A stretch of DNA of 64,000 bases from Deltaproteobacteria bacterium (GCA_020056965.1 JAGVGT010000065.1:1-64000), one strand, 5' to 3'; positions 1 through 64,000 are shown, counted from the first letter of the stretch. Translations and numbers: made by a program. Notes: a model not told the origin generated them from the sequence alone.

Positions 1-1
1 A

Positions 2-961
2 GTAGAGGTGGCGGGCCATCGCTCCCCCCGGCGCTTGTACGCTTACGCCCTGGAGGCCATGCGGGAGGTGGCCGACAAGATCTCCGGCAACCAGCGGGCT
101 GGGGTCAGGAACGCGGTCAGGATCGTCCAGAACATGGTTGAGGAGGTCACCCTGCAGGAGCAGCCGCTGCTCCTGGCCATGAGTACCGTCCGGGTTTACG
201 ATGACTACACCTTTTCCCATTCGGTCAACGTGGCCATTCTCTCCATGTTCCTGGGCAAGAAGATCGGAGTCGGTAAGGAAACCCTCGAATGTCTAGGTAT
301 TGCCGGTCTGTTCCATGATCTGGGTAAGGTTTTGGTCCCGGCCGAGATATTGCGCAAGGAAACCAGCCTCACCGCCGAAGAACTGGCGGCAATCCATAGA
401 CACTCGTTGGACAGCGCCCGGTTGATCATGCGCCTTCGGGCCACGGCCAAGCGCAAGTCGGCCATCATCATGCCGCCTCTGGAACACCACCTGCGCTATG
501 ACCTGACCGGATATCCCGATATCGGCTGGAAAAAGCCCCAGACGCTTTGCAGCAGGATCCTCGCCATCTGTGATCATTTCGATGCCCTGACTTCGCCCCG
601 GGTTTACCGCGATCGGGCCTATTCCGCCGATCAGGCCCTGGGACTGATGCTGGGGATGAGCGGCAAGGTTTTCGACCCGTTGCTGCTTAAAGTTTTCGTC
701 AATATTCTCGGGGTCTATCCCATCGGGACCCTGCTGGAGCTGGATAACGGCGATATTGGAATTGTTTGCCGCTCACCGGAGACCCAGGTGATGAGCCGCC
801 CCTGGGTGCTGATCCTGTATCCCGATGGCCGGGGTGGCTTCGTCAAGGGCGAGGAGGTTGATCTGGCTGCCAAGGACAAGGCCGGCTACTATTTCCGTAC
901 GGCCGTGGGCAGCGCCAACCCGGTACTCTTCAACATCCAGCCGGCTGAATTTTTAACCTGA
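2..961 (+). CDS. HD-GYP domain c-di-GMP phosphodiesterase (5'-truncated)
   Basis: The frame is open to the left edge of the window, so the true start lies outside; GTG at 8 is only the first internal candidate. The protein carries the HD signature HDLGK about 100 residues in and, some 55 residues later, HHLRYDLTGYP, which is the HD-GYP form of the second metal-site motif. HD-GYP enzymes hydrolyse cyclic di-GMP in the cytoplasm with a di- or tri-iron centre. About 90 residues follow the HD-GYP core as a small C-terminal domain with no motif I recognise. No sensory domain is visible in this part. A c-di-GMP enzyme fits with the PilZ protein at 11178-12338 and the pilus genes, but a direct link is inference. 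Confidence 0.85.
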   Translation, partial: VEVAGHRSPRRLYAYALEAMREVADKISGNQRAGVRNAVRIVQNMVEEVTLQEQPLLLAMSTVRVYDDYTFSHSVNVAILSMFLGKKIGVGKETLECLGIAGLFHDLGKVLVPAEILRKETSLTAEELAAIHRHSLDSARLIMRLRATAKRKSAIIMPPLEHHLRYDLTGYPDIGWKKPQTLCSRILAICDHFDALTSPRVYRDRAYSADQALGLMLGMSGKVFDPLLLKVFVNILGVYPIGTLLELDNGDIGIVCRSPETQVMSRPWVLILYPDGRGGFVKGEEVDLAAKDKAGYYFRTAVGSANPVLFNIQPAEFLT

Positions 962-1139
962 GGTGGCGGCCCGGCTTCCGCCCCCAGCTTGTGTGTTGCT
1001 CCTTGGGCGCTCCAGCGTTTGGCATTGCCAGTCGTAGCGCGGGTGAAGCGCAGCACTGTTTGGCCATCGCCAAGGATAAATTTCGGCATGACCTTTAGAA
1101 AGCTTGTAAACAACCGATTCACATTGCCCGGAGTGTTTT

Positions 1140-2366
1140 ATGGCCAGGATTCTTTTTTGCTGGGAGGTGGGGGAAGGCTTCGGCCATCTCCTGCCTTATA
1201 AACCATTGTTCAAAGCCCTGCGAGACCGGGGCCATGAGCTGCTCTTCCTTCTGAAGGATTTGACCAACGCGGAAAAGGTTTTTTCCGGCCTCGACGTTGC
1301 CTATACCCAGTGCCCCAAACGGAATATGCAGGGGGGGCGCTTGTCTACGCCCCGTTCCTACCGGGATGTCCTGATCAACCAAGGGTTTCTCGAAGCGGAA
1401 CCGCTGCTGGCCCGGGTTAAGGGGTGGCTTACGCTGTTCGAGATGTGGCAGCCGGATTTGATTATCTTAAATCATTGTCCCACCGGCTTGCTGGCCGCCC
1501 GGCTTTATCCGGCCCGGCGGATGCACCTGGGCTGCGGTTTCTTCGTGCCGCCCCGCCGGGATCCCTGGCCGCAATACTTTGCCGGGCGGATGGCGGCGCC
1601 GGACCGGCAAGTCGCGGCGGAAAGTCTCACTCTGCTCGCCGCGATCAACCGGGTTCTTAAAGAATTGGGTGGCGAAAAACTGACCGAACTGGGGCAATTT
1701 TTCGAGGGTATCGAGACCTGCTTCACCACCTTCAAGGAACTGGATCACTACCCCAATCGCGAACCGGTTGAATATCTCGGCAGCATGCCGCCGGGATTAG
1801 GAGGTAAGGAGGCGGTTTGGCCGGAAGGGCCAGGACGGAAGGTCTTTGCTTATCTGAAACCCAACGGTCGGATCGAGGAGTTGCTGCACGCCCTGCGGGA
1901 GTTGGCGTTGCCGACCCTGGTGGTGGGACCGGATCTTCCCGAACCGCTGGTGCGTCGTTTTGCCTCGTCGCGGCTCGGATTTTCCCGGGGAATGTTGAAT
2001 TTATCCCAAGTGGGTCAGGAATGCGACCTGGCCATCACCAACGGCAATCAAAGCACGGTGACCAATCTGTTGCTGGCCGGCAAGCCTCTCCTCTCCTTTG
2101 CCATTCATGTGGAAAACTTTTTGGTGGGTGATGCCGTCAAACGGCTGGGGGCGGGGTTGCTGGTCAAGGCCACCGGTAGCGAACCGGTGGCGCCGGTTTT
2201 ACACGAGCTGTTGGCCGGCGAGAAATTTTTCGAAAATGCGGCGCGATTTGCCGAGTGTCACCGCGGGTACAACCCGGCCAAGACCGTGGCCCGGGTGGTC
2301 GAGAGGATCGAGGGTCCGGCGGCCGCGTCCGCGGCGGCGGCCGGTTTGACTGCGCGGCGTCCCTGA
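1140..2366 (+). CDS. UDP-glycosyltransferase-like protein (GT1/MurG fold)
   Basis: A 408-residue protein. The N-terminus (MARILFCWEVGEGFGHLLP) has the Gly-rich loop and His typical of the acceptor domain of GT-B glycosyltransferases such as UGT and MurG. The C-terminal half contains a donor-site-like stretch (CDLAITNGNQST ... LLLAGKPLLSFAIHVENF) where nucleotide-sugar binding is expected. The last 20 residues are Ala/Arg-rich and probably disordered. ATG 1140 is preceded by GGAG. Acceptor and sugar cannot be read from the sequence. It stands alone, about 180 bp after the HD-GYP gene and about 95 bp before the NUDIX gene. Confidence 0.75.
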   Translation: MARILFCWEVGEGFGHLLPYKPLFKALRDRGHELLFLLKDLTNAEKVFSGLDVAYTQCPKRNMQGGRLSTPRSYRDVLINQGFLEAEPLLARVKGWLTLFEMWQPDLIILNHCPTGLLAARLYPARRMHLGCGFFVPPRRDPWPQYFAGRMAAPDRQVAAESLTLLAAINRVLKELGGEKLTELGQFFEGIETCFTTFKELDHYPNREPVEYLGSMPPGLGGKEAVWPEGPGRKVFAYLKPNGRIEELLHALRELALPTLVVGPDLPEPLVRRFASSRLGFSRGMLNLSQVGQECDLAITNGNQSTVTNLLLAGKPLLSFAIHVENFLVGDAVKRLGAGLLVKATGSEPVAPVLHELLAGEKFFENAARFAECHRGYNPAKTVARVVERIEGPAAASAAAAGLTARRP

Positions 2367-2460
2367 AATCTCCCCCAGCCCATATTCAACCCCGCTGGTC
2401 GGTCGCTTAAGCCCATCGTCTCTCATCCTTGGTAATGATCCGAAGGGATAAAAGGAAAAC

Positions 2461-2973
2461 ATGAACAGCCCCAGCGAGATAGTTGTCATCGTCGATGCAG
2501 GAAACCTGGAGATCGGACAGGCCGGTCGCGCCGAGATGCGGGCGAGGCGGTTGATCCACCGGGCCTGCTATATCCTGGTGTTCAACCGCCTCGGTGAACT
2601 GTTTGTCCAGAAACGGACTTTGAGCAAGGACATCTATCCGGGTTTCTACGATGTGGCGGCCGGGGGGGTGGTTCTGGCCGGGGAAAGCTACGAGGAGTCG
2701 GCCCGCCGGGAACTTAAGGAAGAGCTGGGAATCTCGGCAGAGCTGACCTTTTGTTGCGACCATTTCCACGACGGTCAGGATAACCGGGTCTGGGGCCGGG
2801 TCTTCACTTGTCGCCACGATGGGCCTCTGCAGTTGCAGGCGGAAGAGGTGGCCGAGGGGTTTTTCCTGGCGGTACCCGAAGTTCGAGCCTTAAGCCGTCG
2901 CGAGCCATTCACTCCCGATGGCATTGAGATCATGGACCTTTGTCTACCACAAGTTCCGGAGGCGGCCAAGTGA
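2461..2973 (+). CDS. NUDIX hydrolase, IPP-isomerase/YfcD-like
   Basis: A 170-residue protein with a complete Nudix box (GGVVLAGESYEESARREL followed by KEELGI), i.e. G-x5-E-x7-RE-x2-EE-x-G. The flanking sequence (AGRAEMRARRLIHRACYILVFN) resembles the isopentenyl-diphosphate isomerase-like/YfcD branch of the superfamily. It would hydrolyse a nucleoside-diphosphate-linked substrate that cannot be named from sequence. ATG 2461 follows AAGGAAAAC, a usable ribosome-binding site. Its TGA overlaps the ATG of the next gene (ATGA at 2971-2975), so the two are very probably co-translated. Confidence 0.85.
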   Translation: MNSPSEIVVIVDAGNLEIGQAGRAEMRARRLIHRACYILVFNRLGELFVQKRTLSKDIYPGFYDVAAGGVVLAGESYEESARRELKEELGISAELTFCCDHFHDGQDNRVWGRVFTCRHDGPLQLQAEEVAEGFFLAVPEVRALSRREPFTPDGIEIMDLCLPQVPEAAK

Positions 2974-3791
2974 TGGCGGCGCGAATCGAAGACCCGCTGG
3001 TCGGGGTCGAGCCAGCTTTGGCCGCCCTCGTCAGCGGGGCGGCGGCCGCTGCATTAGAGGCCGGCGCCACCATCCGCAGTCTTTACGAGCAACCGCATCA
3101 GGTGCGCTTCAAAGGCGAGATTGATCTGGTCACCGAAGCGGATCTGGCCTCGGAAAAAATCATCATCGCCAGGCTGAATCGGGCGTTTCCGGCGGTTCCG
3201 GTGCTGGCCGAGGAGTCGAGTCCAGACTACCGGCAAATTCCCGCCGGGCCGGTGTGGATTATCGATCCACTGGATGGCACCACCAACTTCGCCCACGGCT
3301 TCCCGGTTTTTGCGGTTTCCATCGCTTACAGTGTCGATCGGCTCAGCCTGATCGGGATAATTTACTGCCCCCTGCAGGATGAATTATTTCTGGCCTGGCG
3401 CGGGGGCGGGGCCTGGTTAAACGGCCGGCGGCTGGCGGTGTCCCGCCGGGAACGGCTGGTAGAATCCCTGGTCGGTACGGGTTTTCCGTACGCCATCCGA
3501 GAAAATCTGGACGATGTGTTGGCCAAGTTGGGCAAAGTTCTGCCCCGGGTCCGGGACCTCCGGCGGGCCGGGGCGGCGGCGGTCGATCTGGCCTATGTGG
3601 CCTGTGGGAGGCTGGACGGTTTCTGGGAACGGGAGCTTAAACCCTGGGATACCGCGGCGGGCTATCTCCTGGTCGAGGAGGCCGGTGGCCGGGTGAGCGA
3701 TTTCGGCGGCGGGGCCTGGGATCCTTACCGAACTGAGATCCTGGCCAGCAACGCCATTCTGCACCGGAAGTTGGTCGAGCTGCTTGGCTGA
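2973..3791 (+). CDS. inositol monophosphatase family protein (SuhB-like)
   Basis: A 272-residue member of the Mg-dependent, Li-sensitive phosphatase superfamily. Visible motifs are AEESS (metal site 1), IDPLDGTTNFAHGFP (metal sites and Thr nucleophile activator) and WDTAAGYLLVEEAGG (C-terminal DxA motif). The enzyme would dephosphorylate inositol-1-phosphate or a related sugar phosphate. I chose ATG 2973 because it overlaps the upstream stop and follows GGAGG at 2957-2965; an upstream TTG in frame adds only 11 unconvincing residues. SuhB homologues can also act on rRNA transcription complexes, which cannot be judged here. Confidence 0.88.
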   Translation: MAARIEDPLVGVEPALAALVSGAAAAALEAGATIRSLYEQPHQVRFKGEIDLVTEADLASEKIIIARLNRAFPAVPVLAEESSPDYRQIPAGPVWIIDPLDGTTNFAHGFPVFAVSIAYSVDRLSLIGIIYCPLQDELFLAWRGGGAWLNGRRLAVSRRERLVESLVGTGFPYAIRENLDDVLAKLGKVLPRVRDLRRAGAAAVDLAYVACGRLDGFWERELKPWDTAAGYLLVEEAGGRVSDFGGGAWDPYRTEILASNAILHRKLVELLG

Positions 3792-4001
3792 TCTTGATAA
3801 TTTCCTTGACAACCAACGGGCTGACAGGAAAGATCAGGTGCCACGCGGTGGTATTTTCTGCCGTTGCGGCCGCTAGGTGATGTCTGCTCGTCTTCCGCTG
3901 ATTCCGGAATGATGTGGCTATTGATTAGTCCATCTGGAATAAATCCATAATCTCCCTTAAACATTTGCCCTGGCCAACCGGCCTCGATTAGGAAAATATT
4001 C

Positions 4002-6002
4002 ATGGAAAACAGGCTCATCGTTCAAAATCTCCCGGAACCGGTCATCACCATGAACGGCGAGGGGCGAATCCTCTCCTGGAACAGTGTCGCCGAGTCCAGC
4101 TTTGGTCTGCGGGACGACAGCTTCATTAGAAAGGAGCTTCGGGAGGTGATGTTCGTTTATCCCGACTGTGGCGAAGATCTCTTTCTCTCGCTTTTAGAAG
4201 TGCCTCCGGGCGTTCGTCTGGAGCGGACCATCCGGCGTGGAGATGGCCGCCTTTCCCCTTATGAGCTGCTGCTGACCAGAAATGTCCAGGACGGGGTACC
4301 CATTCATATCCTTTTTGCTCGTGACATCAGCGAACGCTGGCTAAGGGAGAAGAAGCTCAATCTCTCCTACCAGAACCAAAAGATCATGAACGCTATTCTG
4401 CAGATTTCGCTGATGCAGGTTTCCCTAGATCAGCAACTGGAGTTGATTCTTGATCAGATTCTCTCCATTCCGACCATTGAACTTCTGCCCAACGGGGCAA
4501 TCCTCCTGGCCGACACCGAACCGGGGATTCTGGCCCTTAAGGCGCAACGCGGGTTTTCCGAGCAACAGTTGGCCACTTGCGGGCGGGTGCCTTTCGGCAA
4601 GTGCCATTGCGGGCGGGCCGCGCAATCCGGGCTGCTCCAGTTTGTCCACTGCATTGATGAAACCCATGACTTTGTCTTTGACCGCATGAAGCCGCACGGC
4701 CACTACTGCGTGCCGATCATCTCCGATGGTTCGGTGTTGGGGGTAATTGCCCTCTACATTCAGGAGGGCCACAAATCATCGGAGTTGGAGGAGGAATCCC
4801 TGCACGCCATTGCCAACATTCTGGCCGGGGTCATCGAGCGCAAGAGGATGGAGGGGCAACTGGTCGGGCTGATCGGGCACCTTAAGCAGACCATCAAGGA
4901 GCTTGACGATGAACGCAAGTTCAACGAGTCGGTCATCACCAGCCTGGGTAGCGGTCTGGTGGCGGTGAGCTCCGAAGGGGTGGTGGAAAAGAGTAATCCG
5001 GCCGCCCGGCAACTGTTGGGCCGGGTTTCCCGGGTTGCGGTTGAGGGTGGCAGCTTAAACGAAATTCTGGGGGTCGAGGTAGCCGGTGAGATGACGTCGG
5101 CCAGTAGCCCTGCCAACGACCAGGGGCGCCGGGAGATCATGGTCAAGGAGAACGACGGCAATAAACAACTGATCCTTGAATATGCCACGGTTCCCCGGGA
5201 GGATGCCATGGGGGGAGAGGTGGGGAAGATCATCTCCTTTACCGATGTGACCGGGCTGAAAAAGATTCAGGCCGAAATGGAGAAGATGAATCGTTTCAGC
5301 ACCATCGCCGAGATTGCCTCGGCGGTGGCCCATGAGGTGAGAAACCCCCTGGCCGGGATCAGGACCATGACCCAGGTCATCGACGAGCAACTGGCGGACG
5401 GGGCGCCCCACAAGGAGTATACCCGCCGGATCATCAAGCAGGTGGACCGGCTCAACGAATTGCTGACCGAGTTCTTTACCTATGCCCGGCCGCCGGTGCC
5501 CAGCCGACGGCCGGTTTCCCTGGTCAAGGTCATGGAAGATATCAAACCCCTGGTGCATAGCCGGTTGCAGAAGAACGGGGTGACCCTGGTCGAGGACTAC
5601 GAAATTGACTTGCCGGATATTTTGGCTGATCCCAGCCAGGTCCAGCAGGTCTTTCTGAACCTCTTCCTTAATTCGCTGATGGCCATGAAAAGGACCGACG
5701 GGCAGATCGCGATCCGGGCTCGCTACATCGGGGCCGACCACAGTGAATTCGATTCCACCAAGTTTTCCTGGCTGCGGCCGGACAACCATTACGTAACGGT
5801 CTATTTCAGCGACGACGGCGGTGGGATGGAGCCGGAGGTGCTGGAAAAAGTCTTCGAACCTTTCTTTACCACCCGCCACGATGGTTCCGGCTTGGGGTTG
5901 TCGATTGTCTACCGGATTCTCAAGGAGAACAACGCCGGGATCATGGTGGAGAGTACCCCCGGCGCGGGTGCGACCTTCATCATTTTCTTCAGTACCGATT
6001 GA
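4002..6002 (+). CDS. PAS-GAF-PAS sensor histidine kinase
   Basis: A 666-residue cytoplasmic histidine kinase with no membrane segment. Domains in order: PAS (about 1-115), GAF (about 130-280), a short coiled coil, a second PAS (about 305-425), HisKA with the phospho-acceptor in AHEVRNPLAG (His444), and HATPase with N box (VFLNLFLNSLM), G1 box (DDGGGM), F box (EPFF) and G2 box (GSGLGLSIV). This is the NtrB-like class that usually partners NtrC-type regulators. Just such a regulator starts 124 bp downstream, so the pair is likely cognate. The GAF domain holds CHCGRAAQSG, reminiscent of a redox- or metal-sensitive GAF; ligand unknown. ATG 4002 follows AGGAAAAT. Confidence 0.9.
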   Translation: MENRLIVQNLPEPVITMNGEGRILSWNSVAESSFGLRDDSFIRKELREVMFVYPDCGEDLFLSLLEVPPGVRLERTIRRGDGRLSPYELLLTRNVQDGVPIHILFARDISERWLREKKLNLSYQNQKIMNAILQISLMQVSLDQQLELILDQILSIPTIELLPNGAILLADTEPGILALKAQRGFSEQQLATCGRVPFGKCHCGRAAQSGLLQFVHCIDETHDFVFDRMKPHGHYCVPIISDGSVLGVIALYIQEGHKSSELEEESLHAIANILAGVIERKRMEGQLVGLIGHLKQTIKELDDERKFNESVITSLGSGLVAVSSEGVVEKSNPAARQLLGRVSRVAVEGGSLNEILGVEVAGEMTSASSPANDQGRREIMVKENDGNKQLILEYATVPREDAMGGEVGKIISFTDVTGLKKIQAEMEKMNRFSTIAEIASAVAHEVRNPLAGIRTMTQVIDEQLADGAPHKEYTRRIIKQVDRLNELLTEFFTYARPPVPSRRPVSLVKVMEDIKPLVHSRLQKNGVTLVEDYEIDLPDILADPSQVQQVFLNLFLNSLMAMKRTDGQIAIRARYIGADHSEFDSTKFSWLRPDNHYVTVYFSDDGGGMEPEVLEKVFEPFFTTRHDGSGLGLSIVYRILKENNAGIMVESTPGAGATFIIFFSTD

Positions 6003-6126
6003 GTAATTGGCAGATTATAACCAGATTGGTCTGGGTGGTCAAAACGGCATTCCTCTAAGGCTATAGATAAACTAATAGCTGTAAGGCATAAATTGCACAG
6101 CTCATTTCATAACGGCTTCTAAGCAT

Positions 6127-7440
6127 ATGGGTAAGATACTAATTGTCGAGGATTCTCCCGACTTGCAGATGGTTCTGCGGGACTTGGTGGAGAAGGAAGG
6201 GTACGTGGCTTTTGTCGCCAACAGCGGGGCGGAAGCCCTGGCCGTGGCGCGCAGTCAGGTCCTCGACCTGGTTTTTCTGGACATCGGCCTGCCGGACTTG
6301 AGCGGTATTGAACTGATCGGTTCCCTGCAGCGCCTGATCCCCGATGTGGACGTGGTGATGCTGACCGCCGTCAACGATGCCCGGACGGCGGTGGAGGCCT
6401 TGAAGTCCGGGGCGATCGATTACATCCTCAAGCCCTTTGAACTCCTGGAGTTTCGGAAACTTCTCAACCGGTTGATGTCGGCCCGGCAGTCGGCCCGGCA
6501 GTTGCGCATCGATTCGCTGGAGAAAGGCCGGGGTTGGGAGCTGCTGGGACAGAGCCCGGTCATGATCGGTTTGCGCCAGCATATCGCCACCGCCGCCGCC
6601 GTCAAGGCCCCGGTCCTGATCTGCGGGGAAACCGGCACCGGCAAGGAGCTGGTCGCCCGGGCCTTGCACAGCCGCTCCGGGAAAGGGGTCTTCGTCAAGG
6701 TGGATTGCGGCACCCTCTCGGCCAGCATTATCGAGGCGGAACTTTTCGGGTATGAAAAGGGCGCCTTCACCGATGCTAAGGAGACTCGCAAGGGACTGGT
6801 CGAGGTGGCCGATGGCGGTATCCTTTTCCTGGACGAGATCGGCAATCTGCCTCTGGCCTTGCAGCCCAAGCTGCTGCGGCTCATCGAAGAGTCGGTGTTC
6901 CGGAGGGTGGGCGGGGTCCACGACATTCAGGTAAATGTCCGGATTGTTGCCGCTACCAATGTCAACATTGACGAGGAGATCCGCCAGGGGCGCTTCCGGG
7001 AAGACCTCTACTACCGGCTCAATGTGATCACCCTGGTGCCGCCACCACTACGGCAGCGGCGGGAGGATATCCTCCTGCTCGCCGACCACTACCTGCGTTT
7101 TTTTGCCGGCGAAATGAATAAGCGGCTGCGCGGTCTTACCCCGGAAACCGAGGAAGCCCTGCTGTCCTACGATTTCCCGGGCAACGTCCGGGAGTTGAAG
7201 AACCTCATCGAAAGGGCGGTCATCTACAGCCAGGGGGAACGGCTCTCCTTGGTGGGGCTGACCTCCCGTTCCGGAGGTGAGACGGCCGCTGTTCAGGAAC
7301 CTCGTGAATATCCGACCCTCCGGGAGATGGAAAAGAGTTACATTCAGCAGGTGTTGGACGCCGCCGGCCAGAATAAATCCCAGGCCGCCAGGACCTTGGG
7401 GATCTCCCGGGCGACCCTGCGCGAAAAACTCGGCAGCTGA
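6127..7440 (+). CDS. NtrC-family sigma-54-dependent response regulator
   Basis: A 437-residue regulator: receiver (1-120, phospho-acceptor Asp52 in DLVFLDIGLPD), AAA+ sigma-54 interaction domain with Walker A GETGTGKE, and a Fis-type helix-turn-helix at the C-terminus (NKSQAARTLGISRATLREKL). The sigma-54 contact loop reads GAFTDA rather than GAFTGA, a variant found in many functional homologues. It probably receives phosphate from the kinase at 4002-6002 and activates sigma-54 promoters. The target genes are not obvious from the sequence. Confidence 0.9.
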   Translation: MGKILIVEDSPDLQMVLRDLVEKEGYVAFVANSGAEALAVARSQVLDLVFLDIGLPDLSGIELIGSLQRLIPDVDVVMLTAVNDARTAVEALKSGAIDYILKPFELLEFRKLLNRLMSARQSARQLRIDSLEKGRGWELLGQSPVMIGLRQHIATAAAVKAPVLICGETGTGKELVARALHSRSGKGVFVKVDCGTLSASIIEAELFGYEKGAFTDAKETRKGLVEVADGGILFLDEIGNLPLALQPKLLRLIEESVFRRVGGVHDIQVNVRIVAATNVNIDEEIRQGRFREDLYYRLNVITLVPPPLRQRREDILLLADHYLRFFAGEMNKRLRGLTPETEEALLSYDFPGNVRELKNLIERAVIYSQGERLSLVGLTSRSGGETAAVQEPREYPTLREMEKSYIQQVLDAAGQNKSQAARTLGISRATLREKLGS

Positions 7441-7686
7441 TCAATTTTTTATCACCTGGCTGGAAATCGACCACCTGAGGTCGGCGCCATTTTTCTCCAG
7501 CCGGTTCGGTTTATTTTCGGTTCTGTATCCATAACTATCCATAATTATTAGCTGAATTTGCTGTTGCGCGCATGGTCGTGTTGCGTTGGCATGACTATTG
7601 ATATTCCATCATTTCAAATGAAAAAGATGAGGCGCGGTGGTCTGCTCCCCCTGCCGGACCAGGTGGGCAGGAAGTTCTATACAACG

Positions 7687-8904
7687 GTGAATGTTTTGGG
7701 CGAAAAAGAAAATTTAAAAAAAATCCTGATCGTTGATGACGAAGAGGACATGGTCTGGTCTCTGCGACAGAACATCAACAATGATTACCTGCAGGTCGAG
7801 ATCTTCACTGCGGCCTCTGGGGAAGAAGCCCTGACCGTATTGAGCAGCAATCACATCGATCTGGTGCTGACCGACATCCGGATGCCGGGGATGAGCGGGC
7901 TTGACCTGCTCCTGGAGGTGAAGAATCGCTTTCCCTACACCATGGTCATTATTATGACCGCCTTCCCCTCCAATGAATTCAAAAAAGAGGCCCTGTTGCG
8001 CGGCAGCCTGCATTTCATCGAAAAACCCTTCGATATCAAGGAGCTGCGTGATCTGATCCGCCACGCCCTGCGCGAGGAGAACGTCTTTAAGGGCACGGTC
8101 GCCGGAGTGGGGCTTGCCGATGTCATCCAGATCAATGGGTTGTCCAGGGCCACCTCGCTGCTGCGGGTCAAGCAGGGTGAGCAGCTGGGGGTGATCTATT
8201 TTCAGGAAGGTCAGGTGGTGCATGCCATGTGCGGTGACCTCGAAGGGGAGGACGCGTTTTTTAAGATCATGGAATTCACCGGAGGGCGGCTGGACAGCAT
8301 GTCCTTCAACGATCTGCCGGCTCGGACCATCAATGCGCCGGTCGAGGCGCTGATCATCGAAGCGGCCCGGAGACTCGACGAGAGCGGTGGTGGTGATTCG
8401 ACCGGGCCGGATTGTGCCGATATTGATCTGGAGGTCCAGATCAATGAGATAAAGTCAGCCCCCGCTGGGGGGGGAATAAACCATGGTTCCGGGTTGGCTT
8501 TTGCCGTGCAAACCGGTACCGAACCTGTTAACAGGGAGGATGAAATGAGCAGTCTTAAAGATCTATTGTCCGAGTTCACCAACATACCTGGCGTTAATAC
8601 GGCCTGTCTGGTCGGTCGAGATGGCTTTTTGCTTGACAGCATCGCCATGTCCGGCATTGATACCGAGATGATCGGCGCCATTGCCTCCAGCGGATTCGGT
8701 GCCTCGGAATCCATGGGCAAACAGCTGGGCAAGGGGGCCTTGAGCATGAGCATGATTGAATTCGCCAATGGTCCGGTCATGCTGTCACCGGTTGGCGACG
8801 ATGCCTTTTTGGTTATTGTTGCCGATAAGGACGCCAATCTGGGAATGATCCGCTTGAAAATCAAGAAACACGCCAGCCTCATTGCTGAGACTGCCGCCAT
8901 CTGA
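7687..8904 (+). CDS. response regulator with DUF4388 and C-terminal Roadblock/LC7 domain
   Basis: The frame stays open from TTG 7558; GTG 7687 puts the receiver motif KKILIVDDEED about 10 residues from the start and is my choice, but ATG 7618 is possible. Order: receiver (phospho-acceptor Asp in LVLTDIRMPG), a DUF4388/PatA-like region (GTVAGVGLADVIQI ... GVIYFQEGQVVHAMCGD), a Gly/Pro-rich linker of about 50 residues, then a Roadblock/LC7 domain of about 119 residues (NIPGVNTACLVGRDGFLLD ... IRLKIKKHASLIAE). Roadblock domains dimerise and commonly regulate Ras-like GTPases such as MglA. The linker-Roadblock junction carries a second strong start (8545), so the last domain may also be made alone. 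A receiver wired to a Roadblock domain suggests phosphorylation-controlled polarity or motility signalling (inference). Confidence 0.82.
   Translation: MNVLGEKENLKKILIVDDEEDMVWSLRQNINNDYLQVEIFTAASGEEALTVLSSNHIDLVLTDIRMPGMSGLDLLLEVKNRFPYTMVIIMTAFPSNEFKKEALLRGSLHFIEKPFDIKELRDLIRHALREENVFKGTVAGVGLADVIQINGLSRATSLLRVKQGEQLGVIYFQEGQVVHAMCGDLEGEDAFFKIMEFTGGRLDSMSFNDLPARTINAPVEALIIEAARRLDESGGGDSTGPDCADIDLEVQINEIKSAPAGGGINHGSGLAFAVQTGTEPVNREDEMSSLKDLLSEFTNIPGVNTACLVGRDGFLLDSIAMSGIDTEMIGAIASSGFGASESMGKQLGKGALSMSMIEFANGPVMLSPVGDDAFLVIVADKDANLGMIRLKIKKHASLIAETAAI
8545..8904 (+). CDS. possible free Roadblock/LC7 protein from an internal start
   Basis: Inside the preceding frame, ATG 8545 is preceded by GGGAGGA (8534-8540) at ideal spacing, following a low-complexity linker. 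Translation from here would give a 119-residue stand-alone Roadblock/LC7 protein, the normal size of MglB-like family members. Either the cell makes both a long and a short form, or two formerly separate genes have fused and kept the old initiation site. The sequence alone cannot decide which. Confidence 0.45.
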   Translation: MSSLKDLLSEFTNIPGVNTACLVGRDGFLLDSIAMSGIDTEMIGAIASSGFGASESMGKQLGKGALSMSMIEFANGPVMLSPVGDDAFLVIVADKDANLGMIRLKIKKHASLIAETAAI

Positions 8905-8936
8905 GGCGGTTATCCGAAACCTGGAGGTATTTTTTT

Positions 8937-9554
8937 ATGTCTGAAGGAAAGATCCTTGATATCGCGCACATCAGTTTCTTGGATATGATCAAGGTCATGA
9001 TCACCATGAGCGGCGCTGCCTCCGCCAAGGGCGCCCTGATCAGAAACGCGATTAACACCGCCGAGAAGATTAAAGAGGTTGATTATCCCACCTTCGAAGA
9101 TTTTCTGGCGGCCATTGAAAATTCCACTAATCCCATCACCCAGGTTGAGGGCAAGGCCACCCACCAGGGCGGGTTTGTCTTCGGCTTGACCAACTGTCCC
9201 TTTGGGCCGTCGATAAAAAATTATATGGGGGTCTTCGAAAAGTTGCCGGAGGGTTATGCGGATTTCACCGAAGAGTTCAACAAACCCAGCAAGGTCACCG
9301 AGATCTACCGGGTTGGTGAAGGCGCCGGAGTGAGTCCGTTCTGCTCGGTGCATCAGCCGATGCGCAGCGCCGTCGCCGAAAGAATCAGCATCGGTGGTAA
9401 GAAAATTAAGATTTACCAGTTGGGCTGTAAAGCCGGTTCTGGCAAGAAGGGGTTTGCCGACCGCTGGCTGGCGGAAACCGGGATCTCCCGGGAAGTGGTT
9501 GACAAGACCCTTGATAATCACATGTGCTGCTACTATCTGCAGATAGTCGATTAA
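8937..9554 (+). CDS. conserved cysteine-rich protein of unknown function
   Basis: A 205-residue soluble protein whose stop-start spacing to the Roadblock gene is only 32 bp, with GGAGG before ATG 8937. I do not recognise a named domain with certainty. Its second half has an arrangement of Cys/His residues that looks like a metal or Fe-S site: Cys87 (NCPFGPS), Cys136 and His139 (PFCSVHQPMRSA), Cys164 (YQLGCKAGSG) and Cys197-Cys198 (HMCCYYLQ). The layout faintly recalls V4R-type small-molecule sensor domains. Position in the cluster suggests a sensory or adaptor role with the Roadblock and ParA-like proteins, which is inference. Confidence 0.75.
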   Translation: MSEGKILDIAHISFLDMIKVMITMSGAASAKGALIRNAINTAEKIKEVDYPTFEDFLAAIENSTNPITQVEGKATHQGGFVFGLTNCPFGPSIKNYMGVFEKLPEGYADFTEEFNKPSKVTEIYRVGEGAGVSPFCSVHQPMRSAVAERISIGGKKIKIYQLGCKAGSGKKGFADRWLAETGISREVVDKTLDNHMCCYYLQIVD

Positions 9555-9759
9555 GGACGGTCGCGTAATAAATTGGGCTATTGTCTTGTTTTGCGACTCC
9601 TTCTGCAGTCATGGTAAGTAAGAATTGCCTGGGCAATATTTTTTCAACGGCTTTTCTGCCGTTTGGCTGTCCAGAGCGACCGGATGATTATGTTGTGACG
9701 GCTTAATGGCCACCGTCTTGCCTCAGGCCAATGGAACACTGTCCAAAAACGACAACAAA

Positions 9760-10986
9760 ATGAACAGAAAAATTGCCGTATTGAGTCAGAAGGGTGGGGT
9801 AGGCAAGACCACCATCGCCTTGAATCTGGCCTACTCATTGTGTCGGATTGGCGGCATGAAGATCATGGTCATCGATGCCGATCTCCAAGGGGGGATCGCC
9901 TCGGCGGTCAATCTGAAGCCGGATAAGGGATTGGTGCAGATTCTTCGGGGCGAATGCAGTTTAAAGGAAGCCCTGATTCCCTTGAAGGGTGACAACCTGG
10001 TTTTGCTGGCCAACGGCATCCAAGTCCCGGAAGATATTCTTTTTCTCGAAGAACAGGCCATCTCCGGGGAGTTGCGGGCGATTTTAGCGGTGTTCGGGGA
10101 GTACGATTTCGTGCTCTACGATTCACCGGCCGGCATCGGCGCCATAAGTCGGGAAATTCTTGCGGTCTGTAACAGCTTTATCCAGGTTATCGACTGTCGG
10201 GCCGGCACGGTCAAGAGCATGGCCAAGCTCCTGAAGCTTTCCAGTTGGATAAAGAGACAGGTCAATCCAGGCCTCTATCTTGAAGGAGTGGTGGTCAATC
10301 GTTTTCGCCCGGAGAGCGTCATTCAGGCCAAGATTCTTGAGCGGGTAAAATCGCGTTTTCCGGCCCGTTTGTTTTTTGAAACCCTGATCGTTGATGACCC
10401 GGTATTCGAGCATGCCTCCATCAAAGGCTTGCCGGTGGAGAGGTTTGCCGACGGCAAGCAGGCGACCAAGGCCTTTCTGGCGATGGCCATCGAGGTCTGC
10501 GCCAAGAAAATGCAGTCCCAGGAAGATATTAACGCCCTGGCCGGTTTGGCCTTGGGGGACGAGGTCGGTGACCTTGGGCAGCTGTTCAGGAAGGAAGGGG
10601 ATGAGGCCCTCAGCAAGACCCCTATCCATGGAGACCGGGTTACTGAAATTCTGCGGGAGCTTTGCGGCAACTGCGGCTGCCGGGGCGCGGTGGTGGCCGA
10701 CGAGATGGGGCTGCCGCTGGCCGAGCATCAAAGCCCCTTCGGGGTGGATGCCCTGGCGACCTATGGTTCAATTCTAGGCGAGGCATTGGTTGGGGCCGAC
10801 AATATTCTGAAGATGTCCGAGGCCAACAATATCGTCATGGACATCAATGATGATGAGAAGTTGGTAATGCGCCGTTTTCCCATCATGGACAGCAACTATT
10901 TCTTGCTCGCAGTCTGTCCCCAAGAGGCCGAGGTGCTTGGCGAGCTGGAGTATGCCACTGATCGGATCGCTGCCGAGTTGTACTAA
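9760..10986 (+). CDS. ParA/MinD-like ATPase with C-terminal Roadblock-like domain
   Basis: A 408-residue protein. Residues 1-255 are a ParA/MinD-type deviant-Walker P-loop ATPase: SQKGGVGKTTIALNLAYSL at the N-terminus, VIDADLQGG (Walker A') and YDFVLYDSPAGIG (Walker B). Residues about 290-408 (GCRGAVVADEMGLPLAEHQ ... YFLLAVCPQEAEVLGELEYA) have the length and pattern of a Roadblock/LC7 domain, in the place where MinD has its membrane-targeting helix. ATG 9760 directly precedes the ATPase fold; an in-frame ATG at 9706 would add 18 residues. Neither has a clear ribosome-binding site. ParA-family ATPases position cellular machines, so this fusion could link positioning to Roadblock signalling (inference). 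Confidence 0.8.
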   Translation: MNRKIAVLSQKGGVGKTTIALNLAYSLCRIGGMKIMVIDADLQGGIASAVNLKPDKGLVQILRGECSLKEALIPLKGDNLVLLANGIQVPEDILFLEEQAISGELRAILAVFGEYDFVLYDSPAGIGAISREILAVCNSFIQVIDCRAGTVKSMAKLLKLSSWIKRQVNPGLYLEGVVVNRFRPESVIQAKILERVKSRFPARLFFETLIVDDPVFEHASIKGLPVERFADGKQATKAFLAMAIEVCAKKMQSQEDINALAGLALGDEVGDLGQLFRKEGDEALSKTPIHGDRVTEILRELCGNCGCRGAVVADEMGLPLAEHQSPFGVDALATYGSILGEALVGADNILKMSEANNIVMDINDDEKLVMRRFPIMDSNYFLLAVCPQEAEVLGELEYATDRIAAELY

Positions 10987-11177
10987 GCCGTTATTGGATG
11001 TCGTGTCCCGGCCTTTAGAGCGTAGCGAATGGTCAGAAAATGTGATGGGGTGCCTTTCGTAACGGCAGCTGATCGCCGCTCGCGTAGGGACGGTTGGTCG
11101 TGGCTGTCCCTCCTGCCTACTGTTGCATCTCCTGGGCGAAGTGGCGGTGTGATGCTCGAAGAGTCTGGTCGGAGGTT
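10987..11177. other. convergent intergenic spacer
   Basis: The 191 bp between the converging ParA-like and PilZ genes contain no credible frame. A degenerate palindrome near 11086-11120 (GTAGGGACGG ... CTGTCCCTCC) resembles the GGACGGCTC hairpin at 37500. No clean terminator with a T-run is seen. Confidence 0.4.
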
Positions 11178-12338
11178 CTAATCCGGCCGTCCCGGCAAAC
11201 TTTCCTCAGTCGTCATCTGCCGTGAGGTGGCCCCCACGGCATTGGCGAAGACTATCAGCAGCCCCCGCAGCCGCGGCGGCATTTCATTAAACTGGATACC
11301 GATGGCGTAAGTGTCTTCGCCATCCAGGTCAGTTTCCTTGTACCAAGCCAACCGCCCAAGAATAGTCAGAGAGATGGACTCGTCCGGCAGGCTGATACTC
11401 AGTCTGGTTTTCCGGTTTACCATGTCCTCAATGGGCAGATCCCGGTATCTGGGATCGACAATTACGCACACCCCGCCCAAGGACATGTCACTGGTGAAAC
11501 ACTTGACGACAACCGGGTATTTGCCTGGGTCTCTGGCGAAAATCTCCAGATGCAGGGTGATGGAGAGATGTCGTCGGGAGGTCTTTCGGTAAAATTTGGT
11601 CGGTTTGTCCTCTTCTGCAAGGGCTTGGTCTTCCATGAGCCCCTTCAGGCCGATCTGGAGGTCGGGATGTTCCCAGCAGAGGGTCAGTAGATCCGGTTTA
11701 GATATCTTGAGCAGTTCAACCTCGGTCAGGGTCTTGACCAGATTCCCGTGGCTTTTCTCCGCCGAGTAAGGATAGCGATCTCCGAAAAAATCGTTCTCCC
11801 TGAGGATGCAGGCATGGTCCCCCCCCTGGGGCCCATTGTCATCGGGGGCGGTTGAAGCCAGGTTCCCGTAGACTACCAGAAACAATGAGTCCTCGACTTC
11901 TCCGGCCTTACGGACGACGCTGTGCGGGGGGTATCTTACCAGTACGCCTTTTTTTAGTACCGCCGACAGCTCACGGTGGGACATTTTGGCAAAGCATTCG
12001 GCGATGGCCGAGGAGTGTGAGTCTTTGCGCCGCAACTGTGAATGCAGGAGGCGAAAGTCGTTGGGGGTGGGGCGAATTATCGCCCAGGCACGTAACAGGG
12101 CTGCGATGCCTTGCAGGCTTTTGCCCTGCTCCATGAAGAGATGGTAGGCCTTTCGGTAGGTCTTGTCGGCCTCGATGAACGATTTGTTGCCTTTATGGAA
12201 ATCAGCCAGAAGTCGGTAAAGCCACGGATCGCTCGGAGAGTTTTTCAGTGCTTTTCGGAATTCGTCACCGCTGCACAATTTTCTGGTTCCGCTGATCAGC
12301 TGCTCAAAAACACTGTCGGCAGTTATTTCTCCGGCCAT
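11178..12338 (-). CDS. cyclic-nucleotide-binding-like and PilZ domain protein with TPR-like N-terminus
   Basis: A 386-residue cytoplasmic protein. Residues about 35-100 form TPR-like helices (DPWLYRLLADFHKGNKSF ...). Residues about 125-255 fit a cNMP/CRP-type beta-barrel (LKKGVLVRYPPHSVVRKAGE ... DSLFLVVYGNLAS ... ENDFFGDRYPYS). Residues about 265-375 are a PilZ domain with the c-di-GMP-binding arginines in RKTSRRH and the DMSLGG motif. It would respond to c-di-GMP and perhaps a second nucleotide. ATG 12338 is chosen over TTG 12347. It is transcribed toward the ParA-like gene, so it is a neighbour rather than an operon member. Confidence 0.85.
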   Translation of the reverse strand: MAGEITADSVFEQLISGTRKLCSGDEFRKALKNSPSDPWLYRLLADFHKGNKSFIEADKTYRKAYHLFMEQGKSLQGIAALLRAWAIIRPTPNDFRLLHSQLRRKDSHSSAIAECFAKMSHRELSAVLKKGVLVRYPPHSVVRKAGEVEDSLFLVVYGNLASTAPDDNGPQGGDHACILRENDFFGDRYPYSAEKSHGNLVKTLTEVELLKISKPDLLTLCWEHPDLQIGLKGLMEDQALAEEDKPTKFYRKTSRRHLSITLHLEIFARDPGKYPVVVKCFTSDMSLGGVCVIVDPRYRDLPIEDMVNRKTRLSISLPDESISLTILGRLAWYKETDLDGEDTYAIGIQFNEMPPRLRGLLIVFANAVGATSRQMTTEESLPGRPD

Positions 12339-12603
12339 AAGAACCAACTTGAAGGTAGAGTGGTAATTTGCATCGGTTGATGCGGGAATCTTGAAGACGA
12401 TTTCGATTATAACATTCGAGTAATGCCTGTGCCATTAATAAAGTCCTCATGCCAGTCCACAGGTTAGATCAGGTTAGAAGCGATCTCAGTTTGGGTTTGC
12501 CGGTATTTTCTGGAAGATAGTTGTTTGAGAGCCAAGCTTGGATAGGTTATATTTTGTCGGGTTTGTTTGCTTACGGGGTGACGCTTTCGCAAAGGAGGAA
12601 TCG

Positions 12604-13110
12604 ATGAAAAAAATTAGTTCGCTAACAGTGATGTGCCTGATAATTTTCTTGTTTATAGGTGGAGTTGGGCGAGCCGAGCAGCACGATCGGCTGCTACCAC
12701 TTCTGGGTAACTTGGAGAGGTGGCAGACTCAACCGGCTAAAGGGATGAGTCTGGTTTCGGCGCAGATGAAGATGATCAGTGCAAGTCGTATATATAACCA
12801 GGCCGATAAGAATTTGAACGTGACCATCATGGTGAACAGCGGACCGGTCTTGGACAGCGATCTCCAGGAGTCCAGTTCCGACAACGAGGTCACCAGGGAA
12901 CAGACTCAGCTGATTGACGGCTTCTGGGTAAAGTCCAGTCACAACAAAAAAAGTAGTTCCGGTGAGTTAATCGTTTATCTTGACTACAATCAGGATGCCA
13001 GTGGTCTGCTGGTGGCTGATTACTCGCAAATGAGCGATGACGAGGTTTTGAAGGTTGTCAGAAGTATGGATTGGGTGAAGATTAAGGGGGTTGTGTCTAA
13101 GTTGTTGTGA
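12604..13110 (+). CDS. exported protein of unknown function
   Basis: A 168-residue protein with a typical signal peptide (MKKISSLTVMCLIIFLFIGG ... GRAEQ). The mature part has no motif I recognise; it starts with a segment rich in Leu/Arg/Gln (HDRLLPLLGNLERWQTQPAK) and is otherwise polar and beta-rich. ATG 12604 is preceded by AAAGGAGGAATCG, an almost perfect ribosome-binding site, which rules out the longer frame from 12538. It likely acts in the periplasm or on the envelope. Confidence 0.8.
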   Translation: MKKISSLTVMCLIIFLFIGGVGRAEQHDRLLPLLGNLERWQTQPAKGMSLVSAQMKMISASRIYNQADKNLNVTIMVNSGPVLDSDLQESSSDNEVTREQTQLIDGFWVKSSHNKKSSSGELIVYLDYNQDASGLLVADYSQMSDDEVLKVVRSMDWVKIKGVVSKLL

Positions 13111-13261
13111 AGTTGTTGTCAGTGAACCTCGGGTGGAGTGGAAAAGATGTTAGCGCATTCATTTTTTTCTTGCCGAACCTGTTTCGTGTTGTTAGAGAAA
13201 CCTGAGTTGTGTAAGGCTGTATGGTGGTAAGTGTTTCATTATCAACTTGGGGGTAGCAACT

Positions 13262-13474
13262 ATGTCAGAGCGGCAAACTGGGGTGGTGAAGTGGTTCAAT
13301 ACGGCTAAAGGTTGGGGGTTTATCACCAGCGCGTCTGGGGATGATGTTTTCGTCCATTACCGGGAGATCCGGGGGGACGGCTTCAAGAACCTCGAAGAGG
13401 GGCAGACGGTGGAGTTCAGTGTAATTGAAAGCCAGAAGGGGTTGGCGGCAGCCGATGTCCATGGCGTTGAATGA
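13262..13474 (+). CDS. cold-shock domain protein (CspA family)
   Basis: A 70-residue single cold-shock domain. RNP1 is KGWGFIT and RNP2 is DDVFVHY; ATG 13262 fits the family start ([13 protein letters not shown]), whereas the in-frame TTG at 13247 does not. Cold-shock proteins bind single-stranded RNA/DNA and melt secondary structure. The 150-nt untranslated-looking leader is compatible with the long leaders of csp genes, but I could not identify a specific thermosensor fold. A strong terminator follows. Confidence 0.95.
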
Positions 13475-13525
13475 CGAGAGTGGGACGAGCGGGACAGCAA
13501 TCTTGTCCTAGGCGATAATTTTCCG

Positions 13526-13559
13526 ATGGGGGCCGAATTAAATCGGCCCCCATTTTTTT
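13526..13559 (+). terminator. intrinsic terminator after cold-shock gene
   Basis: An 11-bp stem (ATGGGGGCCGA / TCGGCCCCCAT, loop ATTAAA) is followed by a run of seven T. It lies about 50 nt downstream of the cold-shock stop codon. Confidence 0.92.
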
Positions 13560-13644
13560 GTCTTCACTGTGCTGGTGACTTGAGATTCGGGGGATAGGCC
13601 CGGCAGTCCTCTTGGGTGGGGGCTGTGAGAGCGGTTTCGGCTGA

Positions 13645-13685
13645 TAATACGACAAAGCCGGCCGTTGGCCGGCTTTGTCGTATTA
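13645..13685. terminator. perfect 19-bp palindrome between convergent genes
   Basis: A perfect 19-bp inverted repeat (TAATACGACAAAGCCGGCC on the left arm) with a 3-nt GTT loop. It lies 18 bp from the stop of the Bax-inhibitor-like gene and could terminate transcription from that gene. T residues within and after the arm are limited, so the mechanism may be a stable hairpin rather than a canonical T-tract. Confidence 0.7.
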
Positions 13686-13702
13686 CGGGTATGCGGTCAT
13701 GC

Positions 13703-14422
13703 CTACCGGCGGTCGCCTAGTAACCTCAGCAAGCTGAGGAACAGGTTAATGAAATCCAGGTAGAGGCTGAGTGCGCCCATGATCGCACCCTTGCGGATGG
13801 CGCTGTTTCCCTCGGTCATGACGCTGCCGCCGAATCTGGAAATTTTCTGGATATCGTAGGCGGTCAGACCGGTGAAGACGAGGACGCCGATGACCGAAAT
13901 AGCCCACTCCACCGCCGGGCTGTGCATGAACATGTTAACCAGACTGGCCAGGATGATGCCGATCAGACCCATGAACATGAAGGAGCCCATGCCGGTAAGA
14001 TCCCGTTTGGTGACGGTTCCGTAAACGGCCATGGCCGCAAACATGCCGCCGGCCACGGCAAAGGTGGTGGCTACCGAGGCTGCGGTGTACATCAGGAGTA
14101 CCGCAGCCATGGTCACGCCGTTCAGGGCCGAGTAGATCAAAAACAGGGCGGTTGCTGTGGTGGCGGTCATTTTTTCAATGCGGGCGGAAAGGTAGAGTAC
14201 CATCCCTAGTTCGCCGAAGATGAGGGCGTAAAAGACCAGCTTGTTGCCGAAAATCAGTTGCTGGGCGGCGGGAGAATTGGCTACTGCAAAGGCCAAACCG
14301 GCGGTGAGGGCCAGGCCTACCGCCATCCAGTTGAATACCTTTGCCAGAAAAGTTGTGGTGACCTGGGCGGCCGCCGGGTTCAGCGGATATGACGACCGTT
14401 GCTGGTCATGCTGTCCAAACAT
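13703..14422 (-). CDS. Bax inhibitor-1/YccA family membrane protein
   Basis: A 239-residue inner-membrane protein with about seven hydrophobic segments. Family features include the N-terminal segment TTFLAKVFNWMAVGLALTAG and the near-C-terminal TAYDIQKISRFG, which holds the conserved Asp of the BI-1 calcium/proton sensor. Bacterial members are thought to be pH-sensitive calcium leak channels or regulators of membrane protease FtsH. ATG 14422 follows an AGGAGC sequence. Single gene, converging on the cold-shock gene. Confidence 0.93.
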   Translation of the reverse strand: MFGQHDQQRSSYPLNPAAAQVTTTFLAKVFNWMAVGLALTAGLAFAVANSPAAQQLIFGNKLVFYALIFGELGMVLYLSARIEKMTATTATALFLIYSALNGVTMAAVLLMYTAASVATTFAVAGGMFAAMAVYGTVTKRDLTGMGSFMFMGLIGIILASLVNMFMHSPAVEWAISVIGVLVFTGLTAYDIQKISRFGGSVMTEGNSAIRKGAIMGALSLYLDFINLFLSLLRLLGDRR

Positions 14423-14735
14423 TGTTGCTCCTCCGATGATGACTGCGTGTTTAGGGCGATCCCGTAATGTTGTGATGTCTGTTTTCAGGTTTGGTTGAAA
14501 AATCAGGCTCTCGTTCCCGTCAAATCCTTAATTATAAGAACTCGGGGTGGAGTATTTGTGGTTACGTGCTGTTTACGAATTGTATCACGAACAAGCAGTT
14601 TAATCATTCTGTGGCATGGCGCAAGCGAAAACGCCAACAGCTGACACAGCCGAAACAGCGGGTGGTTCGGTGATCTTGGGTTGACAAAGTTATACACATG
14701 AACCTGAATTGTAATTATATAGTTTTCCTGGGTCT
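14423..14735. other. divergent intergenic region with putative promoters
   Basis: 313 bp of AT-rich DNA separate the divergent Bax-inhibitor-like gene and the unknown gene at 14736. TTGACA at 14682-14687 could be a -35 element for the rightward gene, but no convincing -10 lies at the right distance. No credible gene is present. Confidence 0.4.
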
Positions 14736-15455
14736 GTGCTCCCAGAGACCAGTGAGGGAAAAGTAGATTGGCGCAAACTTTCGCAGTTGAGGCTGCCTGA
14801 GCCTGTGTTAGCAAACGGCTTTGTGCTCTGGCTTGATTTAAACAGTTTGGTGGTGGTGATGGGCGATAATCCCGGTCCGATCGGCAAAAAGTGGTACGAA
14901 AATTATCTGCCGTTTGTGGCCAAAAGTCCGGCGATTCAGGCTGAGTGGCTGGTTGTCGAACTCTCGCGGCTGAGGCTTTCAGAAGGTAAAGAAATAAGCG
15001 GAGTGTTGTCCAGAGAGGAAATCAAGCCCTATATCCGTTTGTTTCTGGAAAATTGCGATACCGGCTTGGGTGGATGGACGGGTGAGGTTGGCGCGGATGA
15101 GCAGATGGTTGCCCTGCTGGAGGAGATCGGCGAGGACAATATACTGCTGATGATTGAATGCGCAGAAATCTATGACATTCCGAAACTCTTCAAACTATTG
15201 GGTCATCCGACCCTGGAACAGGCGGTGATAGCTTTGAAGAAGGTCTCGCCACCTTATGAGAAGAATCCGCTGCTCATCATCGACCGGGTATTTCACGCCA
15301 TCCGGGAGAAATCCGGGCAGCTACTGGAGGAGGCAGCGGCCGGGGTGCTGGTCAGTAGTGATGCCCCGGCGGACTTTGCCGACAATTACGAAAGATTTAA
15401 GGAGATCATGATGGACGAACACATTCTTGGTCTTCTATATCCTAAGGCCAAATAG
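14736..15455 (+). CDS. conserved hypothetical protein
   Basis: A 239-residue soluble, largely helical protein that I do not recognise. There is no signal peptide, transmembrane segment or clear catalytic motif. The second half (EIYDIPKLFKLLGHPTLEQA ... NPLLIIDRVFHAIREKSG) looks like helical hairpins. GTG 14736 gives the longest product; there is no strong ribosome-binding site, so a shorter start is possible. It is followed within 20 bp by a bidirectional terminator, so it forms a single-gene unit. Confidence 0.7.
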   Translation: MLPETSEGKVDWRKLSQLRLPEPVLANGFVLWLDLNSLVVVMGDNPGPIGKKWYENYLPFVAKSPAIQAEWLVVELSRLRLSEGKEISGVLSREEIKPYIRLFLENCDTGLGGWTGEVGADEQMVALLEEIGEDNILLMIECAEIYDIPKLFKLLGHPTLEQAVIALKKVSPPYEKNPLLIIDRVFHAIREKSGQLLEEAAAGVLVSSDAPADFADNYERFKEIMMDEHILGLLYPKAK

Positions 15456-15473
15456 CTGTCCAAAAATGGTAAA

Positions 15474-15499
15474 AAAACCGTGCCGAGTGGCACGGTTTT
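15474..15499. terminator. bidirectional intrinsic terminator
   Basis: An 11-bp stem (AAAACCGTGCC / GGCACGGTTTT, loop GAGT) with an A-tract before and T-rich sequence after. It lies between the convergent gene at 14736 and the PxxKW gene and can serve both strands. Confidence 0.9.
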
Positions 15500-15517
15500 C
15501 GTTGTCCAAAGCCGCAG

Positions 15518-15802
15518 TTACTTGCGGCCGGACATGGCCCGTTTCGATGCTTTCAGCGGGTTGACCTTGGTCTTGGCGGTGGCCAGTTCTAGCTTGACGT
15601 GGGTGGCAAAGTTGCATAAACCCAAGCGCCATTTGGCTTCTGGGGATACGTAGGTCTTGCAATACTTCGTATCGGCGGCTTCAACTATACGCTCACATCC
15701 TTCGCACTTTTCAGAGATCGGATTGAATAATCCACTGCTGTAGCGAGCTAATGGGTCAGTGCCGTCAGACTTACCGGTTTTTGCTGAAGTTGGTTGAGCC
15801 AT
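15518..15802 (-). CDS. PxxKW family cysteine-rich protein
   Basis: A 94-residue protein matching the small PxxKW family seen mainly in Desulfobacterota: CEGCERI, KYCKTYVSPEAKW (the PxxKW motif), then GLCNFATHV. Four cysteines plus a His make a metal or Fe-S site plausible, but the family has no established function to my knowledge. ATG 15802 is preceded on its strand by AGGAGGAAC; the longer frame to 15835 lacks such a site. The C-terminus is Lys-rich. Confidence 0.85.
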   Translation of the reverse strand: MAQPTSAKTGKSDGTDPLARYSSGLFNPISEKCEGCERIVEAADTKYCKTYVSPEAKWRLGLCNFATHVKLELATAKTKVNPLKASKRAMSGRK

Positions 15803-15835
15803 GTTGTTCCTCCTGAGCTGCCTGAAGGCAGCCAA

Positions 15836-16391
15836 AAAAATATCGGTTATTTTTATTTAGATGTTGGGAGACTGTTATTATCAGTTCTCAATAAGTGAGC
15901 CAATTTTTTTATCTTAAATAACCTTCAATGTCAATATCAAATAAGTAAACATGATGTTGTCGAGGAGTTGATTAGGGCAGTCTGATCTGGTAGAATTACC
16001 GAGGGTTATGCGAGGCTAATTGTAATTAATTCAGTTAGTTGCTTTCGCCGTTGCCGGCATATTTATTTCGTCTTTCGATATTTCCAGGATGTTTTAATCT
16101 GCCGGTGTTTCTCGGTGTAGATGGTGCGTGTGTCGGAATTATTCTATTGATTTTAATGAGTTATTTATTTATAAATTTTTTTTGAAGGATATCCATCGCA
16201 GGCGGACGCCAGGTTGATACCGGGCTTGGTGCCGTTATTCGGGCCGCTGATATTTGACTCCCAGGAACACGCTTGATGGGTCGTAGATAAAGACCATGCG
16301 AAATTAAGTCATTATTGCCTGTTGTTCTGGGCATGACGAAGTTCCTCGGCATACTTAACAAAGAGCCGGTTACGCTATGAGGTGTTAAATC
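15836..16391. other. 556-bp AT-rich gene-free region
   Basis: No credible gene was found on either strand. AT-rich DNA to about 16180 is followed by a GC-richer 16185-16360 stretch in which short frames look like decayed coding sequence (VDTGLGAVIRAADI in one frame, interrupted by stops). It likely holds promoters for the PxxKW and PilC-like genes; I could not fit a known riboswitch. Confidence 0.4.
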
Positions 16392-17597
16392 ATGCCTGTT
16401 TTTATTTGGAAAGGAAAGAATTCTTACGGGGACAAGCGCAGTGGCCAGTATGAAGCCAACGACGTGGCCGCCGTTAACTCCTATCTGAAAAAACTTCGGA
16501 TTACTCCTACCTCCGTCAAAGCCAAACCCAAAGATATACTTGCCGGCATCGGGTTTTTTCAGCCGAAGGTCACCGGGCGTGATGTAGTCATCTTTACGCG
16601 GCAGTTGTCAACCATGATCGATGCAGGTTTGCCTCTTGTCCAGAGTTTGGAGATTCTTGCAAATCAACAGGAAAATCCCACCTTAAAGAAGGTTCTGCGG
16701 GAAATCAAAGCAGATGTTGAGACCGGTACCACTTTTGCCGAGGCCATGAAGCGACATCCGCAAGTTTTCGACAACCTGTTTTGCAACATGATTGAGGCAG
16801 GAGAGATCGGCGGTATCCTCGATACGATTCTGGGGCGATTAGCGGGCTTCATGGAAAAGTCCATGAACCTGAAGAAGAAGGTTAAGGGAGCCTTTACCTA
16901 TCCGGTTATCTGTTTGTGTATTTCCGTGGTTATCCTGGGGGTAATCCTGATCTTTGTTGTTCCTACTTTTGAGAAGATGTTCAAGGATTTCAACGCGGCT
17001 TTGCCTATTCCAACCCAGATCGTTGTGTCCATGAGCAGATTCGTTCAGACCAAGATCCTGTATATGATCGGCATCTTGGTCGCCTTGGTTTTCGCCTTCA
17101 AAAAATACTATAAGACTGATGCCGGCAACAGGCGTATAGACGCCTTGTCCTTGAAAACCCCGGTTTTCGGGGATCTGATTCTGAAGGTGGCGGTCGCCAA
17201 GTTTACCAGAACATTGGGGACCATGATGCAAAGTGGTGTACCGATTCTTGATGCCCTTAAGGTTGTGGGCCGAACTGCCGGCAATCGGGTTATCGAAACG
17301 GCGGTGTTCCGGGTGGCGGAAAGCATCAGCGAGGGCCGGTCCATTGCTGAACCCCTTGAAGAAACAGGGGTGTTTCCCAATATGGTGGTGCAGATGATCA
17401 GTGTCGGGGAGGCCACCGGCGCACTCGATGCTATGTTGAGCAAAATCGCCGACTTTTATGATGATGAGGTTGATCAGGCGGTTGATAACCTGACCGCGAT
17501 GATTGAACCTTTCATGATGGTTTTTCTCGGCGGCATGGTCGGGGCACTTGTCGTCGCCATGTATCTTCCGATCTTCCAGATGGGTAAGGTCGTTTAG
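16392..17597 (+). CDS. type II secretion/type IV pilus F-family inner membrane protein (PilC-like)
   Basis: A 401-residue protein with the two tandem GspF/PilC domains: the first around TRQLSTMIDAGLPLVQSLEIL, the second around TRTLGTMMQSGVPILDALKVV. Three membrane segments are placed as in the family, the last being FMMVFLGGMVGALVVAMYLP. It would be the platform protein of a type IV pilus or type II secretion machine in the inner membrane. Its usual partners pilB, pilT and pilD are absent from the window, so it is an orphan here. GAGGTG precedes ATG 16392 at a slightly long spacing. Confidence 0.92.
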   Translation: MPVFIWKGKNSYGDKRSGQYEANDVAAVNSYLKKLRITPTSVKAKPKDILAGIGFFQPKVTGRDVVIFTRQLSTMIDAGLPLVQSLEILANQQENPTLKKVLREIKADVETGTTFAEAMKRHPQVFDNLFCNMIEAGEIGGILDTILGRLAGFMEKSMNLKKKVKGAFTYPVICLCISVVILGVILIFVVPTFEKMFKDFNAALPIPTQIVVSMSRFVQTKILYMIGILVALVFAFKKYYKTDAGNRRIDALSLKTPVFGDLILKVAVAKFTRTLGTMMQSGVPILDALKVVGRTAGNRVIETAVFRVAESISEGRSIAEPLEETGVFPNMVVQMISVGEATGALDAMLSKIADFYDDEVDQAVDNLTAMIEPFMMVFLGGMVGALVVAMYLPIFQMGKVV

Positions 17598-17686
17598 TCT
17601 GGGGCAAGCTGAATTGCCGACCGATGAAATACTGTTCCAGGTCGGGCGGTTCTCCTGGTGTGGGTTGTTTCCTTCTGAGGTGTGCT

Positions 17687-17974
17687 ATGACTCTGACCAA
17701 AGCTGAAATTATTCAGACCGTTTATCAGAAGCACGATCTGACCAAGGCCCAAGCGGCCGAGGCCGTAGAGGCGTTTCTCCGGATTGCCAAGGATTGCATG
17801 ATCAAGGGCGACGACCTTCTGCTCAGTGGTTTCGGTAAGTTCAATGTCAAGAAGAAGAACTCCCGCCGTGGGCGTAATCCCCAGACCGGCAAGGAACTGA
17901 TTCTTGAGGCCCGTCACGTCGTGACTTTTAAGCCCTCTGGGATTCTGCGGGAACGCATTACCAACGGTAGTTAA
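17687..17974 (+). CDS. ihfA: integration host factor subunit alpha
   Basis: A 95-residue HU/IHF family DNA-bending protein. MTLTKAEIIQTVYQK begins the fold and the DNA-binding arm contains RRGRNPQTGKEL; the order Asn-Pro at the arm tip is the intercalating proline pair position. The wording of the N-terminus (LTKAEI) fits IHF alpha better than HU. ATG 17687 follows TGAGG; the longer frame from 17624 has no support. IHF is a co-factor at sigma-54 promoters, relevant to the NtrC regulator at 6127. Confidence 0.9.
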   Translation: MTLTKAEIIQTVYQKHDLTKAQAAEAVEAFLRIAKDCMIKGDDLLLSGFGKFNVKKKNSRRGRNPQTGKELILEARHVVTFKPSGILRERITNGS

Positions 17975-18286
17975 TTTCCTGAACCAGCTTGGTGCATTGA
18001 CCGAAATTTGTGGGCTGCCGGTAATCGGCATCGCGTAATAATCTAAAATTGCTTTTCATTAATCAACGGTTGACGGAGGTGTATGTATGTCCGTCGACTC
18101 CCGATCGTTGGGTGTTTGGTATGCTTTCGGTCTCCATCCTAACTATTTGAATTGTTACGATTCTGGTTGCTGTTCGCATCATAGTGCGGCCAGGATGACT
18201 GGCAGTGGGCCGATTCTCCGGAGCAGGGAATTGCCCTTTTTTTTTAACTGCGCCACCCGGCAAGTGAGGATGGGGGAAAGGCAAAG
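17975..18286. other. upstream region of the lipid A operon
   Basis: 312 bp with no confident gene. A 67-codon frame (18087-18290) has an excellent GGAGG site before its ATG and overlaps the lpxD start, but its translation is Cys/Ser/Arg-rich without family resemblance. Another frame reads MLSVSILTI-stop-IVTILVAVRIIV, like the remains of a membrane segment. The region probably also contains the operon promoter. Confidence 0.4.
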
Positions 18287-19324
18287 ATGAAGGCATCGGA
18301 ATTGGCAGAGTTGGTCGGGGGGGAACTGCTTGGCGGTACAGATCTGGAGATCTTCGCTCTGGCCGATTTGGATACCGCCGGCATCGGTCAGATTGCTTTT
18401 GCCACCGACAAGGGCAGTCTGCCGCAGTTGGAAAAAACCGGGGCATCGCTTATTCTGGTCTCCAAAAAATTTCCGGAGCTGCATCGCCCGGTCATCCGAG
18501 TGGACGACCCGGTTTGGGCTGCCACTGTTATCCAGCATCGCCTGGAAGCCAGGGAATTCTTGGGCACCGGCATTCATCCCAGTGCGGTGATCGGCAACAA
18601 TTGTTCTATCCATCAAGAGGTTTCCATTGCCCCCCTGGTCTGTGTGGGTGAGCGAGTACGGATCGGGAGGCGGGTGAAAATTGGCGCCGGCTGCGTCATC
18701 GGCGATGATGTGGTCATCGGCGATGACACGCTCCTGCACCCCAACGTCTCAGTGCTGGACCGGTCGCTGCTGGGCGCCAGGGTGATCGTCCACAGCGGCA
18801 CGGTGATCGGCAGCGATGGTTTCGGCTATGCCCATGACCGCCAGGGTCGCCACCTGAAAAGACTGCATGTCGGTCATGTCCAGATTGATGACGATGTGGA
18901 GCTTGGGGCCAACGTCTGTGTAGACCGGGCCACTTTTGGCCGGACCTGGATCAAGAGGGGCACCAAGATTGATAACTTGGTCCAGGTCGCCCACAACGTC
19001 GAGATCGGTGAGGATTCTATTTTGGTCTCGCAAGCAGGGATCGCCGGCAGTACCGTGCTGGGAACCGGCGTGATCCTGGGCGGCAAAGCCGCGATCAACG
19101 GGCATCTCAAAATCGGCAATCGGGTGACCGTCGCCGGCAAGGCAGGTGTCACCGCCAGCGTCGGTGATGGCGAGGTGGTGGCAGGTTTTCCGGCCATTCC
19201 TCACAAACAGTGGTTGCGGGCCGTCACCCTCTTTCCCCGTTTACCCGAACTGTTCAAGGAGCTGCGCGAGTTGCGCAAGCAGTTGGCTGAGAAGCTGCAG
19301 GAAACTTCAAACCTTAACGAGTAA
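18287..19324 (+). CDS. lpxD: UDP-3-O-acylglucosamine N-acyltransferase
   Basis: A 345-residue LpxD: N-terminal uridine-binding domain (MKASELAELVGGELLGG), then a left-handed beta-helix of hexapeptide repeats (about 100-300) with the catalytic His in VAHNVEIGED, and a C-terminal helical tail (LPELFKELRELRKQL). It adds the second acyl chain in lipid A synthesis, using acyl-ACP in the cytoplasm. GGGGGAAAGG precedes ATG 18287. It opens the run lpxD-fabZ-lpxA-lpxI. Confidence 0.96.
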   Translation: MKASELAELVGGELLGGTDLEIFALADLDTAGIGQIAFATDKGSLPQLEKTGASLILVSKKFPELHRPVIRVDDPVWAATVIQHRLEAREFLGTGIHPSAVIGNNCSIHQEVSIAPLVCVGERVRIGRRVKIGAGCVIGDDVVIGDDTLLHPNVSVLDRSLLGARVIVHSGTVIGSDGFGYAHDRQGRHLKRLHVGHVQIDDDVELGANVCVDRATFGRTWIKRGTKIDNLVQVAHNVEIGEDSILVSQAGIAGSTVLGTGVILGGKAAINGHLKIGNRVTVAGKAGVTASVGDGEVVAGFPAIPHKQWLRAVTLFPRLPELFKELRELRKQLAEKLQETSNLNE

Positions 19325-19374
19325 CCAGTTCGCCCTAGGGGATTGGTAATTATTTTCTGGCAAGGGAGGTTGAA

Positions 19375-19821
19375 ATGAGTTTGGTACAACAGACATTTGA
19401 CGTGCGGGAAATTCTCGATCTATTGCCGCATCGCTACCCCTTTATCCTGGTCGACCGGGTTCTTGAGATAACCTTGGGCGAGCGGATTGTCGGGCTAAAA
19501 AATGTGACCATCAACGAACCTTTTTTCCAGGGACATTTTCCGACTGAGCCGATTATGCCGGGGGTCTTGATTTTGGAAGGAATGGCCCAGGTTGGGGCGA
19601 TTCTGGCCTATCTCACCGAGCGAGAGCAGTTCAAGGGGCAGTTGGTTTATTTTGCCGGCCTTGATGAAGTGCGGTTCCGCCGCAAGGTGGTTCCAGGGGA
19701 TCAGCTGATTATCAAGGTTGAGGTCCTGAAGCGCAAAAGCAAGGTTTTTAAGCTGGCTGCCAAGGCCTACGTCGAGGATAAGCTGGCCTGCGAGGCTCTA
19801 CTCATGGCCACTTTCGGTTGA
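19375..19821 (+). CDS. fabZ: 3-hydroxyacyl-ACP dehydratase
   Basis: A 148-residue hot-dog fold protein with the FabZ signature LPHRYPFILVDRV (catalytic His) and GHFPTEPIMPGVLILEGMAQ (catalytic Glu). It dehydrates 3-hydroxyacyl-ACP in fatty acid synthesis and competes with LpxA/LpxD for the shared hydroxyacyl-ACP. A GGGAGG site precedes ATG 19375. Its place between lpxD and lpxA is the classic arrangement. Confidence 0.97.
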   Translation: MSLVQQTFDVREILDLLPHRYPFILVDRVLEITLGERIVGLKNVTINEPFFQGHFPTEPIMPGVLILEGMAQVGAILAYLTEREQFKGQLVYFAGLDEVRFRRKVVPGDQLIIKVEVLKRKSKVFKLAAKAYVEDKLACEALLMATFG

Positions 19822-19996
19822 CGGTATGGGTGATTTCCGGCATTATGTGTGGCTTTGGTTGGTTGAACGATGCGAAACCAGCGATCAAAAATAACTGTCA
19901 CATTCAAGAGCTATAAATGGCATAACTAGCCGTAACGCAATGGTTGTTTGTGCCGCCTTCTTTTATGCCGAGTCCAATTCAGATAAGGTTTATCCG

Positions 19997-20797
19997 ATGA
20001 CTATTCACCCCACCGCAGTTATTGAGTCCGGCGCGGAACTGGATCCGTCGGTTCGCGTCGGTCCTTACGCCGTAATCGGCAAGGGCGTTAAGATCGGGGC
20101 CGACACCGAAATCGGCGCCCACAGCGTGATCAGCGGTCTCACCCTGATCGGGGTTGGTAACCGGATCGGTTCATTCTCCATCCTTGGCGCCCCGCCCCAG
20201 GATCTCAGTTATCGTGATGAGGATACCACCCTGACCATCGGTGATCATAATCAGATCCGGGAATATGTCTCGATCCATCGCGGCAGTGTCAAGGGTGGCG
20301 GGGCGACGGTCATCGGCGACCATAATATGTTGATGGCCTATACCCACATCGCCCACGACTGCAAGCTTGGCAACCACATAATCATGGCCAATGCCGCCAC
20401 TCTGGGCGGCCATGTCATCGTCGGGGACCGGGCCAACCTGGGCGGGTTCGTGGGAGTCCATCAGTTCACCCGGATCGGGAAATTTTCTTACATCGGCGGA
20501 ATGTCCGGTCTAACCAAGGACGTACCGCCATTTATGATTGTGGCTGGAACCCGGAACCGGATGCGGATTTTCGGCATCAATCGCATCGGCCTGAAGCGGA
20601 ACGGTTTCGACGCTGAGGATATTCGCAAGTTGCACGGGGCCTTTAAGATCATCTTCCTTGATGAAAGCCTGTTGTTGCAAGAGGCCTTGGCCAAGGCGCT
20701 GGCCGAATTTCCCGGCGCTTCCCTGGTCATCGAGCTGGTTGATTTTATAAAAAATTCCGAGCGCGGAATTATCAGGACCTACGGCGAGGATGAGTAA
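19997..20797 (+). CDS. lpxA: acyl-ACP--UDP-N-acetylglucosamine O-acyltransferase
   Basis: A 266-residue LpxA: MTIHPTAVIESGAELDP starts the left-handed beta-helix, the catalytic His lies in AYTHIAHDCKLGNH, and the C-terminal helical domain ends the protein. It performs the first step of lipid A synthesis. ATG 19997 matches the family start, so the longer frame from 19940 is rejected. Its last 8 nt overlap the start of the next gene. Confidence 0.97.
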   Translation: MTIHPTAVIESGAELDPSVRVGPYAVIGKGVKIGADTEIGAHSVISGLTLIGVGNRIGSFSILGAPPQDLSYRDEDTTLTIGDHNQIREYVSIHRGSVKGGGATVIGDHNMLMAYTHIAHDCKLGNHIIMANAATLGGHVIVGDRANLGGFVGVHQFTRIGKFSYIGGMSGLTKDVPPFMIVAGTRNRMRIFGINRIGLKRNGFDAEDIRKLHGAFKIIFLDESLLLQEALAKALAEFPGASLVIELVDFIKNSERGIIRTYGEDE

Positions 20798-21629
20798 GAT
20801 CGGAATTATCGCCGGTAGCGGCCAGTTCCCGCTGCTCTTTGCCCGCGCCGCCCGCGAACAGGGACGGCAGGTCTACGTCGCCGCCCACAAGGGTGAGACC
20901 AGCCCGGAGCTGGAGGCCGTGGTGGACGGGATCTGCTGGGTAAAGCTCGGGCAGTTGGGAAAGGTCATCAGCTTTTTCCGGAAAGAGGGGGTCCAGGAGG
21001 CCGTACTTCTGGGGGCCATCACCAAGACCCGGATCTTTAAGGATATCTGGCCGGACCTCAAGGGGTTGACCCTGTGGAACCGGATTAAGATCCGTCAGGA
21101 CGACCAGATTCTCCGGGCGGTGGCGGAGGCCCTGCAGGATGAGGGGATCAAAATTCTCGAATCCACCCTCTACTTGCAGCATCTGCTCTTTCCCAAGGGG
21201 GTTTTGACTAAGAAAAAACCCACCAGCGAGCAGCTGGCCGATATCGAGTTCGGCTGGCGGATGGCTCGCGAGGTGGGGCGGCTCGATATCGGCCAGTGCG
21301 TGGTGGTGCGGGACCGGGCGGTCCTGGCCGTGGAGGCCATTGAGGGGACCGATGCCGCCATTTTGCGCGGCGGCGCCCTGGGCAAGGAACAGGCGGTGGT
21401 GGTCAAGGTCAAGAAGCCCGGCCAGGATTTTCGCTTTGACCTGCCGGCCATCGGGATCCGCACCATCGAAAGCATGGAGCAGGTCAAGGCTAAGGTTCTG
21501 GCTGTAGAGGCCGGACAATCATTACTGTTCGACGGAGCCGCCGTCATTGAGCGGGCCGACCGGGCCGGCATCGTGGTGGTCGGCGTCGAGGAAATACAGC
21601 CGGGCGAACTTGACCTGGGGAAGCGTTAG
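20790..21629 (+). CDS. lpxI: UDP-2,3-diacylglucosamine pyrophosphatase LpxI (DUF1009)
   Basis: A 279-residue LpxI: N-terminal MSKIGIIAGSGQFPLLFARAA and C-terminal catalytic region (EGTDAAILRGG ... KPGQDFRFDLPAIGIRTIE). LpxI replaces LpxH in alphaproteobacteria and many Desulfobacterota, cleaving UDP-diacylglucosamine to lipid X and UMP. It overlaps lpxA by 8 nt, implying translational coupling. lpxB and lpxK, needed next, are not in the window. Confidence 0.95.
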   Translation: MSKIGIIAGSGQFPLLFARAAREQGRQVYVAAHKGETSPELEAVVDGICWVKLGQLGKVISFFRKEGVQEAVLLGAITKTRIFKDIWPDLKGLTLWNRIKIRQDDQILRAVAEALQDEGIKILESTLYLQHLLFPKGVLTKKKPTSEQLADIEFGWRMAREVGRLDIGQCVVVRDRAVLAVEAIEGTDAAILRGGALGKEQAVVVKVKKPGQDFRFDLPAIGIRTIESMEQVKAKVLAVEAGQSLLFDGAAVIERADRAGIVVVGVEEIQPGELDLGKR

Positions 21630-21665
21630 TTCTCGTCAGAAATGTGTTAACAGCAGGTGCAGACC

Positions 21666-22577
21666 ATGCAAGCCATGATCCTGGCCGCCGGTCTTGGTAC
21701 CAGGCTCAGGCCCTATTCCAGCCATCGACCTAAGCCCCTTTTCCCGATTCTGGGTAAGCCCCTCCTTCTCCATCTGCTCGCGCAGCTGCGTGGCCAGGGT
21801 TTCGATCGGATTATCGTCAACAGCCACCATCTGCGTGACCAATTTGTCGAGCTGCTGCGCGACGAGCCCGGTGTCTACCTGCAACTGGAGGAGGAAATTC
21901 TCGGGACCGGCGGCGGGTTGCGGCTGGCCCTGCCGCGCCTGAGCCCGGAACCGCTCTTGGTGGTTAACGGCGACACCCTGCTGGACCTTGATCTGGCCGA
22001 TCTGCGGGCGCGCCATCTGCAGAGCGGCGCCAGAATCTCGCTGGTGGTGCATGAGCAGCCGCGCTTTAACAATCTCCTGGTTTCGGCCTCGGGAGAGGTC
22101 GGCGGGTTCCGGGTCGGCGTAGAGGCGGTGGCGCCGGGCCGGGGTGAACGGCTGCTGGCCTTTACCGGCGTCCATTTTCTCGACCCTGCCGTGTTGGTCG
22201 ATCTGGCGCCCGGCCGCTTTGGTGACATCATCGACCGTTATGTCCAGCTGGCCGCCCGGGGCGAAAAGATCAACGCCCTGGAAGTCCGGGACCATTTCTG
22301 GGCCGACATGGGCACCCCGGCGGACTATCTGGCCCTGCACGGCGACTTGCTGTTGCAGCGGCTTAGCCCCTGGCCGGCTTTTCTGCCCAGGCCGGCCAGT
22401 CCGCTGCTGATCGGGGCCGGGGCCATGGTCGAGCCTGGGGTCTGCCTTGACGAATGGGCGGTGGTCGGGGCCGGGGCCCGGATCGGGGCTGGGGCCACGC
22501 TACGGCGCTCGGTGGTCTGGGATGGTGCGCGGGTCACACCCGGCGCCCTGCTGGAGGATCAAATCATTGTCGCTTGA
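21666..22577 (+). CDS. NDP-sugar nucleotidyltransferase, MurU-like, with hexapeptide-like tail
   Basis: A 303-residue protein with the nucleotidyltransferase signature MILAAGLGTRLRPYS followed by RPKPLFPILGKPL, and the metal/sugar site in VVNGDTLLDLDL. The core resembles MurU (N-acetylmuramate-1-phosphate uridylyltransferase) and mannose/glucose-1-phosphate transferases. The C-terminal 75 residues (LIGAGAMVEPGVCLDEW ... GARIGAGATLRRS) look like left-handed beta-helix turns, absent from the short MurU. GTG 21657 is an alternative start. The next gene overlaps its end. Confidence 0.85.
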   Translation: MQAMILAAGLGTRLRPYSSHRPKPLFPILGKPLLLHLLAQLRGQGFDRIIVNSHHLRDQFVELLRDEPGVYLQLEEEILGTGGGLRLALPRLSPEPLLVVNGDTLLDLDLADLRARHLQSGARISLVVHEQPRFNNLLVSASGEVGGFRVGVEAVAPGRGERLLAFTGVHFLDPAVLVDLAPGRFGDIIDRYVQLAARGEKINALEVRDHFWADMGTPADYLALHGDLLLQRLSPWPAFLPRPASPLLIGAGAMVEPGVCLDEWAVVGAGARIGAGATLRRSVVWDGARVTPGALLEDQIIVA

Positions 22578-23622
22578 AAATCTCACGGTACTGACGGCTG
22601 GTCAGCGCCAGGCCCTACCCCGTTTACTGGCCGAAGCGGGGCTGACGACGAAATTTGCGGCCGAACTGCTCCGTGGCGATGGTTCCGATCGCTGGTTTTT
22701 ACGGATTTCCGAAGCCGGGCGCAGTTTGATCGCGATCTTGCCCAGCCCCACCATGCCGCGCGCCCAGGCCGAGGCCCGGGCCGTCTGGGAGATCGGCCGC
22801 CATCTGGCCGGGCGCTCGGTGCCGATCCCGGCCCTGCTCGGTTTTGATCCCGCCACCGGGATCGTTCTTTGCGAGGATTTGGGCGATGCTCAGTTCCAGG
22901 GGATCATCGCCGCCGCCAGTTCGGCGGAGGTGGTGCGCCATTATCACCAGGCCCTGGAGGTCTTGCTGCAGATGCAACTGGCGGGTCGGGTCGGTTTTGA
23001 TCCGCGATGGTGCTGGGACACGCCCGCCTATGACCGGGAACTGATGCTGGCCCGGGAGTCCGGCTACTTCTGGGAGGCCTGCTGCCGCGACTATCTGGGG
23101 ATGACCGGCAGGATGCCCGGGCTGGCTGAAGATTTTCACCGCTTGGCCGACCTTGCCGCCGGACAGCCCAGCGGCTTCTTTCTGCACCGGGATTTTCAGT
23201 CCCGCAATCTGATTGTCAAGGCGGGGCGGCTCCGGGTTCTGGATTTTCAGGGCGGCCGACTGGGGCCGTTGGCCTATGATCTGGCCTCCCTTTTAAATGA
23301 CCCATACGTTGACCTGCCCGTGCCCATTCGGGCTGATTTGTTTGACTATTATCTTGAGCTGCTGGCCGAGCGCGCCCCGGAGTTGGTCGCCGGTTTCGCC
23401 GAGGGCTATCTCTGGCTGGCCCTGCAGCGCAATCTCCAGATTCTCGGGGCCTTTGCCTTTCTCGCCAAGGTCAAGGGGAAGCCCTTCTTTAAAGCCTATC
23501 TGGTCCCGGCCGCCGTCAATCTTGACCGTCTGCTCCGGGAACCGGGGGGCCGGCAATTACCGGTACTCAGTGCCCTGGCCACAGAACTGCCGGATCGTTT
23601 TAATTCATTGAAAGTTGTGTAA
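22567..23622 (+). CDS. aminoglycoside-phosphotransferase-fold sugar kinase, AmgK-like
   Basis: A 351-residue kinase of the APH/choline-kinase fold: HRDFQSRNLIV is the catalytic loop (Brenner motif), LRVLDFQGGRLGPLAYDLAS the metal-binding segment. These match AmgK, the anomeric MurNAc/GlcNAc kinase that works with MurU in peptidoglycan recycling. The start is inferred as TTG 22567, which overlaps the end of the nucleotidyltransferase gene by 11 nt; residues encoded further upstream are Gly/Arg-rich shadow sequence. Substrate is not proven. Confidence 0.85.
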   Translation: MSLENLTVLTAGQRQALPRLLAEAGLTTKFAAELLRGDGSDRWFLRISEAGRSLIAILPSPTMPRAQAEARAVWEIGRHLAGRSVPIPALLGFDPATGIVLCEDLGDAQFQGIIAAASSAEVVRHYHQALEVLLQMQLAGRVGFDPRWCWDTPAYDRELMLARESGYFWEACCRDYLGMTGRMPGLAEDFHRLADLAAGQPSGFFLHRDFQSRNLIVKAGRLRVLDFQGGRLGPLAYDLASLLNDPYVDLPVPIRADLFDYYLELLAERAPELVAGFAEGYLWLALQRNLQILGAFAFLAKVKGKPFFKAYLVPAAVNLDRLLREPGGRQLPVLSALATELPDRFNSLKVV

Positions 23623-23668
23623 AAATTCCGTCGTTACCGGTTGCAACCGGCACCAATAAAATTATAGG

Positions 23669-25072
23669 ATGCCTTCCATGAGGATACATGACAGTCTGGC
23701 CCTGGTGGCCTTGGTTGGTCGGCCCAATGTCGGCAAATCGTCGCTGTTCAACCGTTTGACCCGCAGGCGTGACGCCATTGTTGACGCCACCCCGGGGGTG
23801 ACCAGGGACCGCCATTACCAGAAGATTGACTGGCAGGGCCGCGAGTTCGTGCTGATCGATACCGGCGGCATCGAGCCCCCGCCTTCCGGGGTTGGCGGCA
23901 AGGCCTTCCCCAAGGAGGCCGATGTGGAGGCCCGGGGCCAGGTGATCAACGGCATCCAGGAGCAGACCTGGCTGGCCGTGCAGGAGGCCGATCTGGTCGT
24001 CCTGATGCTCGACGGGCGGGAAGGGGTCGCCAACGAGGACCATCGGGTGGCCGAGATCATGCGCAAATCCGGCAAGCCGGTTTTTTTCGTGGTCAACAAG
24101 GTCGATAGCCCGGAGCTGGAAGGCAAACTGGTTCCTCCCTTCTATGAGCTGGGCGCCGAACAGCTCTGGCCGGTTTCGGCCTCCCACGGTTTCGGCGTCG
24201 CCACCCTGATGGACGAGCTGACCGCCCGGCTGCCCGAGGCAGTAGAAAGCCCGGAGCTGGGGGAGGATACCGTGGCCATGGCCTGCATCGGCCGGCCCAA
24301 TGTCGGCAAATCCTCGCTGATCAACAAACTCCTGGGCGAGAAGCGCATGCTGGTCTCCGAGGTCCCGGGCACCACCCGTGATTCGGTGGATACCGTCCTC
24401 GAGAAGGGCGGCCACAAGTACCTGCTGGTCGATACGGCCGGAATTCGCCGCCGGGGCAAGGTCCAGGACAAGCTGGAGAAGTTCAGCGTGCTCCGGGCCC
24501 TCTCCGCCCTGGAGAAATGCCATGTCGCCCTCTTCCTGGTCGATGTCAGTGAAGGGATCACCGAACAGGACAGCAAGGTGATCAGCTACTCCATCGAGCG
24601 GGGCCGCGCCTGCCTGATTCTCCTTAACAAGTGGGATCTGGTCAAGGAGGACAAGAAGCGGCAGAAATGGCTGATGAACGAGGTCGAGCGGCTGACCCGC
24701 TTCATGGGCTACGCCCCGGTGCTGACCGTTTCGGCCCTGACCGGCAGCGGGGTCAATAAAGTTCTCCCGGCCGTCAATAAGATTTACCAGCAGTTTGCCA
24801 TGCAGTTCACCACCAATCGGTTGAACCGGACCCTCCAGAAGGCGATTGACGAGCATAACCCGCCCATCTTCCAGGGCCATAAGGTCAAATTCTATTACGC
24901 CACCCAGGTCGGCACCAAGCCACCCACCGTGGTGATCTTCACCAACTATCTTAAGGGCGTCACCCCTTCCTACGAGCGCTTTCTGGTCGGGCGTTTCCGG
25001 GAGGAGCTGGGGCTGGACCAGTCCCCCTTGCGGCTGGTCTTCCGGGAGCGCGAACGTAAGAGCTATGGTTGA
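23669..25072 (+). CDS. der: ribosome biogenesis GTPase Der (EngA)
   Basis: A 467-residue protein with two tandem Era-like G domains: GRPNVGKSS at about residue 17, and again GRPNVGKSS at about 208, each followed by DTxG (DTGG, DTAG) and NKxD (NKVD, NKWD) motifs. The C-terminal KH-like domain ends with the usual basic segment. Der is essential for 50S subunit assembly. ATG 23669 is preferred; ATG 23678 would also fit. Its last 8 nt overlap the following kinase gene. Confidence 0.97.
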   Translation: MPSMRIHDSLALVALVGRPNVGKSSLFNRLTRRRDAIVDATPGVTRDRHYQKIDWQGREFVLIDTGGIEPPPSGVGGKAFPKEADVEARGQVINGIQEQTWLAVQEADLVVLMLDGREGVANEDHRVAEIMRKSGKPVFFVVNKVDSPELEGKLVPPFYELGAEQLWPVSASHGFGVATLMDELTARLPEAVESPELGEDTVAMACIGRPNVGKSSLINKLLGEKRMLVSEVPGTTRDSVDTVLEKGGHKYLLVDTAGIRRRGKVQDKLEKFSVLRALSALEKCHVALFLVDVSEGITEQDSKVISYSIERGRACLILLNKWDLVKEDKKRQKWLMNEVERLTRFMGYAPVLTVSALTGSGVNKVLPAVNKIYQQFAMQFTTNRLNRTLQKAIDEHNPPIFQGHKVKFYYATQVGTKPPTVVIFTNYLKGVTPSYERFLVGRFREELGLDQSPLRLVFRERERKSYG

Positions 25073-27104
25073 TTGGTCAGGATTTCTTGACGCGCTGGCC
25101 GAACCGGCCAAACTTTCTTCCCCTTCGGCCCCGGCCGAAGGGTTGATCTTTACCTCTCTGCAACAACTTCTTCTTACTTCCCTGAACGAACCGAGTACCG
25201 GGCCGACTGCTCGCCAGGACGACGAAGCGGCGGCCCGGCTGATTGGCGCCGGCCGTGGCCTGCTCGATCAGCTTCGGCTGGATGGCCGGTCCCTGGCCGT
25301 TGCCCTTGCCGCCCAGACCCGGGTGCGGGAGGAGCTGCTCGCCCTCTGTTTCCGCAGCTTTCCGGATCCGGCCCACCTGCACGAGGCGGTTACCATCGTC
25401 CAACGTCTCGTCGACGGCCTGTTCTCCGGAATGATCAACGAGTGGTTGCGGTTCCAGGCCATGCACCACCGACGGCGCCATCAGGAAGCCAGGCGCCACA
25501 TCCTCCGTGAGAAAAAACGCTACGACACGGTGTTCAGGCGGATGCACGAGCCGGCCTTCATCCTCGATGGTGATATGCAGGTGGTCGAGGTCAATCCGGC
25601 TTTCGAAGATTTTTTCGGGATGACCGGCCGGGAATGCGTGGGCTCCACCTGCATGACCATCATCGGCCATGGCTTTTGCCCGACCTGTCTGCTACCGGAA
25701 GTGATCCAGGCCGGGGGCTCATTCTCCGGCGTGGAGGTCTCATTCAATCTGCCCTGTCCCGGTGCGGAAAGCGGGCTGGAGGCCAGGACCGTCCGTTTGG
25801 CCGGCACCGCCCTGGGCGGCGAAGGTGAAGGAGCCGGGGCCATTGTCATCCTCCAGAACATTACCGAGCAGAAGCACGCCGAAGATGAGCTTAAACGCAG
25901 CGAGGAGAAGTTTCACTCCCTGGTCGAAAACTTGCCCGACCTGATCTGGCGGGCCGACCGGCGCGGAGAGCTGCTCTTTGTCAGCGCCAACTCCGCCCGG
26001 ATCCTTGGTCTTCCCGCCGAGGACCTCTTGAACACCGATCGTTTTGCCCGCATTCATCCCGAGGATCTGCAGGGAGTGCGGGTGGCCTACGACCGGCTCT
26101 GGGAAAGCGGCCGGGCCTTTGACGTGCAGTACCGCTTTCGGCGGGGGGACGGAACCTGGATCTGGTTGCAGGACCGGGCCGCCGTCATCGGGGAAGATCA
26201 GGGGCGCCCCTTTGCCGACGGGCTGTCCTGGGAGGTCACCGATTTCAAGAACCTGCAGGAGGAACTTGACGAGTATCGCTGCTGGCTTGAGGACCTGGTC
26301 GATGAGCGGACCGAGGAATTGCGGCGGACCAACAAGAAACTGAAGAGCGAGATAGTCGAGCGTAAACTGGTCCAGAAGGAACTGCTCCGGATGACGGCCT
26401 CGCTGCAACGCTCCAACGCCGAGCTGGAGCAGTTTGCCTATGTAGCCTCCCACGATCTGCGGGAACCGTTAATGCTGGTCACCGCCTTTGCCGAGCGCTT
26501 GCTCCAGTACGCCGGCGCCGGCCTCGATGCGCGGGGGAGGGGTTATGTGGAGCGGATCATCAAGTCGGCCGGGACGTTGCGAGAGTTGGTCGACGCCCTC
26601 CTGCAGCTGTCGCGGGTTTCGGTCAGCACCAATCCTTTCGAGCCTGTGGATCTCAACCTGCTGATTCTTGAGGTTCTCGAAGAACTGGAGGAGCCGCTGG
26701 TCCGGAGTAATGGCCGGGTGGAGATCGCTCCGTTGCCCACGTTGAATGGTGATCCGGTCCAGATTCGCCAGCTCTTCCAGAACCTGATCAGCAACGCCCT
26801 GAAATACCGGCGGCCGGATGTGGTCCCGCTGGTGACCGTCAATGGGCGGCCATTGGCGGATGGCTTCTGTGAGATTGCCGTGGCCGATAACGGCATCGGT
26901 CTGGCCGAGAAGGATCTGGAAAGAATCTTCGAACCCTTTGTCCGCCTGCATGGCCGCGACGTCCATGAAGGGTGCGGGATGGGACTGGCCACCTGCCGGA
27001 AGATCGTGGACCGCCACGGCGGCGAGATCAAGGCTTGGAGTGAGCCGGGCCAGGGTGCGGTAATAATGATCAAAATGCCCGTGTATCAACCGGATAGCAA
27101 ATAG
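25065..27104 (+). CDS. PAS-domain sensor histidine kinase
   Basis: A 679-residue cytoplasmic kinase. Residues 1-150 are helical with no known domain; PAS 1 (about 155-275) contains a Cys cluster (STCMTIIGHGFCPTCLLP); PAS 2 with PAC is about 280-400; a coiled coil leads to HisKA with the acceptor His463 in YVASHDLREPLMLV; then HATPase (NLISNALKYRR, ADNGIGLAE, GCGMGLATC). The HisKA type resembles phytochrome-like kinases. Unusually it is translationally coupled to der (8-nt overlap, GTG/ATG start inside the der stop region). No cognate regulator is adjacent. Confidence 0.88.
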   Translation: MVDWSGFLDALAEPAKLSSPSAPAEGLIFTSLQQLLLTSLNEPSTGPTARQDDEAAARLIGAGRGLLDQLRLDGRSLAVALAAQTRVREELLALCFRSFPDPAHLHEAVTIVQRLVDGLFSGMINEWLRFQAMHHRRRHQEARRHILREKKRYDTVFRRMHEPAFILDGDMQVVEVNPAFEDFFGMTGRECVGSTCMTIIGHGFCPTCLLPEVIQAGGSFSGVEVSFNLPCPGAESGLEARTVRLAGTALGGEGEGAGAIVILQNITEQKHAEDELKRSEEKFHSLVENLPDLIWRADRRGELLFVSANSARILGLPAEDLLNTDRFARIHPEDLQGVRVAYDRLWESGRAFDVQYRFRRGDGTWIWLQDRAAVIGEDQGRPFADGLSWEVTDFKNLQEELDEYRCWLEDLVDERTEELRRTNKKLKSEIVERKLVQKELLRMTASLQRSNAELEQFAYVASHDLREPLMLVTAFAERLLQYAGAGLDARGRGYVERIIKSAGTLRELVDALLQLSRVSVSTNPFEPVDLNLLILEVLEELEEPLVRSNGRVEIAPLPTLNGDPVQIRQLFQNLISNALKYRRPDVVPLVTVNGRPLADGFCEIAVADNGIGLAEKDLERIFEPFVRLHGRDVHEGCGMGLATCRKIVDRHGGEIKAWSEPGQGAVIMIKMPVYQPDSK

Positions 27105-27387
27105 CCGTTCAGTCCGGTTTCCTGTCGTTCCGCGATTTTTCTCCGATATACCATATATCCACATTCCTTCTTGAAAAAGCACCACAGCTTGTATATGATC
27201 TGAAAAACCTGAGGAAAACCCAAGGGGCTTTTCAGTCGTTACGTGGCGGTACTTATTCAGAATTGCCCCCGGTTTTGCCAATGGTTATTTCGCGGTGTCG
27301 TTACCCCGTGCGCTGAATCTATCGTCGCGTGGGTTCTTCCCGGTTCCGGCCGGGTATATGAAAATTTCTCAATTGAAGGAGTAGTAC
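27105..27387. promoter_or_regulatory. upstream region of ribonucleotide reductase with NrdR-box-like sites
   Basis: 283 bp without a gene. Two TATAT-centred elements (ATACCATATATCCACAT at about 27147-27163 and GCTTGTATATGATCTG at about 27187-27202) resemble NrdR boxes, the repressor sites that usually occur in pairs before ribonucleotide reductase genes. Their spacing (near 38 bp) is larger than the usual three helical turns, so this is tentative. No cobalamin riboswitch could be recognised. Confidence 0.3.
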
Positions 27388-29583
27388 ATGGATCTACCGA
27401 TTCCCTATGATGAGGCCCTGGAAGAGTGGGACCGTTTCGAGCAGTACCTGGTACAGGCCCGCTATTCGGTCCGTGATCCCAAGACCGGCCTGCCCATGGA
27501 AGAAGATTTCGCCAAGGTCCTGGCCCGGGTCTGCAGCCAGTTCAGCCACCCCGGGGTTGCCAAGGCCCTGGCCCACGGGCAGATCATCACCGCCACCCCC
27601 TTTCTGATGAACGGCGGCAACACCTACACCTCCCGCAGGGGTTTTTACTCCTGCTATCCCTTGGGCGACGTTGGGGATTCCACCAAGGAAATCTTCGAGA
27701 TGGAGCTGGACCTGGTCACCATCTTCCAGCATGCCGGCGGCGGCGGCATCGACGTCAGCAACCTGCGGCCCCGCGGCACCATCGTCGATCACGGCCAGGG
27801 CACCGCCTCCGGGCCGGTCTCCTTCGCCAAGGGCTTCTCGCACCTCTCCGACCGGATCAGCCAGGGCGGCAAACGGCGCGGCGCCCTGATGATCCAGGCC
27901 AACTACGACATCAAGGACATCCAGGATTTCATCACCTTCAAGGGCGACAATCCCGGCAAGTACACGGGCTGCAACGTCTCGGTCAACGTCACCGACGAGA
28001 AGTTCTGGGATGACGAGCCGCTCTTGCAGACCATCTCCGAGTACATCTGGAAGTCCGGCGATCCGGGGTTGCTCTTCACCCAGAAGAGCCTGGCCAACAC
28101 CCCGGTGCTGGCCAAGTACAACCCGGTCTTCTCCAACCCCTGCGGCGAATATCTCTCCACCAAGGACACCGCCTGCAACCTGCTGACCGTCAGCCTGCCC
28201 AAGTGTCTGGACGAGCAGCGCGAGGTGTTTCTGGTCAACGTCTTCGAGGCGGCCCGGCTGGCGGCCATCGCCGGCAACGAGATCCTCGACATGGGCGGCT
28301 TCCCGCCCATCGAGCGGATCAAAAACAACACCCTCAAGTTCCGGCCCATCGGCATCGGCTTCACCGGCCTGCACCACGCCATGAACCATTTCGATGTCTC
28401 CTACGCCGACGAGCACGAGGCGCCGCGCTTTGCCAAGGCCACCCAGCTGGCCCTGATGCTCGGCTCCATGCAGGGCAGTCTCGACTACGGCGAGTCGGAG
28501 GCCAAGAAGAACCGCAAGCTCACGCCCCAGGAATGGAACATGAGCTATGTCGATAAAATTCACACCGAGGCGGTCGCCTTCATCAAGACCGACTTCGTCG
28601 ACAACAAGGAGTGGCAGAAGCGGCTCGAGCACGTCTTCACCAAGCTTAGGAAGCTGGGCGGCCTCTATAACTCGGTGACCACCTCCCAGGCCCCCACCGG
28701 CTCGATCTCCCAGCTCATGCGGGTGGCCTGCACCGGGGTGGAGCCTTACTTCTCGATGGTCCAGACCCGCAAGGTCAAGGACATCGACGAGTCCTGGAAG
28801 GAGTTCACCCTGGTGCCCCTGGAGTTCTACGGCTACACCAAGGAGAAGGTGGCCTGGGTGAAGACCCAGACCGCCCACGAGATCGACCCGCACCAGCAGA
28901 TCCGCATCCTCGAAGCCTGCCAGGCCTTCAACCATACGGCGGTATCGAAGACCATCAACCTGCCGGCCGACACCACCGTGGCCGATATCCGCGCCTTCCT
29001 GGATTATGCCCGCAAGAGCAACCTCAAGGGCATCACCATGTTCCGCGACTCCTCCATGGAAGGGGTGCTTTCTGACAAGCATTCCGGCCACGGCTGCACC
29101 GAAGCGCCGGCGGTTTCCGAGTTCACCGATCTCGACGAGCGGCACGGCTCCACCTTCAAGTGGCGCGGCCCGGCCCCGCTTTATATCACTGCCAACCGGG
29201 GCAACAACGGTCACATCCGCGAGCTGTTCCTCAACACCACCAAGTCCGGCTCCACCCTGCACGGGATGAGCGAGGCCCTGGGCCGGGTTATCTCGGTGGC
29301 CCTCCAGCACGACTACCGGCTGGTCGGCAAGATCGCCCGCACCCTGGAGGATATCTCCTCGGACGGGGCCTGGAACAATGGCAGCCTGGGCCGGGTCTAT
29401 TCGATCCCCGCCGCCCTGGCCAAGGTCCTCGACCGCTGCGCCGAGACCGAAGTGGATAGCGACGATCCGGCCCCCTACGTGGAGCCATCCTCCTACTCCT
29501 CCTGCCCGGTTTGCGGTAAGCTCTCGCTAAGACGCAGCGGCGGTTGCAACTCCTGCGTGAGTTGCGGGTATTCTTCATGTTGA
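27388..29583 (+). CDS. nrdJ: adenosylcobalamin-dependent ribonucleotide reductase (class II)
   Basis: A 731-residue class II enzyme that reduces ribonucleotides to deoxyribonucleotides with a B12-derived radical. Visible features: substrate/active-site Cys regions (NGGNTYTSRRGFYSCYPLGD, SNPCGEYLSTKDTACNLLTV), the radical-proximal segment PTGSISQLMRVACTGVEPYF, and a C-terminal Cys-rich tail (CPVCGKLSL, CNSCVSCGYSSC) that is a zinc/redox relay typical of NrdJ. AAGGAG precedes ATG 27388. It is independent of oxygen, fitting an anaerobe or facultative anaerobe. A terminator follows. Confidence 0.96.
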   Translation: MDLPIPYDEALEEWDRFEQYLVQARYSVRDPKTGLPMEEDFAKVLARVCSQFSHPGVAKALAHGQIITATPFLMNGGNTYTSRRGFYSCYPLGDVGDSTKEIFEMELDLVTIFQHAGGGGIDVSNLRPRGTIVDHGQGTASGPVSFAKGFSHLSDRISQGGKRRGALMIQANYDIKDIQDFITFKGDNPGKYTGCNVSVNVTDEKFWDDEPLLQTISEYIWKSGDPGLLFTQKSLANTPVLAKYNPVFSNPCGEYLSTKDTACNLLTVSLPKCLDEQREVFLVNVFEAARLAAIAGNEILDMGGFPPIERIKNNTLKFRPIGIGFTGLHHAMNHFDVSYADEHEAPRFAKATQLALMLGSMQGSLDYGESEAKKNRKLTPQEWNMSYVDKIHTEAVAFIKTDFVDNKEWQKRLEHVFTKLRKLGGLYNSVTTSQAPTGSISQLMRVACTGVEPYFSMVQTRKVKDIDESWKEFTLVPLEFYGYTKEKVAWVKTQTAHEIDPHQQIRILEACQAFNHTAVSKTINLPADTTVADIRAFLDYARKSNLKGITMFRDSSMEGVLSDKHSGHGCTEAPAVSEFTDLDERHGSTFKWRGPAPLYITANRGNNGHIRELFLNTTKSGSTLHGMSEALGRVISVALQHDYRLVGKIARTLEDISSDGAWNNGSLGRVYSIPAALAKVLDRCAETEVDSDDPAPYVEPSSYSSCPVCGKLSLRRSGGCNSCVSCGYSSC

Positions 29584-29609
29584 GGCACTGGAGCTGATAT
29601 GAAACTGGA

Positions 29610-29643
29610 AGGGCGACACTCACTTTGAGAGTCGCCCTTTTTT
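29610..29643 (+). terminator. intrinsic terminator after nrdJ
   Basis: GGGCGAC / GTCGCCC stem of seven pairs with a 13-nt loop and a TTTTTT tract at 29638-29643. It lies about 30 nt after the nrdJ stop. Confidence 0.85.
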
Positions 29644-29709
29644 GTGGGTGGTTTGCCCCAAATTTCTGATGGCCCAGATTGTACAATAATATGAAAGGAT
29701 GATTCGGTG

Positions 29710-30234
29710 ATGGGTTCTTGGAACAGTAAACAGACACCTCATTACAAAAAAGTAATGGGATTTATTGACGGTTCTAATTTGCTTATTGAGCTATCAAAAA
29801 AACTTAATATCGATGGTTTTAGGGCCGATAAGCCTCCACTGGACATATTAGCGAAAGCTACACTCTTGATACATCATATGTTTACTGCGCCTGGTTATGT
29901 GCCCATTAGAAAGTATTGGTTTGCATCTTATCAAGGTAGCGAAAGTGACCATGTGAATTATGCAAAAGAATTAAGGAGGCTTGGTTATGAGCCTGTTTTG
30001 TTTAAAAAGCTTAATGGTAAAGAAAAAGGCGTTGATATCGCCCTGGCAACAGAAATGCTCGTCAATGCTTTTAATCAGAACTATGACATCGGTGTGCTTG
30101 TGGCTGGCGATAAAGACTATGTTGGTTTAGTAAATGAAGTAAAGCGCTATGGGCCAATTATTCATGGAGCTTTCTTTGAACGTGGCTTGTCAGAAGATTT
30201 GGCGATTGCTTTCGATGCCTTTACCAATCTTTAA
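29710..30234 (+). CDS. NYN-domain (PIN-like nuclease) protein
   Basis: A 174-residue protein of the NYN/LabA-like family: GFIDGSNLLIEL (first acidic site) and GVLVAGDKDYVGLVNEVKRYG (second Asp-rich site), with VDIALATEML between. NYN proteins are PIN-fold nucleases thought to act on RNA. The gene is clearly more AT-rich than its neighbours, suggesting recent acquisition. GAAAGGATG precedes ATG 29710. It stands alone at the left border of the repeat-rich accessory region. Confidence 0.85.
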   Translation: MGSWNSKQTPHYKKVMGFIDGSNLLIELSKKLNIDGFRADKPPLDILAKATLLIHHMFTAPGYVPIRKYWFASYQGSESDHVNYAKELRRLGYEPVLFKKLNGKEKGVDIALATEMLVNAFNQNYDIGVLVAGDKDYVGLVNEVKRYGPIIHGAFFERGLSEDLAIAFDAFTNL

Positions 30235-30268
30235 TAAATTTGGTCGGGTTAGCAAGTAGGGGGAAATT

Positions 30269-30294
30269 GGGGGTCAAATCTTTATTCATGACAA
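30269..30294 (+). repeat. dispersed 26-nt repeat, copy 1
   Basis: GGGGGTCAAATCTTTATT followed by CATGACAA. The same sequence recurs with small changes at 33830-33856 and 36004-36030, always outside genes. Similar GGGGTCAAA motifs are known to me from REP-associated transposase surroundings, but no transposase is in this window. Confidence 0.6.
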
Positions 30295-30304
30295 CGGTAG
30301 TCAT

Positions 30305-30338
30305 GTAGGTCAGGTTAGCGCAGCGTATCCGACGTTTC
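30305..30338 (+). repeat. REP-like palindrome, copy 1
   Basis: GTAGGTCAGGTTAGCGCAGC and following bases form a variant of the GTAGGTCGGGTTAGCGCAGCG...CCGAC repeat seen again at 30687-30720 and, inverted, at 30748-30784. Confidence 0.7.
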
Positions 30339-30343
30339 AGGCT

Positions 30344-30412
30344 GCAGTTAAAGCGTCATAACCAAGAGGAGTGCAAAAGTTATGAACAATAAAGTAACTG
30401 GTAAGAAAGCTG
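30344..30412 (+). repeat. duplicated 5' region of H1-like genes, copy A
   Basis: The block starting GCAGTTAAAGCGTCATAACC, through the ribosome-binding site and first codons (ATGAACAA), is nearly repeated at 30866-30935 before the second H1-like gene. It contains the likely promoter-proximal leader and translation start of both genes. Confidence 0.8.
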
Positions 30413-30630
30413 CCAGCAGTGCTTCAAAGACTTTGACCAGCAAGGCGACCGCTACGAAATCCAAGACAGCAGCGGCTAGTGCGTTATCCCAAACAAAGGC
30501 TCCTGCAAAGCAGACGTCTTCCAAAGCTGCCACTGCGGCCTCAAAAACTCTTAGTGATGCGAGAACAAGCAAAGCGTCGAAATCTGCGGCAGGTAGTGCG
30601 TTGGCACAAAAAAAGACAGGTAAGAAATAA
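30382..30630 (+). CDS. small Ala/Lys/Ser-rich protein, histone-H1-like paralogue
   Basis: An 82-residue, strongly basic, low-complexity protein beginning MNNKVTGKKAASSASKTL. Composition (Ala, Lys, Ser, Thr) resembles the tails of bacterial H1-like proteins, which bind DNA non-specifically. AAGAGGAG precedes ATG 30382. The first 15 codons and the leader are homologous to those of the gene at 30905, so the two arose by duplication. Ser/Thr replace many Pro residues here. Confidence 0.7.
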   Translation: MNNKVTGKKAASSASKTLTSKATATKSKTAAASALSQTKAPAKQTSSKAATAASKTLSDARTSKASKSAAGSALAQKKTGKK

Positions 30631-30686
30631 TAGCAAGTAGGGTGCAATGAGCCAGCGAATTGCGCCGGTTGAGTTCGTATAGTCGT

Positions 30687-30720
30687 GTAGGTCGGGTTAG
30701 CGCAGCGTAACCCGACGTTT
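30687..30720 (+). repeat. REP-like palindrome, copy 2
   Basis: GTAGGTCGGGTTAGCGCAGC continuing GTAACCCGAC: near-palindromic, so it folds into a hairpin. Same family as 30305-30338. Confidence 0.8.
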
Positions 30721-30747
30721 TTGGCCATCGGTCCTGTGTATGTAAAT

Positions 30748-30784
30748 GTCGGGTTACGCGATAAAGCCGCTAACCCGACCTACG
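30748..30784 (-). repeat. REP-like palindrome, copy 3 (inverted)
   Basis: GTCGGGTTACGCG ... GCTAACCCGACCTAC is the reverse orientation of the copies at 30305 and 30687. With copy 2 it forms an inverted pair about 30 bp apart, the usual REP doublet arrangement. Confidence 0.8.
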
Positions 30785-30865
30785 AGAATACGAAACTTTT
30801 TTGAACACAGTTGTGGAAAGTGGCGGTTGACTCTCGCTTCGTGAGCCGGTAAACCGCAGATTGTT

Positions 30866-30935
30866 GCAGTTAAAGCGTCATAACCCAAAAGGAGCGAAAA
30901 AGTTATGAACAAGAAGGCAACTGTAAAGAAAGCCG
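30866..30935 (+). repeat. duplicated 5' region of H1-like genes, copy B
   Basis: Near-copy of 30344-30412, ending in the first codons of the H1-like gene at 30905. Confidence 0.8.
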
Positions 30936-31354
30936 CCGGTAGTCCTGCCAAGACTTCGACCAGCAAGGCGACCGCCGCGAAACCCAAGGCAGCGGCGGCC
31001 AAGGCCCCCGTAAAGACCGCCGCGAAGGTCGCGGCAAAGGCCCCAGTAAAAGCCGCTGCCAAGGCTCCCGCCAAGAAGGCGCCGGCCAAAGCCGTTGCCA
31101 AGGCCCCCGCCAAGAAAGCGCCGGTAAAAGTCGCTGCCAAGGCCCCCGCCAAGAAGGCACCGGCAAAGGCTGCTGTAAAGGCTCCGGCAAAGAAGGCCCC
31201 CGTGAAGGCCGCTGCTAAACCCAAGACAGCGGCGGCAAAGGCCCCTGCTAAGGCCGCTGTAAAGGCCCCCGCCAAGAAATCGCCGGCAAAGGTTGTCGCT
31301 GCGGTTGCCAAGAAAGCCAGTGCACCGGCAAGCAAGGCTGCTAAGAAAAAGTAG
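30905..31354 (+). CDS. histone H1-like DNA-binding protein (AKAPAKKAP repeats)
   Basis: A 149-residue protein composed almost wholly of Ala, Lys, Pro and Val in degenerate repeats such as KAPAKKAPAKA. This is the pattern of bacterial histone H1-like proteins (HctB, AlgP, BpH1 types), which condense DNA or tune transcription. GGAG precedes ATG 30905. The repeats are encoded by near-identical codons, so the length may vary by slippage or recombination. Shares leader and N-terminus with the gene at 30382. Confidence 0.85.
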   Translation: MNKKATVKKAAGSPAKTSTSKATAAKPKAAAAKAPVKTAAKVAAKAPVKAAAKAPAKKAPAKAVAKAPAKKAPVKVAAKAPAKKAPAKAAVKAPAKKAPVKAAAKPKTAAAKAPAKAAVKAPAKKSPAKVVAAVAKKASAPASKAAKKK

Positions 31355-31356
31355 TC

Positions 31357-31394
31357 TTTTTGGGTGGGCACACTTCCGCGTGCCCACCCAAAAA
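31357..31394. repeat. 15-bp inverted repeat
   Basis: TTTTTGGGTGGGCAC / GTGCCCACCCAAAAA with an 8-nt loop, immediately after the H1-like stop codon. The T-tract precedes and the A-tract follows the stem, the reverse of an intrinsic terminator, but the hairpin would stabilise the mRNA 3' end. Confidence 0.75.
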
Positions 31395-31441
31395 CTGTCA
31401 CAGCCGAGCGGGTTGTTTGCTCTATAAAAGGAGGTGGCAGT

Positions 31442-31867
31442 ATGCCATTTAAGGTTCTCCGTTTCATCCTGGCCCCGGTGATAATCCTCGGCCTGCTCGC
31501 CGGGGGCTGGACCTGGCTGACCCTGCACTGGAGTTACGCCGAAGGCGAACGCACCGGTTACGTCCAGAAGCTGTCCAAGAAGGGCTGGCTGTGCAAAACC
31601 TGGGAGGGGGAAATCGTCATGGTCACGATGCCAGGGGCGATCCCGGAAAAGTTCGAGTTCACGGTACGCGATCAACGCGTGGTCGATGCAATCAACACCC
31701 AGGCTGGCCAGCGGGTGGTGCTGCATTATAAGCAGCACAAGTTCATCCCCACCACCTGCTTTGGCGAGACCGAGTATTTCGTCGATAATGTCCGAGGGGT
31801 GACCGATATGCTGGGTACGCTACCGCAGCCTAGTGTGCCCCAGGGAAGGTTGCAGGAGCCGCGCTGA
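31442..31867 (+). CDS. single-pass membrane protein of unknown function
   Basis: A 141-residue protein with one N-terminal membrane segment (FILAPVIILGLLAGGWTWL) and a periplasmic or cytoplasmic domain of about 115 residues (SYAEGERTGYVQKLSKKGW ... KFIPTTCFGETEYFVD). The family is widespread and has no function I can name. AAAAGGAGGTGG precedes ATG 31442; the longer frame from 31364 runs through the hairpin and is rejected. Confidence 0.82.
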   Translation: MPFKVLRFILAPVIILGLLAGGWTWLTLHWSYAEGERTGYVQKLSKKGWLCKTWEGEIVMVTMPGAIPEKFEFTVRDQRVVDAINTQAGQRVVLHYKQHKFIPTTCFGETEYFVDNVRGVTDMLGTLPQPSVPQGRLQEPR

Positions 31868-32005
31868 GCTAGTCGTTCTGTCACGCCGATTTCTAGTTGA
31901 TTACACCTCAAAGCTCCGTTGGTGTGGAGCGGCCTGCTCGGCGGGCTGTCCCCCACTATCTCTTACACTCTCTAAATCTTGCACCCACCCGGCCCCTGGT
32001 AATTG

Positions 32006-32041
32006 ACGACCTCACCGGGCAGGATTGCCGGGTGAGGTCGT
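32006..32041. terminator. inverted repeat downstream of the seleno-cytochrome gene
   Basis: ACGACCTCACC / GGTGAGGTCGT, an 11-bp stem with a 14-nt loop, 22 bp beyond the end of the leftward cytochrome gene. There is no clear T-tract on the leftward strand, so it is a possible rather than proven terminator. Confidence 0.5.
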
Positions 32042-32062
32042 GAAGTAAACAGAGACACCAGG

Positions 32063-33352
32063 TTATTTGACGGTTACGCGCTTGGTGCTCTCGTGGAAGA
32101 GGTATTTGCCTTTGTTCGTTTCCAGTTTTTCCACCTCGCCGCCCGCCGGCAGGTGCCAGAGGGCCACGGTTACGTCCATCGCCTTGTCGGTGACGGTGCG
32201 GACGTTCTTGCCGTCCTTCTCGGCATCGGTATAGGGGAATTTGATCTCGAAGTCTTCCACTTGGGTCTTGCCGGGCTGCAGGCTGGTATCCCGCAACATC
32301 CCGGATTTCCGGTGGGGGCCGAAGACCATCTTGTCGCCTCTGCCCTTGGCGGGAGATTGCGGGGTGTAGATCTTCTTTTCGTTGAACAGCACCTTGCCAT
32401 CGCTACTTTTCGCGGTCACATCCAGGACCACCCGATTTGGAGACGGTCAGCCATCGGGTATGCGGTGGCCGGCCTGGCTGGTCATCTTCACAGTTACCAC
32501 GGCGGTCGGGATTGAATCGCCGGCCTTGGCCAGGAAGTAGTAGCCGCGGGTATCAACCTCGACGGCAACGGCATCCTTGGCCATCACCGGATCCCGGTAG
32601 GCCGGCATGTAGTGGCCGGTCCCGGCCTTGCGCATGTGGCAGTCCTGGCAGCTCTCGGTGCCGCCGGATGGCACATAGTTATGGAGATAGCTGCCGTAGA
32701 GGGTGGCGCACTGGGTCGGTTCGGCCAGCTCAAAATTCGGTCCGAGACCGTGGCACTGGCCGCACATGATCGACTCCGGCAGGGTCTGGCTCTTTTTCAG
32801 CTTGGTGAAGCTGGCGTGGGGGTGGTCGCCATCCTTGCTGCCGTAGATGGTATTGGCCTCGACCTTGCCGTCGGTCCACTTATGAATAATGGCCTTTTCG
32901 TTATGACAGATCAGGCAATTGATCCCCACCAGGCCCAGTTTTTCCTTGGCGGCCGCGTCACCGCCGGCGCCGTCGATGGCCGCCTGGGCAATCTCCCGGG
33001 CCACGTTATCGGTGGCGTTTTTAAGCTGCGGCAGGTGGCACTTGGCGCAGACCATCAGGTGCTCGACGGTGATGTCCTTGACCTCCTTGGCCCCTGAATA
33101 GGTGTACTCCTTGAACAGCCCATCGGTGATGGAGGTGGCGATGGTGGCCATGGTCCGCGGTGAGCCGACCAGCGACTTGGCGTGGTATGATTTCGCCCAT
33201 TCCTCAAAAACCCCGGCATGGCATTCCTTGCAGGACGAAACATCGTACATTTTGGCCAGTTCATCAATGGAGTCAGCCTTCTTTTCGGCGGCCAAAGCCG
33301 TCGGCGGCAATATGGCAAATATTGCCGCCAGTCCAAATCTTAAAGCCTTCAT
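32063..33352 (-). CDS. extKL: multiheme c-type cytochrome with in-frame TGA, ExtKL-like (candidate selenoprotein)
   Basis: Read through one in-frame TGA (32449-32447, codon 302) this is a 429-residue exported cytochrome. MKALRFGLAAIFAILPPTAL is a signal peptide; five heme motifs follow: CKECH (41), CAKCH (102), CLICH (146), CGQCH (197), CQDCH (235). After the heme region the sequence reads GHRIPDG-TGA-PSPNRVVLDVT with no frame change, and coding quality stays high to the true stop. Families annotated as ExtKL seleno-cytochromes of Geobacter-type bacteria have this layout. A hairpin fits 3' of the TGA (see 32412-32449). GGGAGG precedes ATG 33352. Without selenocysteine insertion it is a nonsense pseudogene. 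No other ext genes are nearby. Confidence 0.8.
32412..32449 (-). promoter_or_regulatory. possible bacterial SECIS hairpin after in-frame TGA
   Basis: Reading leftward from TGA: 15 nt, then GTGGTC, loop CTGGATGT, GACCGC, i.e. six pairs including one G-U. The apical loop starts 22 nt after the TGA and contains GG, inside the spacing window of bacterial SECIS elements. It is a short stem, so the evidence is suggestive only. Confidence 0.45.
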
Positions 33353-33659
33353 GAACACCTCCCGCTGCTGAGTTTTACGGTTATCGACAGCTCTGCCGGT
33401 TTCCCCGTCCGGACTCCAGCTTCCACCTCCTTTCCTTGAGCCGGAGCGGTGCTTCGCAGGTCCTGCCATTGGCTATTGTTAACAAGATAGGATTATCCCC
33501 ACCAGGCAGTCAAATGGTAAACGGCGCACCGCCTGTTCCGCCCGGTGTCACGGGTGCGAAACCCTGGGTATGCCGCCATTGCGGAATAATTTTAGTGATG
33601 CAATAATGGAGGGTCAAATCGGAAGCGCCGGTAAAAGCCGGCAAAGATCAGCATGTTCA

Positions 33660-33820
33660 GTGCTAGTTCGCGGCGGTGGCTTCGGCGGTGCGATTTCTCA
33701 TTTCACGCATGTAGAGCGGAACCAGGTTGTCCGGGTCCCAGGTCAGGCATTTCATTATTTTGGGCAGTAGATTCCGCAATTGCCGCTGAACAAAGGTCAC
33801 GTTGCTCTCCGCCTCAACCA
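33660..33820 (-). pseudogene. truncated duplicate of the Roadblock gene 3' end
   Basis: 161 bp closely matching 33885-34045, the 3' part of the gene at 33888-34385 including its stop. Translated leftward it gives VEAESNVTFVQRQLRNLL ... MRNRTAEATAAN with only about five amino-acid changes in 51 and no frame damage. The copy ends abruptly where a 26-nt dispersed repeat begins (33830), so the first two thirds of the gene are missing. No start or ribosome-binding site is left. Confidence 0.88.
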
Positions 33821-33829
33821 ATAGGAAAT

Positions 33830-33856
33830 GGGGGTCAAATCTTTATTCTTGATAAG
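33830..33856 (+). repeat. dispersed 26-nt repeat, copy 2 at duplication breakpoint
   Basis: GGGGGTCAAATCTTTATT followed by CTTGATAAG, as at 30269 and 36004. It sits between the truncated and full Roadblock copies. Confidence 0.65.
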
Positions 33857-33887
33857 ACTGGTCCTGCCGCCGCTTTCATGCTCTGTG

Positions 33888-34385
33888 CTAGTTCGCAACG
33901 ATGGCTTCGGCGGTGCGATTTCTCATCTCACGCATGTAGAGCGGGACCAGATTGTCCGGGTTCCAGGTCAGGCATTTCATTATTTTGGGCAGTAGATTCC
34001 GCAACTGCCGCTGAACAAAGCCCACGTTGCTCTCCACCTCAACCAAGGTGAAAACCCGGATGCCCACCAGGCAATCCTTGCCTGAACAGTGGATGGCGAT
34101 AACCTCCCGATCGGTTCTCAGAGACATCTCGGAGCAGGATATGAAGCCGGCTTTTTCGGTAATCCCGTATGTATCTATGAACACCGAATTTAATTCTCTA
34201 ATGAGTTTATTCAGGTTGTGGTTGTTTTCGCGGCCCACCGAATTGCTGTAAAGCAACTCCCCGTCATCCGCGATTATGGCGGCGGCTCTGTAGCCTTTCA
34301 GGCTCGATAGTTCGCCCATCAGATCGATGAACGTTGTCTGGTCGCAGTCAAAACAGTTCTCTACTGCTTCTTCACGTGATCCCAT
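33888..34385 (-). CDS. Roadblock/LC7-like domain protein
   Basis: A 165-residue protein. About 20 leading residues with two Cys (NCFDCDQTTF) precede a Roadblock-like fold: SLKGYRAAAIIADDGELLYSN, a central helix (LNKLIRELNSVFIDTYG), strands (AGFISCSEMSLRTDREVIAIHC), then LVGIRVFTLVEVESNVGF. A basic helical tail (LYMREMRNRTAEAIVAN) follows. GGGAGG precedes ATG 34385. It is the third Roadblock-type domain of the window, alone and far from the others, with a truncated copy of its 3' end just downstream. Confidence 0.75.
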   Translation of the reverse strand: MGSREEAVENCFDCDQTTFIDLMGELSSLKGYRAAAIIADDGELLYSNSVGRENNHNLNKLIRELNSVFIDTYGITEKAGFISCSEMSLRTDREVIAIHCSGKDCLVGIRVFTLVEVESNVGFVQRQLRNLLPKIMKCLTWNPDNLVPLYMREMRNRTAEAIVAN

Positions 34386-34705
34386 GGTACTTACCTCCCT
34401 CTGACTTTGCCGACCAGCTCACCACTTGTTGATAACTGATGCTATCTTTTTGCCGAGCATGAAATGAATAGGGGATAGGAGTATTCTCGGGTACCTGAAG
34501 GTGCGTATCGATGGGTAGATTGCATAGATGTGCCGCCGCCTAAATATTCCTCCGGTTTTTATTCATTTTCTTCTTACTCTCGACATATAATTTGGACAGC
34601 AGCGACCCGACAGCTGGTGAGGCTCTGGTTTAATGCCCCCAAGTGCAGCCGGCTTCGCATGGACTCTAAAACTGTACATACATACTAACGACAGAGGAGA
34701 TGATT
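34386..34705. other. 320-bp divergent spacer
   Basis: AT-rich DNA between the leftward Roadblock gene and the rightward Gly/Met-rich gene. No gene-like frame; promoters for both directions are expected here, but I could not place them with confidence. Confidence 0.4.
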
Positions 34706-35176
34706 ATGGGAAGAATTCTATCGATCATGGCAATGATGTTTATGGCGCTGGCTTTTTACGCCGGTATCGGTTGTTCAGCTGCTCAGGCAGGAGGTCAAGG
34801 CGGTATGATGGGCCAGGGCGGCATGGGCCAGAGCGGCATGGGACCGGGCGGCATGGGGCCGGGCGGCATGATGGGCCAGGGTGAGATGATGGGGCCGGGT
34901 GGGAGCATGGACCAGGACAAGATGATGAACCAGGGGCCATTGCGCGATCAGGATATCTATGGCTGGGAGTTGATGACCAACGAGGAACGCATCGAGCACC
35001 GAAACCGGATGCTCAGCCTGAAAACCGAAGAGGAAAGAGAAGAGTACCGCCTGCAGCACCATAAGGAAATGCAGGAGCGGGCGCGAGCCCAAGGGCGTAC
35101 CCTGCCGGATATGCAGAGCCCCGAAGGTGGTGGTATGGACTCCGGCGCAGGTAGCATGAGTGATGGCGGCAAGTGA
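34706..35176 (+). CDS. exported Gly/Met-rich protein
   Basis: A 156-residue protein: signal peptide (MGRILSIMAMMFMALAFYAG, with CSAAQAG at the cleavage region, possibly a lipobox Cys), then about 45 residues of GGMGQGGM-type repeats, then a charged helical domain (MTNEERIEHRNRMLSLKTEE ... RAQGRTLPDM). Methionine-rich repeats can bind copper(I) or silver, but here Gly dominates, so the role is open. GAGGAG precedes ATG 34706. Just 67 bp before the next exported protein, so probably one transcript. Confidence 0.78.
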   Translation: MGRILSIMAMMFMALAFYAGIGCSAAQAGGQGGMMGQGGMGQSGMGPGGMGPGGMMGQGEMMGPGGSMDQDKMMNQGPLRDQDIYGWELMTNEERIEHRNRMLSLKTEEEREEYRLQHHKEMQERARAQGRTLPDMQSPEGGGMDSGAGSMSDGGK

Positions 35177-35243
35177 CATGAAGGGGGGCAACCTTATTCT
35201 TGGCCTGCCGTGCCTGAGAAAAATGATTCCGGGTAAGCAGGCC

Positions 35244-35996
35244 ATGCGAATTGTTTTGCTCATCGTGGCCACCAGCTGCCTCGTGGCCGTGAATGTCAGT
35301 GCCTCTGCTTTTGACCTAAAGCCCCCTTTTGCTCCCGGCGAGAAATTAACCTACTCGGGAAGATGGGGAGTTATTCCGGCTGGAAGTGTCACCCTGGAGG
35401 TTCTTCCTCAAGAGACCATTGCCGGGGTGGCGTTATACCACTTCGCCATGACGACAAAAACCAGTCCTGCCGTTGATTTTCTCTACAAAATAAGAGAACG
35501 GCAGGATTCATATGTTGATATGGCCAGCAATCATAGTTTTTTGTACACCAAAATCACCAAGAGCAAACATCCCAGCGATACCATAATTAATTTTGACTGG
35601 AATAAGCTTGAAGTAACCCGCTCTGATTTCGGCCAGAAATCTCCACCGATCAAGATCATGCCTGGTTCGATCGATCCTTTGGCTCTCCTGTATATGTTGC
35701 GGTTGCAGGAAATTAAGGAAAACTCGGTTATTCAAATACCGGTTACCAACGGAAAGACAAACTTCATGGTTGATGCAACCGTTGGCAACAACGAGTTGAT
35801 TGCGATCAATGGGAAATCGTACCAAACCTTCGTGATTACCCCCGACATGGAAAAGCTGGAGTCAGTGGTCGAAAAAAACAAAAATCCCAAACTTAAAATC
35901 TGGCTTTCTGCCGACCCCAGCCGAATCCCGGTCCGAATCCAGAGTAGTATTGGCATAGTCTCGTTTATTTTTGAATTGGTAGCGATGGCGTCATAA
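35244..35996 (+). CDS. exported DUF3108-family protein
   Basis: A 250-residue protein from ATG 35244 with signal peptide MRIVLLIVATSCLVAVNVSA. The mature part (FAPGEKLTYSGRWGVIPAGS ... FDWNKLEVTRSDFG ... IWLSADPSRIPVRIQS) matches the beta-rich DUF3108 family of periplasmic or outer-membrane-associated proteins. Earlier in-frame ATGs at 35178 and 35223 would put 22 or 7 residues before the signal peptide; 35178 lies directly after the upstream stop codon. The start is therefore uncertain. Confidence 0.82.
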   Translation: MRIVLLIVATSCLVAVNVSASAFDLKPPFAPGEKLTYSGRWGVIPAGSVTLEVLPQETIAGVALYHFAMTTKTSPAVDFLYKIRERQDSYVDMASNHSFLYTKITKSKHPSDTIINFDWNKLEVTRSDFGQKSPPIKIMPGSIDPLALLYMLRLQEIKENSVIQIPVTNGKTNFMVDATVGNNELIAINGKSYQTFVITPDMEKLESVVEKNKNPKLKIWLSADPSRIPVRIQSSIGIVSFIFELVAMAS

Positions 35997-36003
35997 CATC
36001 AGT

Positions 36004-36030
36004 GGGGGTCAAATCTTTATTATTGACAAG
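36004..36030 (+). repeat. dispersed 26-nt repeat, copy 3
   Basis: GGGGGTCAAATCTTTATT followed by ATTGACAAG, immediately after the DUF3108 gene. Same family as 30269 and 33830. Confidence 0.65.
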
Positions 36031-36100
36031 GCTCGCTCCGGGATCGGCTATATGCCGGTCTGGAGCGCTGCGGGGTTATCCCCAAAATTGAGGACCAGCC

Positions 36101-37426
36101 ATGAACGATGTCATTCTACATGCCTTTGATTGGCGTTATACCAATCTCGCCAATCACGCGGATGAGATTGCCGCGCTGGGCTACGGGGCGGTCCTGATTC
36201 CGCCGCCGCTCTATAGTCGGGACGATGAATCGGGAGAGGCCTGGTGGAATCGTTACCAACCCAAGGACTATCGCGTCCTGCGCTCGTATCTCGGGAACAA
36301 GCATGATCTCGAAGGGGCCGTAGCCGCCCTCCACACCGAGGGGGTGCGCGTTTACGCCGATGTGGTTTTCAACCACATGGCCAATGAGAATCGCCCCGAC
36401 CGCGGCTATTTCCCCGGTGAAGTCGAGCTGCGGCGGTATAAACGGCAACGCGATGAGTTCGAAAGAGACCGGCTGTACGGCAACCTCGACGTGGGGTTGT
36501 TCTCACCCTGGGACTTCAACAGCGACGGCAATATTCAGGATTGGACCGACCTGCACGAGGCCATCGAACACTCACTGTCCGGACTGCCCGATCTCGATTT
36601 GAATCAATGGGTGATTGAGCAGCAGCGGGCCTGCCTGAGCGCCCTCAACGCGATTCGGTTCGACGGGTACCGAGTGGACGCCGTGAAGCACCTGCCGGAA
36701 GAGCACCTGCGACGAGTGTTCGTTACGGCTGAAATGGCCGGTAAATTTTTGTTTGGTGAGTCGTTGACCTCGAACGACCTGGAAGAAGGGGCCTTTCTCT
36801 GGCCGTTGTTGGACATCCCCGGCCTGGCGTTCTACGATTTTCTTTTGCATGAAACCCTGCGGCGGGTTTTTTCCCCGAGCGGCAGCATGCGCGAACTCGT
36901 TGATCCGGCCGCCTTTGGGCAGGCCTTGCCTTGGTGGCAGGCCGTCACCTTCAGCGTCACCCATGACATGCCGAACAACGAGGGTTTTCGCGGTGTAATG
37001 TTGCACCCTCAGGACGAATACCTCGCCAATGTTTACCTGCTGGGCCGCGATGGCGGCGTACCCCTGGTCTACACCGACCACAACCAGAGCGCCAGGGCGC
37101 ACCCGGAAGACCGCGATCGCTGGGCGCAGGCCTGGCAGCGTGAGGATCTGGCGGCCATGGTTCGCTTCCATAACGCGGCCCAGGGCCAGCCGCAACGGTC
37201 GCTCTTCGAGGCCGATGGTTTTGTGGTCTTTGCCCGGGGCGACCTGGGTCTGATCGCCATCAACAAGACCGAGCAGTGGCAGCATCCGACCATCTCGACT
37301 TGGGGGCTGCGGCCGGGCAATTACCGTTGCCAGATTCATGGCCAGACCATGGCGGTGACCGGTGAGCATTTCAGCCTGGCCATCCCGCCCCGGGAGGCGC
37401 AGATGTGGCTGTGGGCCGGGTTGTAG
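36101..37426 (+). CDS. alpha-amylase family glycoside hydrolase (GH13)
   Basis: A 441-residue cytoplasmic GH13 enzyme (no signal peptide). Conserved regions: DVVFNHMAN (region I), GYRVDAVKHL (region II, nucleophile Asp), GESLT (region III, acid/base Glu), SVTHDMPNNEGF (region IV). It would cleave alpha-1,4 glucans inside the cell and could supply substrates related to the glycogen phosphorylase at 48611. ATG 36101 follows GAGGACCAGCC. A repeat-derived sequence lies directly upstream. Confidence 0.92.
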   Translation: MNDVILHAFDWRYTNLANHADEIAALGYGAVLIPPPLYSRDDESGEAWWNRYQPKDYRVLRSYLGNKHDLEGAVAALHTEGVRVYADVVFNHMANENRPDRGYFPGEVELRRYKRQRDEFERDRLYGNLDVGLFSPWDFNSDGNIQDWTDLHEAIEHSLSGLPDLDLNQWVIEQQRACLSALNAIRFDGYRVDAVKHLPEEHLRRVFVTAEMAGKFLFGESLTSNDLEEGAFLWPLLDIPGLAFYDFLLHETLRRVFSPSGSMRELVDPAAFGQALPWWQAVTFSVTHDMPNNEGFRGVMLHPQDEYLANVYLLGRDGGVPLVYTDHNQSARAHPEDRDRWAQAWQREDLAAMVRFHNAAQGQPQRSLFEADGFVVFARGDLGLIAINKTEQWQHPTISTWGLRPGNYRCQIHGQTMAVTGEHFSLAIPPREAQMWLWAGL

Positions 37427-37499
37427 TGTGCCGGATGATTGCCAACGTTTGGCGGCGGGGTTAAGCGGGACCCTCAGAAAGGCCGATCCGATGCGGAGC

Positions 37500-37520
37500 G
37501 GACGGCTCGGCGAGCCGTCC
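37500..37520. repeat. 9-bp hairpin repeat (GGACGGCTC type)
   Basis: GGACGGCTC / GAGCCGTCC with a 3-nt loop. It belongs to a common class of extragenic palindromes; a degenerate relative lies near 11086-11120. Confidence 0.65.
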
Positions 37521-37564
37521 CTACCTTGCCGGCAACCGGCTGGTCTTTAGAATGTTTAAGGTAG

Positions 37565-37593
37565 GGCGCTTTCGCCGAAAGCGCCGTCTTTTT
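37565..37593 (+). terminator. intrinsic terminator-like hairpin upstream of FAH gene
   Basis: GGCGCTTTC / GAAAGCGCC with a short loop, followed by GTCTTTTT. It is 140 bp after the amylase stop and just before the FAH gene. Confidence 0.7.
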
Positions 37594-37615
37594 AACGTGG
37601 AAGGACAGCCGTAAA

Positions 37616-38421
37616 ATGAAATGGTATCGCTTTTCCGATCAGCAGAACCAGATTTGTTATGGCCGCGACCTGGCGGCCGACCAGACCATCCAGCTTCTGC
37701 ATGGCGACCCGTTCAGTGCTCTGACCGACAGCGGCCAACGGGTGAGCGTGCAAAAACTGCTGACCCCGCTTGACCCCCGGGCGATTCTCTGCATCGGCCT
37801 CAACTACCGGCAGCATGTCGGCGAGTTCGGCGGCGAGTTGCCCAAGCGCCCGGTTCTCTTTATGAAAAATCCGTCCGCGGTGACCGGCCCGGGGGCGCCG
37901 ATCCTCCTGCCCGCCTCCTGGCTGAACCCGCCCCAGGTGGACTTTGAGACCGAACTGGCAGTGGTGATCGGCCCGGCGGCCAAGAATGTTGCCGTTGCCG
38001 ACGCCCTCGATTATGTGCTGGGTTACACCATCGCTAACGATGTCTCCGCCCGGCGCTGGCAGAAAGAAGAGAACGGCGGCCAGTGGGTGCGGGGCAAGAG
38101 TTTCGACACCTTCTGCCCCCTGGGGCCGGCCCTGGTCACCCCCGACGAGATCCCGGATCCCCAGCAGCTTAGACTTTCCTGCACCCTCAACGGCCGGACG
38201 ATGCAGGACGACACCACCGCCAACATGATCTTCCCGGTCGCCGAACTGATCGCCTACCTCTCCCAAGACACCACCCTGCTGCCCGGCACGGTCATCCTGA
38301 CCGGCACCCCCAGCGGGGTCGGCATGGCCCGCACCCCGCCGCTGTATCTCGCCCCGGCGACACCATTGCCCTGACCATAGAACCTATCGGCACCCTGACC
38401 AATCCGGTGGTCGCCGCCTGA
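37616..38421 (+). CDS. fumarylacetoacetate hydrolase family protein, C-terminus frameshifted
   Basis: The first about 245 residues match the FAH/HHDD isomerase family: LCIGLNYRQHVGEFG, KNPSAVTGPG, the metal triad in VDFETELAVVIG, and TGTPSGVGMARTPPLYL near the end. The frame then stops at 38374 after an off-family tail (APATPLP). One base inserted in the C-run near 38352 restores APGDTIALTIEPIGTLTNP ... VAA and a stop at 38421, the expected family ending. So either a real one-base deletion or an error in the sequence. The lost part is the final strand, and activity may be impaired. Confidence 0.8.
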
Positions 38422-38563
38422 AGGCTGCGGTTTGCGGGCAGAGCATGCGGGGGTGAGAAGGGTGCCATCGCGAAATTAATTGGGGTCTGAGGCGTCCGCG
38501 ACTTATTGTTTTATCTGAGTCCAGGTGATGTCTAAAATGTCTTCTGGAAAGGAGAAACATCTC

Positions 38564-39037
38564 ATGACAAAGATCACCCCGTTTTTGTGGTTCGATAACC
38601 AGGCCGAGGAGGCCGCCAACTATTATGTCGGGATATTCAAAAATTCCCGGATCATCAACGTTGCCCGCTATGGTCTGGAGGGGCCGGGGGTGGACGGCAG
38701 TGTCATGACGGTGGACTTCCAACTCGACGGGCAGGAGTTTGTTGCCCTGAACGGCGGGCCGTACTTCAAATTCACCGAGGCCGTCTCTTTCGTGGTGAAC
38801 TGCGAGACCCAGGCCGAGGTGGACGAGATGTGGACGAAGCTCTCCGCCGGCGGCCAGGAGGTGCAATGCGGCTGGCTCAAGGACCGCTACGGTCTTTCGT
38901 GGCAGGTCGTGCCCACGCTCCTGGGCCAGTTGCTGTCCGATCCCGATCCCGCAAAGGCGCAAAGGGTCATGAAGGCGATGTTGAAAATGGTTAAGATCGA
39001 TACCGCCGTCTTGCTCCGGGCCTATAACCAGGGTTAA
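38564..39037 (+). CDS. VOC-superfamily protein, PhnB-like
   Basis: A 157-residue protein of the PhnB/3-demethylubiquinone-like branch of the vicinal-oxygen-chelate fold: MTKITPFLWFDNQAEEAANY, MTVDFQLDGQEFVALNGGP, and C-terminal RYGLSWQVVPTLLGQLLSD. Actual substrates for this branch are unknown. AAAGGAG precedes ATG 38564; upstream codons in frame (from 38525) have no support. Confidence 0.88.
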   Translation: MTKITPFLWFDNQAEEAANYYVGIFKNSRIINVARYGLEGPGVDGSVMTVDFQLDGQEFVALNGGPYFKFTEAVSFVVNCETQAEVDEMWTKLSAGGQEVQCGWLKDRYGLSWQVVPTLLGQLLSDPDPAKAQRVMKAMLKMVKIDTAVLLRAYNQG

Positions 39038-39425
39038 GGTTGGGCACTTCCGAATGGCGCTAGTTTAAGGTTTTTGGGGCTGAGTAATACCCATCGTTAC
39101 CACGCTCCAGCGTGGGAACGATAGAAACCAAGGTTAAGGTGTAAGGATCCAGCGGTTCCGGCCGGGTGACACCGAATAGCTTCCAAACGTTAAAGGCGAG
39201 TCGGCGGGGTAAGTGTCTCCAAAGTGGTTCTGGTCATGACCGTTACGCAGGACCGAAGTTGCGGCAAAGCCGCTCGCCAGGTGACAAATAATTATGCCCG
39301 GGAAATTACCTTTAGCACTTCTCGCCGTTATCCTGTTCTATGCGGCAGCCTCCGGAGGCGTGATAAATTGTGGGAAGGCCCGAGTCAACAATTCGGGTGA
39401 AACTTGAAAAAATCAGGGAGAGATA
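39038..39425. other. 388-bp spacer with a GC-rich palindrome
   Basis: No gene-like frame. 39095-39120 folds into a hairpin (CCACGCT / AGCGTGG core) of a type found dispersed in many bacteria. The rest holds a probable promoter for the membrane gene at 39426. Confidence 0.45.
39095..39120. repeat. dispersed palindrome (CCACGCT core)
   Basis: CGTTACCACGCTCC and AGCGTGGGAACG form an imperfect hairpin. This sequence type is a recurrent extragenic repeat in proteobacteria. Confidence 0.6.
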
Positions 39426-39959
39426 ATGAACACCTTAGTAAATCGGATGCTTCGCGCGGCCAAGCTGGATGCGAACCTATATGAGGAAGTCGAGGCGGAC
39501 CGGGGCGCACTTACCCAGGCCATGACCGTGGTGGTCCTCTCCAGTATCGCCGCCGGGGTGGGCAGCATCGGCACCATGGGGCTGGGCGGGATTGTGATCG
39601 GAACTCTCCTGGCCCTGGGCGGCTGGTATTTTTGGGCCTATCTCTCCTATCTGATCGGCACCAAGCTGTTGCCGGAACCGCAAACCAGCTCGGATCTGGG
39701 CGAATTGCTGCGGACCACCGGCTTTTCCAGCGCTCCCGGCCTATTGCGGATTTTCGGGGTCATTCCCGGATTCGGCGGGCTGATCTTCGCGGTGGCGTCA
39801 ATCTGGATGCTGGTGGCCATGGTGGTCGCGGTCCGGCAGGCCCTTGACTATCAGGGCACTCTGCGGGCGGTCGGGGTTTGTCTGATCGGCTGGCTCATCC
39901 AGACCCTGCTGCTGGCCCTGATGTTTGCCTTCATGGGCGGCACCGCCGCCATGGTTTGA
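39426..39959 (+). CDS. Yip1-family integral membrane protein
   Basis: A 177-residue protein with about four to five hydrophobic segments (for example VLSSIAAGVGSIGTMGLGGI, IFAVASIWMLVAMVVAVRQ, WLIQTLLLALMFAFMGG), matching the YIP1 domain of bacterial membrane proteins. Function unknown; family members have been linked to membrane organisation. GGGAGAG precedes ATG 39426. Confidence 0.8.
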   Translation: MNTLVNRMLRAAKLDANLYEEVEADRGALTQAMTVVVLSSIAAGVGSIGTMGLGGIVIGTLLALGGWYFWAYLSYLIGTKLLPEPQTSSDLGELLRTTGFSSAPGLLRIFGVIPGFGGLIFAVASIWMLVAMVVAVRQALDYQGTLRAVGVCLIGWLIQTLLLALMFAFMGGTAAMV

Positions 39960-40077
39960 AGGTTGCCGCTGATTGGGAGGCATCTTGACGGGCCCTTGCT
40001 CCCCAAGGATTTCCCGGTTTCCGGCCCTGATGGTCCGCCGGCCGGCGTGGTATGTGCAACACCCTCGACCTGCTCAA

Positions 40078-40117
40078 CCGGGCCAGAATTAACTGGCTAC
40101 TTGGCCCGGCACTTTTT
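40078..40117 (+). terminator. possible intrinsic terminator
   Basis: CCGGGCCA / TGGCCCGG stem with a 16-nt loop followed by a T-run at 40113-40117. It lies 120 bp after the Yip1 gene. Confidence 0.55.
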
Positions 40118-40182
40118 AGAATGATTGCGGAAACCCGGCAATGTCTGCCGCTCCCTTGCTCTCTAGCCGAAAATGCGAAAAG

Positions 40183-41148
40183 ATGACCAGACCCTGGCAA
40201 CCGTATCTACCGCTCCTCGCCCTGATTGTCCTGGCTGGCTGCTCCAAGCCGAATAACGACCACTTCCAGGGCTACATCGAGGGCGAGTTCCTGCGGGTGG
40301 CCGCCCCCCTGGCCGGGCAACTGGCGGCCCTGCCGGTCCGGCGCGGCATGGTTGTGCCGGCCGGGGCAACGCTTTTCACCCTGGAACATTCCCTGGAGAG
40401 CGGCGGAGTCGCCGAGGCCGAACAGGGGCTGGCCCGGGCGACCAGCCAGCTGGCCGATCTCACCAAGGGTCGGCGGCCCACCGAGCTGGCCGCCGTCGAG
40501 GCCCAACTGGCGCAGGCCCGGGCCGCCCACAATCTGGCCAGCCTGGAATTCGCGCGCATGCAGAAACTCCTCGCCAATCAGGTGGTGAGCCGGGATACTT
40601 ACGACCGGGCCGAGGCCGAGTTGAAAAACACCACCGCCCGGGTCGATCAGCTGACCGCCGAACTGGAAACTGCCCGGCTTGGCGCCCGGCCCGACACCAT
40701 CGCCGCCGCCCGGGCCGAGGTGCAGGCTGCCCGCGAGCGTTTGCAGCAGGCCCGCTGGAGGCCGGACCAGAAGAACCAGGCGGCCCCCCAGGGTGGCCTG
40801 GTTTTCGACACCTTTTATACCGTCGGCGAGTTCGTCCCGGCCGGTTATCCGGTGGTGAGTCTGCTGCCGCCGGGCCAGGTCAAGCTGCGCTTCTTCGTCC
40901 CCGAAACCGTGGTCGGCACCCTCAAGATCGGCCGGCCGGTCAACTTCAGCTTCGATGGCGATGGCGGTCAACACCCGGCCGTCATCAGCTTTGTCTCACC
41001 CCAGGCCGAATACACCCCGCCGGTGATTTACAGCCGGGAGACCCGCGCCCAGCTGGTCTTCCTGATCGAGGCCCGGCCCGACCCGGCCGAGGCGGCCAGC
41101 CTCCACCCAGGCCAGCCGGTGGACGTGCATCTGGGACCGGCTGCGTGA
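40183..41148 (+). CDS. HlyD-family membrane fusion lipoprotein of an ABC exporter
   Basis: A 321-residue periplasmic adaptor. Start chosen at ATG 40183, giving a lipoprotein signal (PLLALIVLAGC); ATG 40141 would add 14 residues. Biotinyl-lipoyl-like half-motifs flank a long coiled coil (about 60-190: AEAEQGLARATSQLADLTKG ... ERLQQARW). It would bridge the inner-membrane transporter to the outer membrane. It starts an operon with the ATPase and permease, all overlapping by 4 nt, as in the YbhG-YbhF-YbhS drug-export arrangement. Confidence 0.9.
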   Translation: MTRPWQPYLPLLALIVLAGCSKPNNDHFQGYIEGEFLRVAAPLAGQLAALPVRRGMVVPAGATLFTLEHSLESGGVAEAEQGLARATSQLADLTKGRRPTELAAVEAQLAQARAAHNLASLEFARMQKLLANQVVSRDTYDRAEAELKNTTARVDQLTAELETARLGARPDTIAAARAEVQAARERLQQARWRPDQKNQAAPQGGLVFDTFYTVGEFVPAGYPVVSLLPPGQVKLRFFVPETVVGTLKIGRPVNFSFDGDGGQHPAVISFVSPQAEYTPPVIYSRETRAQLVFLIEARPDPAEAASLHPGQPVDVHLGPAA

Positions 41149-42068
41149 CCAGCCCCGCGCCGGTCATCGAGGTCAGCGAACTGACCAAATCCTTCGCCGG
41201 CAAGATCGCGGTCAACCGGTTGTCGCTGCGGGTCGAGCCGGGCGAGATCTACGGTTTCCTAGGCCCCAACGGCAGCGGTAAGACCACCTTCATTCGCATG
41301 CTCTGCGGCCTGCTGCAGCCCGATTCCGGCCGCGGCACCTGCCTGGGCCACGACCTCTTTCGGGAATCCCACCTGATCAAGCCGCAGATCGGCTACCTGG
41401 CCCAGAAATTCAGCCTCTACGAGGACTTGAGCGTCCGCGAAAACTTGAGCTTTATGGCCCGGATTTACGGACTGCCCAAGGTCCGCACCCTGGTGGAGGA
41501 GGCCATGGAGCGGTTGGGCCTGGCCCGTTTTGCCGACCAGCTGGCCGGCACCCTTTCGGGGGGCTGGAAACAGCGGCTGGCCCTGGCCGCCTGTCTGCTC
41601 CACCAGCCCCGTTTGCTCCTGCTGGACGAACCCACGGCCGGGGTCGATCCCAAGGCGCGCCGGGACTTCTGGGACGAAATCTACCGTCTTTCCGCCGAGG
41701 GGGTGACCGCCCTGATCTCCACCCACTACATGGACGAGGCCGAGCGCTGCCACCGCCTGGCCTATCTGGCCTACGGCGAGTTGCTGGCCGCCGGTACCGC
41801 CGCCCAGGTGGTCGCCGCCTCGGGCCTCTTCACCTGGACGATCACCGGCGAAAACGTCCATCTGCTGGCCTCCGGCTTGAAAAAGCGGCCCGGTATCGAA
41901 CAGGTGGCCCCCTTCGGTACCACCCTGCACGTCAGCGGCCACGATCCCGATCTCCTGCAAGCGGGGCTGGCCGACATCGATTGCCGGCTTTACCATTGCC
42001 AGGCGAGCGCGGTGAGCCTTGAGGACGTCTTCATCAGCCTGATGCAGAACCGGGGCGGGCAGTCATGA
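41145..42068 (+). CDS. ABC transporter ATP-binding protein (ABC-2 type)
   Basis: A 307-residue ATPase: Walker A GPNGSGKTT, signature LSGGWKQRL, Walker B RLLLLDEPTAG, H-loop STHYMDEAE. The single nucleotide-binding domain plus a C-terminal accessory part fits DrrA/YbhF-like exporters. GTG 41145 overlaps the upstream stop (GTGA). It would power the permease encoded next. Confidence 0.95.
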   Translation: MTSPAPVIEVSELTKSFAGKIAVNRLSLRVEPGEIYGFLGPNGSGKTTFIRMLCGLLQPDSGRGTCLGHDLFRESHLIKPQIGYLAQKFSLYEDLSVRENLSFMARIYGLPKVRTLVEEAMERLGLARFADQLAGTLSGGWKQRLALAACLLHQPRLLLLDEPTAGVDPKARRDFWDEIYRLSAEGVTALISTHYMDEAERCHRLAYLAYGELLAAGTAAQVVAASGLFTWTITGENVHLLASGLKKRPGIEQVAPFGTTLHVSGHDPDLLQAGLADIDCRLYHCQASAVSLEDVFISLMQNRGGQS

Positions 42069-43207
42069 GCTGGACCTCCTTCTTCTCGTTTCGCCGCTTC
42101 CGAGCCATCGCCGCCAAGGAGTTCGTGCAGATGCGCCGCGACCGGGTGACCTTCGCGATGATGATCGGCATCCCCATCGTCCAGATGGTAGTTTTCGGCT
42201 TCGCCATCAACTCCGACCCCAAGCACCTGCCCACCGCCGTTCTCTCTGCCGACCACTCGGTCTTCAGCCGCACGGTGGTGGCGGCCATGCAGAACAGCGG
42301 TTATTTCAAGATCGTCAAGAACGTGGCCAGCCAGGCGGAGGCCGATCTCCTGATCGAAGAGGGCGAGGTGCAGTTTGTCCTGGTCATCCCACCGGATTTC
42401 GGCCGCCGGCTGGTCCGGGGCGAGCAACCGAGCCTGCTGCTGACCGCCGACGCCACCGATCCGGCCGCCACCAGCAACGCCCTCTCCAGCTTTCGCCTGG
42501 TGGCCGAGGCCGCCCTGGCCCGGGACCTCTCAGGGCCGCTGACCCACCTCCGGCGCGGCCCGCCGCCACTGAACCTGATCCTCCACCCCAGCTACAACCC
42601 CGAGGCGATCACCCAGTACAACATCGTCCCCGGCCTGATGGGGGTGGTGCTGACCATGACCCTGGTGATCATCACCGGCCTGGCCATCACCCGGGAACGG
42701 GAGCGCGGCACCATGGAGAACCTGCTCTCCACCCCGGTGAAGCCCTTCGAGGTGATGCTCGGCAAGATCATTCCTTATGTGGTGGTGGGTTACGTGCAGA
42801 TGGGGGTGATCATCCTGGCCGGGCTCTTCGTCTTCAGGGTGCCGATGATCGGCAGCCTGCCGCTCTTGCTGGCGGTGTCGTTTCTGTTCATCGCCGCCAA
42901 CCTGGGGATGGGGTTGACCTTTTCGACCCTGGCCCGCAACCAGTTGCAGGCGGTGCAGATGGCCTTCTTCTTCTTTCTGCCCTCGATCCTGCTCTCGGGC
43001 TTCATGTTCCCCTTCCGGGGCATGCCGGTCTGGGCGCAAATGATCGGCGAGACCCTGCCGCTCACCCACTACCTGCGGATCGTCCGGGGCATTCTTTTAA
43101 AGGGTAACGGTTTTGCCCAGATTCTGCCCCAGCTCTGGCCCATCGGACTTTTCCTGGCGGTGGCCTTGACCGTGGGGCTGACCCGGTATAGAAGGACACT
43201 CGATTAA
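42065..43207 (+). CDS. ABC-2 type transporter permease
   Basis: A 380-residue permease with an N-terminal segment, a large extracytoplasmic loop (about 50-180, with PPDFGRRLVRGEQPSLLLT), and five C-terminal membrane segments (for example MGVVLTMTLVIITGLAI, FFFLPSILLSGFMFPF), the YhgE/YbhS/R layout. ATG 42065 overlaps the ATPase stop. Only one permease is present, so it may act as a homodimer. Confidence 0.93.
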   Translation: MSWTSFFSFRRFRAIAAKEFVQMRRDRVTFAMMIGIPIVQMVVFGFAINSDPKHLPTAVLSADHSVFSRTVVAAMQNSGYFKIVKNVASQAEADLLIEEGEVQFVLVIPPDFGRRLVRGEQPSLLLTADATDPAATSNALSSFRLVAEAALARDLSGPLTHLRRGPPPLNLILHPSYNPEAITQYNIVPGLMGVVLTMTLVIITGLAITRERERGTMENLLSTPVKPFEVMLGKIIPYVVVGYVQMGVIILAGLFVFRVPMIGSLPLLLAVSFLFIAANLGMGLTFSTLARNQLQAVQMAFFFFLPSILLSGFMFPFRGMPVWAQMIGETLPLTHYLRIVRGILLKGNGFAQILPQLWPIGLFLAVALTVGLTRYRRTLD

Positions 43208-43283
43208 AGAGGATCTCTTATTCGATTATTGGCTACCGTCTTCCTGGCAAGCGTATTGCCGGCGATGGCAAGTAAGATGGACT

Positions 43284-43406
43284 GCGAACCGCAGAATATC
43301 GAACCGCTGAACCGCAGAATGTAGAAGTGAAAGGCCGTAAGCGATAGCGTCCGCAGTGTCGCTGATTACTTCTGCGGTTGGGTATTCTGCGGTTCTACGG
43401 TTCGTC
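43284..43406. repeat. imperfect inverted repeat (AACCGCAGAAT core)
   Basis: GCGAACCGCAGAATA (43284) with a second AACCGCAGAAT at 43310, and the inverse ATTCTGCGGTTCTACGGTTC at 43384. The two arms could pair over about 100 nt. Confidence 0.65.
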
Positions 43407-43424
43407 TTAAAAGCCGGGTGGGCG

Positions 43425-43460
43425 AGTCATTGCGAGGAGCGCAGCGACGAAGCAATCTCA
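43425..43460. repeat. dispersed repeat (TCATTGCGAGGAGCG type)
   Basis: TCATTGCGAGGAGCGCAGCG continuing ACGAAGCAATCTC is a widespread extragenic repeat of Geobacter-like and other genomes; its ends (ATTGCGAGG / GAAGCAATC) are partly palindromic. Confidence 0.65.
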
Positions 43461-43643
43461 TCGGAGTGGCAACCAATCGGGAGCATGCCTCATTTTCTCT
43501 GACACTTTATTTGTCACTTTTGCGAGGCGAGCAAGTTATAAGTTTAAAGTTTTGACCAGCCGGATTAACCTAGCAACACCGGCTGCAAGCGTAAATCTGT
43601 TGGAATTCTCAAATCTTAATTCATCATATCCCCAGGTAACTTC

Positions 43644-44552
43644 ATGGCCAAACCAACCACCCCCACCCCGCGTCCCCGGCCCCTGCCGCTCGGCCTGAGC
43701 CTGATCCATGAGGACCGCGATATCCTGGTGGTCAACAAACCGGCCGGGCTGCTGACCATGGGCACCGACTCCGAGAAGGAGCGCACCGCCTATTTCGCGC
43801 TGACCGACTACGTCCGCAAGGGCGTCGCCAAGTCGAAACTGCGGATCTTCATCGTCCACCGGCTGGACCGCGACACCTCCGGGGTGCTGGTCTTCGCCAA
43901 GAACGAGGAGGCCAAGCAGCATCTCCAGGCCCACTGGGAGGAAACCAGCAAGCAGTACCTGGCCATCGTTCACGGCCATTGTTCCGAGAAGAGCGGGACG
44001 GTGAATTCATACCTGATCGAGAGCTCGGCCCTGAAGGTTTACTCGACCAACGACCGGGTCAAGGGTAAGGCGGCCAGTACTTCCTACCGAGTGATCAAGG
44101 AGGTCGAGGGTTTAAGCCTGTTGCTGGTCACCCCGCATACCGGCCGCAAGAACCAGATCCGGGTGCATCTGGCCGACCTCGGCCACCCGATCATCGGCGA
44201 CAAGAAATACGGGGTCGAGAAAGACGGCCACAAGAAGCTGGCCCTGCACGCCGCCAGTCTCACCTTCACCCATCCCTTCAGGAAAGAGGTGTGTACCTTT
44301 GAGGCCCCGCCGCCCAGTTGGTTTAAGCGGTTGTTCGGCCAGTTCGGCACGATGGTGGCTCTGGTGCAGCCAGGAGAGCTGAAGCCGCCGAGCCCCGGTC
44401 CCATCGCGGCCGAGGCCACGGGCGTAAGCACCAGGGCAGGCAAAGAGGCAGGCCGAGAAAAAGAGGGAAGGGGCTTACCAAGAAGGCCCCGGCCGGCGGG
44501 GCAGGGGCACCGGACGCCGCGACCGCCGCGCCGGAGAAAACCGAATGAGTGA
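43644..44552 (+). CDS. RluA-family pseudouridine synthase
   Basis: A 302-residue RNA pseudouridine synthase. The catalytic Asp lies in HRLDRDTSGVLVFAK; TGRKNQIRVHLADLGHPIIGD is the second family motif. No S4 domain is present. The last about 75 residues are Pro/Arg-rich and unlike the family; another frame over 44465-44544 gives an Ala-rich alternative tail, so the C-terminus may be shifted. It overlaps the start of dgkA by 8 nt. Confidence 0.92.
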   Translation: MAKPTTPTPRPRPLPLGLSLIHEDRDILVVNKPAGLLTMGTDSEKERTAYFALTDYVRKGVAKSKLRIFIVHRLDRDTSGVLVFAKNEEAKQHLQAHWEETSKQYLAIVHGHCSEKSGTVNSYLIESSALKVYSTNDRVKGKAASTSYRVIKEVEGLSLLLVTPHTGRKNQIRVHLADLGHPIIGDKKYGVEKDGHKKLALHAASLTFTHPFRKEVCTFEAPPPSWFKRLFGQFGTMVALVQPGELKPPSPGPIAAEATGVSTRAGKEAGREKEGRGLPRRPRPAGQGHRTPRPPRRRKPNE

Positions 44553-44925
44553 AAAACCCCAACCCCGCACCGGCCTGGCCCGCATCATCGCGGCCGGGGG
44601 CTACTCCTGGGCCGGCCTGGTTTTCGCCATCCGGCGCGAGGCCGCCTTTCGCCAGGAACTGGTGCTTTATCTGCTCCTGCTGGCCGTGCTGCCCTTGCTG
44701 CCGCTGCCCGTCTGGTCCAAACTGGCGCTCCTGGCCCTGAACAGCCTGGTGCTGATCGTCGAACTCTTGAATTCGGCTATCGAGAAGGTGGTCGATCTCG
44801 TCTCGCCTGGCTTCCATCCCCTGGCCAAGCAGGCCAAGGATCTGGGCAGCGCCGCCGTTTTCATCAGCCTGCTGCTGGCTTTAAGCGGCTGGCTGGCGGC
44901 CCTGATACAGATCTGGACGACTTAG
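44545..44925 (+). CDS. dgkA: diacylglycerol kinase
   Basis: A 126-residue inner-membrane DgkA with three helices. Signature: ELLNSAIEKVVDLVSPGFHPLAKQAKDLGSAAVF. It phosphorylates diacylglycerol released by membrane-derived oligosaccharide or LPS modification, recycling it to phosphatidate. ATG 44545 lies in the end of the pseudouridine synthase gene. Confidence 0.95.
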   Translation: MSEKPQPRTGLARIIAAGGYSWAGLVFAIRREAAFRQELVLYLLLLAVLPLLPLPVWSKLALLALNSLVLIVELLNSAIEKVVDLVSPGFHPLAKQAKDLGSAAVFISLLLALSGWLAALIQIWTT

Positions 44926-45019
44926 GGATTTTTATCGTTACCTCAGGCCCCAACTCTTTCAGCGTGATATGGATGACGGCAAGCTTCTTGTGGTCGAGCC
45001 TGACCTTGCCCCCCCCCCC

Positions 45020-47299
45020 TCATTTTCCGGGCCGGGAAATCTCCACCTTCAGCGGGTTTTCCCGATCAAAATGGAGATCCCGCTGGGGGAAGGCGATGGC
45101 GATGTTGTCTTCCCTGAATTGCTGGTCGATCATAAAGCGGAGATCACTGGCCACCGCCTGGACAACTACGTGTTCGGTGACCGTTACCCAGAAATAAAGC
45201 TCAAAAACCAGGGTATTTTCGGCGAAATCACCAAACCAGACATAGGGCTCGGGATTCGCCAGGACCTCGCCGTGCTCGGCGGCGGTTCGCAACAGGGCCT
45301 CTTTCACCAACCGGGTCGGTGAGCCATAGGCCACCCCGACGACCACCTGGCCCCGGACCACGTTATCGTTATGGGTCCAGTTGACGATGTTGTTCTCGAG
45401 AAAATAACTGTTCGGCACCAGGATGGTGGTGTTGGCGAAGGTCCGGACCCGGGTGGAGCGGGCGCCGATTTCCTCGATCCAGCCGGGGTTGTCGTCCAGC
45501 ATGATCAGATCGCCCACCTTTACTGGCTGCTCGGCCATGAGGATGAAGCCGCTGATGAAGTTGTTGATCAGTTTCTGGGCGCCGAAGCCGACCCCCAGGG
45601 CAATGGCCCCGCCCATGAAGGTGAAGGCGGTCAGGGGAAGGTTGACCAACCGCATGGCCACGATGATCACCACCAGCACCACGGCGTAATGGATTAATTT
45701 GCTGGTGATGGCGGCGGCGCTGGTGCTGATCCAGAGGTGGGCCAGGAGCCTCTTCTGTAGCTGGGTGCTGAAGAAGCCGGACATGAGGATGCCGAAGGTC
45801 AGAATGGCCAGGGCGATGAGCACCTTGCGGACCGTCAGGGCCTCATTGCCCACCACGAACAACTCGGTTCCCCACCACCCCTTGACCGTGGCGAAGGCGA
45901 CTTTAACCTTCTCGCCCAAGGAAAAGGTCTGCAGGACCCGGTCCAGTTCCTCAAGGAACTGGAGATTCATCTGGCCGGTTTTGTTCAAGGCGGTCTGAAA
46001 ATCGATGGTGCTGCCCAGCAATTCCATCAGGGCCAGGCGTTGTAGGCTCAGGTCGGTTTTATCCCCCCAATTTAACTTTTCCTGCTGCAACCGGTCTTCC
46101 ATCTTACCGATCTGCAGTTGCAGACTGGTCTGGCGCTCCTGTTCCAGCGCAACCCTCTGCCGCAGGCTGTCCCGCTGCTTGATCGCCTCTTCCCGGAGCT
46201 TGGCCAAGTCCCCCCGCTTGATGACACCCTTGATCAGATCGTAGCGCTGCTTCCACAGCTGCGTGCGGAGAGCAAGCTGCTGCATGATGTCTTCATTCTG
46301 CTCCAGCTTGGCCCGGTACGTCTGGCGCCATTGCTCGGCCACCGCCAGAGCACCCTTCCCAGCCGCGAGGAGGCTTTCCCCCACGGCCTGCTCCAGTTTG
46401 CGTTGGCTGTCCAGCACCTCCAGTCCGGACCGGCGCAGGTCCCGCCGAATGCCATCGACTTTCTCCTGCAGCTCCACCCGGCTTTCGTCGATGAGGGCCA
46501 GCTGTTTGTCCAAGTCCTTCGGGTCAAAATGGAGACTTCCCCGGATCCTTTCGCTGATCTGCCGGGCCAAATCGGTATTGGTGGCCGCCAGTTCCGCCTC
46601 CAACAGGGCGTTTGGCAGCAGCAGTTCCTGGTAGGCCAGGGCCGCCGTGGCCAGCCCCTCTTCCCGCTCTCCTTGCTGAAAGAGCCATTGGTTCTGTGAT
46701 TTTTCCCGCTGGTCCTTCCCCTTGCCCTCCGCAGCCCGCAAAATTCTGGTCTGGGCGGCGGCGGCAGTAAGGTGTTCCGCGGCATCCCGCAGCCCCTTTT
46801 CCGCCACGGCCACCGCCAGTTGGGTCGTGGCAAGGTTGCGCTTACTGTCGGCATACCGGGCGTTATAATCATCGTAAAGGTCCAAGGAATACGGCGGTTC
46901 CGCTTCCAGCTTCAGGGCCTCGCCGGTGGCGATCATCTCCTTGAGGGTTTCTTGGTCCTTGAGCAGGGAAGCGCGTTTATGATGGGCCTGCAGTTGTTGG
47001 TTGTAATAGGCCTGGGTCTCCTGGAGAATCTCGGTTCGTTCCCGAAGTTGCTCCATGGTAACATTGAGCGCCTGGGCCACCTGCGCCGTTTCCGCCTCGC
47101 TGAAGCTTTTGAGACGCAGCTGCAACTCATCGATTTTGGCCTGCGTGGCTTGCTCGGAGGGCAGGACCGGCGGCCGGGGTTGATTCTCGGCCAGAACCGG
47201 ACCCGGGCGCCAGGAAACGGCGACCACCAACAACCAGACGAGGAACAACACCAAACGCCGGTCATTTCTAATTACGTTCTCTTTTGCGGCCTTAGCCAA
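45020..47299 (-). CDS. large mechanosensitive channel (MscS/MscK-like)
   Basis: A 759-residue protein: signal peptide or first segment (LVLFLVWLLVVAVSW), a long periplasmic coiled-coil region (about 50-430), membrane helices (about 475-600), then the MscS pore helix (GGAIALGVGFGAQKLINNFISGF) and cytoplasmic vestibule (DNPGWIEEIGARSTRVRTF). Size and order fit MscK/YbdG-type channels that open on hypo-osmotic shock. The stop codon directly abuts a run of 11 C (plus strand 45009-45019). Ends convergently with dgkA. Confidence 0.92.
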   Translation of the reverse strand: MAKAAKENVIRNDRRLVLFLVWLLVVAVSWRPGPVLAENQPRPPVLPSEQATQAKIDELQLRLKSFSEAETAQVAQALNVTMEQLRERTEILQETQAYYNQQLQAHHKRASLLKDQETLKEMIATGEALKLEAEPPYSLDLYDDYNARYADSKRNLATTQLAVAVAEKGLRDAAEHLTAAAAQTRILRAAEGKGKDQREKSQNQWLFQQGEREEGLATAALAYQELLLPNALLEAELAATNTDLARQISERIRGSLHFDPKDLDKQLALIDESRVELQEKVDGIRRDLRRSGLEVLDSQRKLEQAVGESLLAAGKGALAVAEQWRQTYRAKLEQNEDIMQQLALRTQLWKQRYDLIKGVIKRGDLAKLREEAIKQRDSLRQRVALEQERQTSLQLQIGKMEDRLQQEKLNWGDKTDLSLQRLALMELLGSTIDFQTALNKTGQMNLQFLEELDRVLQTFSLGEKVKVAFATVKGWWGTELFVVGNEALTVRKVLIALAILTFGILMSGFFSTQLQKRLLAHLWISTSAAAITSKLIHYAVVLVVIIVAMRLVNLPLTAFTFMGGAIALGVGFGAQKLINNFISGFILMAEQPVKVGDLIMLDDNPGWIEEIGARSTRVRTFANTTILVPNSYFLENNIVNWTHNDNVVRGQVVVGVAYGSPTRLVKEALLRTAAEHGEVLANPEPYVWFGDFAENTLVFELYFWVTVTEHVVVQAVASDLRFMIDQQFREDNIAIAFPQRDLHFDRENPLKVEISRPGK

Positions 47300-47366
47300 C
47301 GTAAATCTCCCGGAAGAATATTAGGGACAAAGCTTGGGGTAAATTCAAGAATAACGGGAAATTCGA

Positions 47367-47621
47367 TCAATAGTGATAGCGACAGGCGATAACTACGACC
47401 TCTGTTTCTTCTACCTGGTAGACAAGTCGATGTTCCCGGTCAATCCTTCGAGACCAGCAACCGGCAAGTTGGAAACGAAGGGGTTCAGGTTTTCCTGTAC
47501 CCTCAAAAGGGGTTCTCCGAATTTCTTCAAGAAGTGCCAAGACCCGTTCGGCCTGGCGTTTATCGGTCTTGAGCCAATAACGCAGGTCGTCGAGGGCAGT
47601 CGGGGTGAAAGTAACGTTCAC
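47367..47621 (-). CDS. yoeB: YoeB-type toxin (Txe family)
   Basis: An 84-residue RelE-superfamily toxin. Diagnostic: ALDDLRYWLKTDKRQAERVLALLEEI and the C-terminal catalytic strand WSRRIDREHRLVYQVEE ... CRYHY. YoeB is a ribosome-dependent mRNase; the C-terminal His-Tyr and Arg/Glu residues are present. Overlaps the antitoxin gene by 4 nt. Confidence 0.95.
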   Translation of the reverse strand: MNVTFTPTALDDLRYWLKTDKRQAERVLALLEEIRRTPFEGTGKPEPLRFQLAGCWSRRIDREHRLVYQVEETEVVVIACRYHY

Positions 47622-47872
47622 AACCCAAGGGCATCCAGGGGGGTTCGCTTACCGGATCGAGCCTCTTTAAGCGATTGCAGTAGCCGTGAAGCATTAGCAG
47701 GACTGGAGAGCAGGTACTCGCTTTCCATAATAGATTCATAGTCTTCCAGGCTGACGAGAACCACGCTCTCACCCTTTCGACGCGTGATCAGGATCGGTTC
47801 GTGGTTGCTGCAAGCCTCGTCCATGACGTTTTTAAGATCGTGGCGTGCTTCGCTGTATGTGATTGCCTGCAT
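47618..47872 (-). CDS. yefM: YefM-type antitoxin (Phd/YefM family)
   Basis: An 84-residue antitoxin: MQAITYSEARHDLKNVMDEA is the DNA-binding dimer region, followed by the disordered toxin-neutralising part (SPANASRLLQSLKEARSGKR). ATG 47872 follows GGAGG; the longer frame from 47884 has no ribosome-binding site. YefM represses its own operon, with YoeB as co-repressor. Confidence 0.95.
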   Translation of the reverse strand: MQAITYSEARHDLKNVMDEACSNHEPILITRRKGESVVLVSLEDYESIMESEYLLSSPANASRLLQSLKEARSGKRTPLDALGL

Positions 47873-47963
47873 AACGACCTCCATAATGACAAGATATTGT
47901 ACAATAGCTGGTGGGCGTTAAACATGCAAGGATAACAAACCGAATTTTCAACTTACGACTCCT

Positions 47964-47990
47964 AAACCGCCCGGAAGATTGGGCGGCTAA
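47964..47990 (-). terminator. terminator-like hairpin after glgP/flavoprotein operon
   Basis: On the leftward strand CCGCCC / GGGCGG with an 8-nt loop, then TTT. It lies just beyond the stop of the flavoprotein gene. Confidence 0.6.
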
Positions 47991-48009
47991 GGAGCCTATT
48001 GCGCTAACC

Positions 48010-48585
48010 TCACGCCGTGATCTTGCCGAGCAGCCAGGCCATGTTATCGCCCAGGACCCGCATGGTCTTGACCCCTTCCTCGTCGTTCAGCACGTCGCCG
48101 GGTTTCTGGCCCATGCCGATGTTCCAGTAGGAGGAGCCGGCCAGGATCATCTGGCCGATCAGGAAGAAGTAGTTGAGCGAACTGAAGACGTGCGAGGCGC
48201 CGGCCCGCCTGGCTGCGACCACCGAGGCCCCGACCTTGCGCTGGAAGAGATCGCCGTTGGCCCGGCTGACCATGCCGCAGCGCTCGATCAAGGCCTTCAT
48301 GTTGGCGGTGACGTCGGCGAAGTAGGTGGGTGAACCCAGGATGATGGCGTCGGCCGCCATCATCTTCTCGATATACTCGTTGATCCGGTCATCGGCGATG
48401 GCACAGCGGCAGTCGCGCTTGTCAAAGCAGGAGTAGCAGGCCTTGCAGCCGGAGATATTCATCCCGGCCAACTCGATCAGTTCGGTCTCGCCGCCGGCGG
48501 CAGTGATCCGCTCCAGAACGATCTCCAGAAGCTTGGTGGTGTTGCCGCCCTTGCGGGCACTGCCGTTGAATGCCACAACCTTCAT
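48010..48585 (-). CDS. NADPH-dependent FMN reductase-like iron-sulfur flavoprotein
   Basis: A 191-residue flavodoxin-fold protein: FNGSARKGGNTTKLLE binds FMN phosphate, and SGCKACYSCFDKRDCRCAIAD is the Cys cluster of the iron-sulfur flavoprotein/NADPH-dependent reductase group. It reduces low-potential partners; specific target unknown. AGGAG precedes ATG 48585, 25 bp after glgP, so they are likely one operon. Confidence 0.9.
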   Translation of the reverse strand: MKVVAFNGSARKGGNTTKLLEIVLERITAAGGETELIELAGMNISGCKACYSCFDKRDCRCAIADDRINEYIEKMMAADAIILGSPTYFADVTANMKALIERCGMVSRANGDLFQRKVGASVVAARRAGASHVFSSLNYFFLIGQMILAGSSYWNIGMGQKPGDVLNDEEGVKTMRVLGDNMAWLLGKITA

Positions 48586-48610
48586 GGTAATCTCCTCATG
48601 ATTAATTGAT

Positions 48611-51112
<2,502 letters not shown>

Positions 51113-51248
51113 TTAATGGCCTTCCTCTGCTGATTATTCGCCGGTCCCTTCGAAAAACCCCACGGACCCCAGTATTACCGGCGCCTTAGGTTAACTCAAG
51201 GCAGCACTAGCCACCAAGGGAAATTTCCGCCGCCCGGCTCCTGGCCGG

Positions 51249-52703
51249 TCATGTTCCGGCAGCAAAATTGCGCGCCCAGGCCAGGGCCTCCTCGCGACTG
51301 GATACCTCGCCCTCCACCCGCGCCAACTCGATCCCGTCGAGAATTTCCCGGAAGATCGGCCCCGGCGTAAGTCCCAGAGACTTAAGGTCCCCGCCGTCGA
51401 TGAGTTTTGGCCCCTGCAGTACCGGCCGCAGCGACTCCGCATAAACTGCCGCCACCTGCTGCTGGAGGCGCACCAGGCTCGCTTCCATCCCGACCGGTTT
51501 TAACGGGCCTTGGGCGGCCAGGCTGTCGGCCATGGCCAGGAGAAACAGCCCCGGCAGTTCATCTCCGGCCGCCTTGACCAACCGCAGGCAGGCTCGGGGG
51601 GTGATGCCGGTTTTCTGCAAGGCGTTGTTGAGATGAAAGGGGTACATGTGCAGCTCGATGAGCCGGGCCACTATAGCGCTGCGCTCCCGGCCCCAGCGCA
51701 GGCGTTGGGCCAGGCCGACAAAGCTCTTGGCCCCGACCAGATCGTGGTTGTAAAAAGTGGCGCGGCCATCGTCTCTGACGGCCAGGGTCGCAGGCTTGCC
51801 AAGGTCATGAAAAAGGGCCGCCCACTTGAGCAACTCCCGGCGTCCAGGTCGTTGCAGATAGTCAGCCAGTTCCGCCGCCGGGGCTGGAAAGAAGGCGATC
51901 GGATTCCGCAGCAGCTCCTCCATGGCGGCCAGGGCCGCCAGATTATGGTCCAGTACATCAAGATGGTGGCTGGCCGGTTGGGCCATCCCGGCGCCCTGAA
52001 ATAATTCAGGAAAAATTCCGGCCAGCAGTCCGGCTTCGGACATGGCCGTGATGGCACCCGCGGCCCGCGGCGATGCCATGATCAGTTCCAGTTCGTGGCT
52101 GAGTCTTTCCGGGGCCGGTTTGGTTATCGTGGCCGTGCGCGCCCTGATCCAGCCGGCGGTCTGCCCATCCAGCTCCAGATCCAGGGTGGCGACAAAGCGA
52201 AAGGCCCGCAGGAGACGGAGCGGATCATTGTCGAAAACCGCCGCCGCCGGGGCCCGCACCACGCCCCGAGCCAGGTCGCCGGCGCCGTCCAGGGGGTCGA
52301 TGATCCGGTACGGGGCGGCCAGCGTACCGGTGGTCGGGTCGATGGCCACCGCCATGGCGTTGATGGAGAAATCCCGGCGATGCAGGTCGGCGTTGATGTC
52401 GGTGCTGTCCTCGCGAAACCGCGAAAAATCGACGCTCAGCCCCTGCGTCACCACCCTGGCAACGCCTTCATCGGCATCCAGGAGGACAAAAGCGCCGCCG
52501 GTGGCGGCGGCAAAGCTGCGGGCGGCGGCCAGCCCATCACCGGCCAGGGTCAGGTCCAAATCACCGGGCCGCTCGCCCCGCAGCCAGTCGCGGACCGCCC
52601 CGCCGGTGACGTAGATCTCCGGCCACTCCTGGCCGAGTCGGGCCAGGGCTTCGGTGAGAAATTTCGGGTATTCGCGCAACCAGTCTTTATCCAGACAATT
52701 CAT
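51249..52703 (-). CDS. CCA-adding/poly(A) polymerase family nucleotidyltransferase with HD domain
   Basis: A 484-residue protein of the class II tRNA nucleotidyltransferase family: VTGGAVRDWLRGERPGDLDL (nucleotidyltransferase core with DLD metal site), RRDFSINAMAV and NDPLRLLRAFRF (RNA recognition), and an HD motif in WAALFHDLGKPATL. HD-containing versions often handle repair/removal of terminal nucleotides. Start at ATG 52703. Confidence 0.92.
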   Translation of the reverse strand: MNCLDKDWLREYPKFLTEALARLGQEWPEIYVTGGAVRDWLRGERPGDLDLTLAGDGLAAARSFAAATGGAFVLLDADEGVARVVTQGLSVDFSRFREDSTDINADLHRRDFSINAMAVAIDPTTGTLAAPYRIIDPLDGAGDLARGVVRAPAAAVFDNDPLRLLRAFRFVATLDLELDGQTAGWIRARTATITKPAPERLSHELELIMASPRAAGAITAMSEAGLLAGIFPELFQGAGMAQPASHHLDVLDHNLAALAAMEELLRNPIAFFPAPAAELADYLQRPGRRELLKWAALFHDLGKPATLAVRDDGRATFYNHDLVGAKSFVGLAQRLRWGRERSAIVARLIELHMYPFHLNNALQKTGITPRACLRLVKAAGDELPGLFLLAMADSLAAQGPLKPVGMEASLVRLQQQVAAVYAESLRPVLQGPKLIDGGDLKSLGLTPGPIFREILDGIELARVEGEVSSREEALAWARNFAAGT

Positions 52704-52898
52704 GTCGTCATACTTCTGAAGGGGTGATCGTGAGATTGAAAATCGGCCCCGGTCGCGCTTGGTTGGCGAACCGGCAAACTACCGCTGGGTTAACGAGTTA
52801 ATTAACAGGAAAGCTGCTGGAGGTAAAACCCGATTATGATGGTCTCGCAAAAAGTCTAACCCGGCCAAGGTGGCAGAGTCTGCCCTTTGGCAAAGCCA
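52704..52898. other. intergenic spacer between leftward genes
   Basis: 195 bp, no gene. Contains the promoter region for the CCA-type gene; no terminator could be placed. Confidence 0.4.
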
Positions 52899-54302
52899 TC
52901 ACATTTCCACGAAGTAATTCTCCCAGGCCGCCGTTACCGAGTCGATGGTCATTTCTGGGGGCTCGCACTGGTAGTGGGAGACATCGATGATCTGGTCGAG
53001 CAAGTCGCGGGGATGACAGGCGTTCAGCCTTACCCCTTGCTGCTGGTAGCGCTGGAGCAGAAAATCAAAGACCGCCGGTTTAAACTCGACCTGATGTGAG
53101 GCGCAAACTTTTTTGAAGATCTCCGTATACTCTTCCCGGCTGGGGTGATCGATCTTGATTTTATAACGGATGCGCCGCAGAAAGGCCTCGTCCACCAGGG
53201 TGCGCGGCTCCAGATTGGTCGAGAAGATAACCAGTTGGTCGAAGGGGATTTCAAACTTCATCCCGGATTGCATACTGAGGAAATCGGTGCGTCTTTCCAG
53301 GGGGACGATCCAGCGGTTGAGCAACTTATCCGGCGCCATCTGCTGCCGCCCGAAGTCATCGACGATAAACAGACCGTTATTGGCCTTCATCTGGAGCGGC
53401 GCGTCGTAGAATTTGGCCACCGGGTTGAACTCCAGATCGAGCATCCGCAAAGTCAATTCACCGCCGGTCATGATCACCGGCCGCCGGATCTTGGCCCAGC
53501 GTTGATCGTAGGGCTCCTCGCTTTCCACCGGCGCCACGGTCACGTGGTTTACCGGGTCAAAAACCGTGACGATCTCGGCCCCCACTAAAATGGCATAGGG
53601 CACAAAAATATCATCAGGCATAATTTTGCCGATGGTCTCGGCAATGGTGGTCTTACCGTTACCCGGCGGACCATACAGAAAAATCGCCTTGCCGGAGCTT
53701 ACGGCCGGCCCCAGCCGCTTCAGAAGCGAGCAATTAACGATGAGGCCGGCAAAGGCCTGTTCGACGCAGGGGGGATTCACCAGGATGGTCTTTACCGTCT
53801 GGCTTGCCACCATCTGCCGATATTCATCGAGCAGGACCGGGGCCGGACCGACATAGCGACACACCTCCAGCAACTCGGCGCCCCGGCGCTTACCATCGTC
53901 GGTCACCCGGTAATGGTAGGTGAGCTTGGCCAGCTGGTCAGCCTTACTGACTTCGACAAAACGTTTCTGGCGCAGTTCATCCAGGGCCTTTTCGACGATA
54001 CCATTGGGTAATTTTAGTAGATTGGCCGCTTGCGGCAGCCGGAAATTCCCCAGGTGCAGGATATTTTTTAGGGTCAATTCGACTATGAGATCTAACTCCA
54101 GGCCCGTTTCCGGAATATCTTTGGGAATCGGGGGGATGCGCTGGATGAAGGACAACAACTGCTCCTGGCTGATGTGGCCCAGGGCGACCAGATTACAGCC
54201 CAGGCGCCCGCCTTGGAGACGTTGCCGCTCCAAGGCCTCTTCCAGCTGCGTACCGTTTATGTATTTTTTCTCCAGTAAGCTTTCGCCCAGTGTTTTCGTC
54301 AT
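52899..54302 (-). CDS. AAA ATPase with MshEN-like N-terminal domain
   Basis: A 467-residue protein. Residues 1-70 (LGESLLEKKYINGTQLEEAL ... LGHISQEQLLSFI) fit the MshEN/GspE N-terminal domain, which in some ATPases binds c-di-GMP. A winged-helix-like part (about 75-150) follows, then an AAA core with Walker A GPPGNGKTT and Walker B GLFIVDDFGR, plus a sensor (NLEPRTLVDEAFLRRIRYKI). This is not a secretion ATPase; it resembles MoxR/AAA chaperones. Context with the glycosyltransferase-sulfatase pair and the Tad operon hints at pilus regulation, which is inference. Confidence 0.82.
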   Translation of the reverse strand: MTKTLGESLLEKKYINGTQLEEALERQRLQGGRLGCNLVALGHISQEQLLSFIQRIPPIPKDIPETGLELDLIVELTLKNILHLGNFRLPQAANLLKLPNGIVEKALDELRQKRFVEVSKADQLAKLTYHYRVTDDGKRRGAELLEVCRYVGPAPVLLDEYRQMVASQTVKTILVNPPCVEQAFAGLIVNCSLLKRLGPAVSSGKAIFLYGPPGNGKTTIAETIGKIMPDDIFVPYAILVGAEIVTVFDPVNHVTVAPVESEEPYDQRWAKIRRPVIMTGGELTLRMLDLEFNPVAKFYDAPLQMKANNGLFIVDDFGRQQMAPDKLLNRWIVPLERRTDFLSMQSGMKFEIPFDQLVIFSTNLEPRTLVDEAFLRRIRYKIKIDHPSREEYTEIFKKVCASHQVEFKPAVFDFLLQRYQQQGVRLNACHPRDLLDQIIDVSHYQCEPPEMTIDSVTAAWENYFVEM

Positions 54303-54556
54303 GATCTCGCTCCGAAGTTAACCGTGGTCGTCTACTGATCTGTTTAGCCGCAAGGTTGCCTGAGCCTTCATAATCAGGTCAGTGTCCACAGCGTGACGAT
54401 TTCATAAAAATGATGCGCGAGGGAATTGGTGATTGTCAAGTTTTGCGACATGCGATGCTTTAGGCCTAGCTCGGTACTGGTGCTGCGATGAAGTGCCGGA
54501 ACCCCGAGAAAAGAACTGATGCCTGTTTTCTACTTTGACCCCATGCTTCCGTTTGG
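54303..54556. other. spacer with repeat fragment
   Basis: 254 bp without a gene. 54513-54542 contains TTTTCTACTTTGACCCC, the reverse of a GGGGTCAAA motif, related to but not identical with the 26-nt repeat family elsewhere in the window. Confidence 0.5.
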
Positions 54557-56257
54557 CTAAAAGCCCAGGAACAAGGGCCGGTCGGGAGGCGGGTCGTCAG
54601 GCCGGTAAAGATTGTCTCCCCAGCGCAAAGTGATATCGGCAGGGTCTTGGCTGGCGGTCAATTTGTGTTGGCCTCGCGAAAGTAGGGTGCTCTCGCCCGG
54701 TACCAGGCGACAGCCATCAATCATAATCGGGCCGGTGGCCTCCAAGGTGTAGCGGCCACCGATCATGATCTCCACTCTCTCGTTCTCCCTTAAGCGGGTA
54801 CTAAGGCCGGCCACGTAGATCGGACCCCAATGATGGATATAGGTTGCCTGCAACGCCGCGCGGTCTTCCTCGGATAATTTTTGCCCTTGACCGGCGCGGC
54901 GCGGATAGACCTGGTGATCGAGATCGAGCAAAGGGTGGTCGGCGATCAGAAGCGGCGGCGCCAGTTCGGAGATCGCCCCGGCAAAGAGGTGCCCCCCGGC
55001 GTCGCGATAGTTGTCCATCCCCCAGGTACTCATGAAAAAGCCGGCCGTCGGGAAAGAGGCAACGAAGGCGGTGCGGCTGAAATGTGGAACAGGTTTCGCG
55101 AACATCCGGTGAACCGCCTGGAGAACTTGCCGTTGCTGCGCAAGAGGTTTGGCCTGCGGAGCCAAAACCCCTTGGAAGATCAGATTGAACAACATCTGCA
55201 GGATCGCCAGCAACTTGATTGCCGAGACCGCAGTGCTGCTTCGCTCTGTGAGGATGGAAGAGCCGAGCGCCTGCCAGGCAACGGCGATGAGCACGGCGGG
55301 AGGGGCCAGCAGGAACCCGTAGAAATAGGGAAAGGCGTTGCGGTAGACCAGCAATGATCCCAGAGGCGCAGCTAAGGCGGCGAGCGTCAGCCATTTCCGC
55401 CGCTCCTTGCCGCGGCTGGGTGAAATCTTCATGAGGGTGAGGGCGATACCCGCCACCAGGAAAAACCAGATGCCGCAATCGATCTTCAAGGTCGTGAGAA
55501 AGACCGAGAACCGCGGGAAAAATCCGGCGTTCCACAACGTTTTATTGAAACCAGCGGAAACAACTGCGGAGGTCGATCCCGCTGGTGCAAGCGATAGATC
55601 GTGCAGCGTAAATAGAATCAAAAACGTGGCGACAGCCGCAAGGGCTCCTGCCACCAGGCTCCCAGCCGCCGGCCCAGTTGTTCTCTTGCTGAAGAGCGGC
55701 AGAGCGAGGAGGAAGAGGAAAGATGGTAAAAAGATCGCCGCTTTGATCGTCACCAGCAAAGCGGTGCCGATGAGTGCACCGCCCGCCACCGCACGGCGCA
55801 AATCAGAATCACGAAAGGCAACGAGGTCGAACGACGCTACGGTCAGGGTGATCGCGATCGGATCATAGCGGAAGCTGGCCCCGCCGCGAATGACATAGGA
55901 CAGGCTCAGGTAGGCAAGGGCCGCGAACAGCGCACTCGGCTGATCGGTTGCGCGGGCGGCAATCCGGTACACGAAGAAGGCGGTCAACCCGTGGAGCAGG
56001 AGCATGACGAGGCGCGCGACGACGATCTGATCCACCTCGTTTGCGGAAACCAACGGCAGCCAGGTGAAGGCGTGTACATGAATGGTCTGCAGTCGCTGCT
56101 CGAGGGTGCCGCCGAGATAGGCGTGTACTTGCGCCAGGTAATTGAATTCATCCCAGTTGATATTGAAAGCAACTGCGATCCGCAAGAGCATCACGGCGGC
56201 GACAACGCCGACGAGGATCAGCAGGCGTCGCTCGTTTCCGATTTCCGGTTTCAGCAT
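54557..56257 (-). CDS. membrane glycosyltransferase, GT39/ArnT-like
   Basis: A 566-residue protein with about ten membrane helices. The first loop holds the catalytic Asp-Glu site (NINWDEFNYLAQVHAYLGG) typical of GT-C transferases such as ArnT and PMT. Such enzymes transfer sugars from polyprenyl phosphate to lipid A or other envelope acceptors. Start taken at ATG 56257 (MLKPEIGNERRLLI). Its true start is inside the next leftward gene's 3' end region, so the pair may be co-transcribed. Confidence 0.82.
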   Translation of the reverse strand: MLKPEIGNERRLLILVGVVAAVMLLRIAVAFNINWDEFNYLAQVHAYLGGTLEQRLQTIHVHAFTWLPLVSANEVDQIVVARLVMLLLHGLTAFFVYRIAARATDQPSALFAALAYLSLSYVIRGGASFRYDPIAITLTVASFDLVAFRDSDLRRAVAGGALIGTALLVTIKAAIFLPSFLFLLALPLFSKRTTGPAAGSLVAGALAAVATFLILFTLHDLSLAPAGSTSAVVSAGFNKTLWNAGFFPRFSVFLTTLKIDCGIWFFLVAGIALTLMKISPSRGKERRKWLTLAALAAPLGSLLVYRNAFPYFYGFLLAPPAVLIAVAWQALGSSILTERSSTAVSAIKLLAILQMLFNLIFQGVLAPQAKPLAQQRQVLQAVHRMFAKPVPHFSRTAFVASFPTAGFFMSTWGMDNYRDAGGHLFAGAISELAPPLLIADHPLLDLDHQVYPRRAGQGQKLSEEDRAALQATYIHHWGPIYVAGLSTRLRENERVEIMIGGRYTLEATGPIMIDGCRLVPGESTLLSRGQHKLTASQDPADITLRWGDNLYRPDDPPPDRPLFLGF

Positions 56258-56343
56258 CTTGCCTGGCTTTTCCTCATAAAATTGCGAGATCGGAAGGTTC
56301 CGGCCACCTGGCGCCAAAACGGGACAACGGTACAAGAAGGTTC

Positions 56344-58494
56344 CTACTGAATAGCACAAAGCCTCTGGGGCAAGTACTCCGCTTCATTTTCATAGTGCTG
56401 GCAGAGTTCGCGGATGAGCAGTTCCGTTGGAGCATTTGCTTGGGCGAATTCACTCTCCGGCCAATAGCGTTTTGCCTCGGAATCAACCAGGTATGCCGAC
56501 ACCTCACCCTCTTTTCCAGGCATAAAGCCAAGAACCCAGCGGCCCATGACAACACCACGCTGCTTGTAGCGGAGCAGCTTGTTTAGAAATTCGTGCTTCA
56601 ACTCCAATCGTCCATTCAGTGAATTCAAATTGTAATAGACAGCACCTTGATGGACCGCATCAGCCACATCTGGAGATACTTCAAGGAGTGCCGGCACCGA
56701 AAACCCTGTCTCTCGGGCGAAAATACGATCAGCCGGGGGAGAGCTTTTGCCTCTGATTACATCAACCATGGAAAGGCCGTCGATGTTTTCAAGACTCTCG
56801 CCTAGTGCATATTGCAGTATGGTTGGAGCAACATCAAGCAGGGAGACAGGCGTTGCTAGCGTGTCGGCAACCACTTTGCTATGACCATAACCACGAAAGG
56901 CAAGCACGACATTGTACTGAGATGAATCAACAACCGACACGGCATGCCCCGGAAGTTGAGGGAATAAATTGCTACTCCCCTTTGCTGTGTTCTCTGCGGA
57001 ATACAACTTGTCTTTGTCGAGCAGAAAGCTTTCGCCATGATCGGAGATGAAAACGACGAGAGTGTTTTCCAGTCGCCCCTTCTCTTGCAAGTGACGCATC
57101 AGCACCCCAAGCTGCCGATCAGCCCGATGCAAGGAATTCAAATAAAGCTGGTAATCAGCCGCCATTGAGGTTGTTGCGTATCCTGGAAAGCTGATTCGAT
57201 CCTTCTCGCTCCACTTGTACGGCCAGTGGGGCAGACAGTAGTGAACCGCGAGAAATATGGGCCGAGTATTTTCAGCATCAATCACTTGTTGCAGATCGGC
57301 GTCGAAGGTCTCCGGCCAGTAAGTAGTGTAGGCGGCTCTATTCCCATGGCTGAATGGTAGCAAATATCTGCCCAGTGGTGAGTTCACCAGAAGGTTGGTC
57401 AGGGGGGCATCATTGAGACTACCCAGCAGAAAATCGCTTAAGCCGTAAGTGGGGGCCAACACCTCATCAAATCCATACTTGCCGTCAATATTGCTGAAGC
57501 GGCTCTCGTCGGTTGCATAGATTGTCCGATAACCACGCTTACGCAAGACATGCGCAATCGACCTGTCACCAGCCACCATCTCTTGCGGCATCAAATTAAA
57601 TCTGCCCCCATGTCTTAGCGGCTCAAGTCCCGTCAAAAGACTTACCCATGATGGGAATGTCCGGGCCAGCGGTGTCGAGGCATTTGCAAATATGGCGGAT
57701 TCATTCAGGAGTTCGTTCAAGTTAGGCGTGATGTTTTCGGCAAAGCCAAAGCGCTGAAGATGGTCGGGACGTAACGAATCGATACCGATTACGATTACAT
57801 CCGGCGTCCCATTCCTTCCAGGTCGGGGATGTGCCCTGTTGCCGGCAAAAGCAGCGAGGGTTCCCAGAGATAATCCCACAAACAATAGGGACCCCGCCCA
57901 CTTTCGTCGATTCAACCTGAGGTGATTTAGAGAGACAACTAAGGCGAATCCGAGCAAGGCAGTCATCCCGGTCGAGAGTGCCAGGAGCGCCCATTTTAAT
58001 AGTGACGAATCGTTGCTTACTGCCATCAATGAATTTGGATAAAGACTGCTGTGAAACAGAATCAGCCACCAATTACAGGAGATAAAGACCACAACTCCCC
58101 GTAATATAAATATATTCCTTTCACCTCCAAGGCGACGAGCAGGAAGAAGATAAAGAAACCAAATCACAATCCCAAAAAGGAAATGCGAAGTGATGTAAAC
58201 AATTAAATATATAATAATAGAGATAACGACAGAACTGGAGTTGAACAGCGTCTCTGCTGGAATTGACACCTTGCCGCCAAATCCACCGAATAGGAGATTT
58301 GCTTTGAAACCTGCAATAACAATTGGAATAAAACCTAATCCTGCGGAAAGGATAAGGAATACTCTCAATAGAAACCGCTCATCATATGATGGTCGCTTTA
58401 TTATATTTAAATTACCCTTTAATGATTCAATTATCAAAATAAAACCAGGACAGAAAAGGTCGCCTATTTGATCCTGGTTATTTTTTTCTTGCAC
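56344..58494 (-). CDS. sulfatase-fold membrane hydrolase/phosphotransferase
   Basis: A 716-residue protein: five N-terminal membrane helices, then an alkaline-phosphatase-superfamily domain (IGIDSLRPDHLQRFGF ... STPLARTFPSWVSLLTGLEP ... FISDHGESFLLDKD). The predicted nucleophile position is Thr in ARTFPSW rather than the Cys/Ser-x-Pro-x-Arg of formylglycine sulfatases, which resembles phosphoethanolamine- or LtaS-like phosphotransferases. It could modify an envelope glycan or lipid. Substrate is not deducible. Confidence 0.85.
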   Translation of the reverse strand: MQEKNNQDQIGDLFCPGFILIIESLKGNLNIIKRPSYDERFLLRVFLILSAGLGFIPIVIAGFKANLLFGGFGGKVSIPAETLFNSSSVVISIIIYLIVYITSHFLFGIVIWFLYLLPARRLGGERNIFILRGVVVFISCNWWLILFHSSLYPNSLMAVSNDSSLLKWALLALSTGMTALLGFALVVSLNHLRLNRRKWAGSLLFVGLSLGTLAAFAGNRAHPRPGRNGTPDVIVIGIDSLRPDHLQRFGFAENITPNLNELLNESAIFANASTPLARTFPSWVSLLTGLEPLRHGGRFNLMPQEMVAGDRSIAHVLRKRGYRTIYATDESRFSNIDGKYGFDEVLAPTYGLSDFLLGSLNDAPLTNLLVNSPLGRYLLPFSHGNRAAYTTYWPETFDADLQQVIDAENTRPIFLAVHYCLPHWPYKWSEKDRISFPGYATTSMAADYQLYLNSLHRADRQLGVLMRHLQEKGRLENTLVVFISDHGESFLLDKDKLYSAENTAKGSSNLFPQLPGHAVSVVDSSQYNVVLAFRGYGHSKVVADTLATPVSLLDVAPTILQYALGESLENIDGLSMVDVIRGKSSPPADRIFARETGFSVPALLEVSPDVADAVHQGAVYYNLNSLNGRLELKHEFLNKLLRYKQRGVVMGRWVLGFMPGKEGEVSAYLVDSEAKRYWPESEFAQANAPTELLIRELCQHYENEAEYLPQRLCAIQ

Positions 58495-58794
58495 TTGGTA
58501 TGCACCAAATTTTCAAAGCAATATCGGCAGTGTAAATATGTTCTATGATTTGCCTGGACGCAGTGTCAAGAAAAAAAATTACAAGCTGAATTCTATCCAT
58601 GGGTGCCGGTCCAGATACCGGTTGTGTAAAGATAAAACGTCAATAAAACAGTTAGTTGCTCTTGTACGAAAGAAAATTACTACTACCCACTTGACATGTA
58701 AATCGGAAATTCTTGATACTATTTAACAGGAAGGCACTAATCCCGGCCGGTAAGTTGGCCAACAGAACAAGCAACGTAAACGAGGAGGTTAAAG
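58495..58794. other. 300-bp promoter region of the Flp/Tad operon
   Basis: AT-rich spacer between the divergent sulfatase-fold gene and flp; contains the promoter described at 58691-58720. No gene-like frame is supported. Confidence 0.6.
58691..58720 (+). promoter_or_regulatory. sigma-70-like promoter of the flp operon
   Basis: TTGACA at 58691-58696 and GATACT at 58715-58720 with an 18-nt spacer. The start codon of the first pilin is 75 nt further on. No NtrC-type -24/-12 site was seen. Confidence 0.6.
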
Positions 58795-58986
58795 ATGGCT
58801 AAGCTGATCGATCTAACCAAAAGGTTTATCGCGGATGAGGAAGGCGCCACGGCTGTTGAGTACGGTGTGTTGGTCGCCCTGATTATTGCTGCCTGTGTCG
58901 CAATCATTGCGGTGCTTGGCAGCCAGATCAAAACCGGCTTTCAGCAGGTCTCTACTGCGCTGACAGCAGCAGGAGTCGGGTCGTGA
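58795..58986 (+). CDS. flp: Flp family type IVb pilin
   Basis: A 63-residue pilin precursor: short leader ending EEG, then ATAVEYGVLVALIIAACVAIIAV. Cleavage after Gly17 leaves Ala18, with the conserved Glu22 at +5 needed for methylation and assembly. GAGGAGG precedes ATG 58795. First gene of the Tad operon. Very similar to the second pilin at 59234. Confidence 0.95.
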   Translation: MAKLIDLTKRFIADEEGATAVEYGVLVALIIAACVAIIAVLGSQIKTGFQQVSTALTAAGVGS

Positions 58987-59018
58987 TTGTCTGAGAACCT
59001 CCGAGGAGCGCAAAGAAG

Positions 59019-59148
59019 ATGAACATTTACCAGCAGAAAAAAGCTAGCGATGGAATTGGCTTCACAGCCTTGGCCGTGGCCCTTTTTTCTGGGATTAGCC
59101 AATCAGGTGCTTGTCGTCTTCTTTGCCGCTCTTGTTTCGGTTGGTTAA
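59019..59148 (+). pseudogene. remnant of a prepilin peptidase (TadV) gene
   Basis: The first codons (ATGAACATT ... CAGAAAAAA) resemble the start of the tadV gene at 59460, and in another frame FFLGLANQVLVVFFAALVSVG then TAA matches its segment YFLLTHSREPVVFFASLF. A frameshift separates the parts and a stop ends it. So a second, decayed tadV lies between the two pilins, evidence of a tandem duplication of the flp-tadV unit. Confidence 0.75.
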
Positions 59149-59233
59149 GGCCCAGTTACACCCGGAAGGAGGAAATTGTCAGCATCACTTCCGCTAAGCC
59201 GGTTTCACTTGCCTGTGAACTAGGAGGGTGATG

Positions 59234-59434
59234 ATGCTTCGACCTATCAAGCAAGTCCACAAGTTTATCGCCGATGAAGAAGGCGCCACGGTCGTGGAAT
59301 ATGCAGCCTTGGTCGCCCTGGTCATTGCCGGCTGTATCGCCATTATCTTCATCCTTGGCGGCCAGATCCGGGGTGGTTTCCAGGCATTTAAAGAGTTGTT
59401 GGATGCTGCCGGCATCAAACCGTCGACCCCATGA
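59234..59434 (+). CDS. flp: Flp family type IVb pilin (second copy)
   Basis: A 66-residue pilin precursor: leader MMLRPIKQVHKFIADEEG, cleavage before ATVVEYAALVALVIAGCIAI, Glu at +5. AGGAGGG precedes the start; ATG 59231 is equally possible. The FIADEEGAT leader end is identical to the first pilin. Two pilins may form alternate or mixed fibres. Confidence 0.93.
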   Translation: MLRPIKQVHKFIADEEGATVVEYAALVALVIAGCIAIIFILGGQIRGGFQAFKELLDAAGIKPSTP

Positions 59435-59459
59435 ATATTGCCAGGGATGCGTAAAGAAT

Positions 59460-60068
59460 ATGAACAACGACCGGCGACAGAAAATGACCCGCTACGCTCT
59501 TGGCCTCGCCGCCTCGGGCCTGGCCGGGTATTTTCTGTTGACCCATAGTCGGGAACCTGTCGTCTTCTTTGCCTCGCTCTTTTTTCTGGTCATCTGCCTC
59601 ACCGACACCCTGCACGGGAAAATTCCCAATCTGGCCACCCTCAGCCTGCTGCTCATCGGCCTGTGGTTCAACCTGCGAACCGGCGGCCTTACGGGTGGCG
59701 CCCTGGCGCTGGCCGGGATGCTGGCCGGCCTGGCGTTGCTCATGGTCCCTTACCTGATGGGGGGCATGGGAGGTGGTGATCTCAAAGCTCTTGCCGCTTT
59801 GGGCGCCCTGCTCGGACCCGTGGATATCTTTCAGGTCTTTCTTCTCGCCGGACTCATTGGCGGGGGCATGGCCATGCTCCATCTGGCTTTTGCTGATGAG
59901 CCAATCGCGCGTCTAAAATTGTGGCGCACCAACATCTGGCGGGCGATCATCGGAGTTACGCGACCCGAGCTGGGATCAGTCCCGGACTCAAGGAGAATCA
60001 AGTATTCCTACGGCCCTGCCATCGCCTTTGGCTTTTTTGCCTTCATCAGTTGGGGAGGCCTGGTATGA
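59460..60068 (+). CDS. prepilin peptidase TadV/CpaA
   Basis: A 202-residue inner-membrane aspartic protease (type IV prepilin peptidase, TadV type): catalytic Asp in VICLTDTLHGKIPN and second Asp in GMGGGDLKALAALG. About five membrane helices. It lacks the N-terminal methylase domain, as usual for TadV. ATG 59460 begins MNNDRRQKMTRY; stop overlaps the next ATG (ATGA at 60065). Confidence 0.92.
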   Translation: MNNDRRQKMTRYALGLAASGLAGYFLLTHSREPVVFFASLFFLVICLTDTLHGKIPNLATLSLLLIGLWFNLRTGGLTGGALALAGMLAGLALLMVPYLMGGMGGGDLKALAALGALLGPVDIFQVFLLAGLIGGGMAMLHLAFADEPIARLKLWRTNIWRAIIGVTRPELGSVPDSRRIKYSYGPAIAFGFFAFISWGGLV

Positions 60069-60559
60069 ATAAAATCGGCGCAAACAGGGGAGCGGCGGTT
60101 GTCGAATTCGCGGTTCTGTTCCTGCTGCTGATGATCATTGTCTTCGGTATCATCGAGTTTGGTTTCCTCTGGCTGCAGTCCCACTATATAGCCAATGCGG
60201 CCCGGGAAGGCGCCCGAGTGGCAGCCACCTTGCCGGAGCCGAAAACCACGGATCTGGCCAGGGTAGAAAATACGGTTAAAGAGTATCTCAAAGGATTGTA
60301 TCCCGACGCCCGGGTGGATGGTGCCGGGGGGTGCTGTAGTACCGGAGATTTTATTGAAGTGGCCGTCGTCGACGGCGAGGTCATTCATGTGAGCGGTCCA
60401 CCGGCGCTTGATGTCAACACGATCAAGGTTTCGGTAAAAGTGCAAAGCGCGCAGATCTGGCAACCGGTCTTATGGGAACTGCTCAAGCTGATCCCGGGTG
60501 TGCCGCAGGCAGACATTACCGAACTCTCTGAATTTGCCGTTTTTGCCACCGAGTCATGA
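60065..60559 (+). CDS. TadE-like pseudopilin
   Basis: A 164-residue protein with an N-terminal RGAAVVEFAVLFLLLMIIVF segment (TadE/TadG signature with Glu at +5) and a periplasmic domain. TadE-like pseudopilins are processed by TadV and are needed for Flp pilus assembly. ATG 60065 overlaps the peptidase stop. Confidence 0.9.
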   Translation: MNKIGANRGAAVVEFAVLFLLLMIIVFGIIEFGFLWLQSHYIANAAREGARVAATLPEPKTTDLARVENTVKEYLKGLYPDARVDGAGGCCSTGDFIEVAVVDGEVIHVSGPPALDVNTIKVSVKVQSAQIWQPVLWELLKLIPGVPQADITELSEFAVFATES

Positions 60560-60590
60560 GAACAACAACCTGGGCGAACGGATTGAGGCG

Positions 60591-61094
60591 ATGAGTCTAA
60601 GAACCGGAACAAAGACAGGGCGCGACTTGGAACGCGGAGCCACGGTGGTGGAATTTGCCGTGGTCGTGATCCTGTTGCTGATCCTGGTTTTCGGTATCCT
60701 CGAATTCGCCTTTACTTTCTACCAGAGACATTTTGTCGAAAATGGTGCCCGGGAAGGGATGCGGGTTGGGGTTCGCGCTGACAATTTCAATTGTTTCAAT
60801 GGGTTGCCGAGCGCCGGCTGCACCACGGCTCTTGATCGCAAACATGTGGTCGAGCAAAAAGTAACTGCCTATCTTTCCGCCCTCTATCAACCAGCCGATA
60901 TTCTCCTGATCAACGTGGAGCGTATCGACGAGGAGGGGGTGATGGAAAAGTCTCTCAAGGTCACGGTAACGGTAAAAAACTTTTTTCCACAATTGCTATC
61001 GGGGCTGGTTCCAGGATTCGTCAATCCGGACACCATCACCTACCACGCCACCGGCCGATATGAGGATCCCGATGAATATGACGATGAAGAGTGA
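60591..61094 (+). CDS. TadE-like pseudopilin (second copy)
   Basis: A 167-residue paralogue of the preceding protein: RGATVVEFAVVVILLLILVF then a periplasmic part with a conserved Cys pair (NCFNGLPSAGC), ending in an acidic tail (YEDPDEYDDEE). ATG 60591 is 32 bp after the first TadE stop; codons before it are unsupported. Confidence 0.9.
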   Translation: MSLRTGTKTGRDLERGATVVEFAVVVILLLILVFGILEFAFTFYQRHFVENGAREGMRVGVRADNFNCFNGLPSAGCTTALDRKHVVEQKVTAYLSALYQPADILLINVERIDEEGVMEKSLKVTVTVKNFFPQLLSGLVPGFVNPDTITYHATGRYEDPDEYDDEE

Positions 61095-61317
61095 AAACTA
61101 TCATCCGGCGTGCCGGCAACACCGGCCCCTGGAATCGATCCAGCGCTGGAGGATAATAAACATATAGCTGTGCGGGCAGGTTGGCGTAACCAAAACACCT
61201 CTGCCCAGTCGGCCACCTCGGCCCGGAAACTAACGGACAGACCAGGAGTCATTACCATGCGGAGCCTCAGTCAGTGTTTAAGATGCAGCAATAATAAGCC
61301 CAGAAAGGAGACCTGAT

Positions 61318-62196
61318 ATGAAAAAATATGGTGCTCTCATTGCCCTCGGCTTCGCCGTCCTCTTCGGGGTGCTGGCCGTATTCATGGCAAACAGACTAAT
61401 GACCCCAAAAGCCACGCAAGCCCTTACCGAGAAAAAGGAAGCGCTACAGGTCACCAAGATCGTCATTGCCGCCAAGGAGATCAACATCGGCACCCCGCTC
61501 ACCGCGGACCTGTTGACCATGGCCGAATGGCCCAAGGCCAACGTCCCCAAAGGAGCCCTCTACGGGGTTAACGAGATCAATGGACGGGTGGCGGTAACCA
61601 GGCTAAGTGCCGGCGAACCTCTGCTGAAGGCCGAATTGGCGGAACCCGGCTCTGGCTCCGGTCTGGTGGCCCTGATTCCCTTAGGCGCCAGGGCAATGTC
61701 GATCCGGGTGGATGAGGTGATTGGCGTGGCTGGCTTTATTCTGCCCAATACCTATGTCGATGTGGTGCATGTGGATACGGACAACCAAAATAAGCAGGAT
61801 ACCTCCAGCATCATCCTGGAAAGAGTGAAGGTTCTGGCCATTGCCCAGGAGACCTATACCGATGAGGAAGGCGGCAAGGCCAAAGTCGTTCGGACCGTTA
61901 CCCTGCAGCTCACGCCGGAAGAGGCCACCGTGCTGGCCCTAAAAACCCGGAAGGGCAGCATCCATCTGCTCTTGCGTAGCCCCTTGGAAGAAAAGGCCCC
62001 GCCGCCACCTCCGAAACCGGTGGTGAAGAAAAAGGTCGCCCCCAAACCCAGGCCGGTTACCGAACTCAAGTCGCGGGTCATTGTCCTGCCGAAACAGGAA
62101 CCGCCCAAACCCAAGGTTGTGGAAGTCTATCGGGGGGTGGACAAGAAAGTGGTTGAGTTCCCCAACGTCGAATCTGATGAAGTAACCAATAAATAA
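61318..62196 (+). CDS. cpaB: Flp pilus assembly protein CpaB
   Basis: A 292-residue protein with one membrane segment (YGALIALGFAVLFGVLAVF) and an SAF/RcpC-like domain (VTKIVIAAKEINIGTPLTAD ... PNTYVDVVHV), then a Pro/Lys-rich tail (PPPPKPVVKKKVAPKPRPV). CpaB is thought to stabilise the secretin in the periplasm. AAAGGAG precedes ATG 61318. Confidence 0.95.
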   Translation: MKKYGALIALGFAVLFGVLAVFMANRLMTPKATQALTEKKEALQVTKIVIAAKEINIGTPLTADLLTMAEWPKANVPKGALYGVNEINGRVAVTRLSAGEPLLKAELAEPGSGSGLVALIPLGARAMSIRVDEVIGVAGFILPNTYVDVVHVDTDNQNKQDTSSIILERVKVLAIAQETYTDEEGGKAKVVRTVTLQLTPEEATVLALKTRKGSIHLLLRSPLEEKAPPPPPKPVVKKKVAPKPRPVTELKSRVIVLPKQEPPKPKVVEVYRGVDKKVVEFPNVESDEVTNK

Positions 62197-62208
62197 CAGG
62201 AGTCCACC

Positions 62209-63723
62209 ATGAGAACACAGCGAACGACACTGTTTCACAGAGTGCTACTGCTGCTGGCCATCTTTGGGTTGCTCTTCAGCAGCGCCAGTCTGGCAGCGGA
62301 AATCGAGAAGAGGACTCTTGAGCTTAAACTGGGTGGCTCGGAATTAATTAAAACCGCCGCCCCCTTCACGCGGGTGGCAGTTGCCAACCCCAACATCGCC
62401 GATGTCGTGGTCCTTTCCACCAATGAGATTTATATTTTCGGCAAGAAACTTGGTTTCACCAGCATGGTCCTCTGGGAGGAGGACAAGGAAAAAACCGTCC
62501 TGGACGTGGTGGTTTCACTGGAAGCCACTGCTCTGAAAAAACAACTTTACGACCTGTACCCAAATGAAAAAATCGAGGTCTCCGCCTCGGAAACCGGGGT
62601 GGTGCTGAGCGGCACGGTATCCGGGCCGGAAGTGGTGGAACAGGTCCTGCGTCTGACCCGGACCTATCTGCCAAAAGCGGCTGAGGGTGAATCAGATGCC
62701 GGTGGCAGCGGGCACTCAGGGGCGGGGATAACCAATCTGCTCAAGGTCGGCAACCTCCAGCAGGTTCTGCTGGAAGTCACCTTTGCCGAGGTCAGCAAGG
62801 ATTCCGGTCGTGACCTGCAGATCGGCATGGGTACGGATAATGCCGGCAATGATTTCAGAGGATCAGTCGGGACAGGGGAGTTGGGCGTCAGCAACTTTGG
62901 TGCCCTGGCCGCCCAGGCCGCGAACTCGTTGCTCTTGAACTTTGCCGGAAACACATCTTCAGGTTCAAGCCTGGCTGGTAATGCCGCCAACATCTTCATC
63001 AATATTGAGCATTTTACCGCCGCCCTGCAGTTTCTGGAAACCGAAGGGCTGGCCCGCACCCTGGCTGAGCCACGCTTGATCACTCAGACCGGCCAGGAGG
63101 CCAGTTTCCTGGCCGGCGGCCAGTTCCCGGTGCCGCAGGTGGCAGCTGATGGGCAGATCGAAATTACCTATAAAGATTTCGGGGTCGCCTTGAACTTCAC
63201 GCCGGTGGTGATGAGCGACGGTAAGATCAGCCTGCACGTGGTGCCCTCGGTCAGCACGATCAGCAGTTTTTCGCAAACCGCCGCCGGGGCGATGCCCATT
63301 CTGAGTACTCGCAACCTGGAAACCACGGTGGAGCTTTATGACGGACAAACCCTGGCCCTGGCAGGGCTTCTGCAAGATAATATGCGGGACACCGTTCGCA
63401 AGATCCCCTTTCTGGGCGACATCCCTATTCTGGGTGTCCTGTTTCGAAGCACCGGCTACACCCAGGAAAAAACCGATTTGTTGATCGCGGTCACTCCCCA
63501 TCTGGTTAAACCCGTTCCGGAAGGAACCATCAAGTTCCCGGGGAGCGAAATGCAAATCCCCGACCGTTACGAATTCTACCTGGAAGGGCAGCTAGAGGGC
63601 CGGAGATCGGACAACGATGAACCCAACATCAAACCCCATGATTTTCCGCCCCCTCCACAAGCGGCTTCACAAGCCGGTGGTCTGGAAGGGAATTTCGGTT
63701 ATCAGCCTGTAAAGGCCGACTAA
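62209..63723 (+). CDS. cpaC: Flp pilus secretin CpaC/RcpA
   Basis: A 504-residue outer-membrane secretin: signal peptide (VLLLLAIFGLLFSSASLA), N-terminal pilus-secretin domain (TFTRVAVANPNIADVVVLS-like segment), and the C-terminal secretin domain (SEGLARTLAEPRLIT-like part, HVVPSVSTISS, ETTVELYDGQTLALAGLL, LPFLGDIPILG). It forms the exit pore for the Flp pilus. ATG 62209 is 12 bp after cpaB. Confidence 0.96.
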   Translation: MRTQRTTLFHRVLLLLAIFGLLFSSASLAAEIEKRTLELKLGGSELIKTAAPFTRVAVANPNIADVVVLSTNEIYIFGKKLGFTSMVLWEEDKEKTVLDVVVSLEATALKKQLYDLYPNEKIEVSASETGVVLSGTVSGPEVVEQVLRLTRTYLPKAAEGESDAGGSGHSGAGITNLLKVGNLQQVLLEVTFAEVSKDSGRDLQIGMGTDNAGNDFRGSVGTGELGVSNFGALAAQAANSLLLNFAGNTSSGSSLAGNAANIFINIEHFTAALQFLETEGLARTLAEPRLITQTGQEASFLAGGQFPVPQVAADGQIEITYKDFGVALNFTPVVMSDGKISLHVVPSVSTISSFSQTAAGAMPILSTRNLETTVELYDGQTLALAGLLQDNMRDTVRKIPFLGDIPILGVLFRSTGYTQEKTDLLIAVTPHLVKPVPEGTIKFPGSEMQIPDRYEFYLEGQLEGRRSDNDEPNIKPHDFPPPPQAASQAGGLEGNFGYQPVKAD

Positions 63724-63741
63724 ATAAGAGAGGGCAGGCAC

Positions 63742-64000
63742 ATGAAAAAACTAATCGTTCTTCCCCTGGCGCTCGGACTTTTGATCGGTTGCAGCAGCAA
63801 TACACCCTACGTCGACAAGGAATTCGGCAAGGCAACCAGAATGGCCTTTGATGGGCAAATCGCCGACCAGACTTACCGGCATGCCGATCAAGTACCGGAA
63901 GGCATCGCCGGCCTTCCCGCCGAGAACATCATGAAGGTTTACACCGAAGAATTCGGTAAGACCGCCGAAGCAGAAGCTGTGCCTATGACATTTAAATCTG
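63742..64000 (+). CDS. pilus-cluster lipoprotein (3'-truncated)
   Basis: The start of a lipoprotein: MKKLIVLPLALGLLIGCSSN with lipobox LIGC, then DKEFGKATRMAFDGQIADQT and PEGIAGLPAENIMKVY. This pattern is typical of a small lipoprotein found after cpaC in Tad clusters. The window ends before the stop codon. AGAGAGGG precedes ATG 63742. Confidence 0.8.
   Translation, partial: MKKLIVLPLALGLLIGCSSNTPYVDKEFGKATRMAFDGQIADQTYRHADQVPEGIAGLPAENIMKVYTEEFGKTAEAEAVPMTFKS

Follow-up and report, generated by a model that had tools for sequence, protein, structure and literature searches.

A conserved pair of Roadblock and cysteine-rich orphan genes in a putative two-tier signalling module of Desulfobacterota and Nitrospirota

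A gene for a Roadblock-domain protein and a gene for a cysteine-rich orphan protein form a conserved pair in two bacterial phyla, and in a deltaproteobacterial genome this pair stands among genes for a histidine kinase, an NtrC-type regulator and a ParA-Roadblock ATPase. Judged by gene order and domain content, the locus is a conserved module and a variant of Roadblock signalling that is undescribed as a set in the searched literature, in which no paper joins Roadblock with a ParA fusion or with a bacterial V4R operon. Roadblock proteins are chiefly known for partnering small GTPases. Tentatively, and with somewhat less than even confidence, we read the locus as a conserved two-tier signalling module in which the kinase and NtrC would act over a complex of the Roadblock response regulator and the orphan, linked to ParA and to an envelope machine. 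The locus provides an undescribed five-cysteine family as a steady Roadblock partner in two phyla, along with a positioning ATPase that has its own Roadblock domain; it thereby defines a testable new Roadblock partner and a probable sigma54-controlled operon.

Gene content of the locus

The window, i.e. the whole stretch of 64,000 nucleotides that was analysed, is the start of contig C5 in a 3.08-Mb MAG that is 90% complete. The first gene of the locus (4002–6002, plus strand) encodes a soluble sensor histidine kinase with Pfam domains PAS-GAF-PAS-HisKA-HATPase and no hydrophobic stretch of transmembrane strength. It is followed on the same strand by an NtrC-type sigma54-activating response regulator (6127–7440; REC, sigma54 AAA+ and HTH_8 by Pfam) and by a response regulator of REC-DUF4388/PATAN-Roadblock/LC7 architecture (RR; about 7687–8904, longest ORF from 7558). 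The RR matches the Pfam families REC (E 4e-25), DUF4388 (E 2e-15; about 8089–8382) and Robl_LC7 (E 8e-18; about 8560–8823), the last with 64.4 bits against a curated cut-off of 23. Its start is probably later than 7558, at about 7687, since a putative sigma54 box lies at 7587–7602 and homologues align from about residue 44. The next plus-strand genes encode the Cys-rich orphan (8937–9554; 205 residues), a member of a conserved family with no Pfam or NCBIfam match, and a ParA/MinD-type ATPase fused to a C-terminal Roadblock domain (9706–10986; Pfam ParA, Foldseek and hhalign). A cNMP-binding and PilZ protein, assigned from Pfam and gene order, is encoded convergently on the minus strand (11178–12347).

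The original prediction was of co-directional genes for the kinase, NtrC, RR-Roadblock protein, orphan and ParA-Roadblock ATPase, with the cNMP/PilZ gene converging on them, and all of its domain calls were confirmed, by Pfam for all but the C-terminus of the ParA protein (see below). The genes are also kept together in related genomes, including a recurring linkage of the orphan to the RR-Roadblock gene; since the gene set is conserved in other genomes, a chance grouping is excluded.

The Roadblock-orphan pair

Searches with the orphan against Pfam, NCBIfam and the PDB sequences returned no relative. The 13 family members produced no match worth noting at E≤10, and a phylum-wide profile search gave no distant relatives (3 of 297 genomes). 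A scan of 84,980 species genomes yielded 37 orphan loci, many of them in Nitrospirota; after removal of duplicates, and with the window included, the set comprises 38 distinct loci. The orphan-bearing relatives, all of them MAGs, belong to Desulfobacterales, Desulfobulbales, 'Deltaproteobacteria' and Nitrospirota. The orphan homologues are 52–86% identical, and the orphan is far more conserved than the neighbouring genes. Five cysteines (Cys87, Cys136, Cys164, Cys197 and Cys198) and His139 are conserved. The cysteine columns are invariant, except that Cys136 is lost in L096, which is also the sole locus without a Roadblock neighbour.

A Roadblock domain is encoded by the immediate same-strand neighbour of the orphan in 36 of the 38 loci (upstream in 34, downstream in two), across at least two phyla. 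In the other two loci, the Roadblock gene is either 4.9 kb upstream of the orphan (L073) or missing (L096). The neighbour is mostly a REC-PATAN-Roadblock protein, with PATAN-Roadblock in L100 and a lone Roadblock in L085, L086, L088, L098 and L099. Since the form of the neighbour varies, the conserved unit is the Roadblock-orphan pair and not a larger protein. The Roadblock neighbour is also kept in loci whose surroundings yielded no homologue of the kinase or of NtrC (L085, L086, L088 and L098–L100). In three Nitrospirota loci, the pair lies beside an ExeA/PEP-CTERM-type ATPase and a further Roadblock protein that has hydrophobic stretches at its N-terminus.

MglA and MglB in the genome and in the orphan loci

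The island had been described as free of a Ras-like GTPase, which is correct for the locus but not for the genome. Contig C85 encodes an MglB-like Roadblock protein, directly followed by an MglA-like GTPase (Ras E 6e-7) and, further on, by a TPR-PilB-like ATPase and a second REC-PATAN-Roadblock protein. Among the orphan loci, L073 contains on one strand, within about 9.5 kb, genes for a PATAN protein, an MglB-like Roadblock protein, an MglA-like GTPase, a second PATAN protein, a Ser/Thr kinase, a Roadblock protein and the orphan, such that about 7 kb separate the MglA, MglB-like and two PATAN genes from the orphan downstream of them. MglA is therefore neither lost nor demonstrably replaced, being present both on C85 and in L073.

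These arrangements raise the foremost alternative, in which both Roadblock proteins of the locus would regulate the MglA encoded on C85 and the island would feed an additional input into a polarity system of the usual MglA/MglB kind. Accessory inputs to MglA/MglB in Myxococcus include RomX/RomY and MglC. The company that MglB and MglA keep on C85, with a paralogous REC-PATAN-Roadblock protein and a PilB-like ATPase, argues for such a branch, as does the position of the orphan downstream of MglB and MglA in L073; PATAN genes are, moreover, known near MglA/MglB (PMC4316618). However, a tblastn search of the orphan loci with the genome's own MglA found no MglA-like gene in any of them except L073. 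We regard an MglA input branch as doubtful, and continue to prefer the two-tier module.

A sigma54-type element upstream of the pair

Kinase homologues with 40–55% identity occupy the same position in Desulfobacterota loci, the NtrC gene is co-conserved directly upstream of the RR-Roadblock gene, and the order kinase, NtrC, RR, orphan is widely kept across the orphan loci. There is little or no space between the kinase and NtrC genes, whereas a gap of usually about 100–300 bp lies between NtrC and the RR. The consensus of sigma54 promoters has GG at −24 and GC at −12 (TGGCAY-N5-TTGC). Of 28 distinct loci, 20 have a box of the form TGGCAY-N5-TTG ahead of the RR gene, compared to 0.012 expected per locus with the same sequences as background, and the exact box is missing in the other eight. 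The pattern was relaxed at −12, as a strict scan requiring GC misses the window's own box, TGGCATGACTATTGAT (7587–7602, plus strand), whose position is conserved across loci. The −12 element is the canonical GC in most Nitrospirota loci and GA or GT in the window (GA) and several relatives. In Nitrospirota, the box is mostly a textbook sigma54 element, located about 28–49 bp before the start of the RR receiver domain.

Within the 3.08-Mb genome, the window box is one of 27 matches, compared to seven for the reversed pattern. The TTGAT variant of the box also precedes an AmtB-like gene, identified by sequence reading; therefore, the box may function in spite of its departure from GC at −12. By the same kind of reading, the other copies that could be read precede metabolic genes; the genomic sigma54-type sites stand before AmtB-, cbb3-oxidase-, NrfD- and HD-GYP-like genes, and no pilus regulon was seen among them.

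The position of the box before the RR gene, together with the close packing of the kinase and NtrC genes, suggests that the RR and orphan genes are transcribed as a unit of their own. Given the recurrence of the box at this position, NtrC probably drives the pair via a sigma54 promoter, and the neighbouring NtrC would be the obvious activator of the box.

The same regulatory region could also belong to an ordinary two-component operon, in which the kinase and NtrC would sense the redox or metabolic state, the orphan would bind a metal, as a sensor or as an enzyme, and the only task of the Roadblock domain would be dimerisation, with no role in positioning. This explanation fits the soluble, generic character of the kinase and NtrC, the exceptional conservation of the orphan with the five cysteines expected of a metal or redox centre, and the AmtB-like and cbb3-oxidase-like genes behind other sigma54-type sites. 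It leaves unexplained, however, both the PATAN domain and the co-occurrence with ParA-Roadblock (see below), and the Roadblock partner stays with the orphan even in the loci that have no kinase or NtrC homologue nearby. An ordinary operon thus ranks second among the alternatives, and appears unlikely to us; the two-tier module is retained as the preferred reading.

The ParA-Roadblock ATPase and the cNMP/PilZ protein

The ParA part of the ATPase (residues ~20–265) matches Pfam AAA_31 (E 4e-24) and contains a deviant Walker A motif, KGGVGKT, at residues 29–35; its Foldseek match is Soj/ParA (E 3e-16). The original assignment of the C-terminus (residues ~308–425; nt 10627–10980) as a Roadblock domain is borne out by an hhalign match to the Roadblock profile (E 7e-6 over 105 columns, probability 84%), compared to E 0.03 or worse for the controls. 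It is also borne out by the predicted order of helices and strands (H308–323, E, E, H346–368, E, E, E, H411–425), which fits the α-ββ-α-βββ-α order of Roadblock. The direct Pfam Robl match to this region in the window is below cut-off. Other genomes of the order have separate, adjoining genes for the ParA and Roadblock-like parts, and the latter part has a weak Pfam Roadblock match (E 0.016–0.039).

Among 116 related genomes, the orphan is present in 13 and the full-length ParA-Roadblock protein in 12; they occur together in 11, with two and one exceptions respectively (Fisher p 1e-12, without correction for phylogeny). Sixteen loci have ParA-Roadblock no more than 6 kb from the orphan: in four of them (the window, L044, L046 and L047) the two genes share a strand, and in the other 12 they lie on opposite strands and are thus not co-transcribed. 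None was found in the 14 Nitrospirota orphan loci, some of which extend only a short way downstream. In L052, L056 and L091, which do not have ParA-Roadblock, a lone convergent Roadblock protein is found in the same place. This substitution, together with the Roadblock nature of the ParA C-terminus, points to Roadblock-Roadblock pairing. On this distribution, ParA-Roadblock is a frequent but dispensable neighbour of the Roadblock-orphan core. The centre of the island is not the ATPase but the Roadblock-orphan pair, probably under sigma54/NtrC control.

The further proposal, that the Roadblock protein governs the ATPase as its nucleotide switch in place of MglA, is improbable: although no GTPase is encoded near the window locus and ParA-Roadblock accompanies the orphan in 16 loci with very strong co-occurrence, the core persists without it in the 14 Nitrospirota loci and in the three loci that have a lone Roadblock protein instead, MglA/MglB are present in this genome and in an orphan locus (L073), and the Roadblock domain is in cis on the ATPase, whereas MglA is acted on in trans by MglB.

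The inclusion of the cNMP/PilZ protein in the island was upheld. In three other loci (L045, L048 and L053), its gene immediately precedes ParA-Roadblock on the same strand; given this recurrence, its occurrence in the window is no accident.

Fold of the orphan

The AlphaFold2 model of the orphan is confident (pLDDT 89). In a Foldseek search of the PDB, ranks 1–28 are all V4R sensors (PoxR/MopR/DmpR), TRAPP subunits (Bet3/Trs33) or BcsD, none at a significant level (best E 0.08, TM at most about 0.4 and mostly 0.3–0.4, rmsd mostly 6–8 Å). Proteins of this superfamily have helices on one side of a four-stranded antiparallel sheet. The group at these ranks comprises structural relatives of Asgard TRAPPC3, in which there is a four-cysteine zinc site (PMC10933270). 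The model resembles V4R/TRAPP-Bet3 in its paired N-terminal helices, in a helix that starts with a cysteine and is followed by a strand ending in a cysteine, and in a C-terminal strand that begins with a cysteine. Prokaryotic members of the superfamily have zinc sites of four cysteines (PMC10933270), and the orphan has five conserved cysteines; the spacing of 28 between Cys136 and Cys164 resembles the V4R spacing of 26 in L101.

In contrast to V4R/TRAPP-Bet3, the orphan has some 25 inserted residues that set its last two cysteine positions apart, and no Pfam V4R or TRAPP match. Comparison by hhalign with V4R, Roadblock, PATAN and ParA profiles gave nothing significant, V4R being the best (E 0.04, probability 1.3%). 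Pairs of GxxxG motifs in helices 2 and 5 mark Bet3/V4R proteins (PMC2253512); they are absent from the orphan helices 27–43 and 136–147, and GxxxG is found only at positions 79, 127 and 163. The model thus points weakly to a V4R/TRAPP-like fold, which is a lead and not an assignment to the family.

Were the lead to hold, the orphan could be a bacterial TRAPP/Bet3-fold protein in an obligate complex with Roadblock-fold proteins, a counterpart of the core of the eukaryotic vesicle-tethering complex TRAPP, where longin/roadblock-like and Bet3-like subunits pair. We judge this improbable on present evidence, although not as remote as the replacement of MglA by the ATPase. If true, the bacterial version would be governed by two-component signalling and ParA, and not by Rab, and both fold types of the TRAPP core would be found in bacterial operons, which would bear on the origin of TRAPP.

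A 153-residue neighbour in L098 and L099 was considered as a V4R protein from a pattern noted by eye ('NCaF...PFgCPf..L') and was rejected after Pfam (ATC_hydrolase, E 0.07, below cut-off) and hhalign failed to support it. Weak relatives of this protein were found in only two of 247 genomes.

Proposed mechanism

Under the preferred two-tier module, the soluble PAS-GAF-PAS kinase would activate NtrC, which in turn would switch on the RR-Roadblock and orphan genes from the sigma54 promoter. We infer that the two products form a stable physical complex, in which the Roadblock domain provides the platform for dimerisation and the orphan acts as a regulatory partner that binds a metal or ligand, and that phosphotransfer to the receiver domain tunes this complex. 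In Desulfobacterota, a second Roadblock domain, usually fused to the ParA/MinD ATPase, may pair with the first and so link the complex to a surface-patterning ATPase, and the cNMP/PilZ protein may provide a second-messenger input.

The most likely output, proposed with low certainty, would be exerted via PATAN on the placement or activity of an envelope machine, e.g. a type IV pilus. A role in polarity or in pilus function is suggested by the PATAN domain and by the paralogous cluster with a PilB-like ATPase on C85, and an envelope machine also by the ExeA/PEP-CTERM-type ATPase beside the pair in three Nitrospirota loci; the gene set that is conserved at this locus includes none for pili or motility. 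In cyanobacteria, type IV pili are a target of PATAN response regulators, for instance through the action of PixE on PilB1 (PMC7690835).

Comparison with known systems

The locus shares Roadblock proteins, a receiver-domain protein and PATAN neighbours with the MglA/MglB/RomR-type modules of Myxococcus xanthus and others, and the paralogous REC-PATAN-Roadblock protein of this genome sits with MglA/MglB. It differs from these modules in that the window locus has no GTPase, a Cys-rich orphan is the near-invariant Roadblock partner, the ParA ATPase has its own Roadblock domain and the promoter is putatively of the sigma54 type. The Streptomyces conservons (kinase, CvnB Roadblock, CvnC and CvnD GTPase) are similar in gene content, with a kinase, a Roadblock protein and a conserved protein of no assigned function in one operon; here, however, the GTPase is replaced by nothing or by ParA, and a response regulator and NtrC are present. 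With its deviant Walker A motif and Soj-like fold, the ATPase resembles the positioning ATPases of the ParA/MinD family (Soj, McdA, FlhG and PomZ), from which it is distinguished by the fused C-terminal Roadblock domain.

Genomic surroundings of the orphan

The gene order downstream of the island (13703–19324 of the window) is retained in two loci of the same family, L044 and L046, and the island therefore occupies a fixed chromosomal place there. In three Nitrospirota loci (L085, L086 and L088), the Cys-rich orphan is flanked by a lone Roadblock protein and a second, probably membrane-anchored, Roadblock protein; genes for ExeA/PEP-CTERM-type ATPases and for a conserved 426–431-residue protein with an N-terminal membrane helix lie close by. 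A 153-residue protein adjoining the orphan and a Roadblock protein at two further loci (L098, 11142–11600; L099, 6383–6841) displays an NCxF...PFxCP pattern resembling that of the orphan, and a search for its family gave no significant match. The orphan copy at locus L096 (6391–7050), possibly decoupled or decaying, is the only one without Roadblock in its vicinity and the only one in which the second conserved cysteine (C136) is replaced by tryptophan.

Related Roadblock gene clusters

A second ParA-Roadblock system, from which the orphan is absent, is found at locus L057 (9187–15843), where a lone Roadblock protein, an ODP-type diiron/oxygen-sensor-like protein, an HD-domain histidine kinase, a REC-PATAN protein (PATAN being DUF4388), ParA and a separate Roadblock-like protein are encoded; loci L059 and L060 contain the same cluster type.

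Another contig of the window's own genome (C85, 46001–66000; locus L063) carries in one row (6910–13948 of the locus) genes for an MglB-like Roadblock protein, an MglA-like GTPase, an unknown protein of 651 residues, a TPR-PilB-like ATPase and a REC-PATAN-Roadblock protein, the second such protein of this genome. A single genome (locus L073, 1128–10618) combines the orphan with genes for a PATAN protein, an MglB-like protein, an MglA-like protein, another PATAN protein, a Ser/Thr kinase and a Roadblock protein, all on one strand.
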